From NCBI GenBank assembly GCA_017470525.1, contig JAFUYM010000059.1, positions 1 through 36,097 on the forward strand: a DNA stretch of 36,097 nt, read 5' to 3'. Made by a program: the position numbers and the translations under genes. The notes under the pieces are model-generated. The model was not told where the DNA came from and did no database searches. It worked only from the letters and a program-made list of their open reading frames with translations. This stretch comes from Bacteroidaceae bacterium. GTDB lineage: Bacteria; Bacteroidota; Bacteroidia; Bacteroidales; Bacteroidaceae. This document shows, piece by piece, positions 1 through 36,097 of this stretch; positions within the stretch are counted from its first letter, which is position 1; each line of letters begins with the position of its first letter.

Positions 1-134
1 ATGGTAAGACAGACCAGTACCTGCGCTTGCAGCAGAAGATGGAGTCTGAGAACAACGAGATGAACTTCGACTTTATCGAGATTTGTCCAAGTTCAGTATA
101 TAATAATGAGTATTTCGCAGAACCTCTTTGGTAA
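1..134 (+). CDS. C-terminal end of an unidentified protein (5' end outside window)
   Basis: The third frame is open from the window edge to a TAA at 132-134, giving about 43 residues that end in ...NNEYFAEPLW. The first two frames stop or carry no plausible protein. The segment is polar and aromatic at its end. It lies 70 bp upstream of the fasciclin lipoprotein gene on the same strand, so it probably belongs to the same uptake operon, possibly as another surface lipoprotein. I do not recognise the family from this tail alone, and a SusD-like or other outer-membrane lipoprotein would be a guess. Confidence 0.6.
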   Translation, partial: GKTDQYLRLQQKMESENNEMNFDFIEICPSSVYNNEYFAEPLW

Positions 135-145
135 ATAATCAAATC

Positions 146-185
146 AGTTTGTCTCGTCTGTCCAGACGGGTGGACGAGACAAACT
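146..185 (+). other. Long intergenic hairpin inside the Sus-like operon
   Basis: The left arm AGTTTGTCTCGTC (146-158) is perfectly complementary to 173-185. The stem continues inward through 159-163/168-172 with G-U pairs to a tetraloop AGAC, giving an 18-pair stem in RNA. No T tract follows, so it is a poor intrinsic terminator. It sits between the partial upstream gene and the fasciclin gene and could stabilise or process the mRNA, or set relative expression of the two parts. Confidence 0.7.
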
Positions 186-204
186 CCCAATAAAGTACAA
201 ATAT

Positions 205-2094
205 ATGAATAAGATAAAAAACACATTCCGTGTAGGATTTGCGGTAGCAGCGGGACTGGTTGCTATGTACTCATGTACCGACACGTGGAATGACCACTAC
301 GATACGGCTGCCACACTCAACTTCAATGGCACAACCATGGAGGCATTGGAGGCAAATGCATCGGATTTTGCCAAAGTGGTCAAAGCGTATGGTTATGACC
401 GCGAACTTACTTCCGATAACGTTTATACGATTTGGGCACCTGCCAATGGCAGTTTCGACCTCTCTGAATACCTTGATGCCAACGGCAAGGTCTATGCGGA
501 TTCCGCTGATATCGTGAAGGAATTTATCCAGAACCATATCGCCCGCTATGCCATCTCTCTCAATTCTCAAGACCAGAATTTTAGTCTGATAAACGAGAAG
601 AAAGGTTCTTTCACGGCTGATGGCAAGTTCGGAATCACCAATGTCATCAATGGTAAGAGCAACATCTCTTGTAAGAATGGTGTTATCCACCTGATTGATG
701 CGGCTTCTCCTTACAGTTACAACCTCTTTGAACTGATTGCTAAGCAGTATAAGGACGATACCGATACTGGTAAGGACACGCTTTCTCTTTATGCATTCCT
801 CTATGACTCAGAGAACAATCAGGACTCTCTGATTGAGAACAAGTCTGTGAGCCGTGGTGTGGATGAGAATGGTGATAAGATTTGGGTGGATTCATTCGTG
901 ATGCGTAACAACACTGTTCTGAAGAACGTGGATGCCAAGTTGTATGAAGAGGACTCTGCTTTCATCGCCATCATTCCAACGGCAAAGGCTTGGGCTGAGC
1001 GTTACAAGATTGCAGAAAGCCTGCTGAAGTTCAATCCATCAGAAGACCTGCGTTCTGCAGGTGCATGCGACTCATTGTTGCGTCACTATGCTAACCATTT
1101 CGCCATGACAGATTTGTTCTATAACAAGAATGCGAATGAGCATTGGCAGGACTCTCTGAAGTCAACTCTCTATCGTGGTATGCCTTGGTATGAGCATGTA
1201 TATTACAGCAAGATGCCAAAGGATTTGCCAGAAGATACAGAACTGAATGATATTCTTGCCAAGAGCGGTACGCCTATCGCTTGTTCAAATGGTGAGGGTT
1301 ACATTGTGGATGAATACCCCATCAGTGTGACAGAGCAGTTCTTCAAGAAAATCAAAGTGTCAGCCAATTCCAGAAGCATCAATGTTGACCTTGACAAGAA
1401 TGGTAAGGATTTGTTCACGAAGAACGTGAATAAGTCATTCCGTCAGTATAGCGGTATCTATACGGAACTTCTGATTGATACGACAGACAACACTGTGATT
1501 GGAAGAAAATCGACCAACTACAGTTATACGGATATCGTACCATCAACGAAGTCTGTGAACCCCAACATTGGTTTTGACATTCCTAACACACTTTCTGGTA
1601 CATACGACCTCTATCTGGTTACTTGCCCATACTGGTTGATTACAGACTATGTGAATATTGCGGATTCTTTGTGGGATGCTCGCCCATACCGTTTCTACAC
1701 TTACGTTTTCGAACGCGATAATGATGGAAAGAATATCGGTGAATATCCTGCATCGGGAGAACGTTTGACAAATCCTCTCACAGGCGAGAACTATTTTGAG
1801 ACAAGAGGTCTTGTACGTGATGATGAAGGCTTCCTCGTTATCAATGACACCACTTATCTGGGTTCATACACATTCAAGAATGCATACTATGGTCGCAATG
1901 ATGAAGGTGTGATTATCCAGTTGCAGACATACATCACTTCAAAGCAGACAGAGCAGTACTCTCGCGAGATGCTCATCAGTTCGATTATCCTCAAGCCACG
2001 CGATGAGTTTGGCGAGGCAATCGAAATCCCTGTCGCTGAAGAAACTAAAATGAGAAAAGGTACTAAGTTGACAACTTCTAATACAAGTAAATGA
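205..2094 (+). CDS. Fasciclin (FAS1) domain outer-membrane lipoprotein
   Basis: A 629-residue protein with a lipoprotein signal: a hydrophobic stretch ending at the cysteine of MYSC (Cys24), so it should be lipidated and exported. Residues about 42-168 look like a FAS1 domain, with the characteristic pattern of an early helix, a VYTIWAPANGSF-type strand and a terminal GVIHLIDA strand. Residues about 170-350 hold a second, divergent FAS1-like region around FIAIIPTAKAW. The last 250 residues have no fold I can name. The stop codon overlaps the start of the SusC-like gene (ATGA), implying translational coupling. FAS1 lipoproteins in Bacteroidetes often sit beside SusC/SusD pairs, and a surface adhesion or ligand-capture role for the transporter is inference. 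Confidence 0.88.
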   Translation: MNKIKNTFRVGFAVAAGLVAMYSCTDTWNDHYDTAATLNFNGTTMEALEANASDFAKVVKAYGYDRELTSDNVYTIWAPANGSFDLSEYLDANGKVYADSADIVKEFIQNHIARYAISLNSQDQNFSLINEKKGSFTADGKFGITNVINGKSNISCKNGVIHLIDAASPYSYNLFELIAKQYKDDTDTGKDTLSLYAFLYDSENNQDSLIENKSVSRGVDENGDKIWVDSFVMRNNTVLKNVDAKLYEEDSAFIAIIPTAKAWAERYKIAESLLKFNPSEDLRSAGACDSLLRHYANHFAMTDLFYNKNANEHWQDSLKSTLYRGMPWYEHVYYSKMPKDLPEDTELNDILAKSGTPIACSNGEGYIVDEYPISVTEQFFKKIKVSANSRSINVDLDKNGKDLFTKNVNKSFRQYSGIYTELLIDTTDNTVIGRKSTNYSYTDIVPSTKSVNPNIGFDIPNTLSGTYDLYLVTCPYWLITDYVNIADSLWDARPYRFYTYVFERDNDGKNIGEYPASGERLTNPLTGENYFETRGLVRDDEGFLVINDTTYLGSYTFKNAYYGRNDEGVIIQLQTYITSKQTEQYSREMLISSIILKPRDEFGEAIEIPVAEETKMRKGTKLTTSNTSK

Positions 2095-5000
2095 TTATGC
2101 AGCACTTCAATAAATACGGAATCGCAGCACTGATGTTCTTCCTGGGTACCGCTCTTCCAGCAGTGGCACAGGATGAGGTACAAGAGGAGGTAACAACAGA
2201 CGAGGTGGCTGCTCGGGCTATCAAGAAAATAAAGCCTGCTAAGAATTACCCAACCATTGAGGTGAAGGGTAAGGTTGTTGATGCGGCAACAGGTGAGCCA
2301 CTTGCTGGTGCTCAGATTCAAGCCTTCAACAATAGGTATTATACAGCCATGGCTGATGAGAATGGTGAGTTTACTATCAATGTGCCTAAGTTCGTGACCG
2401 CACTCTCAGTGAAACTGCAAGGTTATAATCTGAACAATGTGTCTCTCAACGGCCGCACAAGTGGTGTGGACATCAAATTGTATTCAGAACTTCTGAAGGC
2501 AGACTACACAGAGAATGCAACGGCAAGAAAGAGTGTTTCCGCCAATAATTTCGCGAACACTCCTTCCATCACCATTGATAGTGAAATTCAGAACACTTTG
2601 GGTGGTGACATCAGAACCGTTCAGCGTTCGGCTAATCCTGGACAGGGCTTGTCTATGTTCATCAATGGTCTGAACTCGCTGAACTCTAATGCTCAGCCAC
2701 TTATTATTCTGGATGGTGTGGTGTTCGACCAGATGTATGAATCCTCCATGTTGCATACAGGTTATTTCAATAATCTGTTGCAGGGCATCAATGTCGATGA
2801 CATTGAGTCTGTGGAAGTTCTCAAGAATGGAACCGCTCTCTATGGTGCCAAAGCCGCTAATGGCGTGTTGGTCATCAAGACGAAGCGTTGTCACTCAATG
2901 GCAACCCGCATTGATGTGAACATCAGTGCAGGTGTGGAGTTGACGCCAAAGACTTTAGACCTGATGGATGCCAGTGAATACCGTACTTACGCTTCTAACC
3001 TCTTGAAGACAGCCGACACGAAGTTGACTGAATTTAAGTTCTTGAGTACCGACCCGAATTATTATTACTATAATATGTATCATAATAATACGGACTGGAA
3101 TGATGAGGTGACAAGAGAGGCATTCACGCAGAACTATGGCATTGCTATTCAAGGTGGTGACGATATCGCCCAGTACAACCTTTCTGTAGGTTACACCGAT
3201 GCGAACTCAACCCTGAAGCGTAATGACATGCAGCGTTTCAATGTGCGATTCAACACCGACATTGTTCTGAACAAGTGGTTCTACACTCAGTTTGATGCCA
3301 GTTATGCCAACGTGACTCGTGACTTGAGAAGCGATGGTTGGGCAGACGGTCAGTTCTTGCAGGCATTGGCTTCTCCTTCCTCTTTGGCAAACATCAAGGC
3401 TCCGTTCTTGACACCATACGACTTCTCAACGGACGGCAAGAAGTCTTCCTTCATTGCCGATGCCGATGACTACATGTATGAGGTATTGGGTAACAGAGGC
3501 GCGATTGCCAACCCTGTGGCTATCCTCGAAAATGGTGAGGCAAAGAACAAGAACCGTTCTGACTGTACGATGCTTAATATCGCTGTGGCTCCAACCTGGG
3601 AACCCACGAAGGACTTCTCACTCACGGAACGTTTCAGTTATACGATGCAGAGTCTTGACGAAGCATACTTCACGCCAATCATTGGTATGCCAAACTATAC
3701 CATTGATGGCAGCCAGGGTCAGACAAACAACTCCAAGTATTCTTTGTTCTCAAAGCACAATGCGGTCTTCTCTGACACTCGTGCAGATTGGAGGGTTCTC
3801 TCCAATGGCGCTCATCGTCTTGAAGTGTTTGGTGGTATCCGTTTCATGAATGACACCTTCTCGTCTTCTTACCTCTATGGTGATAACACGGGTAACGATA
3901 AGACTCCAAACAATGTTTCTGGTCAGCAATCCAAGGAAATCACGGGTTCTGACACTAACTGGAGAACACTTTCTTACTATGCAAATGCCGACTATAACTA
4001 CAAGGAGAAGTATTATGTGAGCGGTCAACTTTCAATGGAGACTTCTTCTCGTTTCGGTAAGGATGCCGATGCTGGACTCAAGATGTTTGGTGTGGTTTGG
4101 GGTCTTTTCCCATCACTGCAGGCTGGTTGGGTGTTGACCAATGAAGATTGGTTCCGTCCAAACCGTGGCGTGAACATGCTGAAACTCAATGCTGGCTTCG
4201 AATCTGTCGGTAACGATGCGATTGACAACTCTGCAACCTTGACTTATTTGGCTACCGATTTGTTGTTTGGTGATGAAATTTCTGCTATTGGCTTGAAAAA
4301 CATTGGTAACCCATCTCTCCGTTGGGAGACGACCAATCGTTTCAACGTAGGTTTGGAAGGTAACTTCTTGGATAACCGTTTGAATCTGAAGTTTAACTAC
4401 TTCAACTCAAAGACCAAGAATCTTGTGACACTCGGCACTTTGGCATACGTGGCAGGTTTGACTGACTACTATACCAATGATGGTGTCTTGAAGAATGAAG
4501 GTTTTGATGTGGCTTTCAATGCGAAACTCGTCAACGAAAAGAACTTCAAGATGGAACTGGGTGCCAGCCTCGGTCACTACAAGAACAAACTGACTCGTCT
4601 GCCACAAGGCATGAAGGCTTTCGAAAGCAGCATTTATGATGGCACTATCCTGTCAGAGGTGGGTCGTCCTGCTGGTGTCTTCTACGGTTACAAGACCGAA
4701 GGCGTGTATGCCACTTCTGCAGAGGCTGCTACTGATGGCAAGTTCATCCGCGATGACTCCAACAACCCTGTCTATTTCGGTGCAGGTGACGTGAAGTTTG
4801 TTGATAGGGATGGTAATGGCGAAATCAATGAAAACGACCGTTTCGTGATTGGCGACCCCAACCCCGACATCTATGGTAACATCAATCTGAAGTTCCACTT
4901 CGGTGAACACTGGACATTGGCTACCAACTTTAAGTACTCTTTGGGTAATGACATCTACAACTATCAGCGTGCCATGCTTGAAGGTGGCAAGAACTTCATC

Positions 5001-5354
5001 AACCAGACTACAGCACTGAATCGTCGCTGGATGGCAGAAGGTCAGACCACAGACATTCCTCAGACTGTCTATGGCGACCCAATGGGCAACAGCCGTTTCT
5101 CTGACCGCTGGATTGAGAATGGTTCTTTCCTGAAGTTGAAGAACGTGACGCTCTCTTACAAGTTGCCTATCCAGAATGAGTATATTCAGGGTATTACAGT
5201 GTGGGCAGCGGCTAATAACCTCTTCACTATGACTAAGTATTTAGGCACTGACCCAGAGTTGTCTTGCCGCAACAGTGTCCTCTATCAGGGCATCGATGCT
5301 GGCTATCTCACTTCTGGTCGCAGTTTCTATCTCGGTGTTAAGATTAATCTCTAA
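2091..5354 (+). CDS. SusC/RagA-family TonB-dependent outer-membrane porin
   Basis: 1087 residues. The signal peptide is cleaved probably after ALPAVA (residue 26). A carboxypeptidase-regulatory-like domain covers about 57-130 (VVDAATGEPLAGAQIQ, DENGEFTINVP), and a plug domain about 145-266 contains the family signature VLKNGTALYGAKAANGVLVI. A 22-strand-type barrel rich in aromatic strands follows, ending in FYLGVKINL. It imports a large substrate with its SusD partner, using TonB/ExbBD energy. The start ATG overlaps the upstream TGA; a second ATG two codons later (2097) is possible. The gene is 12 bp from the SusD-like gene. The substrate is unknown, since no glycosidase, protease or regulator of a polysaccharide locus is adjacent. 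The canonical DASA residues of the plug motif are replaced by N-G-T. Confidence 0.95.
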   Translation: MIMQHFNKYGIAALMFFLGTALPAVAQDEVQEEVTTDEVAARAIKKIKPAKNYPTIEVKGKVVDAATGEPLAGAQIQAFNNRYYTAMADENGEFTINVPKFVTALSVKLQGYNLNNVSLNGRTSGVDIKLYSELLKADYTENATARKSVSANNFANTPSITIDSEIQNTLGGDIRTVQRSANPGQGLSMFINGLNSLNSNAQPLIILDGVVFDQMYESSMLHTGYFNNLLQGINVDDIESVEVLKNGTALYGAKAANGVLVIKTKRCHSMATRIDVNISAGVELTPKTLDLMDASEYRTYASNLLKTADTKLTEFKFLSTDPNYYYYNMYHNNTDWNDEVTREAFTQNYGIAIQGGDDIAQYNLSVGYTDANSTLKRNDMQRFNVRFNTDIVLNKWFYTQFDASYANVTRDLRSDGWADGQFLQALASPSSLANIKAPFLTPYDFSTDGKKSSFIADADDYMYEVLGNRGAIANPVAILENGEAKNKNRSDCTMLNIAVAPTWEPTKDFSLTERFSYTMQSLDEAYFTPIIGMPNYTIDGSQGQTNNSKYSLFSKHNAVFSDTRADWRVLSNGAHRLEVFGGIRFMNDTFSSSYLYGDNTGNDKTPNNVSGQQSKEITGSDTNWRTLSYYANADYNYKEKYYVSGQLSMETSSRFGKDADAGLKMFGVVWGLFPSLQAGWVLTNEDWFRPNRGVNMLKLNAGFESVGNDAIDNSATLTYLATDLLFGDEISAIGLKNIGNPSLRWETTNRFNVGLEGNFLDNRLNLKFNYFNSKTKNLVTLGTLAYVAGLTDYYTNDGVLKNEGFDVAFNAKLVNEKNFKMELGASLGHYKNKLTRLPQGMKAFESSIYDGTILSEVGRPAGVFYGYKTEGVYATSAEAATDGKFIRDDSNNPVYFGAGDVKFVDRDGNGEINENDRFVIGDPNPDIYGNINLKFHFGEHWTLATNFKYSLGNDIYNYQRAMLEGGKNFINQTTALNRRWMAEGQTTDIPQTVYGDPMGNSRFSDRWIENGSFLKLKNVTLSYKLPIQNEYIQGITVWAAANNLFTMTKYLGTDPELSCRNSVLYQGIDAGYLTSGRSFYLGVKINL

Positions 5355-5366
5355 TTTGTATATATC

Positions 5367-7478
5367 ATGAAATTGAAATCTATTATAGTTTGTGGTCTGA
5401 TCCTGCTCGGAGTTGGAGCAGCCACTACATCATGCGAGGACATGTTTACAGCAGAGAACTCACTGGTTACCACTGACCTCGCTCCGAAGGATACGCTTTA
5501 TCAGGTGATGGGTATTGTCAAGCGTATGCAGAAACTGGCTGACCGTACAGTTTTGCTGGGCGAGGTTCGTGCAGACCTTGTTGAGGTTGACCCTCTGCAT
5601 GCCTCTGTTGATATTCAGGAGTTGGCTGCCAATGCTGTTTCCAACAACAATGTCTATAATAAGCCAGCCGACTACTATGCTGTCATCAACAACTGCAACA
5701 TCTATCTTGCCTATGTTGATACTATGCGTAATGCGCAGGGTACCCGTAAGTACTTTGAGAAAGAGGTTTGTGCAGTCAAGTGCTACCGTGCATGGTGCTA
5801 TCTTGAGTTGCTCAAGAACTATGGTGCCGTGCCATTTGTGACAGAGCCTATTGAGGATTCTGACAAGGCAGAGTCTATCGTGGCATCAGGCAACAAGGCT
5901 GACATGAAGACCATTCTTGATTTCTGCATCAACGACCTCCAGAAGTATCCTTATATGGATGAGAACAATGAACTTCGTCAGAAATACGGTTCCACGGCAT
6001 CCTATGCAGGATTCCGTTACGACGAGATTGCAATTCCTGTTCGTGCGCTTTTGGCTGAATTGTATCTCTGGCGCGGTTCTTATACCGATAGCCAGCAGGA
6101 CTATGTCAATGCTGTCCGCATGTATCACGATTACTTCACTTTCCCAAGTGAGGAATTGAATACCGGCGATAATGGTAACCGTTGGCAAGACCGCGACTTT
6201 AACAGGCAGCCAAGTAACAGTTACACATCCTACTTCAGCAGCAACACTCGTCTGAATGCTGGTATTCTTCCTTTGGATACGACCGTGTATTTCGGTACAG
6301 TGACAGACCTCCGTGCTGTCTTCAACTCTCAGTACTCTAACAAGTACTATCCATCCGTGCTGCCTTCTCAGCGCGTGAAAGACATCTCAAAGGCGCAGGA
6401 CTACTGTATGTACATCTATGAAGATAATAGAGCAGATACTATTTATGGTCCTCATGATGGTAACTATTACGATGAGAAGATTATGGAAGGTGACCTCCGT
6501 TTGAATACGGTTTATGAGACTTCCAGTAACTTCCGTGAGAGCCAGTACAACAGCGATGTGAGCCCAATGCGTTATGAGATCAAGAAGTATTCAGGAGAGC
6601 GTGACCGTAACTCTGATGCAAGACTGGCATACATTCCGTTCTACCGCAACAACATTTTGTATCTCCACATGGCAGAGGCTTTGAACCGTGCAGGCTTCCC
6701 TGAAACTGCATTTGCCGTGCTGAAGTATGGTCTTTCCTACTACACATTGACAGACCGTGACATCATCTCGCAGGATGAGTTCGACCGTCTTTGCGACATC
6801 AAGTCTTATGGATTCACGATTCAGGATGCGAAGTATTCTGAAGATGAGGAACTTTCAAGCAAGACGAATGGTTCATTCATCATCTGGGATTCTGGCGTGT
6901 TCGGTACGAAAGATAAGTCAACCTCTGGTGGTCTTGGTCAGATTCCTGTGCTCGGCGGCACTCGCGTGAATGTCGGCATCCACTCTTTGGGTAGTGGCGA
7001 TACGGAATACAATAAGTATTATTACTTGGATGATTCTGCGACACTGGCTGAGATGGAGAGCAAATATCCTTATCCAGCAGAACCTGTATATGAAGAATTG
7101 CCAGAACTTGACGAGACTTCCACCGCAGAAGACTCTTTGGCTTATCAGGCTGTTGTTGATGCCAATGCTGAGGCAGATTCTCTTTACAACGAGGCTGTTC
7201 AGAATACTGATGCTCTCCGTCTGGCTTATAAGGCATCCGACCCAGTTCGTGCAACGCGTCAGGCTCATGTGGCTCAACTGATTCTCGAAGAGGAGGCGCT
7301 CGAAGGCATGTTCGAGGGTGTTCGTTTCTACGACATCATGCGTTACCAGATGCAGGACAAGAAGGGTGGTCAGAACATCGGCACCACTATCACGCTTCCT
7401 GCTTATATCGAGGAGAAGTACGGCGCAACGCCAACCATGACGGGAAAACCGTGGTATCTCACATTACCCGCTCGCTAA
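5367..7478 (+). CDS. RagB/SusD-family nutrient-binding outer-membrane lipoprotein
   Basis: 703 residues with a lipobox ending at Cys23 (TTSC). SusD hallmarks are the TPR-like core with CYRAWCYLELLKNYGAVPFV and, near the C terminus, LEEEALEGMFEGVRFYDIMRY, the family's E-R-x-x-E-F-x-G-x-R-x-x-D-x-x-R region. It should form the lid on the SusC-like porin encoded immediately upstream and bind the substrate at the cell surface. It is somewhat longer than usual. Part of the excess is a low-complexity acidic segment at about residues 564-624 (nt 7060-7240), rich in E, D, A and Y, just before the C-terminal motif; it may be an inserted helical hairpin. It is the last gene of the operon, followed by a strong terminator. 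Confidence 0.95.
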   Translation: MKLKSIIVCGLILLGVGAATTSCEDMFTAENSLVTTDLAPKDTLYQVMGIVKRMQKLADRTVLLGEVRADLVEVDPLHASVDIQELAANAVSNNNVYNKPADYYAVINNCNIYLAYVDTMRNAQGTRKYFEKEVCAVKCYRAWCYLELLKNYGAVPFVTEPIEDSDKAESIVASGNKADMKTILDFCINDLQKYPYMDENNELRQKYGSTASYAGFRYDEIAIPVRALLAELYLWRGSYTDSQQDYVNAVRMYHDYFTFPSEELNTGDNGNRWQDRDFNRQPSNSYTSYFSSNTRLNAGILPLDTTVYFGTVTDLRAVFNSQYSNKYYPSVLPSQRVKDISKAQDYCMYIYEDNRADTIYGPHDGNYYDEKIMEGDLRLNTVYETSSNFRESQYNSDVSPMRYEIKKYSGERDRNSDARLAYIPFYRNNILYLHMAEALNRAGFPETAFAVLKYGLSYYTLTDRDIISQDEFDRLCDIKSYGFTIQDAKYSEDEELSSKTNGSFIIWDSGVFGTKDKSTSGGLGQIPVLGGTRVNVGIHSLGSGDTEYNKYYYLDDSATLAEMESKYPYPAEPVYEELPELDETSTAEDSLAYQAVVDANAEADSLYNEAVQNTDALRLAYKASDPVRATRQAHVAQLILEEEALEGMFEGVRFYDIMRYQMQDKKGGQNIGTTITLPAYIEEKYGATPTMTGKPWYLTLPAR

Positions 7479-7513
7479 ACGCCTGACCTCTTCATAGAGG
7501 TGATATGATACTG

Positions 7514-7555
7514 AAAAAAGAAGTTCTGAGCAGAAATGCTTGGAACTTCTTTTTT
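7514..7555 (+). terminator. Intrinsic terminator of the fasciclin/SusC/SusD operon
   Basis: The arms AAAAAAGAAGTTC (7514-7526) and 7543-7555 are fully complementary. The stem extends through TGAGC/GCTTG around a 6-nt loop. The right arm ends in a run of T, as expected for an intrinsic terminator reading rightward, and the A-rich left arm makes it symmetric. A smaller hairpin with a TCAT loop lies just before it at 7486-7501. Confidence 0.85.
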
Positions 7556-7572
7556 CGTTGGAATATTTTGGC

Positions 7573-7580
7573 TAACTTTG
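7573..7580 (+). promoter_or_regulatory. -7 box (TAACTTTG) of the PEP-synthase-like gene
   Basis: TAACTTTG matches the Bacteroidetes TAnnTTTG -7 element and lies 19 bp before the start codon at 7600, giving a predicted 5' leader of about 15 nt. No good TTTG is found 19-21 bp upstream, because that position lies in the terminator T tract, so the -33 element is weak. Confidence 0.5.
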
Positions 7581-7599
7581 CATCAAACTTTCAACACTT

Positions 7600-10587
7600 A
7601 TGGCTAATACCGACAACCGATACCCCACTTTGAGGGAAACCAAATTTGTGGATTTGATGCAGAAGCGCGTGTTCAACGTGCTCATTATTGCCAATCCTTA
7701 CGATGCATTTATGCTGGAAGATGACGGACGTGTGGATGAGAAGATTTTCGATGAATATGCTAAACTGGGTTTGCGCTATCCGCCTCGATTCTTCCGTGCG
7801 GCATCCAAGGAAGATGCAGCGGTGTTGAACGAGAAATACTCTTTCGACCTCGTCATTTGTATGCCTGGAACAGACAACAACGACGTGTTCGACATCGCTC
7901 GTGGCATCAAGATGGAGTTCCCCTCGCTGCCCATTGTGGTGCTCACCCCTTTCTCGCATGGCATCACGCGCCGCATGGAGAATGAAGATCTGAGTGCATT
8001 CGAATATGTGTTCTGCTGGTTGGGCAACACCGAATTGCTGCTTTCCATCATCAAGTTGATTGAGGACAAGATGAATCTGGAGAACGACCTTGCGGCAGGT
8101 GTACAGATGATTCTTGTGGTGGAAGACAGCATCCGTTTTTATTCGTCCCTACTGCCCAATCTCTATCAGTTTGTCTTGCAGCAGAGTCTGGAGTTTGCCA
8201 CCGAAGCACTCAACTCACAGTTGGAAATGCTCCGTATGCGCGGTCGCTCCAAGATTGTGCTGGCGCGTTCCTATGAGGAGGCTTGGCTGCTCTATTCCAA
8301 GTATAGCGACAATGTGCTGGGCGTCATCAGCGACTGCCGCTTTCCCATGCTTGCCGACAGCAAGGAGAAGGACGAACTGGCGGGTTTCAAATTCTTGAGT
8401 GCCATCCGCGAGGTCGATGAATATGTGCCGTTGGTGCTCGATTCCAGCGAGACCGACAAGAAGCCGTATGCCGACCAGTGCCGTGCTGCATTTATTGATA
8501 AAAACTCGAAGAAAATCAATCAGGACATCAAGGATATGCTCACCAAGCACTTTGGCTTTGGCGACTTCATTTTTCGCAATCCAGACACGATGGAGGAGGT
8601 CGCCCGTGTGCATAACCTGAAAGAGTTGCAGGACAACATTTTCACCCTTCCAGCCGGTTCTCTTAGTTACCATTTGCGCCACAACAATGTGTCTCGCTGG
8701 CTTTCCTCCCGTGCCATTTTTCCTGTGGCTGAGTTCCTCAAGAAAATCACGTGGAAGGTGGAGAGCGATGTCGATGCCCATCGTCAGTACATTTTCGATG
8801 CCATCGTCAGTTACCGAAAGATGAAAAACCAAGGTGTGGTGGCAATTTTCCACCGCGACCGTTTCGACAGTTACAGCCAGTTTGCCCGCATCGGTGAAGG
8901 TTCGTTGGGCGGAAAGGGTAGAGGCTTGGCTTTCCTCGACAATATCATTAAACGTCGCATCGACCTCAACGAATTTGAGAATGCCACAGTGCAGATTCCC
9001 AAGACTGTGGTGCTCTGCACCGACATCTTCGATGAGTTTATGGAGTCCAATGGGCTTTACGAGGTGGCTCTTTCCGACATTCCCGACGAAGAAATCCTTC
9101 AGCACTTCCTGCATGGACGATTGCCCGAGAACCTTGCCGACGACCTCATGTCCTTCATGGATGTAGTGGGCGGTCCTGTTGCTATTCGTTCCTCCTCGTT
9201 GCTCGAAGACAGCCATTACCAGCCGTTTGCCGGCATTTATTCCACCTATATGATTCCTCGTGCCGAGGACAAGTATGTGCGCCTCGAAATGCTCTCCAAT
9301 GCCATTAAGAGCGTCTATGCCAGTGTGTTCTATCGTGCCTCCAAGGACTATATGGTTGCCACTTCCAATGTCATTGACCAGGAGAAGATGGCAGTCATCC
9401 TGCAAGAGGTGGTGGGACAAAAGTACGGGAGCGGTTTCTATCCCACCATCTCGGGTGTGGGACGCAGCATCAACTACTATCCCATCGGTGACGAGAAGGC
9501 TGAAGAGGGCATTGTGGAACTGGCACTCGGACTTGGCAAATACATCGTCGATGGTGGGCTTTGCCTCCGTGTTTGCCCTCACCATCCCGACAAGGTGTTG
9601 CAGACCAGCGAAATGGAGATAGCCCTGCGTGAGACGCAAACCAAGTTCTATGCACTCTCTGTGGATGAATATGAAAAGGACGGCGGCGAATCGGGCAAAG
9701 GCATGGTGTTTCAGGTCGATGATGCCTTCAATCTCAAGAAAGTCACGGTGCGGGATGCCGACCATGATGGCTCTCTGAAATGGATTGTCTCCACCTTCGA
9801 CCCCTACGACCAGTGCATCTACGATGGCTACTACGAAGGCAAGAACCGCAAAATCATCTCCTTCTCGGGGGTGTTGCAAAACGGTGTGTTCCCACTGCCA
9901 GAACTTTTGCAGAAGGTGCTCTACTATGGTCAGAAGGAAATGGCACGTCCTGTCGAGATTGAGTTTGCCGTCAATCTCCACGAAGACCGCAGTGGCGAGT
10001 TCTATCTCTTGCAGATTCGTCCGATGGTCGATAACCAGATGCAGTTGGACGAAGACCTCACAGCTATTGCCGATGATACCTGTCTCATTCGCAGCCACAA
10101 CGCCATTGGTCACGGCATCATCACCGATGTATGCGATGTGGTTTATGTGAAGACGGATGAGTATAATGCTGCCAACAACCCCACCATTGCTGAAGAAATT
10201 GAGACCATCAACCGTGGTTTCTTGCAACGTGGCGAGAACTACGTGCTCGTGGGGCCAGGTCGATGGGGTTCCAGCGACTCATGGTTGGGCATTCCTGTCA
10301 AGTGGCCCAACATTTCGGCAGCCAAAGTCATTGTCGAAGCAGGGCTCCGCAACTTCCGTGTGGAACCCAGTCAAGGCACTCACTTCTTCCAGAACCTCAC
10401 CTCGATGGGTGTCGGCTATTTCACCGTCAACGACTTCCTTGGCGATGGCATCTATCGTCAGGACTTCCTCAAAACCCTTCCTGCCGTCGAAGAGACAGCC
10501 CATGTCCGCCATGTGCGCCTTGCCTCTCCCATTGTCATCAAGATTGACGGCATGAAAAAAGAGGGCGTGGTGCTCCTCCCTCATTGA
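7600..10587 (+). CDS. PEP/pyruvate-binding (PPDK_N) protein with N-terminal receiver-like domains
   Basis: 995 residues. About 24-160 is a receiver-like fold without a clear acidic pocket. About 168-315 is a second receiver that keeps the canonical residues: acidic pair E175/D176, phospho-acceptor candidate D245 (GVISDCRF), S282 and K301. About 430-810 is a pyruvate-phosphate-dikinase/PEP-synthase ATP-grasp region (GSLGGKGRG at 434-442, AIRSSSLLED at 528-537, LLQIRPM at 803-809). The remaining 185 residues carry GRWGSSD and SQGTHFFQNL instead of the usual swivelling phosphohistidine domain and PEP-binding barrel. It is therefore unlikely to be a true PEP synthase. A regulatory or signalling phosphotransferase is more likely, but this is inference. 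Single gene, own promoter. Confidence 0.85.
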   Translation: MANTDNRYPTLRETKFVDLMQKRVFNVLIIANPYDAFMLEDDGRVDEKIFDEYAKLGLRYPPRFFRAASKEDAAVLNEKYSFDLVICMPGTDNNDVFDIARGIKMEFPSLPIVVLTPFSHGITRRMENEDLSAFEYVFCWLGNTELLLSIIKLIEDKMNLENDLAAGVQMILVVEDSIRFYSSLLPNLYQFVLQQSLEFATEALNSQLEMLRMRGRSKIVLARSYEEAWLLYSKYSDNVLGVISDCRFPMLADSKEKDELAGFKFLSAIREVDEYVPLVLDSSETDKKPYADQCRAAFIDKNSKKINQDIKDMLTKHFGFGDFIFRNPDTMEEVARVHNLKELQDNIFTLPAGSLSYHLRHNNVSRWLSSRAIFPVAEFLKKITWKVESDVDAHRQYIFDAIVSYRKMKNQGVVAIFHRDRFDSYSQFARIGEGSLGGKGRGLAFLDNIIKRRIDLNEFENATVQIPKTVVLCTDIFDEFMESNGLYEVALSDIPDEEILQHFLHGRLPENLADDLMSFMDVVGGPVAIRSSSLLEDSHYQPFAGIYSTYMIPRAEDKYVRLEMLSNAIKSVYASVFYRASKDYMVATSNVIDQEKMAVILQEVVGQKYGSGFYPTISGVGRSINYYPIGDEKAEEGIVELALGLGKYIVDGGLCLRVCPHHPDKVLQTSEMEIALRETQTKFYALSVDEYEKDGGESGKGMVFQVDDAFNLKKVTVRDADHDGSLKWIVSTFDPYDQCIYDGYYEGKNRKIISFSGVLQNGVFPLPELLQKVLYYGQKEMARPVEIEFAVNLHEDRSGEFYLLQIRPMVDNQMQLDEDLTAIADDTCLIRSHNAIGHGIITDVCDVVYVKTDEYNAANNPTIAEEIETINRGFLQRGENYVLVGPGRWGSSDSWLGIPVKWPNISAAKVIVEAGLRNFRVEPSQGTHFFQNLTSMGVGYFTVNDFLGDGIYRQDFLKTLPAVEETAHVRHVRLASPIVIKIDGMKKEGVVLLPH

Positions 10588-10611
10588 TCCCCCCTCAACC
10601 TTTTCCCCCCC

Positions 10612-10702
10612 CCTCTTTTTGCCCCCAAATCGGACTGGAGCAGTCCGACACGCCGCACTGGAGCAGTCCGATGTATCGGACTGCTCCAGTGCGATAAAGA
10701 GG
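10612..10702. repeat. Double-hairpin repeat element, copy A
   Basis: This element fills the gap between two convergent genes. It has a 19-bp palindrome TCGGACTGGAGCAGTCCGA (10630-10648). A perfect 17-bp stem (10655-10671 with 10676-10692, loop TGTA) is built from the same words, GCACTGGAGCAGTCCGA and its complement. The outer arms CCTCTTT (10612-10618) and AAAGAGG (10696-10702) could enclose both hairpins. A second copy in the opposite orientation lies at 29650-29724. C-rich runs lie to its left (10588-10626). Confidence 0.85.
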
Positions 10703-10756
10703 CTCTGTAACCTCATGTTTCGTGACGATGGGGAAGAGTGTGTTTTTGCGGTGAAA

Positions 10757-11641
10757 TCATCCTCTGCTGTCGGCACCCCACATCATTTTCTTTCGTAGGG
10801 TGGAGAAGAAACTGTGGCCTTGGCGGGTGACCACCTTGATGGAGTAGGGGGCTTTGCGGATGCGCAGGTGGATGTTATCGGGGTAACTTTGGCTTCTGCC
10901 GTCGAGGGAGATGAGGAAACTGTTGCTTCGGCTCTCCACGCGGAGGCTGATTTCTGCATCGTCGCAAAGTACCAACGGACGCATGTTGAGGCTGTGAGGA
11001 GCCACAGGAGTGAGGCTGATGGTCTCGCTCTGAGGCACGATGATGGGACCACCCACGCTGAGCGAATAGGCAGTGCTGCCTGTGGGGGTGCCGATGATGA
11101 GTCCGTCTGCCTGATAGGTGGTCAGGTATTCGTCGTTGATGTCGGTGTGGATGGAAATCATCGATGAGATGTCGTGCTTCAGGATGGCGATTTCGTTCAG
11201 CGCGTATGGATAGTCTTTCAGTTCCATTTCGTCGCAGGAAATGTTCAGTACACTGTGTTTCTCAATGCCGTAGTAGCCCTCGTAGATGTCGGAGAGGGTC
11301 TCTTCGATGTGGTCGGGCGAGAAACTTGCCAGAAAGCCCAGTCTGCCCGTGTTGATGCCGATGATGGGGATTTCTTTGTTCCCCACACGGCTCGCCACGT
11401 CGAGAAACGTGCCGTCGCCACCCATGCACACCACATAGTCGGCGGTGAAGTTGTTGTCCTTGATGATTTCACAATCAGGCACATGTATCTTCATGTTGTC
11501 GCGCAGGAAAAGATAGAACTGCTCAGGAAGGGCAATTTCTGCTTTCCGTTCGGCGGCAATGGCAAAGAATTTCTGCACTGCAGCACTCTTGCGTTCCTGA
11601 TATACATTGCCAAAGAGGGCAAACTTGAACTTTTTAGTCAT
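10757..11641 (-). CDS. nadK: NAD kinase
   Basis: 294 residues, the normal length for bacterial NAD kinase, which phosphorylates NAD to NADP in the cytosol. Family motifs are complete: GGDGT at 74-78, GINTGRLGFL at 95-104, the NE pair in ALNEIAIL, and TPTGSTAYSLSVGGP from about residue 185. The start at 11641 gives MTKKFKFALFGN, a typical Rossmann-like first strand. It is convergent with the PEP-synthase-like gene and divergent from exbB, sharing the 164-bp promoter region with it. Confidence 0.97.
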   Translation of the reverse strand: MTKKFKFALFGNVYQERKSAAVQKFFAIAAERKAEIALPEQFYLFLRDNMKIHVPDCEIIKDNNFTADYVVCMGGDGTFLDVASRVGNKEIPIIGINTGRLGFLASFSPDHIEETLSDIYEGYYGIEKHSVLNISCDEMELKDYPYALNEIAILKHDISSMISIHTDINDEYLTTYQADGLIIGTPTGSTAYSLSVGGPIIVPQSETISLTPVAPHSLNMRPLVLCDDAEISLRVESRSNSFLISLDGRSQSYPDNIHLRIRKAPYSIKVVTRQGHSFFSTLRKKMMWGADSRG

Positions 11642-11656
11642 ATTTAATAGTTTTTA

Positions 11657-11689
11657 TTTGTGGCAGTTGCGAAAAAATTTGTACTTTTG
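11657..11689 (+). promoter_or_regulatory. Bacteroidetes promoter of the exbB-exbD-tonB operon
   Basis: TTTG at 11657-11660, a 21-bp spacer, then TACTTTTG at 11682-11689 match the TTTG/TAnnTTTG consensus closely. Transcription should begin near 11694-11697, leaving a leader of about 110 nt before exbB. That leader contains an 8-bp inverted repeat TTCGCAAA/TTTGCGAA (11712-11719 and 11745-11752). Confidence 0.7.
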
Positions 11690-11715
11690 CACCATCGTAG
11701 TAACGAAAATGTTCG

Positions 11716-11723
11716 CAAAGGTA
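11716..11723 (-). promoter_or_regulatory. Possible -7 box of nadK
   Basis: On the minus strand this reads TACCTTTG, a match to TAnnTTTG, about 75 bp upstream of the nadK start. No convincing TTTG lies 19-21 bp further upstream, so it is a weaker call than the opposing exbB promoter that it overlaps. Confidence 0.4.
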
Positions 11724-11805
11724 CAGATTTTAATTGACAATTTGTTTTGCGAAGCCTATAAAATGTAACTTCTGATTGATAATTTATACTAATTACTTGA
11801 ACTTT

Positions 11806-12429
11806 ATGGAAGAACTAAGCATTCTTGAACTGGCATCGAAAGGCGGATGGATTATGATTGTCCTCGCAGTCCTTTCTGTGATTGCCGTGTATATCTTTGT
11901 GGAACGTTTCATTGCCATCCGCAGTGCAGGCAAGGACGACAAACTCTTTATGGACCGCATCCGCGACTACCTCAAGAACAATGATGTGAAGTCTGCCATC
12001 AACTTTTGCCGCAACACCAACACTGCTGCTGCCCGCATGATTGAACGTGGCATCAGCCGCATGGGAAAGCCTGCAGCAGAGATTCAGACAGCCATCGAGA
12101 ACACGGGCAACCTGGAGATTGCCACGATGGAGAAGCGTCTTCCTGTGCTTGCCACCATCGCGGGCGGTGCGCCGATGATAGGCTTCCTCGGAACGGTGAT
12201 TGGTATGGTCGAGGCTTTCTGGCAGATGAGCAATGCTGGTGGCAACATCGACATCAGCCTCCTTTCGGGTGGCATCTATCAGGCGATGATTACCACCGTG
12301 GGCGGTCTGGCTGTCGGCATTGTGGCACTGTTTGGCTACAACTATCTGGTGGCAAAGATTGACGGCGTGGTGAACGAGATTGAGGCAAAGTCCCTCACAT
12401 TCATGGACATCGTAAGCGAGGATAAGTAA
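11806..12429 (+). CDS. exbB: ExbB/TolQ/MotA-family proton-channel subunit
   Basis: 207 residues from the ATG at 11806 (MEELSILELASKGGW). An in-frame TTG 30 bp upstream would add an unlikely hydrophilic extension. There are three membrane segments, at about residues 13-35, 115-140 and 160-185. The TolQ/ExbB core contains LATIAGGAPMIGFLGTVIGM and GGIYQAMITTVGGLAVGI. It is the inner-membrane stator that, with ExbD, converts proton-motive force into motion of TonB. It is the first gene of a three-gene operon; exbD begins 4 bp after it. Confidence 0.95.
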   Translation: MEELSILELASKGGWIMIVLAVLSVIAVYIFVERFIAIRSAGKDDKLFMDRIRDYLKNNDVKSAINFCRNTNTAAARMIERGISRMGKPAAEIQTAIENTGNLEIATMEKRLPVLATIAGGAPMIGFLGTVIGMVEAFWQMSNAGGNIDISLLSGGIYQAMITTVGGLAVGIVALFGYNYLVAKIDGVVNEIEAKSLTFMDIVSEDK

Positions 12430-12433
12430 GCCT

Positions 12434-12850
12434 ATGTTCAAAAGACGTACCAAGGTCAGCCCGACGTTCAACATGGCGTCGATGACCGACATCATATTTC
12501 TCTTGCTCATTTTCTTCATGATTACGAGCACGATGGTGTCGCCCAATGCCATCAAGGTGCTCTTGCCACAGGGGAAAAAGCAAACTGCGGTCAAGGCGAC
12601 AGCGCGTGTGGTCATTGATAAAGACCTCCATCTTTATGCCGCTGCTGGCAACGAACAGGAAGAGCCTGTTACGCTGGAGGAACTGCCGCAGGTGCTTGGC
12701 GCACAGGTGAACGACTCCACCGAACTCTTCGTCTCGCTCTATGCCGACGAAGCAGTTCCCTATAAGAACATTGTTGAAATTCTGAGTATAGCCAACGAGA
12801 ACCACTTCAAGATGGTGTTTGCCACTAGACCTCCTTCCCGCAATGAGTGA
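12434..12850 (+). CDS. exbD: ExbD/TolR-family stator protein
   Basis: 138 residues. A short cytoplasmic N terminus is followed by one membrane helix with the conserved acidic residue at its start (Asp19 in MASMTDIIFLLLIFFM), the proton-carrying residue of the family. A periplasmic domain completes the protein. It pairs with ExbB. Its last codons overlap the tonB start by 8 bp, so the two are likely translationally coupled. Confidence 0.95.
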   Translation: MFKRRTKVSPTFNMASMTDIIFLLLIFFMITSTMVSPNAIKVLLPQGKKQTAVKATARVVIDKDLHLYAAAGNEQEEPVTLEELPQVLGAQVNDSTELFVSLYADEAVPYKNIVEILSIANENHFKMVFATRPPSRNE

Positions 12851-13928
12851 CGATAAGAAGAAAAACCTGAAGGCAGGACTCACCACTCTGGTGGTGCATG
12901 CGCTCCTCGTCCTGTTGCTTGCCATCCTCACGCTTTCGGTCGTGCAGCCTGACAAGGACAAGGAAGATGGTGTGCCCGTGCTGCTTGGCATGGTGGAAGA
13001 TGCGGGTGGTGAGGATTTAGGTGGATTGCCGTCGGATGCCGGTGACGATGCCGAGGCGGACGAACCTGCTACGGATGCAACCGATGCAGAGGAAGTGCCT
13101 TTGGCTCCAGTCCCAGAACCTCAACCCATTGCAAAACCTGAGCCAAAGCCTATCGTAAAACCTGAACCGAAACCTGTTCCTGTCGCAAAACCCACTCCTA
13201 AGCCGGAGCCTAAAGTTGCGGAAAAGCCTCTCATCACACAAGACCAAGAGAAGTCCATCGCCGCCGAAGCCGCCAAGAAACGTGCAGCGGAAGAGGCTGA
13301 AAAGAAGCGCATAGCAGAAGAACAGGCTAAAAGACGTGCTGCTGAAGAAGCCGCCCGCAAGAAAGCCGCAGAAGAGGCAGCCCAAAAACGTGCTGCTGAA
13401 GAAGCCGCTCGCAAGAAGGCTGCCGAGGAAGCCGCCAAGAAACGTGCTGCCGAGGAAGCGGCTCGCAAAAAAGCCGCAGAAGAAGCCGCCAAGAAAGCCG
13501 CTGCCGAGAAAGCCGCTGCCGCAGCCGCCAACAGTCGTGTGACTGGTGCGTTTGGCAATGCAGGTAACAAAGGTAGCAGTGGCAACACAACGGGCAATGG
13601 CTCACAAGGTTCACCGACTGGCAACAGCAATGTGGGTGCCACGACGGGTGTAGGTGGCATGGGTACAGGCACGTCCGCCAAAGTGGGCAATCGCCTTGTG
13701 GTCTATCTGGCTAAACCCAACTATGCTGACCCCAACAATGAAGGCACGGTGGTTGTCTCCATTCAAGTCAGTGCATCGGGTGCTGTCATCAGTGCCAGCG
13801 TGACCAGCAGCACCACCTCGTCTGCTGCCTTGAAGAATGCCGCCATCGCTGCTGCCAAGCAGTCGAAGTTCTCTGAAGGAGAAAAGACCGAAAGCGGCAC
13901 TATCACCTACCGATTCAAACTCAGATAA
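12843..13928 (+). CDS. tonB: TonB-like energy transducer with TolA-type helical repeats
   Basis: 361 residues from the ATG at 12843, chosen because it overlaps the exbD stop and places one membrane helix (about residues 13-33) right after a short basic N terminus. In order: an acidic stretch; a proline/lysine-rich segment of PEPKP repeats; an alanine/glutamate/lysine helix with three near-identical 18-residue units; a Gly/Ser/Asn-rich linker; and a C-terminal TonB/TolA-like domain of about 80 residues beginning GNRLVVYLAKPNY. It spans the periplasm to contact outer-membrane receptors. The mix of TonB-like PK repeats and a TolA-like helix makes the TonB/TolA assignment uncertain, though ExbBD linkage is clear. 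Confidence 0.85.
   Translation: MSDDKKKNLKAGLTTLVVHALLVLLLAILTLSVVQPDKDKEDGVPVLLGMVEDAGGEDLGGLPSDAGDDAEADEPATDATDAEEVPLAPVPEPQPIAKPEPKPIVKPEPKPVPVAKPTPKPEPKVAEKPLITQDQEKSIAAEAAKKRAAEEAEKKRIAEEQAKRRAAEEAARKKAAEEAAQKRAAEEAARKKAAEEAAKKRAAEEAARKKAAEEAAKKAAAEKAAAAAANSRVTGAFGNAGNKGSSGNTTGNGSQGSPTGNSNVGATTGVGGMGTGTSAKVGNRLVVYLAKPNYADPNNEGTVVVSIQVSASGAVISASVTSSTTSSAALKNAAIAAAKQSKFSEGEKTESGTITYRFKLR
13332..13493 (+). repeat. Three tandem 54-bp units inside tonB
   Basis: Three 54-bp units (13332-13385, 13386-13439, 13440-13493) each encode 18 residues of the pattern [K/R]RAAEEAARKKAAEEAA[Q/K]. The protein repeat is nearly exact while codons differ between units. Copy number could vary between strains and change the length of the periplasmic helix. 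Confidence 0.85.
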
Positions 13929-13942
13929 AGATGTTTTTATCA

Positions 13943-13998
13943 CCACGAATTGCACGAATTTTTCGATGTTGCAATTCGTTTATTCGTGCAATTCGTGG
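13943..13998. repeat. 17-bp perfect inverted repeat (CCACGAATTGCACGAAT)
   Basis: The arms 13943-13959 and 13982-13998 are exactly complementary, around a 22-nt loop that itself carries GCAATTCGT. The element fills the gap between tonB and the DJ-1-like gene. ACGAATT-type inverted repeats of this kind are, to my recollection, common between genes in Bacteroidales. No T tract follows, so complete termination is not expected. Confidence 0.8.
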
Positions 13999-14017
13999 TC
14001 CAAAAGAAATAGAATTT

Positions 14018-14566
14018 ATGATTTACGCATTTCTCGCCACAGGCTTCGAAGAAGTGGAAGCCCTCGGACCTATCGACGTGTGCCGCCGTGCAGGTCTTTC
14101 AGTTAAGACTGTGTCCATCATGGACGAACTCACCGTGACGGGCGCTCATGGTGTTGGCATCGTGGCTGACTCCATGTTTGCCGACAACGACTACAGCGAT
14201 GCCGACATGCTTTTCCTCCCAGGTGGTATGCCCGGTGCCTCCAATCTCAATGCCCACGAGGGTCTTCGCAGGGTCATTCTTGCCCACAACGAGGCAGGCA
14301 AGGCATTGGCAGCCATCTGTGCCGCACCGATGGTGTATGGCAATCTTGGACTCTCTCAGGGGAAGAAAATGACCTGCTACCCAGGTTTTGAACAGTACCT
14401 GGCAGGTGCAGACTACACCGCAGCCCTCGTGGAGCGCGACGGACTTATGTTCACAGGTAAAGGACCTGCTGCCGCCCTCGCTCTCGGTTATGCCATTGTT
14501 GAGCATTTCTGTGGCAAGGAAACAGCCGAACAACTCAAACAAGGTATGATGTACAATGACCTCTAA
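14018..14566 (+). CDS. DJ-1/PfpI family protein
   Basis: 182 residues from the ATG at 14018 ([15 protein letters not shown]). An earlier in-frame ATG at 13931 would require translating the inverted repeat and is rejected. DJ-1 features are the conserved glutamate in FEEVEA near the N terminus, the LPGGMPGA loop, and the nucleophile-elbow cysteine in AAICAAP (Cys101). Family members act as deglycase-like or chaperone-like stress proteins, and the exact activity here is not visible. The last 11 bp overlap ispD, so the two are co-transcribed. Confidence 0.9.
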
Positions 14567-15224
14567 GGCAGTCATCATCGTTGCAGGTGGCAAGGGACTT
14601 CGCATGGGTGGCGACATTCCCAAGCAGTTCTTGCCCATTGGCGGTAAGCCCATTTTGATGCACACGATTGAACGTTTTCTCTCCTTCGATGAGGAAATGC
14701 AGGTGGTGCTTGTCTTGCCTGAGAGTCAGCAGGATTATTGGCATGCGCTTTGTGGGCAATACCACTTTACATGCCCCTACACTCTTGCCAATGGTGGCGA
14801 AACACGCTTCCACTCGGTGAAGAATGGACTTGCCAAAGTCTCTTCCGAAGCCACACTTATCGGTGTGCATGATGGCGTCCGTCCTTTCGTCTCCATCGAC
14901 ACCATCCGTGCCTGTTATGAAGAAGCAGCCCGCAGTGCAGCCGTTATTCCCGTCACCGATGTGGTCGAGACCGTTCGCCATATCGTGAATCCTAAAGAAA
15001 GCGAGACCGTCCCGAGAAGCGACTACAAACTGGTTCAGACTCCTCAAGTCTTCTCCGCCTCTCTCCTTCGCCAAGCCTATTCCCAACCCTATATTGATTT
15101 CTTCACCGACGATGCATCCGTTGTCGAACGCATGGGGCATCCTGTCACCCTCGTCCCCGGCAATCGAGAGAACATCAAAATCACCACTCCCTTTGATTTG
15201 ACCATAGCAGAAGCCATCTTGTGA
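14556..15224 (+). CDS. ispD: 2-C-methyl-D-erythritol 4-phosphate cytidylyltransferase
   Basis: 222 residues. It catalyses the third step of the non-mevalonate isoprenoid pathway, joining CTP and MEP to give CDP-ME. Motifs seen are the nucleotide-binding [17 protein letters not shown] at the N terminus, GVHDGVRPF around residue 105, PVTDVVET, and the C-terminal [11 protein letters not shown] and [10 protein letters not shown] signatures. Length is normal. It starts inside the end of the DJ-1-like gene, and a stable hairpin follows directly after the stop. Confidence 0.96.
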
Positions 15225-15225
15225 T

Positions 15226-15256
15226 GATGTGGAATGAACGGGGCGTTCTCCACATC
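15226..15256 (+). terminator. Hairpin immediately after ispD
   Basis: GATGTGGA (15226-15233) pairs with TCCACATC (15249-15256), and GAAC pairs with GTTC inside, with a 2-nt bulge and a GGGGC loop. It begins 2 bp after the ispD stop. It lacks a T tract, so it may be a 3' end stabiliser or a weak terminator. Confidence 0.55.
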
Positions 15257-15504
15257 GGCTATTATAGGGGGTGGCAAGTTGTCTGGCTTTACTCATAAGA
15301 GCCTTTCGACTCTGGTGGAAAAGTAAATAAGATTGGTACAGTGCGAGTCGATGATTGTTCTCCATATCATTATTCAACATATCGTTTGATTTATTCTTCC
15401 CCGAAGAACATGTATATGATAAAACTTTCATTGAGAAAAATTACGGCTTGACTACTTTAAGTCAAAGGCACTTCTGCAAGTTCTTAAAGCGTGTGCATAC
15501 CAAG
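15257..15504. other. Gene-free stretch between ispD and the convergent secreted-protein operon
   Basis: About 250 bp with no convincing coding sequence. A 60-codon frame on the plus strand (15355-15537) runs through the terminator and lacks family features. I see no promoter box or RNA gene here. Confidence 0.5.
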
Positions 15505-15535
15505 AAAAAAACAGTCTCTGGAAGTGAGACTGTTT
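15505..15535 (-). terminator. Intrinsic terminator of the 18.7-15.6 kb minus-strand operon
   Basis: AAACAGTCTC (15509-15518) and GAGACTGTTT (15526-15535) form a perfect 10-bp stem with a 7-nt loop. Read on the minus strand it is followed by a run of T (plus-strand A at 15505-15510), about 50 bp past the stop at 15582. Confidence 0.8.
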
Positions 15536-15581
15536 AATATTGAGAGGATAAAGTACACTACTACAAACATCGTATTTGTGT

Positions 15582-17870
15582 TCATTCGTCACGATAGAGA
15601 AATCTCAGTACGGACGTATTGTATTCATCTGTGGTGGTGGTTTGTTCGTCTACGACTATGTAACTTTCTGTTTCGGCACTGGGGTCAGATTCCACATATG
15701 TACACTTGGTTGTGATAGTGAAGGATCCAGAGGCAAGGCTATATCCATTGTCATAATAGCCATCGGTAGCCAGATGGGCATTGTTGAAAGAGATTTCAGA
15801 TTCTTCCCTATAGTGTTTATGATTGCGTCTTTGCCATCCTGAAATCCACCTTGCAGTACCCCTAATTTTATTACCGTCGTAGATTTCCACATTCAGATCA
15901 TAACCATCAACAGGCAACGGCGGGTATTTGTCAACAGTTTGTGGTTCCTTGTGTCCAGTGATGGCGTAACCGCCGCCATTTGGCGATGATGAGCATAGGA
16001 AAGGACAAATGTTGCCATTATTGCCAAATTCATCCCCATATTTATCCATAAACTGCCAACGATTGAGTTGTCCGTCGGGATGCTGTTCGGCATGAGCATT
16101 GAGCGATTCTACTTCCCATGTCTTACCTGTGGCTTTGTTGAGATACATTCCTTTTAGCCTGAAATCCACACTTCTGATGAGCATCCCATGCAGTGGGTTA
16201 GCAGCCATAGTACAACGATTGCTGTCGGTCTCGATTTGGAAATGCTGCTTTCCCAATCCCTGCACAACATTAACGCTCATATTCTCGCAATTGGTATAAA
16301 GTTCGATGGTTTGCTTACCGCCACTGCTGTCAATGGTGATATTGCGGGGAAGAATATCAATGTATGGACCTTCGACCTCTACCTCCTTGGAAGGCGAGGC
16401 GGGAAACTCTACAGATCCCACCCGTATGAAGGGGCGCACCTCGTACTTTCCACCTTCGGATATATGGTAGGTCACGTTACCACCGTCATCTTCATTTACC
16501 TTGGTCCACTCCTTACTAAATTGGCTGTAACTTGGTAATTGCTTGCCCGTGTCGTCACGCAGTACATAATTAATCCCGTAAAGTTGGTTGTGCTTATATA
16601 CACCGAGTCCAACTTCCAAAGGCCATAATATGTTTCGCTGAGGCTTGATATTGGCACTAATGAGATAACCACCTGTCGATGATGCCTTCGACGCGAGGCT
16701 ATTGACTTCGAAATCAGGCAAAAGATACAGGTCAAAGTCGCCCAGCAGGTTGTAAGAGCCATCTGCGAGTGTCCATTCGCGTGCCTCAGTAAATAGGGTT
16801 TTCATCGTGACCTTTGCCTCATAACTGGCACCGAGAGGGCTGAATGTCAGTTTCGAGTCCTTCAGCAGGTTATAGGCTGAAAACTGGTCTTGCATGACAT
16901 TGGAGAGGGAGAGGTTCAGTGCACCAGAAACCTTCGGACCGACATAGGTAGTGAATTCCACGTTTGTTTTCAGTGCCCACGATAACAGTTTGGATGCTCC
17001 GAAACTGAAATGTGTCATGACACCACACTGTTCGTAGCCGTTGAACTCTATGCTCCCTGACCAGTTGTTGTTCTCAGCCTCTTTCGCTGGGTCGGGAGCC
17101 TGTTCTCCGGGAGGTATGCCATAACCGAACCTGAACTTGGGTGACGTGAAGTCGCCCGCAAGTTCCATCTTACCCCATAGTTTTCCCTTGAACTTTGGGG
17201 TCTGGAAGTTCAATTTTGCATGATAGTCGCCACCGATGAACACGTCTGGACCAAAAGTGATAATGAACAATGGACAGTTGGCTGGAATGGGCATACCGCC
17301 GCCAGGGACAAGCCCCAACGGATAGATGTCCTTCACTTTGCCGTCAAGGGTGAAGCCAAGACCTATGTCATTGTTCATTGTCGTGGTGACACTTAGGTAG
17401 TCGGGACCGAACATGGGGAAGTCCCATACGGCCTTCATGTCGATGGCAATGTTGATGTCGGCATCGATGCTGATATTAACATCGCCCCCAGGGCTTGTAT
17501 ATACGGGATAATGACCGCTAAGACCAAAGTTGAATAGGTTGAACTCATCGCTACCCTCCGACTTGCGTCTCGTTTTGGAGGAAAACTCGCCCACGTTCAA
17601 TTCTGGTATACCTGCCACACGACGTCTCACAAGATTGCCGTCATCATCCTTACCATACTGCTCCACAGTGACATACTGTTCGAAAATGTCGTGGACACTC
17701 TCCAAATGGCCGCAGACAATAGTGATACCACTTGCCGCCGAAATGACTGTATTCACCTTGCCGCCAAAGAGAGATTCGATGTCAAAGTCCACGAGCACGT
17801 CACCCTCATGGGGACGCAGGTTTTCGGGCAGAGAGGAAGAAAAGGAAAGTGTCATTGTCTCCTCATCCAT
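15582..17870 (-). CDS. Large secreted/surface protein with BACON-like domain, probable 3' part of a frameshifted gene
   Basis: 762 residues with no signal peptide of its own although its content is extracytoplasmic: long beta-rich stretches, a region with repeated hydrophobic strands (about 115-360), and a BACON-like segment at about 503-575 (ITIDSSGGKQTIELYTN). The first residues (MDEETMTLSFSSSLPENLRP) read like the middle of a domain rather than a start. It overlaps the preceding 128-residue frame by 19 bp. A -1 shift near 17875 would join the two as ...GMLGYL-HDMDEETMTLSF. I therefore take it as the body of a secreted protein separated from its signal peptide by a frameshift or a sequencing error. 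Its function is unknown. Confidence 0.75.
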   Translation of the reverse strand: MDEETMTLSFSSSLPENLRPHEGDVLVDFDIESLFGGKVNTVISAASGITIVCGHLESVHDIFEQYVTVEQYGKDDDGNLVRRRVAGIPELNVGEFSSKTRRKSEGSDEFNLFNFGLSGHYPVYTSPGGDVNISIDADINIAIDMKAVWDFPMFGPDYLSVTTTMNNDIGLGFTLDGKVKDIYPLGLVPGGGMPIPANCPLFIITFGPDVFIGGDYHAKLNFQTPKFKGKLWGKMELAGDFTSPKFRFGYGIPPGEQAPDPAKEAENNNWSGSIEFNGYEQCGVMTHFSFGASKLLSWALKTNVEFTTYVGPKVSGALNLSLSNVMQDQFSAYNLLKDSKLTFSPLGASYEAKVTMKTLFTEAREWTLADGSYNLLGDFDLYLLPDFEVNSLASKASSTGGYLISANIKPQRNILWPLEVGLGVYKHNQLYGINYVLRDDTGKQLPSYSQFSKEWTKVNEDDGGNVTYHISEGGKYEVRPFIRVGSVEFPASPSKEVEVEGPYIDILPRNITIDSSGGKQTIELYTNCENMSVNVVQGLGKQHFQIETDSNRCTMAANPLHGMLIRSVDFRLKGMYLNKATGKTWEVESLNAHAEQHPDGQLNRWQFMDKYGDEFGNNGNICPFLCSSSPNGGGYAITGHKEPQTVDKYPPLPVDGYDLNVEIYDGNKIRGTARWISGWQRRNHKHYREESEISFNNAHLATDGYYDNGYSLASGSFTITTKCTYVESDPSAETESYIVVDEQTTTTDEYNTSVLRFLYRDE

Positions 17871-18238
17871 GTCATGAGATAGCCGAGCATTCCTTCTTTG
17901 CGCATATCGCGTAGTCTGGGATTGTATCGTATCTCTGGCTGCACGAATCCTACGGAGTCGATGGCCGAGAGCATGATGAGGTAGGTGGAGTCGGCTGTGA
18001 CGATAATTTGGCTTACATAGTCATCGTGCTCCATGCCAAGCGTGTCGAGTTTCGAGTACGATATCTTCTCGACCTCGTCGTAGAAGAACCCGTCGAAGTG
18101 ACCGTCGTTTTGGTAGATGTAGAAGGCTGCGTTCTCGTCCTGTGCCTGTGTTTGGAAATGGAGAATGAAGAATGATAGCAACGTGAGGCAGCGCAACCAA
18201 TTATACATTCTGTATTGTGAATTATGAATTATTTTCAT
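17852..18238 (-). CDS. Signal-peptide-bearing N-terminal part of the split secreted protein
   Basis: 128 residues. The signal peptide has the hydrophobic stretch LTLLSFFILHF and probable cleavage after QTQAQ. A short beta-rich region with ISYSKLDTLGMEHDDYVSQ and AIDSVGFVQPEIRYNP follows. This pattern resembles the N termini of Bacteroidales secreted proteins in which the chain continues directly into a domain like that encoded by the next frame. The ATG at 18238 overlaps the upstream stop (ATGA); a second start at 18208 would give a more compact signal peptide. The last residues (MTWMRRQ) look like out-of-frame sequence. It is best read as the 5' part of one gene with the 762-codon frame. Confidence 0.7.
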   Translation of the reverse strand: MKIIHNSQYRMYNWLRCLTLLSFFILHFQTQAQDENAAFYIYQNDGHFDGFFYDEVEKISYSKLDTLGMEHDDYVSQIIVTADSTYLIMLSAIDSVGFVQPEIRYNPRLRDMRKEGMLGYLMTWMRRQ

Positions 18239-18723
18239 GGCTTCATCAGTTTAATGGTATCCTTTCCGGCTTTCACGATATACACACCACTGGGGCGATT
18301 TTGGACAGAGAGGGTCAGCGGCTGTCCGCTTTGGGCAGTGCGCCGTTCGATGAGCATTCCGTTGGCACTATAGAGGCTGACAGCAATTCCTGCAGGCAGG
18401 TTGCGATAGGTCACGGTGTTGCCTTCGCGACTAACAGAGATGGCGTGTTCGTTGGGCTGCAGGTCAATGTCTGTAGAGCCTACGCCCTCGTAAGTGTAGC
18501 GTAGCACATTGCCCATCTGGTAGTAGGCAGTTGCCTGTCCATCACACTTGATGACGAGTTGTCCGTTCTCGAATGTCGTCTCAGGCTGCGAGGCAAGTTC
18601 GTAATAGACCTTCTCGCCCGACTTCTGCCATACCACGAGGCGTGGAGTGGTCTGTGCCCAAATGACTAATGATCCAGCCGCAAAGAGCAAGGACATCAAA
18701 AATCGTTTTGTTTTTGTCTTCAT
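18235..18723 (-). CDS. Small secreted protein with type IX secretion-like C-terminal domain
   Basis: 162 residues. The signal peptide is cleaved probably after VIWAQ (residue 24). A middle section of about 50 residues has the pattern LVVWQKSGEKVYYELASQPETTF. A C-terminal domain of about 70 residues ends SGVYIVKAGKDTIKLMKP, the usual pattern of a Por/T9SS sorting tail (a VSLYSANGMLIERR strand, then G-V-Y-I-V-K). It is probably carried across the outer membrane. It is the first gene of the operon, with its own -7 box about 36 bp upstream. No enzymatic motif is seen. Confidence 0.8.
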   Translation of the reverse strand: MKTKTKRFLMSLLFAAGSLVIWAQTTPRLVVWQKSGEKVYYELASQPETTFENGQLVIKCDGQATAYYQMGNVLRYTYEGVGSTDIDLQPNEHAISVSREGNTVTYRNLPAGIAVSLYSANGMLIERRTAQSGQPLTLSVQNRPSGVYIVKAGKDTIKLMKP

Positions 18724-18758
18724 TGTTGTCTAACTTTTTTGATAAATCGTAATTGGCA

Positions 18759-18766
18759 CAAAGTTA
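18759..18766 (-). promoter_or_regulatory. -7 box (TAACTTTG) of the secreted-protein operon
   Basis: TAACTTTG on the minus strand, about 36 bp upstream of the start codon at 18723. No clear TTTG lies at the expected distance upstream, so the element stands on the -7 match alone. Confidence 0.5.
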
Positions 18767-18803
18767 TACAAAAAATGGGGAGGAAGAACTTACGAATTCA
18801 AAA

Positions 18804-18838
18804 AATCGGCTAACAATTGCGGAAAATGTTAGTCGATT
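18804..18838 (-). terminator. Intrinsic terminator of the two-gene unit 18880-19871
   Basis: The arms 18804-18815 and 18827-18838 pair over 12 bp with one G-T pair and an 11-nt loop. On the minus strand the stem runs directly into TTTTTTG. It lies 42 bp past the stop at 18880. Confidence 0.8.
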
Positions 18839-18879
18839 ATCAGGGTGGAGGGCGATAATAAAGAGTGTAAGGGAACAAA

Positions 18880-19389
18880 TTAGTCTATTGGAGAGAGACT
18901 GCAAGTATTAACTGTTGAAAGCCGCAATAGCGCAAGCCTTACCTTCAACAGTACCATGTTGGCTGAAAGGTCTTTCGTTTGGTCGAAGGTGAGCACATCA
19001 CCCCTTTTGATGTTTCTCAGTCCGTAGCGGGTGAAGATGCCCGCATGTGACTTTGTGAAAACATCGCGTGGCTCTACCTCCACGTTGATGGATAGAGGCT
19101 GTTCCCCATTAGTGATGGCAATGTCCCGTATGTCGCCTACATTGAGTATTGCCCATTGATAGGTGACACGTCCTTGAGATTCGCAACGGAAGTTCTTATG
19201 GTCTCTGACGAACGAAGTGACATCTGAAGTATAGGACGTAACGGCAGGTCGGTTGACAGAAATGTATGTCTCACTATCCCTAAGCGTGAAGGCTGTCTGT
19301 TGCAGCACACCATTTATTACCCAGTCATTGGCGAGGATGCGTACAACATTTTCCTTGCTGTCTATGGTCATTATGTTTGGGGTACTCAT
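18880..19389 (-). CDS. Uncharacterised protein, second gene of a two-gene unit
   Basis: 169 residues, no signal peptide, no membrane segment. The central part is well structured (AFTLRDSETYISVNRP, AILNVGDIRDIAI, TKSHAGIFTRYGL). It starts 5 bp after the stop of the preceding gene. The last 25 residues (from about KVRLALL) are basic and low in acidic residues, so the C terminus could be altered by a frameshift. I recall similar short paired genes, one with an early W-x-G motif and one with an SV-x-R motif, from other bacteria, but I cannot name the family. A toxin-antitoxin-like or accessory pair is possible and unproven. Confidence 0.7.
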   Translation of the reverse strand: MSTPNIMTIDSKENVVRILANDWVINGVLQQTAFTLRDSETYISVNRPAVTSYTSDVTSFVRDHKNFRCESQGRVTYQWAILNVGDIRDIAITNGEQPLSINVEVEPRDVFTKSHAGIFTRYGLRNIKRGDVLTFDQTKDLSANMVLLKVRLALLRLSTVNTCSLSPID

Positions 19390-19394
19390 GTTGT

Positions 19395-19871
19395 TTATGC
19401 AATCTCGCGCATGATGCCGAGGAATGCCTCTGGTGAAAACATGATATGGCTGTCGCCTTTTTCCTTCCCATCATACTCCACATAGTACGAGAATTCTTTG
19501 GTGCCGAGACTGATTAATGCCTGCTTGCTTTTCGACTGTAAGCCTACAGTGGAGTTCACGTCTGGACTGATAGTCCATTCCTCCCAGTCAGCATTGTTTG
19601 AGATGAGCAGCACTTGCTTCAAATTTTTGAGCACGATGCGCGAAACGGCAGAACTACCTTTTCCTGCCCATCCCTTACGAAGCGTGGCAAGGTGGTCTAT
19701 ACGTGCAAAGGCTTCTGCCAATGCTGGTTCCGTGACTTCCTGCATCAGGCGTTGTCCCACGTTGCGTTTCACCTCTGGCGTAATGGGTAATGAGTAGAGA
19801 TATGCCATTACGTCTGCATATGAACCGCGTCCATAAGTCGGTGTCGTTTTTACGGTCATTTGCTGTCTCAT
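19395..19871 (-). CDS. Uncharacterised protein with LRKGWAGKGS motif, first gene of a two-gene unit
   Basis: 158 residues from the ATG at 19871. The longer frame starts with a TTG inside the -7 box and is rejected. Soluble, with no signal peptide. It has an N-terminal helical region, the motif LRKGWAGKGS near residues 60-70, then WEEWTISPDVNSTVGLQ and a beta-rich end (LISLGTKEFSYYVEYDG). The pattern W-x-G followed by a P-x-x-x-G-x-V strand recalls a widespread family of small proteins of unknown function found next to a partner gene, as here. The ORF is not truncated. No catalytic residues can be named. Confidence 0.75.
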   Translation of the reverse strand: MRQQMTVKTTPTYGRGSYADVMAYLYSLPITPEVKRNVGQRLMQEVTEPALAEAFARIDHLATLRKGWAGKGSSAVSRIVLKNLKQVLLISNNADWEEWTISPDVNSTVGLQSKSKQALISLGTKEFSYYVEYDGKEKGDSHIMFSPEAFLGIMREIA

Positions 19872-19898
19872 ATCATTTTCATTTATCTTAAGTCGATG

Positions 19899-19906
19899 CA
19901 AAGATA
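19899..19906 (-). promoter_or_regulatory. -7 box (TATCTTTG) of the two-gene unit
   Basis: TATCTTTGC on the minus strand, a strong TAnnTTTG match, about 28 bp upstream of the chosen start at 19871. The upstream -33 position falls in an AT-rich repeat without a clear TTTG. Confidence 0.55.
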
Positions 19907-20145
19907 CGCATTTTAATTCATAATTGATAATTCATAATTCATAATTTGCTATCCCGCATGCTTCTTTCCTGAAAAAACATGCCGAAAGGCCAATTATGAA
20001 TTGATTTGCTATCCAACTGAAGGAGAAAGGTGTGTCAGAAAAGCAAATGATTGTCAGATTGCATGGCGACACCATTCAGCCTTTCCCCGAAAACGACAAG
20101 AACCGTTGTGTGATTATCGAGGAAAGTAGAAACGATGGACAATGT
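19907..20145. other. Gene-free stretch with AT-rich repeats
   Basis: 19914-19947 consists of reiterated AATTCATAATT-type words. The 10-bp word TTTGCTATCC occurs at 19945-19954 and again at 20005-20014, bracketing about 50 bp that include AATTATGAATT. A short plus-strand frame begins with GTG at 20032 behind AAGGAG, but it runs through the terminator and into antisense sequence, so I do not call it a gene. Confidence 0.6.
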
Positions 20146-20179
20146 AAAAAGGAGGTGTGCAACTGCACATCTCCTTTTT
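20146..20179 (-). terminator. Intrinsic terminator of the 2-oxoacid oxidoreductase operon
   Basis: AAAAAGGAGGTGTGC (20146-20160) and GCACATCTCCTTTTT (20165-20179) pair over 15 bp with one G-T pair and an AACT loop. Both arms end in A/T runs, so it could stop transcription from either side. It lies 114 bp past the last gene (stop at 20293). Confidence 0.8.
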
Positions 20180-20292
20180 CGTCAGTTCATCTTCTGGATG
20201 TCATCCCCCGATGTCCGTTCGCATTTTGCTTCGTCTTCGTTCCCGGACTCGCAGAATGCTACTACCATCCCAACTCATCAAAAAATGTATTA

Positions 20293-20838
20293 TCAATTCA
20301 TTTTTTTGATGAGTTCCATTCCTCTTCGAATGGCTTCCTCATTCATGGGGATGAGTTTGTGGTGGCGTTCGGGCAGGGCTTTGTGGAGTCCTTTCACCAC
20401 ATCTTCCACTGTGGCGATGGGGCGCACCTTGAGGTAGCCGCCAAGGACGAGCATGTTGAACACCTTGGAGTTGCCGGTGCGGGCAGCCTCTTCCATGGCA
20501 TCGATGCGGTAAACGTTGATGTCATCGCGCTTGGGAGGCTGGATGATGGAGTGCCCGTCGTAGATGACGGCACCGCCAGGTTTAACGAGGGGTTCAAACT
20601 TTTCCAACGATGGTTGATTGAGCACGATGGCAGTGTCGTAGGCACTGACGATGGGGGAACTGACGAGGTCGTCGCTCACGATGACGGTGACGTTAGCAGT
20701 TCCGCCTCGCTGTTCGGGTCCGTAGGCGGGCATCCAAGTCACTTCTTTCCCTTCCATGATGCCAGCATAGGCAAGGATTTTGCCCATCGAGAGGACGCCT
20801 TGTCCTCCAAAGCCTGATATGATGATTTCTTCGGTCAT
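20293..20838 (-). CDS. 2-oxoacid:ferredoxin oxidoreductase, gamma subunit
   Basis: 181 residues. It has the gamma-domain signature GFGGQGVLSMGKILAYAG at the N terminus and AYGPEQRGGTANV downstream. With the alpha and beta subunits and the small ferredoxin encoded just upstream it forms a four-subunit enzyme oxidatively decarboxylating a 2-oxoacid to acyl-CoA, or running in reverse, with ferredoxin as electron carrier. The ATG overlaps the beta stop (ATGA). It is the last gene of the operon. Substrate (branched-chain 2-oxoacids, 2-oxoglutarate or aryl pyruvate) is not decidable from sequence alone. Confidence 0.93.
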   Translation of the reverse strand: MTEEIIISGFGGQGVLSMGKILAYAGIMEGKEVTWMPAYGPEQRGGTANVTVIVSDDLVSSPIVSAYDTAIVLNQPSLEKFEPLVKPGGAVIYDGHSIIQPPKRDDINVYRIDAMEEAARTGNSKVFNMLVLGGYLKVRPIATVEDVVKGLHKALPERHHKLIPMNEEAIRRGMELIKKMN

Positions 20839-21605
20839 GGTGTTACGGTGTTTTTGAGGTCTCCCAGTGGGTAATAGGGGAACATGTTATCGACCATCCA
20901 TTGGTTGGCTTGTTCGGGTGTCATCTTCCAGCCAGAGGCGCAGGTGGAGACAATCTCGACGAGGGAGGCGCCACGGTGGTTGAGGGAGTTCTCGAATGCC
21001 TGACGGATGGCGCGTTTTGCCTTGCGGATGTTGGCTACGGTGTTGACCGCCTGGCGGGTGACGTAGCAGGTACCTTCGAGGTTCACAGCCAAGTCGGTGA
21101 TGTGAAGTGGGTATCCGTGCAGGTCTGCCTGGCGACCGTAGGGGCAGGTGGCAGTCTTCATGCCCATGAGGGTGGTGGGTGCCATCTGTCCGCCTGTCAT
21201 GCCGTAGATGGCATTGTTGATGAAAATCATGGCGATGTTCTCGCCACGGTTCAGGGCGTGGATGGTCTCGCCTGTGCCGATGCAAGCCATGTCGCCGTCG
21301 CCTTGGTAGGTGAAGACGAGTTTGTTGGGCCAGAGGCGTTTGATGGCGGAGGCACAGGCTGGTGCACGTCCGTGGCTGGCTTCTATCCAATCGACATCCA
21401 CGTAGCGGTAGGCGAACACGGCACAGCCGACGGGGCAGATGGCAATGGTGTCTTCTTCCATACCCATCTCTTCGATGATTTCGGCAACGAGTTTGTGAAC
21501 CACGCCGTGGCTGCAACCGGGGCAGTAGTGCATCGGCGTGTCGTTCATCAGCGTCGGCTTGCCATAAATCTTATTCTCAGGTATAATCAGTTCTTCTCGT
21601 GTCAT
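20835..21605 (-). CDS. 2-oxoacid:ferredoxin oxidoreductase, beta (TPP-binding) subunit
   Basis: 256 residues from the ATG at 21605, chosen because a strong AGGAGG lies 7-8 bp upstream; a start 24 bp earlier is open but worse placed. YCPGCSHGVVHKL and the TPP/Mg motif GDGDMACIGTGETIHALNRG...NNAIYGMTGGQ are both present. It binds thiamine pyrophosphate, where the 2-oxoacid is decarboxylated. Twelve bp separate the start codon from the end of the alpha gene, and its own stop overlaps the gamma start. Confidence 0.94.
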   Translation of the reverse strand: MTREELIIPENKIYGKPTLMNDTPMHYCPGCSHGVVHKLVAEIIEEMGMEEDTIAICPVGCAVFAYRYVDVDWIEASHGRAPACASAIKRLWPNKLVFTYQGDGDMACIGTGETIHALNRGENIAMIFINNAIYGMTGGQMAPTTLMGMKTATCPYGRQADLHGYPLHITDLAVNLEGTCYVTRQAVNTVANIRKAKRAIRQAFENSLNHRGASLVEIVSTCASGWKMTPEQANQWMVDNMFPYYPLGDLKNTVTP

Positions 21606-21616
21606 ACTTTTTCCTC

Positions 21617-22753
21617 CTACTTCATCCAATAGCCTTTGGGCCAGTTACTACTCATTCTCTCGCGTGCCATGCGCTTGAAGTCTTCGACAATCTCCATGGG
21701 TGAGGAGACCATGCCGCCTGAGCGTCCGGAATGGAACACGGTGGCTTGACCTTCGGTGGCAAGGCGCACGTCGTTAATCATCTGACCTTCGCACTGCTCG
21801 ACGCAGAGGATGCTCTTGATGCGCTCGGAGAGTTGGCTAATCGCCTTGTTGGGGAAGGGCCAGAGGGTCTTGGGGCGCAGCATGCCAATCTTCACGCCTG
21901 CCTCGCGGAGCAGGTCGATGGCTTTCATGCTGATGCGCGACGAGATGCCGTAGGCGACGATGAGGTATTCGGTGTCGTCGTCCACTTTGTAGAGTTCATA
22001 ATCCACCTCTTCTGCCTCCACTTGGCGATATTTGGCAGCCATCTTCTGGTTACGCTCCTCCATGGCTTGTGGGTCAAACTCAAGGGTGGACATGAAGTTG
22101 TACTTGCGGTTCTTCAGCCCGATGCCGTTGGTTGCCCAAGGGCATTGCTTGGCAATCTCCTCGTCGGTGCGACGTGGACGGTAGGGTGGGAGTTCCACCT
22201 TCTCCATCATCTGTCCAATCATGCCGTCGGACAGGATGATGACAGGCATCCTCCACTTGAATGTCAGTTCTGCCGCCTTACCCATGCAGTCGCACATCTC
22301 CTGCACGCTGTTGGGAGCCAGCACGATGGTGTTGTAGTCGCCATTGCCACCACCATACACAGCCTGATAGTAGTCTGCCTGACCGGGCTGGATGGTGCCG
22401 AGACCAGGACCGCCACGACCTACGCTGACAATCACACCTGGCAGTTCGTTTCCTGCCATGTAACTCAGTCCTTCCTGCATCAGCGCAATGCCGGGCGACG
22501 AACTGGAGGTGAACACCAGTTTGCCCGTACAACCAGCACCGTACAGCATATTGATAGATGCCAACTCGCTCTCAGCCTGAAGCACCACCATGCCAGTGTC
22601 CTCCCAAGGCTTGTCGGCAGCCAGCGTTTCCAACACTTCACTCTGAGGGGTGATAGGATAGCCGAAGAAGCCGTCGTATCCATAGCGGACGGCTGCTTTG
22701 GCAATCACCTCATTGCCTTTCAGCAATACAATGTCTTTCTGTTCCTTGTCCAT
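21617..22753 (-). CDS. 2-oxoacid:ferredoxin oxidoreductase, alpha subunit (VorB/KorA type)
   Basis: 378 residues, usual for the alpha subunit. It starts with GNEVIAKAAVRYGYDGFFGYPITPQSEV, a pyrimidine-binding domain pattern. EGLSYMAGNELPGVIV and GRGGPGLGT follow, then a C-terminal transketolase-like domain (VAYGISSRISMKAIDLLREAGVKIGMLRPKTLWPFP). Related Bacteroidales proteins are commonly annotated VorB (3-methyl-2-oxobutanoate dehydrogenase subunit), which would fit a branched-chain substrate. Only 3 bp separate it from the ferredoxin gene. Confidence 0.93.
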   Translation of the reverse strand: MDKEQKDIVLLKGNEVIAKAAVRYGYDGFFGYPITPQSEVLETLAADKPWEDTGMVVLQAESELASINMLYGAGCTGKLVFTSSSSPGIALMQEGLSYMAGNELPGVIVSVGRGGPGLGTIQPGQADYYQAVYGGGNGDYNTIVLAPNSVQEMCDCMGKAAELTFKWRMPVIILSDGMIGQMMEKVELPPYRPRRTDEEIAKQCPWATNGIGLKNRKYNFMSTLEFDPQAMEERNQKMAAKYRQVEAEEVDYELYKVDDDTEYLIVAYGISSRISMKAIDLLREAGVKIGMLRPKTLWPFPNKAISQLSERIKSILCVEQCEGQMINDVRLATEGQATVFHSGRSGGMVSSPMEIVEDFKRMARERMSSNWPKGYWMK

Positions 22754-22756
22754 CGT

Positions 22757-22984
22757 TTACTCCTCCTTTTTTCTATAAACCGTGATGCAACCGTCGGGGC
22801 ACACAATGGCGCAACTGGTGCAACCGTTGCACTTCTCCCAATCCGTCTGTTCGGCATAGTTGTAGCCTTTGTGGTTGACGGTGGCACTCAACGTGACAAG
22901 ATTCAATGGACATGCTATCGCGCAGAGGTTGCAGCCTTTGCAACGCTCGATGTCAACGACGATAGCGCCTCTCATTTTTGCCAT
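22757..22984 (-). CDS. 2x[4Fe-4S] ferredoxin subunit
   Basis: 75 residues with two complete cluster motifs, CKGCNLCAIACP and CNGCTSCAIVCP, each with the fourth cysteine before proline. It is the delta-type electron-carrier subunit of the oxidoreductase encoded downstream, shuttling electrons between the TPP site and free ferredoxin. A second start (MRGAIVVDIERC) lies three codons in. It sits 29 bp after the TPR-like gene and 3 bp before the alpha gene. Confidence 0.93.
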   Translation of the reverse strand: MAKMRGAIVVDIERCKGCNLCAIACPLNLVTLSATVNHKGYNYAEQTDWEKCNGCTSCAIVCPDGCITVYRKKEE

Positions 22985-23013
22985 ATCATTTATTGTTGAT
23001 TATTTCTTTCCTT

Positions 23014-23193
23014 TTACGGATTGAACCTGTCTTTGCAATAGAACTCGATGATGTTCATCGCCATCTTCCGTAATTCTACAGCCTCAGAGTTGGGGTTCAG
23101 TTTGATGGCTTCAGCATAGGAATCGAGGCACACTTTCCAATCCATCTTGGCGTATGCCTCTTTGCCTTTCTCAATCCATTCCTGTTCCGTCAT
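23014..23193 (-). CDS. 59-residue TPR-like protein
   Basis: A 59-codon gene from ATG at 23193 to TAA at 23014. The ATG overlaps the stop of the acyl-CoA synthetase (ATGA), and the ferredoxin gene follows after 29 bp. It contains one tetratricopeptide-like helix pair (WIEKGKEAYAKMDWKVCLDSYAEAIKLNPNSEA), the pattern A-Y-x-x-x-x-x-x-x-L-x-x-Y-x-x-A-I-x-L-N-P. It is likely an accessory or assembly protein for one of the flanking enzymes. The position inside a tightly packed operon and the good codon usage argue for a real gene. Confidence 0.8.
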   Translation of the reverse strand: MTEQEWIEKGKEAYAKMDWKVCLDSYAEAIKLNPNSEAVELRKMAMNIIEFYCKDRFNP

Positions 23194-24869
23194 CTCTCAC
23201 CTTGCTTCTTCGCATCGTTCTCACGAATCTCCACACGGCGGATTTTGCCCGAATGGGTCTTGGGCAATTCATCTACAAATTCTACAACACGTGGGTATTT
23301 GTAGGGGGCGGTGGTCTTCTTCACGTGGTCTTGCAACTCCTTCACCAACTCCTCTCCTGCCTTGTCTTTCCATTCCTTGCCCAACACGATGGTTGCCTTC
23401 ACCACCATGCCACGAATATCGTCGGGCACACCTGTGATGGCGCACTCCACCACGGCAGGGTGGGTCATCAACGCACTTTCCACCTCGAAAGGACCAATCC
23501 TATAGCCCGACGACTTAATCACGTCGTCAGCACGTCCCACAAACCAGAAATAACCATCCTCATCTTTGTAGGCAAGGTCGCCCGTGAAGTAGAAGCCGTC
23601 GTGCCAAGCCTTTTGGGTTGCCTCGGGATTGCGATAATATTCGCAACACAAACCGATAGGCTTCCTGCGGTCAGTGCGGAGGGCGATTTGTCCTTCTTCA
23701 CCCACGCCAGCCTCCGTCAGGTCAGATTTCAGCAGGTGGATGTCATATTGTGGCATTGGCTTGCCCATCGAACCTGGCTTGGTCTTCATCCATGGTGTTG
23801 TGGCTATCAGACACGTTCCTTCACTCTGTCCGAACCCTTCTTTAATCTCCAGTCCTGTGATTTCAAGGAACTTGTCATAGACAGCCGAGTTCAATGCCTC
23901 GCCAGCCGTCGTCACATGCTCCAACGAACTGAGATCGAAACGGCTCAAGTCTTCCCGAATCATGAAACGGTAAATCGTCGGAGGGGCACAGAAACTGGTG
24001 ATGCGGTACTGTCCCACCTTCTCCAGAATGTCGGCAGCCTTGAACTTTTCATGGTCATACACAAAGAGGGTGGCACCAGCAATCCATTGCCCATACATCT
24101 TTCCCCACGTTGCCTTTGCCCATCCCGTGTCAGCCACCGTGAGGTGGAGACTGCCCATGTGCAGGTCGTGCCAAAAAGCACCTGTGCCGATATGTCCGAT
24201 TGGATAGGTGTGGTCGTGTATTGCCATTTTGGGCTGACCGTTTGTGCCTGATGTGAAGTACATGAGCAGATAGTCGGACGATTTCGTCACACGTTCTCTC
24301 TTATATTCGGATGCAACCCGTACACCAGCCTTGAAGTCTTCCCATCCTTCGGGCACAATAGGACCGATGCTGATGCGGTGTTTCAGGGCAGGGAACTCAG
24401 CATGTGCTTCGTTGATGTGTTGCAAAATCTCAGGGTCGCCAGTGGCTACAATCGCCTTCACGCCCGCAGCCTTTATACGATACACAATATCCTTCTTTGT
24501 CAGCAAGAAAGAGGCAGGGATAGCCACCGCGCCAATCTTATGCAGTGCCAGCATTGTGAGCCAAAACTGGTAGCGGCGCTTCATGATCAGCATCACGAAG
24601 TCGCCTTTTCCAATGCCCAGCGAGAGCAGATAACTCGCCACTTTATTGGATTCACGGCGTATGTCAGCAAAGGTGAATCTGCGTTCGATGCCCTTGTCGT
24701 TGCACCACAGCAGTGCCAAACGGTCGGGTGTTTCTTCTGCCCACACGTCCATCACGTCGTAGGCAAAATTGAAGTTTTCGGGAATCACAAACTCAAAGTT
24801 CTTCTCGAAATCCTCTTGTGAAGTGAAGGTTGACTTTTTCAGGAACCTGTCAAGCATTGGGTTGGTCAT
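23190..24869 (-). CDS. AMP-forming acyl-CoA synthetase
   Basis: 559 residues from the ATG at 24869 (MTNPMLDRFLKK); the longer open frame upstream is untranslated leader. Adenylate-forming enzyme motifs: phosphate loop YFTSGTNGQPK (204-214), with N where T is usual; a substrate-side motif KEGFGQSEGT; YFTGDLAYKDEDGYFWFVGR; and the C-terminal catalytic lysine in KTHSGKIRR. It activates a carboxylate with ATP and CoA. Its place at the head of an operon with a 2-oxoacid:ferredoxin oxidoreductase suggests it makes or recycles the acyl-CoA partner of that enzyme. Substrate chain is unknown; medium or branched-chain and aryl acids are all possible. Confidence 0.93.
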   Translation of the reverse strand: MTNPMLDRFLKKSTFTSQEDFEKNFEFVIPENFNFAYDVMDVWAEETPDRLALLWCNDKGIERRFTFADIRRESNKVASYLLSLGIGKGDFVMLIMKRRYQFWLTMLALHKIGAVAIPASFLLTKKDIVYRIKAAGVKAIVATGDPEILQHINEAHAEFPALKHRISIGPIVPEGWEDFKAGVRVASEYKRERVTKSSDYLLMYFTSGTNGQPKMAIHDHTYPIGHIGTGAFWHDLHMGSLHLTVADTGWAKATWGKMYGQWIAGATLFVYDHEKFKAADILEKVGQYRITSFCAPPTIYRFMIREDLSRFDLSSLEHVTTAGEALNSAVYDKFLEITGLEIKEGFGQSEGTCLIATTPWMKTKPGSMGKPMPQYDIHLLKSDLTEAGVGEEGQIALRTDRRKPIGLCCEYYRNPEATQKAWHDGFYFTGDLAYKDEDGYFWFVGRADDVIKSSGYRIGPFEVESALMTHPAVVECAITGVPDDIRGMVVKATIVLGKEWKDKAGEELVKELQDHVKKTTAPYKYPRVVEFVDELPKTHSGKIRRVEIRENDAKKQGER

Positions 24870-24953
24870 ATTCGGTCTCTTTCTGTTTGCGTCAGGCAGA
24901 GCGCGCACACATATAATATAATAATATGTTTTTGGAAGTGTTTGACAGTGCCT

Positions 24954-24982
24954 AAAAAATGCACACTCTATCAAAGAGGTGC
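24954..24982 (-). terminator. Attenuator-like hairpin and T tract in the leader of the acyl-CoA synthetase operon
   Basis: On the minus strand, GCAC-CTCT pairs with AGAG-(T)-GTGC around a 5-nt loop (24961-24982), with one bulged base, and TTTTTT follows almost at once (plus-strand A at 24954-24959). It lies about 8-35 nt after the predicted transcription start, inside the 5' leader of the operon, and shares its right arm with the terminator at 25088-25120. Confidence 0.6.
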
Positions 24983-24994
24983 CGTTTTCGGGTT

Positions 24995-25026
24995 CAAAAT
25001 TACCAACAAATTGCGGTTTGAACAAA
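24995..25026 (-). promoter_or_regulatory. Promoter of the acyl-CoA synthetase/2-oxoacid oxidoreductase operon
   Basis: On the minus strand, TTTG (25023-25026), a 20-bp spacer, then TAATTTTG (24995-25002) fit the Bacteroidetes consensus closely. Transcription should begin near 24990, leaving a leader of about 120 nt with a hairpin. Confidence 0.75.
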
Positions 25027-25049
25027 TAAAAAAGCCGTAAAAATGAGCA

Positions 25050-25080
25050 TTTTACACACACTTTTGGAATGTGTGTAAAA
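25050..25080. repeat. 11-bp inverted repeat upstream of the operon promoter
   Basis: TTTTACACACA (25050-25060) and its complement at 25070-25080 form a perfect stem with a 9-nt loop. It lies about 25 bp upstream of the -33 element, where an activator or repressor site could sit. It shares the ACAC/GTGT words with the two nearby hairpins. Confidence 0.65.
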
Positions 25081-25087
25081 AACATAG

Positions 25088-25120
25088 AAAAAAAATGCAC
25101 ACCTCAAAAAAAGATGTGCA
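25088..25120 (-). terminator. Intrinsic terminator of the peptidase/kinase operon
   Basis: Read on the minus strand, TGCACATCTT pairs with GAGGTGTGCA (two G-T pairs) around a T loop, and eight T follow (plus-strand A at 25088-25095). It lies 72 bp past the kinase stop at 25192. Confidence 0.85.
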
Positions 25121-25191
25121 AAGGGTGGGGTTTGTAGGCGACGAATGGAAGAATCAATCATCCTCATAGAACAACGCCCTCGTTGGTTGCC

Positions 25192-26343
25192 TCAGAAGTT
25201 GGCTCTTATTTCCCGCTGTGTTCGGTTCTGGAAGAAGGAAACATGCAGTGGAATTGTAAACGTGACGGATGTTCCTATATCGAGTTCGCTATCTACCTTG
25301 ATGGTACCGTTCCACAGTTCTACGAGTCCTCTCACCACACTCATCCCCAATCCTGTGCCAGGAATGAAAGTGTTGCCTTTGTAGAAACGGTCGAAGACGT
25401 GGTGAATCGTGTCTGACGACATGCCTGCTCCGGTATCTTGGATGGTGATAACGGCATCTTCACTGCTCTTGTGGCAATAAACATCGATGGAACCGTGTTC
25501 GGTATATTTGCAGGAATTGTCCAATATCTGTTTCATCACCAAAGCAATTTTCTTCTCGTCGCCATGCAGGATAATGGGCACTTCGGTATGGTGATAACTC
25601 ATTTCCACTCCTGGCTTTCTCATCGGTTTGGCATCTTCCACAGTCTTCTCCAGCAACACATTGATATCGACCAGATTGCGTCGGAGTTCCACTTCGTTGG
25701 CTTCCAGTTTCGACAGTTCAATCACGTCTTCTATAATCTGCAGCAACAGTGTTCCGCTTGTCTGAATGGCACCCAGACACTGCATGCGCTCCTCGATGGT
25801 GCTGCTATGTGCCATGATGGTGGAGAAACCGAGGATGGAGTTCAGTGGTGTACGGAACTCATGTGTCATGTTGGCAAGGAAGTTGGTCTTAATCAAGTTT
25901 GCCTGCTCTGCCTTTCGCTGTGCATTCAGCATCACCGTTTCAGCCTCTTTCCTCTCCTGAATGATGGTGGCGCATCCCACAGCCTTCAGTGCCTGTCCGT
26001 TCTTGTCTTTCTCTTTCGCGATGATGTTGATTTCCACCCAGACAGGGGTTTGCCGTTCTCCCATCTTCATTTTCATCTCCATATTGGCACGTGTTGCCAT
26101 GCCATTCTTGATGCGGCTGTAGATTCCCAGCATTTCCTCGCGGAAATCGGGTAGGATAGAACTGATGAACTGCTCGAAACTCTGTTCGTGTATCAACTCC
26201 CCTTGTGTATATACCGTGTCGATATAGGACAAGTTTGACATGATGACATTTTGCTGAAAATCAAACTTCCACGGGATGGTGTTGAGCGAATGCAGCACCT
26301 CATCCATGTGGTTTTCGGTAAAAAAGTCTTGTAGTTTCTTCAT
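25192..26343 (-). CDS. Sensor histidine kinase (PAS-like + HisKA + HATPase)
   Basis: 383 residues with no membrane segment, so a cytoplasmic sensor. About 20-130 is a PAS-like domain (IPWKFDFQQNVIMSNLS, then VWVEINIIAKEKDKNG). The dimerisation domain has the phospho-accepting His161 in NMTHEFRTPLNSILGF. The ATPase domain has an N-box with DNSCKYT (Asn275), DTGAGM and GTGLGM. No receiver domain is attached and no response regulator is adjacent, so it is an orphan kinase. It starts 3 bp after the M61 peptidase stop and is co-transcribed with it. Confidence 0.93.
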   Translation of the reverse strand: MKKLQDFFTENHMDEVLHSLNTIPWKFDFQQNVIMSNLSYIDTVYTQGELIHEQSFEQFISSILPDFREEMLGIYSRIKNGMATRANMEMKMKMGERQTPVWVEINIIAKEKDKNGQALKAVGCATIIQERKEAETVMLNAQRKAEQANLIKTNFLANMTHEFRTPLNSILGFSTIMAHSSTIEERMQCLGAIQTSGTLLLQIIEDVIELSKLEANEVELRRNLVDINVLLEKTVEDAKPMRKPGVEMSYHHTEVPIILHGDEKKIALVMKQILDNSCKYTEHGSIDVYCHKSSEDAVITIQDTGAGMSSDTIHHVFDRFYKGNTFIPGTGLGMSVVRGLVELWNGTIKVDSELDIGTSVTFTIPLHVSFFQNRTQREIRANF

Positions 26344-26346
26344 TGA

Positions 26347-27927
26347 TTATTCCCCAAAGATTTGCTGGCGTAATTTCTTCTGTTGTTTGGTGGGCTTGTC
26401 CACCATGTTCATTTGCCAAGTCTGATGGTCGATGGTCAGTCCCACAGGCGCGAGCATGGCGTCGTAGTCAATCTCGTCGGTGGTGTCCACCAATCGGCGT
26501 AAGTTGCTGATAGTTCTTTCTGCTTCTGTTTCATTCGATGCTTTGCCATGTTGGGAAGTGACCGTTGCCACTTCTAATGCACACTGCCAAAATTCTTCTT
26601 CCGTGAATCCTCTACCCAGTTCTTGGTCGTAGCGGTTGTAGAGCAGACGCATCAGGTCGTCGAGGCTCTGTTCTCCGTTGGTCACACGGCGCAGTTCGAT
26701 GTCGAAGAGCAGTCCCATGACGGGTCCTTTCACATAGTAGGAGATTCGCACGTCGTTACTGTTTTCGTCGTGGTTGAAGAAGTTGAGCCAAATGTCATAA
26801 CTGCTTTGGCGCAGCGACATGTGGTGATGCCCCTCCTGTGTTTCCGTGTTGTGGATGTATTCAGAGTACATGCTCAGTTGCTTCTGGGCATCAATCAGTC
26901 CTGCCTGTCGGAGAATCTGTGCTGAATAGTAGCAAGTGAAGCCCTCGCTCACCCACAGCAGGGGAGTGAACACCTCGCGGTCGTAGTCGAAAGGTCCCAG
27001 TTCAATCGGGCGGATGTGCTTCACGTTGTAGAGGTGGAAATACTCATGTGCCGCAAAGTCTAGGTATTCAATGTAAGCATCCCTTGAGGGGAAGTTGAAC
27101 GTCCCTTCCGTATAGCATGCTTGCGAGTTCAGATGCTCCAACCCACCAGGTCCCTGACCAAGATGGATGAGGCAGTAGTTGTCGTAAGGAATGTGCTGCA
27201 TGATGCCAGTGGTGGCAGTGACAATCTTCTTGAAGTCCTCCTTGAAGGTTGACGTTTCATAACCGATAGGCGATTCCAGCGCAAATTCAAAAGGATGTCC
27301 CTCATGTTCAAACTTATCTACCAAATGGTTGCCGAGCAGGATGGGGGAGTCGTACAGCACATCGAAGTCGGGAGCATAATACCAGGTCTTGCCATCGTTC
27401 CCTCGTGCAGGTGCAGTCTTCATGCCTGTGGAAACACTTTTCCAGTTGCTGGGCATCTCAAAGCAGATATAGGCAGGCTTTTCCTTTTGCCCCTCCACAT
27501 GCATGAACACGCCATTTGGGGCAATGAAAGCAGCATAACTCTCCACACGGCATTCTGCCACACTTCTGGCTGTGGCGAAGATGCGATAGGTTGCCTTGAT
27601 GGTTTTTGTCCCTTTGCTGTTCACCACCCAGCCATTCTTGCCTTGCTTCTTCCAGGTCAAAGCCTTTCCCTCCTGGTCGGTGGCGGCAAAGTCGGTCAGA
27701 TGTTTCGGAAAATCCACAATCAGGTAATATCCTGGCGCCCATACAGGCATTTTCAGTGTGATGTCTTCGTCAATGATACTCCCGTCCGCAGGGGTGCAGG
27801 TCATATCTACATGGATGTATTTGCCGATAGTGTCAATCCGCACAACAAACGTAGATGTGATGTCCTTTGCCACACAGGCCACAAAGACCATCATCAGAAA
27901 AGTGATTAAAATAGTCAGTCGTTTCAT
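26347..27927 (-). CDS. M61-family (glycyl aminopeptidase-like) metallopeptidase
   Basis: 526 residues from the ATG at 27927 (MKRLTILITF); an upstream in-frame extension overlaps the promoter. The signal sequence contains VFVACVA, so either signal peptidase I or lipidation at Cys18 is possible. It has an N-terminal beta-sandwich, then a zinc-metallopeptidase domain with GGLEHLNS (about 261-268), HEYFH (294-298, two zinc ligands and catalytic Glu) and a downstream zinc glutamate candidate in WVSEGF (Glu328). The C-terminal PDZ domain common in M61 enzymes appears to be missing, since the protein ends soon after the helical domain. Probably periplasmic or surface peptide processing. Confidence 0.93.
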   Translation of the reverse strand: MKRLTILITFLMMVFVACVAKDITSTFVVRIDTIGKYIHVDMTCTPADGSIIDEDITLKMPVWAPGYYLIVDFPKHLTDFAATDQEGKALTWKKQGKNGWVVNSKGTKTIKATYRIFATARSVAECRVESYAAFIAPNGVFMHVEGQKEKPAYICFEMPSNWKSVSTGMKTAPARGNDGKTWYYAPDFDVLYDSPILLGNHLVDKFEHEGHPFEFALESPIGYETSTFKEDFKKIVTATTGIMQHIPYDNYCLIHLGQGPGGLEHLNSQACYTEGTFNFPSRDAYIEYLDFAAHEYFHLYNVKHIRPIELGPFDYDREVFTPLLWVSEGFTCYYSAQILRQAGLIDAQKQLSMYSEYIHNTETQEGHHHMSLRQSSYDIWLNFFNHDENSNDVRISYYVKGPVMGLLFDIELRRVTNGEQSLDDLMRLLYNRYDQELGRGFTEEEFWQCALEVATVTSQHGKASNETEAERTISNLRRLVDTTDEIDYDAMLAPVGLTIDHQTWQMNMVDKPTKQQKKLRQQIFGE

Positions 27928-27954
27928 GTAGTATAAGTAATGTAATTCAACGTG

Positions 27955-27962
27955 CAAAGATA
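27955..27962 (-). promoter_or_regulatory. -7 box (TATCTTTG) of the M61 peptidase gene
   Basis: TATCTTTGC on the minus strand, 28 bp upstream of the ATG at 27927, placing the start of transcription about 24 nt before it. No TTTG is found at the expected -33 distance. Confidence 0.6.
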
Positions 27963-28079
27963 CTGAAAAACTAAAAACTAACCGCTAAAAACGACAATTA
28001 AATATGAGTTTTGTGAAAAATAATAGACAAATATAACTTAAACTTTTGGTTTTTGGCTGTTGGTTTTTAAGTTTTTCAG

Positions 28080-28087
28080 TATCTTTG
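28080..28087 (+). promoter_or_regulatory. -7 box (TATCTTTG) of the potassium-channel gene
   Basis: TATCTTTG ends 4 bp before the ATG at 28092. With the usual distance from this box to the start of transcription, the mRNA would begin at or next to the start codon. TTTG at 28052-28055 lies 24 bp upstream of the box, a little further than usual. Confidence 0.6.
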
Positions 28088-28091
28088 CGAC

Positions 28092-28919
28092 ATGAAAAAG
28101 TTAATTGCACTACTGAAAGATAAGCCGCGCCTTTATAACATCGTGGCAAATTCCGACACGCCAGCCGGAAAAATCTTTGACATAGCGGTGATGGTTGCCA
28201 TCGTTCTTAGCCTCATTGTCGCCTTTGTTGAGACCAAACCTGCTGTGGTCGGGCGGTTCAAGGACGTGCTTACCGTCCTTGAGTATGTCCTCACCTTCTT
28301 CTTCACCATCGAATACATCCTGCGCCTCTACTGCTCGCCCAGCCGCAAGGAATATGCGTTGAGTTTCTTTGGCATCATCGACCTGGTGGCGACACTTCCG
28401 CTCTATCTCTCCTTCATACCGTACCTGTCGAGTGCGCGTTACTTTTTCATTCTGCGTGTGTTCCGGCTCATCCGCATTTTCCGAGTGCTCAAACTCTTCT
28501 CCTTCATCAACGAAGGTTACCTGCTCCTTCAGAGCATCAAAATGAGTCTCAGGAAAATCGCCGTCTATTTCCTTTTTGTGCTCATTCTGGTCACCATCCT
28601 TGGCACTCTCATGTTTATGGTCGAGGGAGGACAGCCAGGCACTCAGTTCACCGACATTGGCACCAGCATCTATTGGGCGATTGTCACCCTCACCACGGTT
28701 GGATATGGCGACATCACCCCGGTCACTCTCGTGGGGCGTTTCCTGTCGGGAGTGGTCATGATACTCGGTTACACCATCATCGCTGTGCCCACAGGTATCG
28801 TGTCCGCCACCATGATTGACGAAACCAAAAGGAAAGGCAAGAACGGACGGTGCCCCCGATGCAACGAGAAGACCGACCTGAAAGCCAACTACTGCAAGCA
28901 TTGTGGAGAAAGACTCTGA
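28092..28919 (+). CDS. Voltage-gated potassium-channel-like protein with C-terminal zinc ribbon
   Basis: 275 residues with six membrane segments. S1 is about 28-48, S2 60-80, S3 92-112, and S4 120-137 with spaced arginines (LRVFRLIRIFRVLKL). S5, a pore helix and the selectivity filter TVGYGD (202-207) follow, then S6 to about 240. After S6 the chain has a short basic linker and a CxxC...CxxC zinc ribbon (Cys254, 257, 268, 271) instead of a cyclic-nucleotide or RCK domain. It should conduct K+ across the inner membrane. The gating role of the ribbon is unknown. The phosphopantetheinyl transferase gene follows after 45 bp. Confidence 0.93.
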   Translation: MKKLIALLKDKPRLYNIVANSDTPAGKIFDIAVMVAIVLSLIVAFVETKPAVVGRFKDVLTVLEYVLTFFFTIEYILRLYCSPSRKEYALSFFGIIDLVATLPLYLSFIPYLSSARYFFILRVFRLIRIFRVLKLFSFINEGYLLLQSIKMSLRKIAVYFLFVLILVTILGTLMFMVEGGQPGTQFTDIGTSIYWAIVTLTTVGYGDITPVTLVGRFLSGVVMILGYTIIAVPTGIVSATMIDETKRKGKNGRCPRCNEKTDLKANYCKHCGERL

Positions 28920-28964
28920 TGATTCATCATTGATAATTCATAACAGCCCAGCGGCTTGTGAACC

Positions 28965-29555
28965 ATGAGTTATAAATTGTTTGTACGAGACGATATTGGG
29001 AGCATCACTTCTGAACAGTTGGAGCAAGCCATAGCCTCCCTGCCCGAATGGCGTCGGGAGAAAGCCCTGCGCTTCAAGTTTGAGCAGGGGCGGAAAGAGT
29101 GTGCCGTTGCCTATCTGCTGCTTTGCAAAGCATTGAAAGAGGGCTTCGGCATTGATGAGCAGCCCCATTTTTCCATAGGAGAGCATGGCAAACCCTCTTT
29201 GGTGGAGCATCCCGAGATTCATTTTAATGTGAGCCATTGCAAGAAAGCCGTGGCATGTGTAGTGTCTTCCGAAGCGGTAGGTGTGGATGTTGAGTGCATC
29301 GGACGTTACAACGAAGCCCTTGCCCGCCATGTTCTCAATGACAAAGAGTATGCCCAGGTGTGTCAATCCTCTAACCCTCAGTTACTTTTCACCTCATATT
29401 GGACACAGAAAGAAGCCATCGTCAAACTCACAGGACGTGGCATCGACGACGACCTCAAGAACCTTCTTCTGAACTATCCCCAAGTGTCGCTCCACACCGA
29501 AACCCATCCCGAAAAGGGCTATGTTCTTACAGTGGCGACATGGAAAACTCCTTGA
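28965..29555 (+). CDS. 4'-phosphopantetheinyl transferase (Sfp/AcpS superfamily)
   Basis: 196 residues. It transfers 4'-phosphopantetheine from CoA to a serine of a carrier protein. Visible signatures: PSLVEHPEIHFNVSHCKKAV, the Mg-binding VGVDVE (Asp108, Glu110), and the second motif YWTQKEAIVKLTGRG (Trp146, Lys149, Glu150). It is nearer the Sfp type than AcpS by length and motif order. No carrier protein, polyketide or peptide synthetase gene is nearby, so its partner is encoded elsewhere. Confidence 0.93.
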   Translation: MSYKLFVRDDIGSITSEQLEQAIASLPEWRREKALRFKFEQGRKECAVAYLLLCKALKEGFGIDEQPHFSIGEHGKPSLVEHPEIHFNVSHCKKAVACVVSSEAVGVDVECIGRYNEALARHVLNDKEYAQVCQSSNPQLLFTSYWTQKEAIVKLTGRGIDDDLKNLLLNYPQVSLHTETHPEKGYVLTVATWKTP

Positions 29556-29649
29556 AATAGGGCTAATGGGGTGGTGGTTGTAGATGCAAAGCCAGAAAGG
29601 GAGAAAGATGCAAACAGAAACGTATGTCTGATACCCTCTTTCACACCCC

Positions 29650-29724
29650 CTCAATCGCACTGCTCCAGTCCGACACGTCGGACTGGAGCAGTGCGGTTCA
29701 TCGGACTGGAGCAGTCCGATTGAG
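29650..29724. repeat. Double-hairpin repeat element, copy B (inverted relative to copy A)
   Basis: A perfect 18-bp stem (29656-29673 with 29678-29695, loop CACG) is built from CGCACTGCTCCAGTCCGA and its complement. A 19-bp palindrome TCGGACTGGAGCAGTCCGA follows at 29701-29719, the same word as in copy A. Outer arms CTCAAT (29650-29655) and ATTGAG (29719-29724) could enclose both. The order of large and small hairpin is reversed compared with copy A, and a G-rich tract follows at 29736. Confidence 0.85.
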
Positions 29725-29749
29725 AGGTTGTGGAAGGGGGCATATCAAA

Positions 29750-29779
29750 TTATTGCTGTGTTTTAGCGGACAGCAATAA
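29750..29779 (+). terminator. Hairpin downstream of the phosphopantetheinyl transferase gene
   Basis: TTATTGCTGT (29750-29759) and ACAGCAATAA (29770-29779) form a perfect 10-bp stem with a 10-nt loop. A T run follows about 10 bp later, so termination is plausible but not textbook. Confidence 0.6.
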
Positions 29780-30005
29780 ATATTTATGTTTTTTTGTGAG
29801 AATAATTGGAGTTTAACGTGGTAAAGTGACAAAATGCAAGAGTTGTTCCTTCCTTTTTACGCCATTATCGTTTACAAAACACTGTACCGATATCTATGAA
29901 CCCCCGCAACCATAGCCTTCACACATAGTCGCCCATAATCTTCATGCTCTTTCTTCCGTTGCTTTGAACAATCCTCGTAACCTCTATTTGCTGCTTTACA
30001 GAACT
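29780..30005. other. Gene-free stretch between the terminator and the 23-bp array
   Basis: About 225 bp without a gene I can support. A minus-strand frame from about 30017 down to a TAA near 29870 is open for roughly 50 codons but has no start at its head and no recognisable motif. It could be a remnant. No promoter or RNA gene was recognised. Confidence 0.5.
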
Positions 30006-30174
30006 TCTGAAGACTTTGGTTTGATTATAGAAATAGGTTTAGTTTGATTATAGAAATAGGTTTGGCTTGAATACACAGAAATATAATCAAGCCAAATTGA
30101 AAGTTGTATTCAAGCCAAATTTTGAGGTGTAATCAGGCTAAATGAATTTGAGTAGTCAGGCTGACTATTGAAGT
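30006..30174. repeat. Seven-unit array with 23-bp period, three units inverted and four direct
   Basis: Core 11-bp words start at 30018, 30041 and 30064 (GGTTTGATTAT, AGTTTGATTAT, GGCTTGAATAC). In the opposite orientation they start at 30083, 30106, 30129 and 30152 (ATAATCAAGCC, GTATTCAAGCC, GTAATCAGGCT, GTAGTCAGGCT). Spacing within each half is exactly 23 bp, and 8 bp separate the halves. Conservation extends a few bases past the core (AAA after GCC) and then decays. The outermost unit of each half is the most diverged. Confidence 0.85.
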
Positions 30175-30209
30175 GGAATAGGGTGGTAGATGAAGGTGGA
30201 AACACAAGA

Positions 30210-30250
30210 AATGCCTCCAGACAGTAGGGGAAGGAATGTCTGGAGGCATT
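30210..30250 (-). terminator. Terminator hairpin of formate-tetrahydrofolate ligase
   Basis: AATGCCTCCAGACA (30210-30223) and its complement at 30237-30250 form a perfect 14-bp stem with a 13-nt loop. It lies 28 bp past the stop at 30279 on the minus strand and is followed there by T-rich sequence. Confidence 0.75.
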
Positions 30251-30278
30251 GAGTTTGGGCTGATAGCCGCATGGAAAA

Positions 30279-31946
30279 TTATGAGAGTCCCTCGATGAGT
30301 CCGTTGACGATGTCGATGCGTTCTGCTTGGGGTGACTTGGAAAGTCCTGGCATGCGCATGATGTCGCCTGCGATGGCTACAATCATTTCCGAACCGGAAT
30401 TGATGACGAGGTCGCGGATGTTGACGTTGAAGCCTGTTGGACAACCATAGAGGTCTTTGTCGGCAGAGAAGGAGTACTGGGTCTTGGCAATGCAGACGGG
30501 GTAGCGCTCCAAGCCTATCTTCTGGATGCGGAGGAGTTGCTTCTCGGCTGCCTTGCTGTAGGTGACGGTGGCGGCTCCGTAAATCTTCTTCGCCACCTTC
30601 TCTATCTTGGTCTTGATGTCGTCGGTGTCGTCGTAGGTGAGGGTGAGCGGCTGGGATGGCTTCTGCTCGATGGTGTCGATGACTACCTGTGCGAGTTCCT
30701 TGGCTCCTTCGCCACCCTGGAGGAAGGCGTTGTTGACGGCGAAGCCCACGCCGATGTTTGCGCAATGTTTGCGAACGAGGGCAATTTCTTCGTCGGTGTC
30801 GGTGGCATAGCGGTTGAAGGCAACGACTACGCTCTGACCGAAACTCTGCATGTTGCGGATGTGGCGGTCGAGGTTCTCACAGCCTTTCACGAGTCCTTCC
30901 ATGTCTGGCTCCTTGATGCGCTCTACGGGCACACCGCCGTGCATTTTCAGTCCTTGCGTGGTGGCAACAATGACGGTCAGTTTGGGCTGGAGTCCGCTCT
31001 TGCGGCACTTGATGTTGAAGAACTTTTCGGCTCCGAGGTCGGCACCGAATCCTGCCTCTGTCACTACGTATTCGCCGTAGGTCATTGCCATGCGTGTGGC
31101 GATGATGGTGTTGCAGCCGTGGGCGATGTTGGCGAAGGGACCTCCATGCACAAAGGCTGGAGTCTGTTCGGTGGTCTGCACCAGGTTGGGCTTGATGGCA
31201 TCGAGCAGCAACACGGTGATGGCTCCATCCACGCCCATGTCCTTCACGCGGAAGGGGGTGTCGTCCATCTTGATGCCGAGGATGATGTTGCCGATGCGGC
31301 GGCGCAGGTCGTCAATGTCTTTTGATAAGCAGAGGATTGCCATGATTTCGGAGGCTGGGGTGATGTCGAAGCCTGTCTCGGCAATCAGCCCGTCAGACTT
31401 GGCACCCAGACCTGTGACCACAAATCGGAGGTTGCGGTCGTTGACATCGAGCACACGCTTCCACAGCACTTCTTTCAGGGCAAAGCCTTCCTCGCGGTGC
31501 ATGTAGATGTAGTTGTCGAGCAGGGCGGCAATCATGTTGTTGGCAGAAGTGACGGCATGGAAGTCGCCTGTGAAGTGAAGGTTAATCTTCTCCATAGGCA
31601 GCACCTGTGCATAGCCGCCACCGGCAGCACCGCCCTTCACTCCGAAGCAGGGACCCAGAGATGGCTCTCTCAAGGCACACACTGCCTTCTTGCCGAGTTT
31701 GTTGAGTCCGAGAGCAAGACCGATGCTCACAGTTGTCTTGCCGATGCCAGCCTTGGTGGGCGTGATGGCGGTGACAAGGATGAGGTTGCTCTGCTTCACC
31801 TTCTCCTCGTCAATCAGGTGGTTGGGCACCTTGGCAATGTATTTGCCGTACAGTTCCAGTTCTTCTTCAGGAACGTCAATGTATCTCGCTACATCCTGAA
31901 TTGAGGCGAGTTTACACTCTCTTGCAATTTCAATGTCTGTTTTCAT
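30279..31946 (-). CDS. fhs: Formate-tetrahydrofolate ligase
   Basis: 555 residues from the ATG at 31946 ([13 protein letters not shown]). The frame extends 15 codons further upstream but that part covers the promoter. It makes 10-formyl-tetrahydrofolate from formate, ATP and tetrahydrofolate, supplying one-carbon units. Family signatures: the ATP-binding loop [11 protein letters not shown] (an insertion relative to TPAGEGKTT), [21 protein letters not shown] and [10 protein letters not shown]. Length is normal. It stands alone between two terminators. Confidence 0.97.
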
Positions 31947-31979
31947 ATAGGGTTTAGGTTGTTTATGTTTCGTTGGTTG

Positions 31980-31987
31980 CAAAGGTA
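31980..31987 (-). promoter_or_regulatory. -7 box (TACCTTTG) of fhs
   Basis: TACCTTTG on the minus strand, 34 bp upstream of the fhs start, right beside the terminator of the preceding minus-strand gene. No clear TTTG at the -33 position. Confidence 0.5.
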
Positions 31988-31991
31988 ACAA

Positions 31992-32025
31992 AAAAGGGGC
32001 AAAGCCGAAAGACTTTGCCCCTTTT
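31992..32025 (-). terminator. Intrinsic terminator of the 1301-residue protein gene
   Basis: AAAAGGGGCAAAG (31992-32004) and CTTTGCCCCTTTT (32013-32025) form a perfect 13-bp stem with an 8-nt loop. On the minus strand it ends in a run of T, 24 bp past the stop at 32049. The A/T-ended arms make it symmetric. Confidence 0.88.
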
Positions 32026-32048
32026 ATTTAAGTAAGTGGTTATTTTAT

Positions 32049-35000
32049 TTACTTAACCAGAACTTTTTTGCCATTCTTGATCACGATACCCTTGTAGTTC
32101 TTGTCAACAATCTGACCAGCGAGGTTGTAGATGACATCAGTCTTTGCAGGTGCAGATGCCACTTCTTCGATAGCAGATGGGTCGTCAGATGGAGTCTTTG
32201 CACTGTCTGTGCCGAAGTAAGTGAGAGTCCAATTGTCCCAAATAGACCATCCAGAAGAGAGTGCGTTCTTGACACCGATGGTCACGTCGCTCTTCTCGCT
32301 GAGGGAGAACACAAGGCGAACAAGGTAGTTCTGCTCGTCGCTGAGAGGTTCACCGTTTTCATCAGTCTCTTCGAAGCAGTAGCCAGCGGCTGTCATGTTG
32401 TTTGGAGTGTAGAGAGGCTCTCTGTCTGCAATCTCAATGGTTGTAGATGAACCACCGCCAAACTCGTTTACAAGACGTGCACCTTCAGAAATGAGACGGA
32501 ATGGCTCTGAGAAGTTCTTGCTGCCTGCTGTTGCATAAACGAATGCGCTCTGAACCTCATCTTTTCTGCCTTCTTCAAGTGCAGTGAGGTCTTCCTTGGC
32601 ATTGTCGTTGTAACGGTTGTAGCAATTGAGCGTTACCTCGTAAGTACCTGCGGGCAGATTGTGGAGGGTCTGATAGTAGTTGAATGCTTTCTTGTAGTAT
32701 TCGCACATGTCAGCGCGGTTAGCACGACCAGGACCATCACCTTCGTAACTCCATCCATCGTCGTTACCCTCTTCGTATGTTGGGTTGATAATCAGAGCAG
32801 TCAAGTCGGCAGGATTCTCGTCGCTGGCTGTCTTGATTGTGTCTGGAATCTTGAGGTCGGCAGCAACCACATTCACTTTGTCAGCCAAAGCAATGATTTG
32901 CTCAGAAGTCAAACTGCCAATGTTGTCCTCTGACAATTCGTTCTGGATTTCGTCATATTCAGCCAAAGCCTCCTCAGATGCAGTGTCTCCATAATTTGAA
33001 ACAGCGTTGTCGAGGTTGTCAATGGCGTTGTTGAGTGTTGTCATTGCTGCAACGTTCTCTTCTGCGGTAGCCTGTGCTTTCTGGAGGTTTACAAGTGCGG
33101 CACTGATAGTTGCTGCGTTGCTGTTGAGAGCCTTTTCAGCATCGTTGATAACCTTTTGAGCATCATCCTGAGCCAGTGCGTTCAAGGATTCGCTGTTTTC
33201 TTCGCAATAATTGTTGAACGACTCGATTGCTGCGGTGAGTTCGCCCTTCAAGAGGTCAATATCTACGATTGGATCGTATGTGATAGAGAAACCGTACCAT
33301 ACTACCCAGGAGTTACTCTCCATCTGGTCGCCTGTCACACCAAATGTGAGGTCACCGTTTGTACCCAAAGAGGTCTGAACAGATTTTTCAAGAACTTCGG
33401 TATAAGCCTCATCCTCAAATACGTTGTGTGCTGCTTCTTGGCTATTAGGAACAGATACTCCATAGTCTGCAAGCGATGTCCAGCCTGTAGCGAGGCTTTC
33501 TCCCTCAACCACTTCTGCTGCAATAGCGGCGACATTCGTCAGAGGAGTCTTCTGGTGACCTGCGAAAACGAATGCATAGTCAGTCTTGTCGCCAGTAGAG
33601 TAGTTTCCGTAGTTGGTTGCGTTCTCTGCTGTACGATAGAATGCCTTGGTCGTGAGTGTATAAGTACCGGCTGGCATGTCTGAGAGTGTACGGCTCACTG
33701 TGAATGGGCTTTGGTTCCAGACTTCTGCAGTACCATATTGAGTCTTGAAGTTGCTTGCATCGCCATAAATCCACTCTTTGTCTGGTACGTTGGTGTTAGA
33801 CTGTGCAGTTGTGCTGTAAGTGTATGCCATCTGGTCGAAGAGAATGGTAATGTCAAGAGGTTCGTCAAGTGCTTTTCCTTCTGCTACAGCCTTGTCAAAT
33901 GCGGTTTGAACACCTTCCTTGATGATTTCGGTGAGAGAAGCAATTGCTTCATTAATCTGTTCTGTAGTCCAAGTGTATTCTGTAAGGGCTTCGCTGACAT
34001 TATCGCTGAGTTCACCCAGTTTGTCAGACAAAACAGGAACCTCATCATATTTTTCCAATGCGACAGAGAGAGCACCGCCTTCATCGGCAAACTCCTGGAG
34101 GGCTTTATATGCTTCAATGTTAGCGTTCACATCTGCCAATAAGACTGTAATAGCGTCTGCTGCAGCCTTGTTCACCTCTTCGTCGTTGCTGTTTGAATTA
34201 ATCAGGTCTTTACCTGCCTCAATAGCATCTTCCAACTTGCCCTTCATTTCTGCATTGAAAGGCTCGTCAAGAACTTTGTTACCAGTCTGAACCGCTGCCT
34301 GCAAACCAAGGAGTGATGCGTCCATTGGCAGTTCGCCCACGAAGTAGATGGAGATACCATCGATGAAGAAGTGAGGCATTTTGGCAGAACCTTGATAGCC
34401 TCTGTAACCTACTGAGAAATAGCCGTCGGTTGGTTCGTCCAAAGTGAACATGATCTTATCTTTAATCCACTTGCCAACTTCCCACTTTGTGGTTTCTCCA
34501 AAGTGTTCTGTACCATTGCTTTCTACAAAACCCATAAGGTTGGCTGATACATCGTCTGCGTTACCGCCAGCGTTGTAATAAGAAATTTCCAGAGTGTATT
34601 GTCCTGCTGGAAGTGTCACATTTTGAGTATATTGAGCAATTTTACCCCATGCTGTAACGAAACCAAGCAAGTTACCTTCTGTAGAACCATCAGACATGGT
34701 TGTAGGTGGTAAGAATGCGCCACCGCCTAAGAATGAGTTACTACCCACTCTGTACACACCGCATGCTGCACCGTTAGCACCGTTGTTACCATCTTGTCTG
34801 CCTGCAACTTCAGTGTTGTCAGAGGGCCAGTTAGTAGTCCAATCTGTCACTTCTTGCATACCGAAATAGTGAACAACTCTTTCGTTCGCACCATTCGGGT
34901 CTTTCATGTCGTAGTCGTAAGTTGTGATACCTTCATCGTCAGGCAGTGGAGTGTCTGCTGTGAAGTGTGGGTTCTTCAAGAAGTAAGCAGAAAGGTCTGT

Positions 35001-35954
35001 CTGTGCTTCATCATTGAGTTTCTTCTGATTCTCAATGGCAGCCTGTACTTCAGCCATTGTAGCATTTGCATTGTTGTAAACCTTATAGCCGTCAGAAGTG
35101 TTGGCATTCAGTTTCTCGCCTTCTTCCAGCAAAGCCAGCAGGTCTTCCTTGGCTGCATCAATTTCAGCCTGAATAAGTTGCTGCTCATCAATAGAATAAA
35201 TCTTCACATGATCGATGAAGAGGTGGGCAGCAGAACCAGAACCATAGTTGCCAGATTGGTAACCGATAGACACCTGACCAGAAGTCTCTCCGCTCAAGCG
35301 GAAGATAATGGTATCAGTTACCCATTCATTAACAGGGTAAGTAAGTGCATTAGAAGTGTAGCGTGTGCCATCAGCAGCGATGAAGCCCATGTTGTTGACA
35401 GCAAAAGTGCCAGTGCCGGCAGCATTAAAAACTTGCACCAACATCATATAGGCACCTGCGGAAAGCGTTACGTCTTGGGTGTATTTGAGGTCAGCACTCC
35501 ATACGGGAACTAAACCGAGTGCGTTGCCTTCTGCCACATCCGCCTCAATGTAAGGAGGATAATATGCACCGCCAAGACCGATAGTCGGTTCTCCTGCAGC
35601 GTCGTCAACATAGGCAAAAATACCTGCAGCGCGAGCATTGGCACCATCCTCACGTGCTGGTGAACCGCTGCTCTCCATCACGCGGATGTTGTCAGAAGGA
35701 TTTGCTGCCGTCCAGCCTGTGATAGGCTGTTGACCAAACATGCCCAAAGTGATGTCGCTTGTTCCGACCTCAACATCCGTCATGTTGTAATCGTAAGTGC
35801 TAATCGTCGTGGCGACAGGTTGGTCAGCACTAAAATCTGCGTTCTGAAGTTTCGATGTCAAATCTTGCAGAATGGTGTACTGCGTCTGAGCGAAAGAACT
35901 TCCTCCTCCCAGCATGAACATTGCTGAAAGCGCAAGAGTAAAGATTTTCTTCAT
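32049..35954 (-). CDS. 1301-residue secreted modular protein (four jelly-roll-like modules, helical spacers, T9SS-like tail)
   Basis: Signal peptide cleaved probably after SSFAQ (residue 23). Four beta-rich modules at about 30-255, 322-540, 695-895 and 1049-1247 each contain an AGxY turn followed by a strand with aromatic residues (SAGAY at 165, PAGQY at 449, PAGTY at 761, PAGTY at 1101). The first two are clear duplicates of each other (TYDYxM, SDNxxV, then LFID or FFID near the end). The modules are joined by acidic helical spacers (256-320, 545-690, 896-1035). The end, VIYNLAGQIVDKNYKGIVIKNGKKVLVK split as a strand-turn-strand, resembles type IX secretion tails. No catalytic motif is visible; carbohydrate binding or surface adhesion is inference. 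It is followed by a strong terminator. Confidence 0.85.
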   Translation of the reverse strand: MKKIFTLALSAMFMLGGGSSFAQTQYTILQDLTSKLQNADFSADQPVATTISTYDYNMTDVEVGTSDITLGMFGQQPITGWTAANPSDNIRVMESSGSPAREDGANARAAGIFAYVDDAAGEPTIGLGGAYYPPYIEADVAEGNALGLVPVWSADLKYTQDVTLSAGAYMMLVQVFNAAGTGTFAVNNMGFIAADGTRYTSNALTYPVNEWVTDTIIFRLSGETSGQVSIGYQSGNYGSGSAAHLFIDHVKIYSIDEQQLIQAEIDAAKEDLLALLEEGEKLNANTSDGYKVYNNANATMAEVQAAIENQKKLNDEAQTDLSAYFLKNPHFTADTPLPDDEGITTYDYDMKDPNGANERVVHYFGMQEVTDWTTNWPSDNTEVAGRQDGNNGANGAACGVYRVGSNSFLGGGAFLPPTTMSDGSTEGNLLGFVTAWGKIAQYTQNVTLPAGQYTLEISYYNAGGNADDVSANLMGFVESNGTEHFGETTKWEVGKWIKDKIMFTLDEPTDGYFSVGYRGYQGSAKMPHFFIDGISIYFVGELPMDASLLGLQAAVQTGNKVLDEPFNAEMKGKLEDAIEAGKDLINSNSNDEEVNKAAADAITVLLADVNANIEAYKALQEFADEGGALSVALEKYDEVPVLSDKLGELSDNVSEALTEYTWTTEQINEAIASLTEIIKEGVQTAFDKAVAEGKALDEPLDITILFDQMAYTYSTTAQSNTNVPDKEWIYGDASNFKTQYGTAEVWNQSPFTVSRTLSDMPAGTYTLTTKAFYRTAENATNYGNYSTGDKTDYAFVFAGHQKTPLTNVAAIAAEVVEGESLATGWTSLADYGVSVPNSQEAAHNVFEDEAYTEVLEKSVQTSLGTNGDLTFGVTGDQMESNSWVVWYGFSITYDPIVDIDLLKGELTAAIESFNNYCEENSESLNALAQDDAQKVINDAEKALNSNAATISAALVNLQKAQATAEENVAAMTTLNNAIDNLDNAVSNYGDTASEEALAEYDEIQNELSEDNIGSLTSEQIIALADKVNVVAADLKIPDTIKTASDENPADLTALIINPTYEEGNDDGWSYEGDGPGRANRADMCEYYKKAFNYYQTLHNLPAGTYEVTLNCYNRYNDNAKEDLTALEEGRKDEVQSAFVYATAGSKNFSEPFRLISEGARLVNEFGGGSSTTIEIADREPLYTPNNMTAAGYCFEETDENGEPLSDEQNYLVRLVFSLSEKSDVTIGVKNALSSGWSIWDNWTLTYFGTDSAKTPSDDPSAIEEVASAPAKTDVIYNLAGQIVDKNYKGIVIKNGKKVLVK

Positions 35955-36008
35955 ACAGTAACTATTCAGCGATTAAGTCAAGACATCCACAGGACGTGCT
36001 ATGGAATT

Positions 36009-36097
36009 CTAGTATTCTGTGATTTCGTATGGGGGTACGACAATTCTGTTTTTCAAGAGCCTCTTGGCTTCATTTTTTGCAAGCATCTGGTTATCAG
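36009..36097 (-). CDS. C-terminal end of an unidentified minus-strand protein (start outside window)
   Basis: The minus-strand frame that enters at the right edge is open for 28 codons to a TAG at 36009-36011, ending KNRIVVPPYEITEY. The other two minus-strand frames stop early. Its stop is 54 bp upstream of the next minus-strand gene, so the two may share a transcript. Too short to assign a family. Confidence 0.5.
   Translation of the reverse strand, partial: DNQMLAKNEAKRLLKNRIVVPPYEITEY

What the first reader, a model, noticed from the sequence alone, without database searches (positions are those of the whole stretch)
30006..30174. Inverted/direct 3+4 array of 23-bp-spaced units with consensus TAATCAAGCCAAA
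Seven related units sit at exact 23-bp spacing. Three lie in one orientation (cores at 30018, 30041, 30064) and four in the other (30083, 30106, 30129, 30152), with an 8-bp centre, so the whole is a large imperfect palindrome. The period is not a multiple of 3, so it is not coding. It is not CRISPR-like, because the units touch without spacers. About 2.2 helical turns per unit would place a bound protein on changing faces. The drift toward the ends suggests growth from the middle. It could be an operator array, an iteron-like site, or a folded RNA. I know of no described element with this arrangement.
Basis: seen in the sequence. Interest (0 to 1): 0.72.

Follow-up and report, generated by a model that had tools for sequence, protein, structure and literature searches.

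The report
Dispersed 23-bp site arrays between genes
The stretch is one copy of a repeated DNA element in a group of uncultured gut bacteria, built from short binding-site-like units locked at 23-base steps; the same step is found just in front of the genes for one barely studied type of ATPase, which suggests what may bind it.

Summary
The array is real: three inverted and three direct 13-mers start at exact 23-bp steps, also across the centre. It is not unique: 50 pattern matches in 9 of 45 genus genomes (control 0). The 48 distinct copies analysed lie between genes, show one inversion, and gain or lose whole 23-mers. Arms of one element are not more complementary to each other than to arms of other elements, so hairpin folding is not what is kept; sites on double-stranded DNA fit better.

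Intergenic 23-bp arrays of unrelated units are common in the genus, mostly as palindrome trimers (two in this window).

Key lead: AAA_14-DUF4143 ATPase genes of the GPKxCGKT type carry a 23-bp array just upstream in 20 of 20 test genes (Bacteroidota, Chlorobiota, Actinomycetota, Bacillota, viral contigs); control windows 2 of 470. Another subtype shows 33 bp (5 of 6). Several promoter units share GCCAAA with this array, in register.

I read the finding as a dispersed iteron-like array of that kind, probably bound by such an ATPase. Binding is inferred; no GPK-type gene was seen in the window's own 83%-complete genome. I found no description of the class; P. gingivalis BrickBuilt (23-nt units) is nearest.

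The parts
30015..30027 (-). site 3 of the left arm (TAATCAAACCAAA)
30038..30050 (-). site 2 of the left arm (TAATCAAACTAAA)
30061..30073 (-). site 1 of the left arm (TATTCAAGCCAAA)
30074..30083 (.). 10-bp centre where the orientation switches, still in the 23-bp register
30084..30096 (+). site 1 of the right arm (TAATCAAGCCAAA)
30107..30119 (+). site 2 of the right arm (TATTCAAGCCAAA)
30130..30142 (+). site 3 of the right arm (TAATCAGGCTAAA)
30153..30165 (+). decayed site 4 of the right arm (TAGTCAGGCTGAC)
   Evidence: 3 mismatches
29946..30014 (-). three degenerate outer 23-mers of the left arm; similar flank in the copies at G000:C66 and G020:C45
   Evidence: register signal of outer units over 96 arms
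30166..30211 (+). two degenerate outer 23-mers of the right arm (weak in this copy)
29656..29718 (.). F2 trimer (17-bp near-palindromes, 23-bp steps) in the same gene gap; same class, different unit
10631..10693 (.). second F2 trimer in the window

Best explanation
The array is one copy of a dispersed, polar, intergenic element made of sites (KTGTAWTCARGCYAAA, 16 bp plus a 7-bp spacer) held at exactly 23 bp in two arms that read outward from one inversion point (shown by sequence). It is of the same kind, by period and by a GCCAAA motif in register, as the arrays just upstream of GPKxCGKT-type AAA_14-DUF4143 genes (shown as an association). Most likely mechanism (inferred): an AAA_14-DUF4143 protein (AAA ATPase, winged-helix-like middle, PD-(D/E)XK-like end) binds double-stranded DNA side by side, one protein unit per 23-bp step. 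At its own promoter this would autoregulate; at dispersed copies such as this one it would build a nucleoprotein array between genes. Units are gained and lost as whole 23-mers in one arm, and copies reach new places by an unknown route.
For: Family and register: 50 matches in 9 of 45 genomes, control 0; all spacings 23 in 45 of 50 arrays, the five exceptions being weak 3-4-mismatch end matches. No hairpin covariation. Promoter-array rule: 7 of 7 discovery genes (three of them, L212, L197 and L326/L070, had drawn notice through their arrays), then 20 of 20 test relatives with lag 23 or its double on top, 19 of 19 against 2 of 470 control windows. Period tied to subtype: 33 bp on top in 5 of 6 GARR-type plasmid genes. 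Motif: a PWM from promoter units outside the genus scores F1 best at its own register and strand; 85 of 2000 shuffled F1 units scored as high. Protein model compatible with DNA binding.
Against: No GPK-type gene among the DUF4143 hits read in G000 (5 of 6 hits read), G020 or G017; these are MAGs of 83, 81 and 98% completeness. G026 and G007 have one each, with promoter units that are not F1. The motif match is only moderate. Dispersed F1 copies are inverted, promoter arrays are not. A GCCAAAT array without a DUF4143 gene beside it exists on two related viral contigs. 23-bp arrays also lie downstream of one GPK-type gene (L212) and of a gene of another type (L328). Genes of several other DUF4143 subtypes show no array. 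No binding data.
Confidence: 0.45

Rival explanations
1. A BrickBuilt-like selfish minisatellite or MITE: a non-autonomous dispersed repeat whose 23-bp arrays expand by slippage, with no bound protein behind the period.
For: Dispersed, intergenic, species-limited, variable unit number; whole units gained or lost; related trimers present or absent at syntenic places; BrickBuilt also has a 23-nt unit (PMC4596501).
Against: The register persists into diverged outer units (9.4, 6.0, 4.5, 2.1 bits); short arms show no indel in 7 of 8 ortholog pairs with 47 substitutions in 1127 bp (pairs share some loci); many unrelated units keep the same step; upstream arrays of one gene type keep it across phyla.
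Confidence: 0.25
2. Operator or nucleoid-organising site of another DNA-binding protein (for example a phage-repressor-like HTH dimer), unrelated to DUF4143. The palindrome trimers have the geometry of lambda operators: three 17-bp sites with 6-bp spacers (lambda recalled, from no call).
For: Strict geometry on double-stranded DNA; inverted arrangement; no preference for one gene context.
Against: No candidate protein found; the period coincides with the DUF4143 promoter arrays and the motif fits moderately.
Confidence: 0.2
3. A folded RNA, cruciform or REP/BIME-like 3'-end hairpin.
For: The whole is an imperfect palindrome; the related F3 trimers sit near gene 3' ends (14 convergent, 13 tandem, 1 divergent of 32; 4 overlapped by crude ORFs).
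Against: Within-element arm identity is lower than between elements (site 1: 0.866 against 0.900; spacer 2: 0.405 against 0.564). F2 half-sites pair in 15 of 39 units against 20.8 expected if independent. F1 has no 3'-end bias. No Rfam family at gathering score. No PF01797 (RAYT-type) hit in G002 or G014, which hold F3 units.
Confidence: 0.07

Closest known systems
BrickBuilt MITE of Porphyromonas gingivalis (PMC4596501; abstract, outline, parts 1-3 of 9 of the text and section 8 read)
   Same: 23-nt tandem units without spacers, dispersed, always intergenic, unit number varying between strains.
   Different: Unit AGAYCATARTATCCTCTCRTRTG, not similar to F1 by PWM or eye; described as head-to-tail with leader and tail and IS5-like terminal inverted repeats; no outward two-arm layout described in the parts read.
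REP/BIME elements and RAYT transposases (PMC3733652, passages only; PMC2817692, listing only)
   Same: Dispersed intergenic palindromic repeats in clusters; F3 trimers lie near gene 3' ends.
   Different: Fixed 23-bp step, usually three units, many unrelated unit sequences; no PF01797 hit in G002 or G014; F1 sites are not palindromes.
Iteron arrays of plasmid replication initiators (recalled)
   Same: Tandem sites about two helical turns apart upstream of the gene for the presumed binding protein.
   Different: The gene codes for an AAA_14-DUF4143 ATPase, and arrays also occur dispersed and inverted; replication function untested.
Lambda-type operator triplets (recalled)
   Same: Three 17-bp near-palindromes about 23-24 bp apart: geometry of F2 and F3.
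   Different: Dozens of dispersed copies; F1 sites are not palindromes; no repressor gene found.

Membership tests
BrickBuilt MITE | 23-nt tandem unit, dispersed and intergenic | tested here: met
BrickBuilt MITE | BrickBuilt unit sequence | tested here: not met
   Published unit (PMC4596501) scores negative on the promoter PWM that F1 fits and shares no evident stretch with F1
BrickBuilt MITE | IS5-like terminal inverted repeats GAGACCTTTGCA | not tested
   No systematic search for the repeat was run; none was seen by eye
Array of the GPK-type AAA_14-DUF4143 promoter kind | tandem units at 23 bp | tested here: met
Array of the GPK-type AAA_14-DUF4143 promoter kind | GCCAAA-like motif in register on the gene-sense strand | tested here: inconclusive
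   F1 best at its own register and strand, but 85 of 2000 shuffles score as high
Array of the GPK-type AAA_14-DUF4143 promoter kind | lies upstream of an AAA_14-DUF4143 gene | tested here: not met
   F1 copies flank unrelated genes (10 neighbours); one F1 copy in G007 lies about 0.9 kb from a GPK-type gene, on its 3' side (L070)
Array of the GPK-type AAA_14-DUF4143 promoter kind | bound by the protein | not testable with these tools
   needs a binding experiment
REP/BIME with RAYT | RAYT (PF01797) gene in carriers | tested here: not met
   0 hits in G002, G007, G014; weak 26-bit hit in G000
CRISPR | repeats separated by unique spacers of like length | tested here: not met
   7-bp linkers are themselves repeated and orientation flips
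Structured RNA | covariation between paired arms | tested here: not met
   no Rfam match

The most novel reading that the evidence does not exclude
AAA_14-DUF4143 ATPases, a family with almost no literature, are array-reading proteins: each subtype recognises tandem sites at its own fixed step (23 bp for the GPK type, 33 bp for the GARR type). Some Bacteroidales carry dispersed, inverted copies of such arrays between genes, and some viral contigs carry them too, as an undescribed chromosome-organising, self-marking or conflict system.
Probability: 0.4. Interest if true: 0.9.

Novelty: new variant of a known kind. Interest (0 to 1): 0.76.

Why it matters
It ties a puzzling intergenic repeat to a concrete, testable partner. 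A 23-bp array just upstream of every GPK-type gene tested, over four phyla and viral contigs, with another step for another subtype, would give a first handle on a widespread ATPase family: the library searched holds one paper with the word DUF4143 (listing only). It also shows that one genus carries a whole class of intergenic arrays, many unit sequences under one 23-bp rule, that can be compared between species.

Tried and rejected
Hairpin or RNA: not supported. Promoter or terminator of the flanking genes: no orientation preference of F1. RAYT/REP. A conserved mismatch at the centre, which I first thought general, held in G000 (7 of 7), G007 (7 of 8) and G020 (6 of 8) but not overall (25 of 48): dropped. 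F2, F3, the outer unit and BrickBuilt do not fit the DUF4143 promoter PWM, so they are tied to F1 only by step, inversion rule and a similar outer flank read by eye. Empty site for F1 itself: none found; no convincing target duplication was seen by eye for the related trimers. The 16-kb window query in G020 found F1 copies and short pieces, not the syntenic locus. Other neighbours of 23-bp arrays (SLFN_AlbA_2, ParA-like, MeaB) gave no rule. Viral contigs hold no exact tandem F1 pair. No sequence relative with a solved structure at E below 0.1. Winged-helix and nuclease readings of the model rest on low Z (at most 8.3). Literature: searches listed no description of this class; some searches were noisy.

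Full report
What is there. In the gap between a phosphopantetheinyl transferase gene (28965-29555, +) and formate--tetrahydrofolate ligase (30279-31991, -), which both end into it, six 13-mers TAATCAAGCCAAA (0-2 mismatches) start at 30015, 30038, 30061 (-) and 30084, 30107, 30130 (+), each exactly 23 bp from the next, also across the centre. A decayed seventh follows at 30153. I call this unit F1.

It is a family. The window's genome G000 holds further copies of the same layout. A two-core pattern with up to 3 mismatches matched 50 places in 9 of 45 genus genomes (G000 9, G007 8, G020 8, G017 8, G026 10, G068 3, G035 2, G003 1, G013 1) and the reversed pattern none. All 50 were fetched or held (and the window); two (L061, L065) repeat L060 and L064 and were dropped, leaving 48. 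An exact core pattern over the named genome collection gave 13 stretches, 12 in uncultured Prevotellaceae/Bacteroidaceae MAGs (titles name roe deer rumen and goat reticulum for some) and one in a MAG labelled Butyrivibrio. Equal contig lengths suggest that G020, G026, G017, G007, G003 and G068 are RGIG4883, RUG204, RUI029, RGIG3230, RUG242 and SRR8387717_bin.84 (inference).

Anatomy. In the 50 arrays a block of minus sites is followed by a block of plus sites; arrays hold 4 to 13 sites, and all spacings are 23 in 45 of 50. The five exceptions (L060 and L061 47, L093 46, L098 45, L102 22) are weak end matches of 3-4 mismatches. The conserved site is KTGTAWTCARGCYAAA with 7-bp spacers. Mean mismatches rise from the centre: 0.22, 0.55, 0.93, 0.97 for units 1 to 4, but 0.45 for unit 5 (22 arms), so the trend is not monotonic in the long arms. 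Beyond the last F1 site the register goes on: outer 23-mers 1 to 4 carry 9.4, 6.0, 4.5 and 2.1 bits, then 0.6-1.0. In G017 and G026 the paralogs share a short and a long arm with different outer units, so the element is polar. Eight ortholog pairs (some sharing a locus) were compared over 161 bp of the short arm: 7 show 47 substitutions and no indel, the eighth (L088/L096) 34 substitutions and 6 gaps because its outer part is replaced; flanks together had 53 substitutions and 13 gaps in 1035 columns. Long arms change by whole 23- or 46-bp blocks. G017 has two copies 2.4 kb apart where G068 has one whose arms match one copy each.

Not a hairpin. If the arms paired, arms of one element, read outward, should be more alike than arms of different elements of the same genome. 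They are less alike: sites 0.866, 0.803, 0.695 against 0.900, 0.835, 0.749; spacers 0.405, 0.366 against 0.564, 0.444 (48 against 306 comparisons). By crude ORF calls F1 lies in 29 tandem, 11 divergent and 7 convergent gaps and 1 contig edge, like large gaps in general (49, 20, 10). Ten neighbour proteins scanned are unrelated to each other.

A genus-wide class. Lag scans of intergenic DNA gave at lag 23: G000 22 hits in 330 kb, G002 9 in 400 kb, G033 7 in 100 kb, and 2 each in G024, G016 and G063 (67-100 kb); other lags averaged 0.06-0.26. In G000, G002, G033 and G063 lag 23 is the highest; in G024 lag 22 ties (2) and in G016 lag 22 is higher (3). Of five genomes of other families (42-80 kb each) G054 gave 3 hits (two arrays), G038 one (no more than some other lags), and G044, G051, G060 none. 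Units differ between species. F3 (39 exact units in G000, present in 14 of 45 genomes) and F2 (91 exact units in G000) are 17-bp near-palindromes, nearly always in threes: F2 13 of 13 places held, F3 24 of 25 in G000, 8 of 8 in G002, 13 of 14 in G003, and 117 of 117 spacings are 23. The first and third units have inverted centres in 47 of 55 trimers with readable centres. F3 lies near gene 3' ends: 14 convergent, 13 tandem, 1 divergent, 4 overlapped by crude ORFs, of 32; F2 showed no such bias in 11 (2, 2, 2, with 2 edge and 3 overlapped); background gaps 59, 148, 61. An outer motif noticed by eye was tested: CACARCCTC-N{60,90}-GAGGYTGTG gave 19 places in 9 of 45 genomes, control 0; 11 have a gap of 73 and 8 a gap of 75. 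Read by eye, 18 hold three units of several unrelated sequences and one (G026:C27) two units plus a doubled outer motif; the gap-75 ones have a 24-bp step. A 24-bp trimer of G026 is absent at the syntenic place of G017, an F3 trimer of G003 is absent in G026 and G017, and another trimer is conserved between G003 and G026.

The ATPase link. In G054, G038 and G007 a 23-bp array lay just upstream of a gene coding AAA_14 plus DUF4143. A DUF4143 search of seven genus genomes gave 32 hits, 30 fetched. Genes of the type GAVLIEGPKxCGKTTTA had 23-bp arrays within 300 bp upstream: L324, L326, L330, L341, L342; with L212 and L197 that is 7 of 7 having upstream DNA (L325 is cut at a contig end), of which L212, L197 and L326 were noticed through their arrays. 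Genes of the type GA(R)(R/Q)xGK had periods of 32-34 in 6 of 9 (L329, L332, L333, L336, L348, L350; not L331, L337, L339). Among the other types one showed 22 (L327) and one 21 (L335) upstream and the rest nothing; L328 had 23-bp repeats downstream, L343 an F3 trimer downstream, and L346 no usable ORF. L212 also has a 23-bp array downstream.

Independent test. Twenty relatives of the GPK-type protein were taken: all 8 loci of the viral-contig scan, the first 8 of 20 listed plasmid records (265 matched; 30-62% identity) and the first 4 of 7 phage-collection records. Every period from 12 to 60 was scored in 300 bp upstream: lag 23 was top, or second to its double 46, in 20 of 20 (lag-23 scores 23-36 of 36; maxima of 30 shuffles 20-24; weakest L357 and L367). 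Of 18 downstream windows none stood out at 23 (L353 tied lags 22-24 at 24, shuffle maximum 25). L355/L359 are near-identical, as are L364/L365. Controls: 19 of 19 (L359 left out) against 2 of 470 windows elsewhere in the same loci, both covering one spot of L360. For the other subtype 6 of 12 listed plasmid hits (60 records matched) were taken: 33 was top in 5 (L372 barely: 24 against a shuffle maximum of 23) and second to 42 in L377. GPK-type carriers include Bacteroides, Collinsella, Prosthecochloris and Lentilactobacillus.

Does F1 belong with these? Step: yes. Motif: a PWM from promoter units outside the genus scores the F1 consensus best at F1's own register and on the expected strand, but 85 of 2000 shuffled F1 units do as well. 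By eye L352 reads GAGCCAAATCGAAGG against F1 CAAGCCAAATTGAAAG, and the B. ovatus plasmid unit begins AAGCCAAA. F2, F3, an outer unit and BrickBuilt do not fit. Against: no GPK-type gene among the DUF4143 hits read in G000 (one of six not fetched), G020 and G017; G026 and G007 have one each, with other promoter units. A motif-only scan of viral contigs found such an array, without a DUF4143 gene beside it, on two related contigs.

Judgement. Shown: the array, its family, its register, no sign of arm pairing, the genus-wide class, and the upstream-array rule for the GPK type with a different step in another subtype. Inferred: that an AAA_14-DUF4143 protein binds F1 arrays, that it does so once per 23 bp, that promoter arrays autoregulate, and that copies move. 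The nearest described element I found is BrickBuilt (PMC4596501), sharing the 23-nt step, dispersal and intergenic place.

Noticed in passing
L329, L332, L333, L336, L348, L350, L372-L377 (upstream of AAA_14-DUF4143 genes): Genes of the GARR/GARQ type carry arrays of 32-34 bp period, so the step seems tied to protein subtype.
   Followed up: partly
L378:2638-2691 and L379:1845-1898: Two related viral contigs carry a free-standing 23-bp array of AAGCCAAAT units without a DUF4143 gene beside it.
   Followed up: partly
window 10631-10693 and 29656-29718: Two F2 trimers, 17-bp near-palindromes at 23-bp steps; 91 exact units in the genome.
   Followed up: yes
L290:312-345: Another dispersed repeat of about 34 bp with dozens of copies in G026 and G017.
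   Followed up: no
window 18153-18232, 19914-19946, 27966-27992, 28044-28068: Several short arrays with a 7-bp period, some in gene gaps; period 7 was also the commonest in intergenic TRF rows of the fetched loci.
   Followed up: no
L091:4909-5082 and 7270-7466, with L095 and L104: Two F1 copies 2.4 kb apart in G017; G068 has one element matching one arm of each, as if copies had recombined.
   Followed up: partly
L004/L005 and L006/L007: Identical element loci on two contigs each (assembly redundancy or duplication); in L004/L005 the right arm is cut short close to the contig end.
   Followed up: no
window 13314-13517: 54-bp in-frame tandem repeat, about 3 copies, in a coding region.
   Followed up: no
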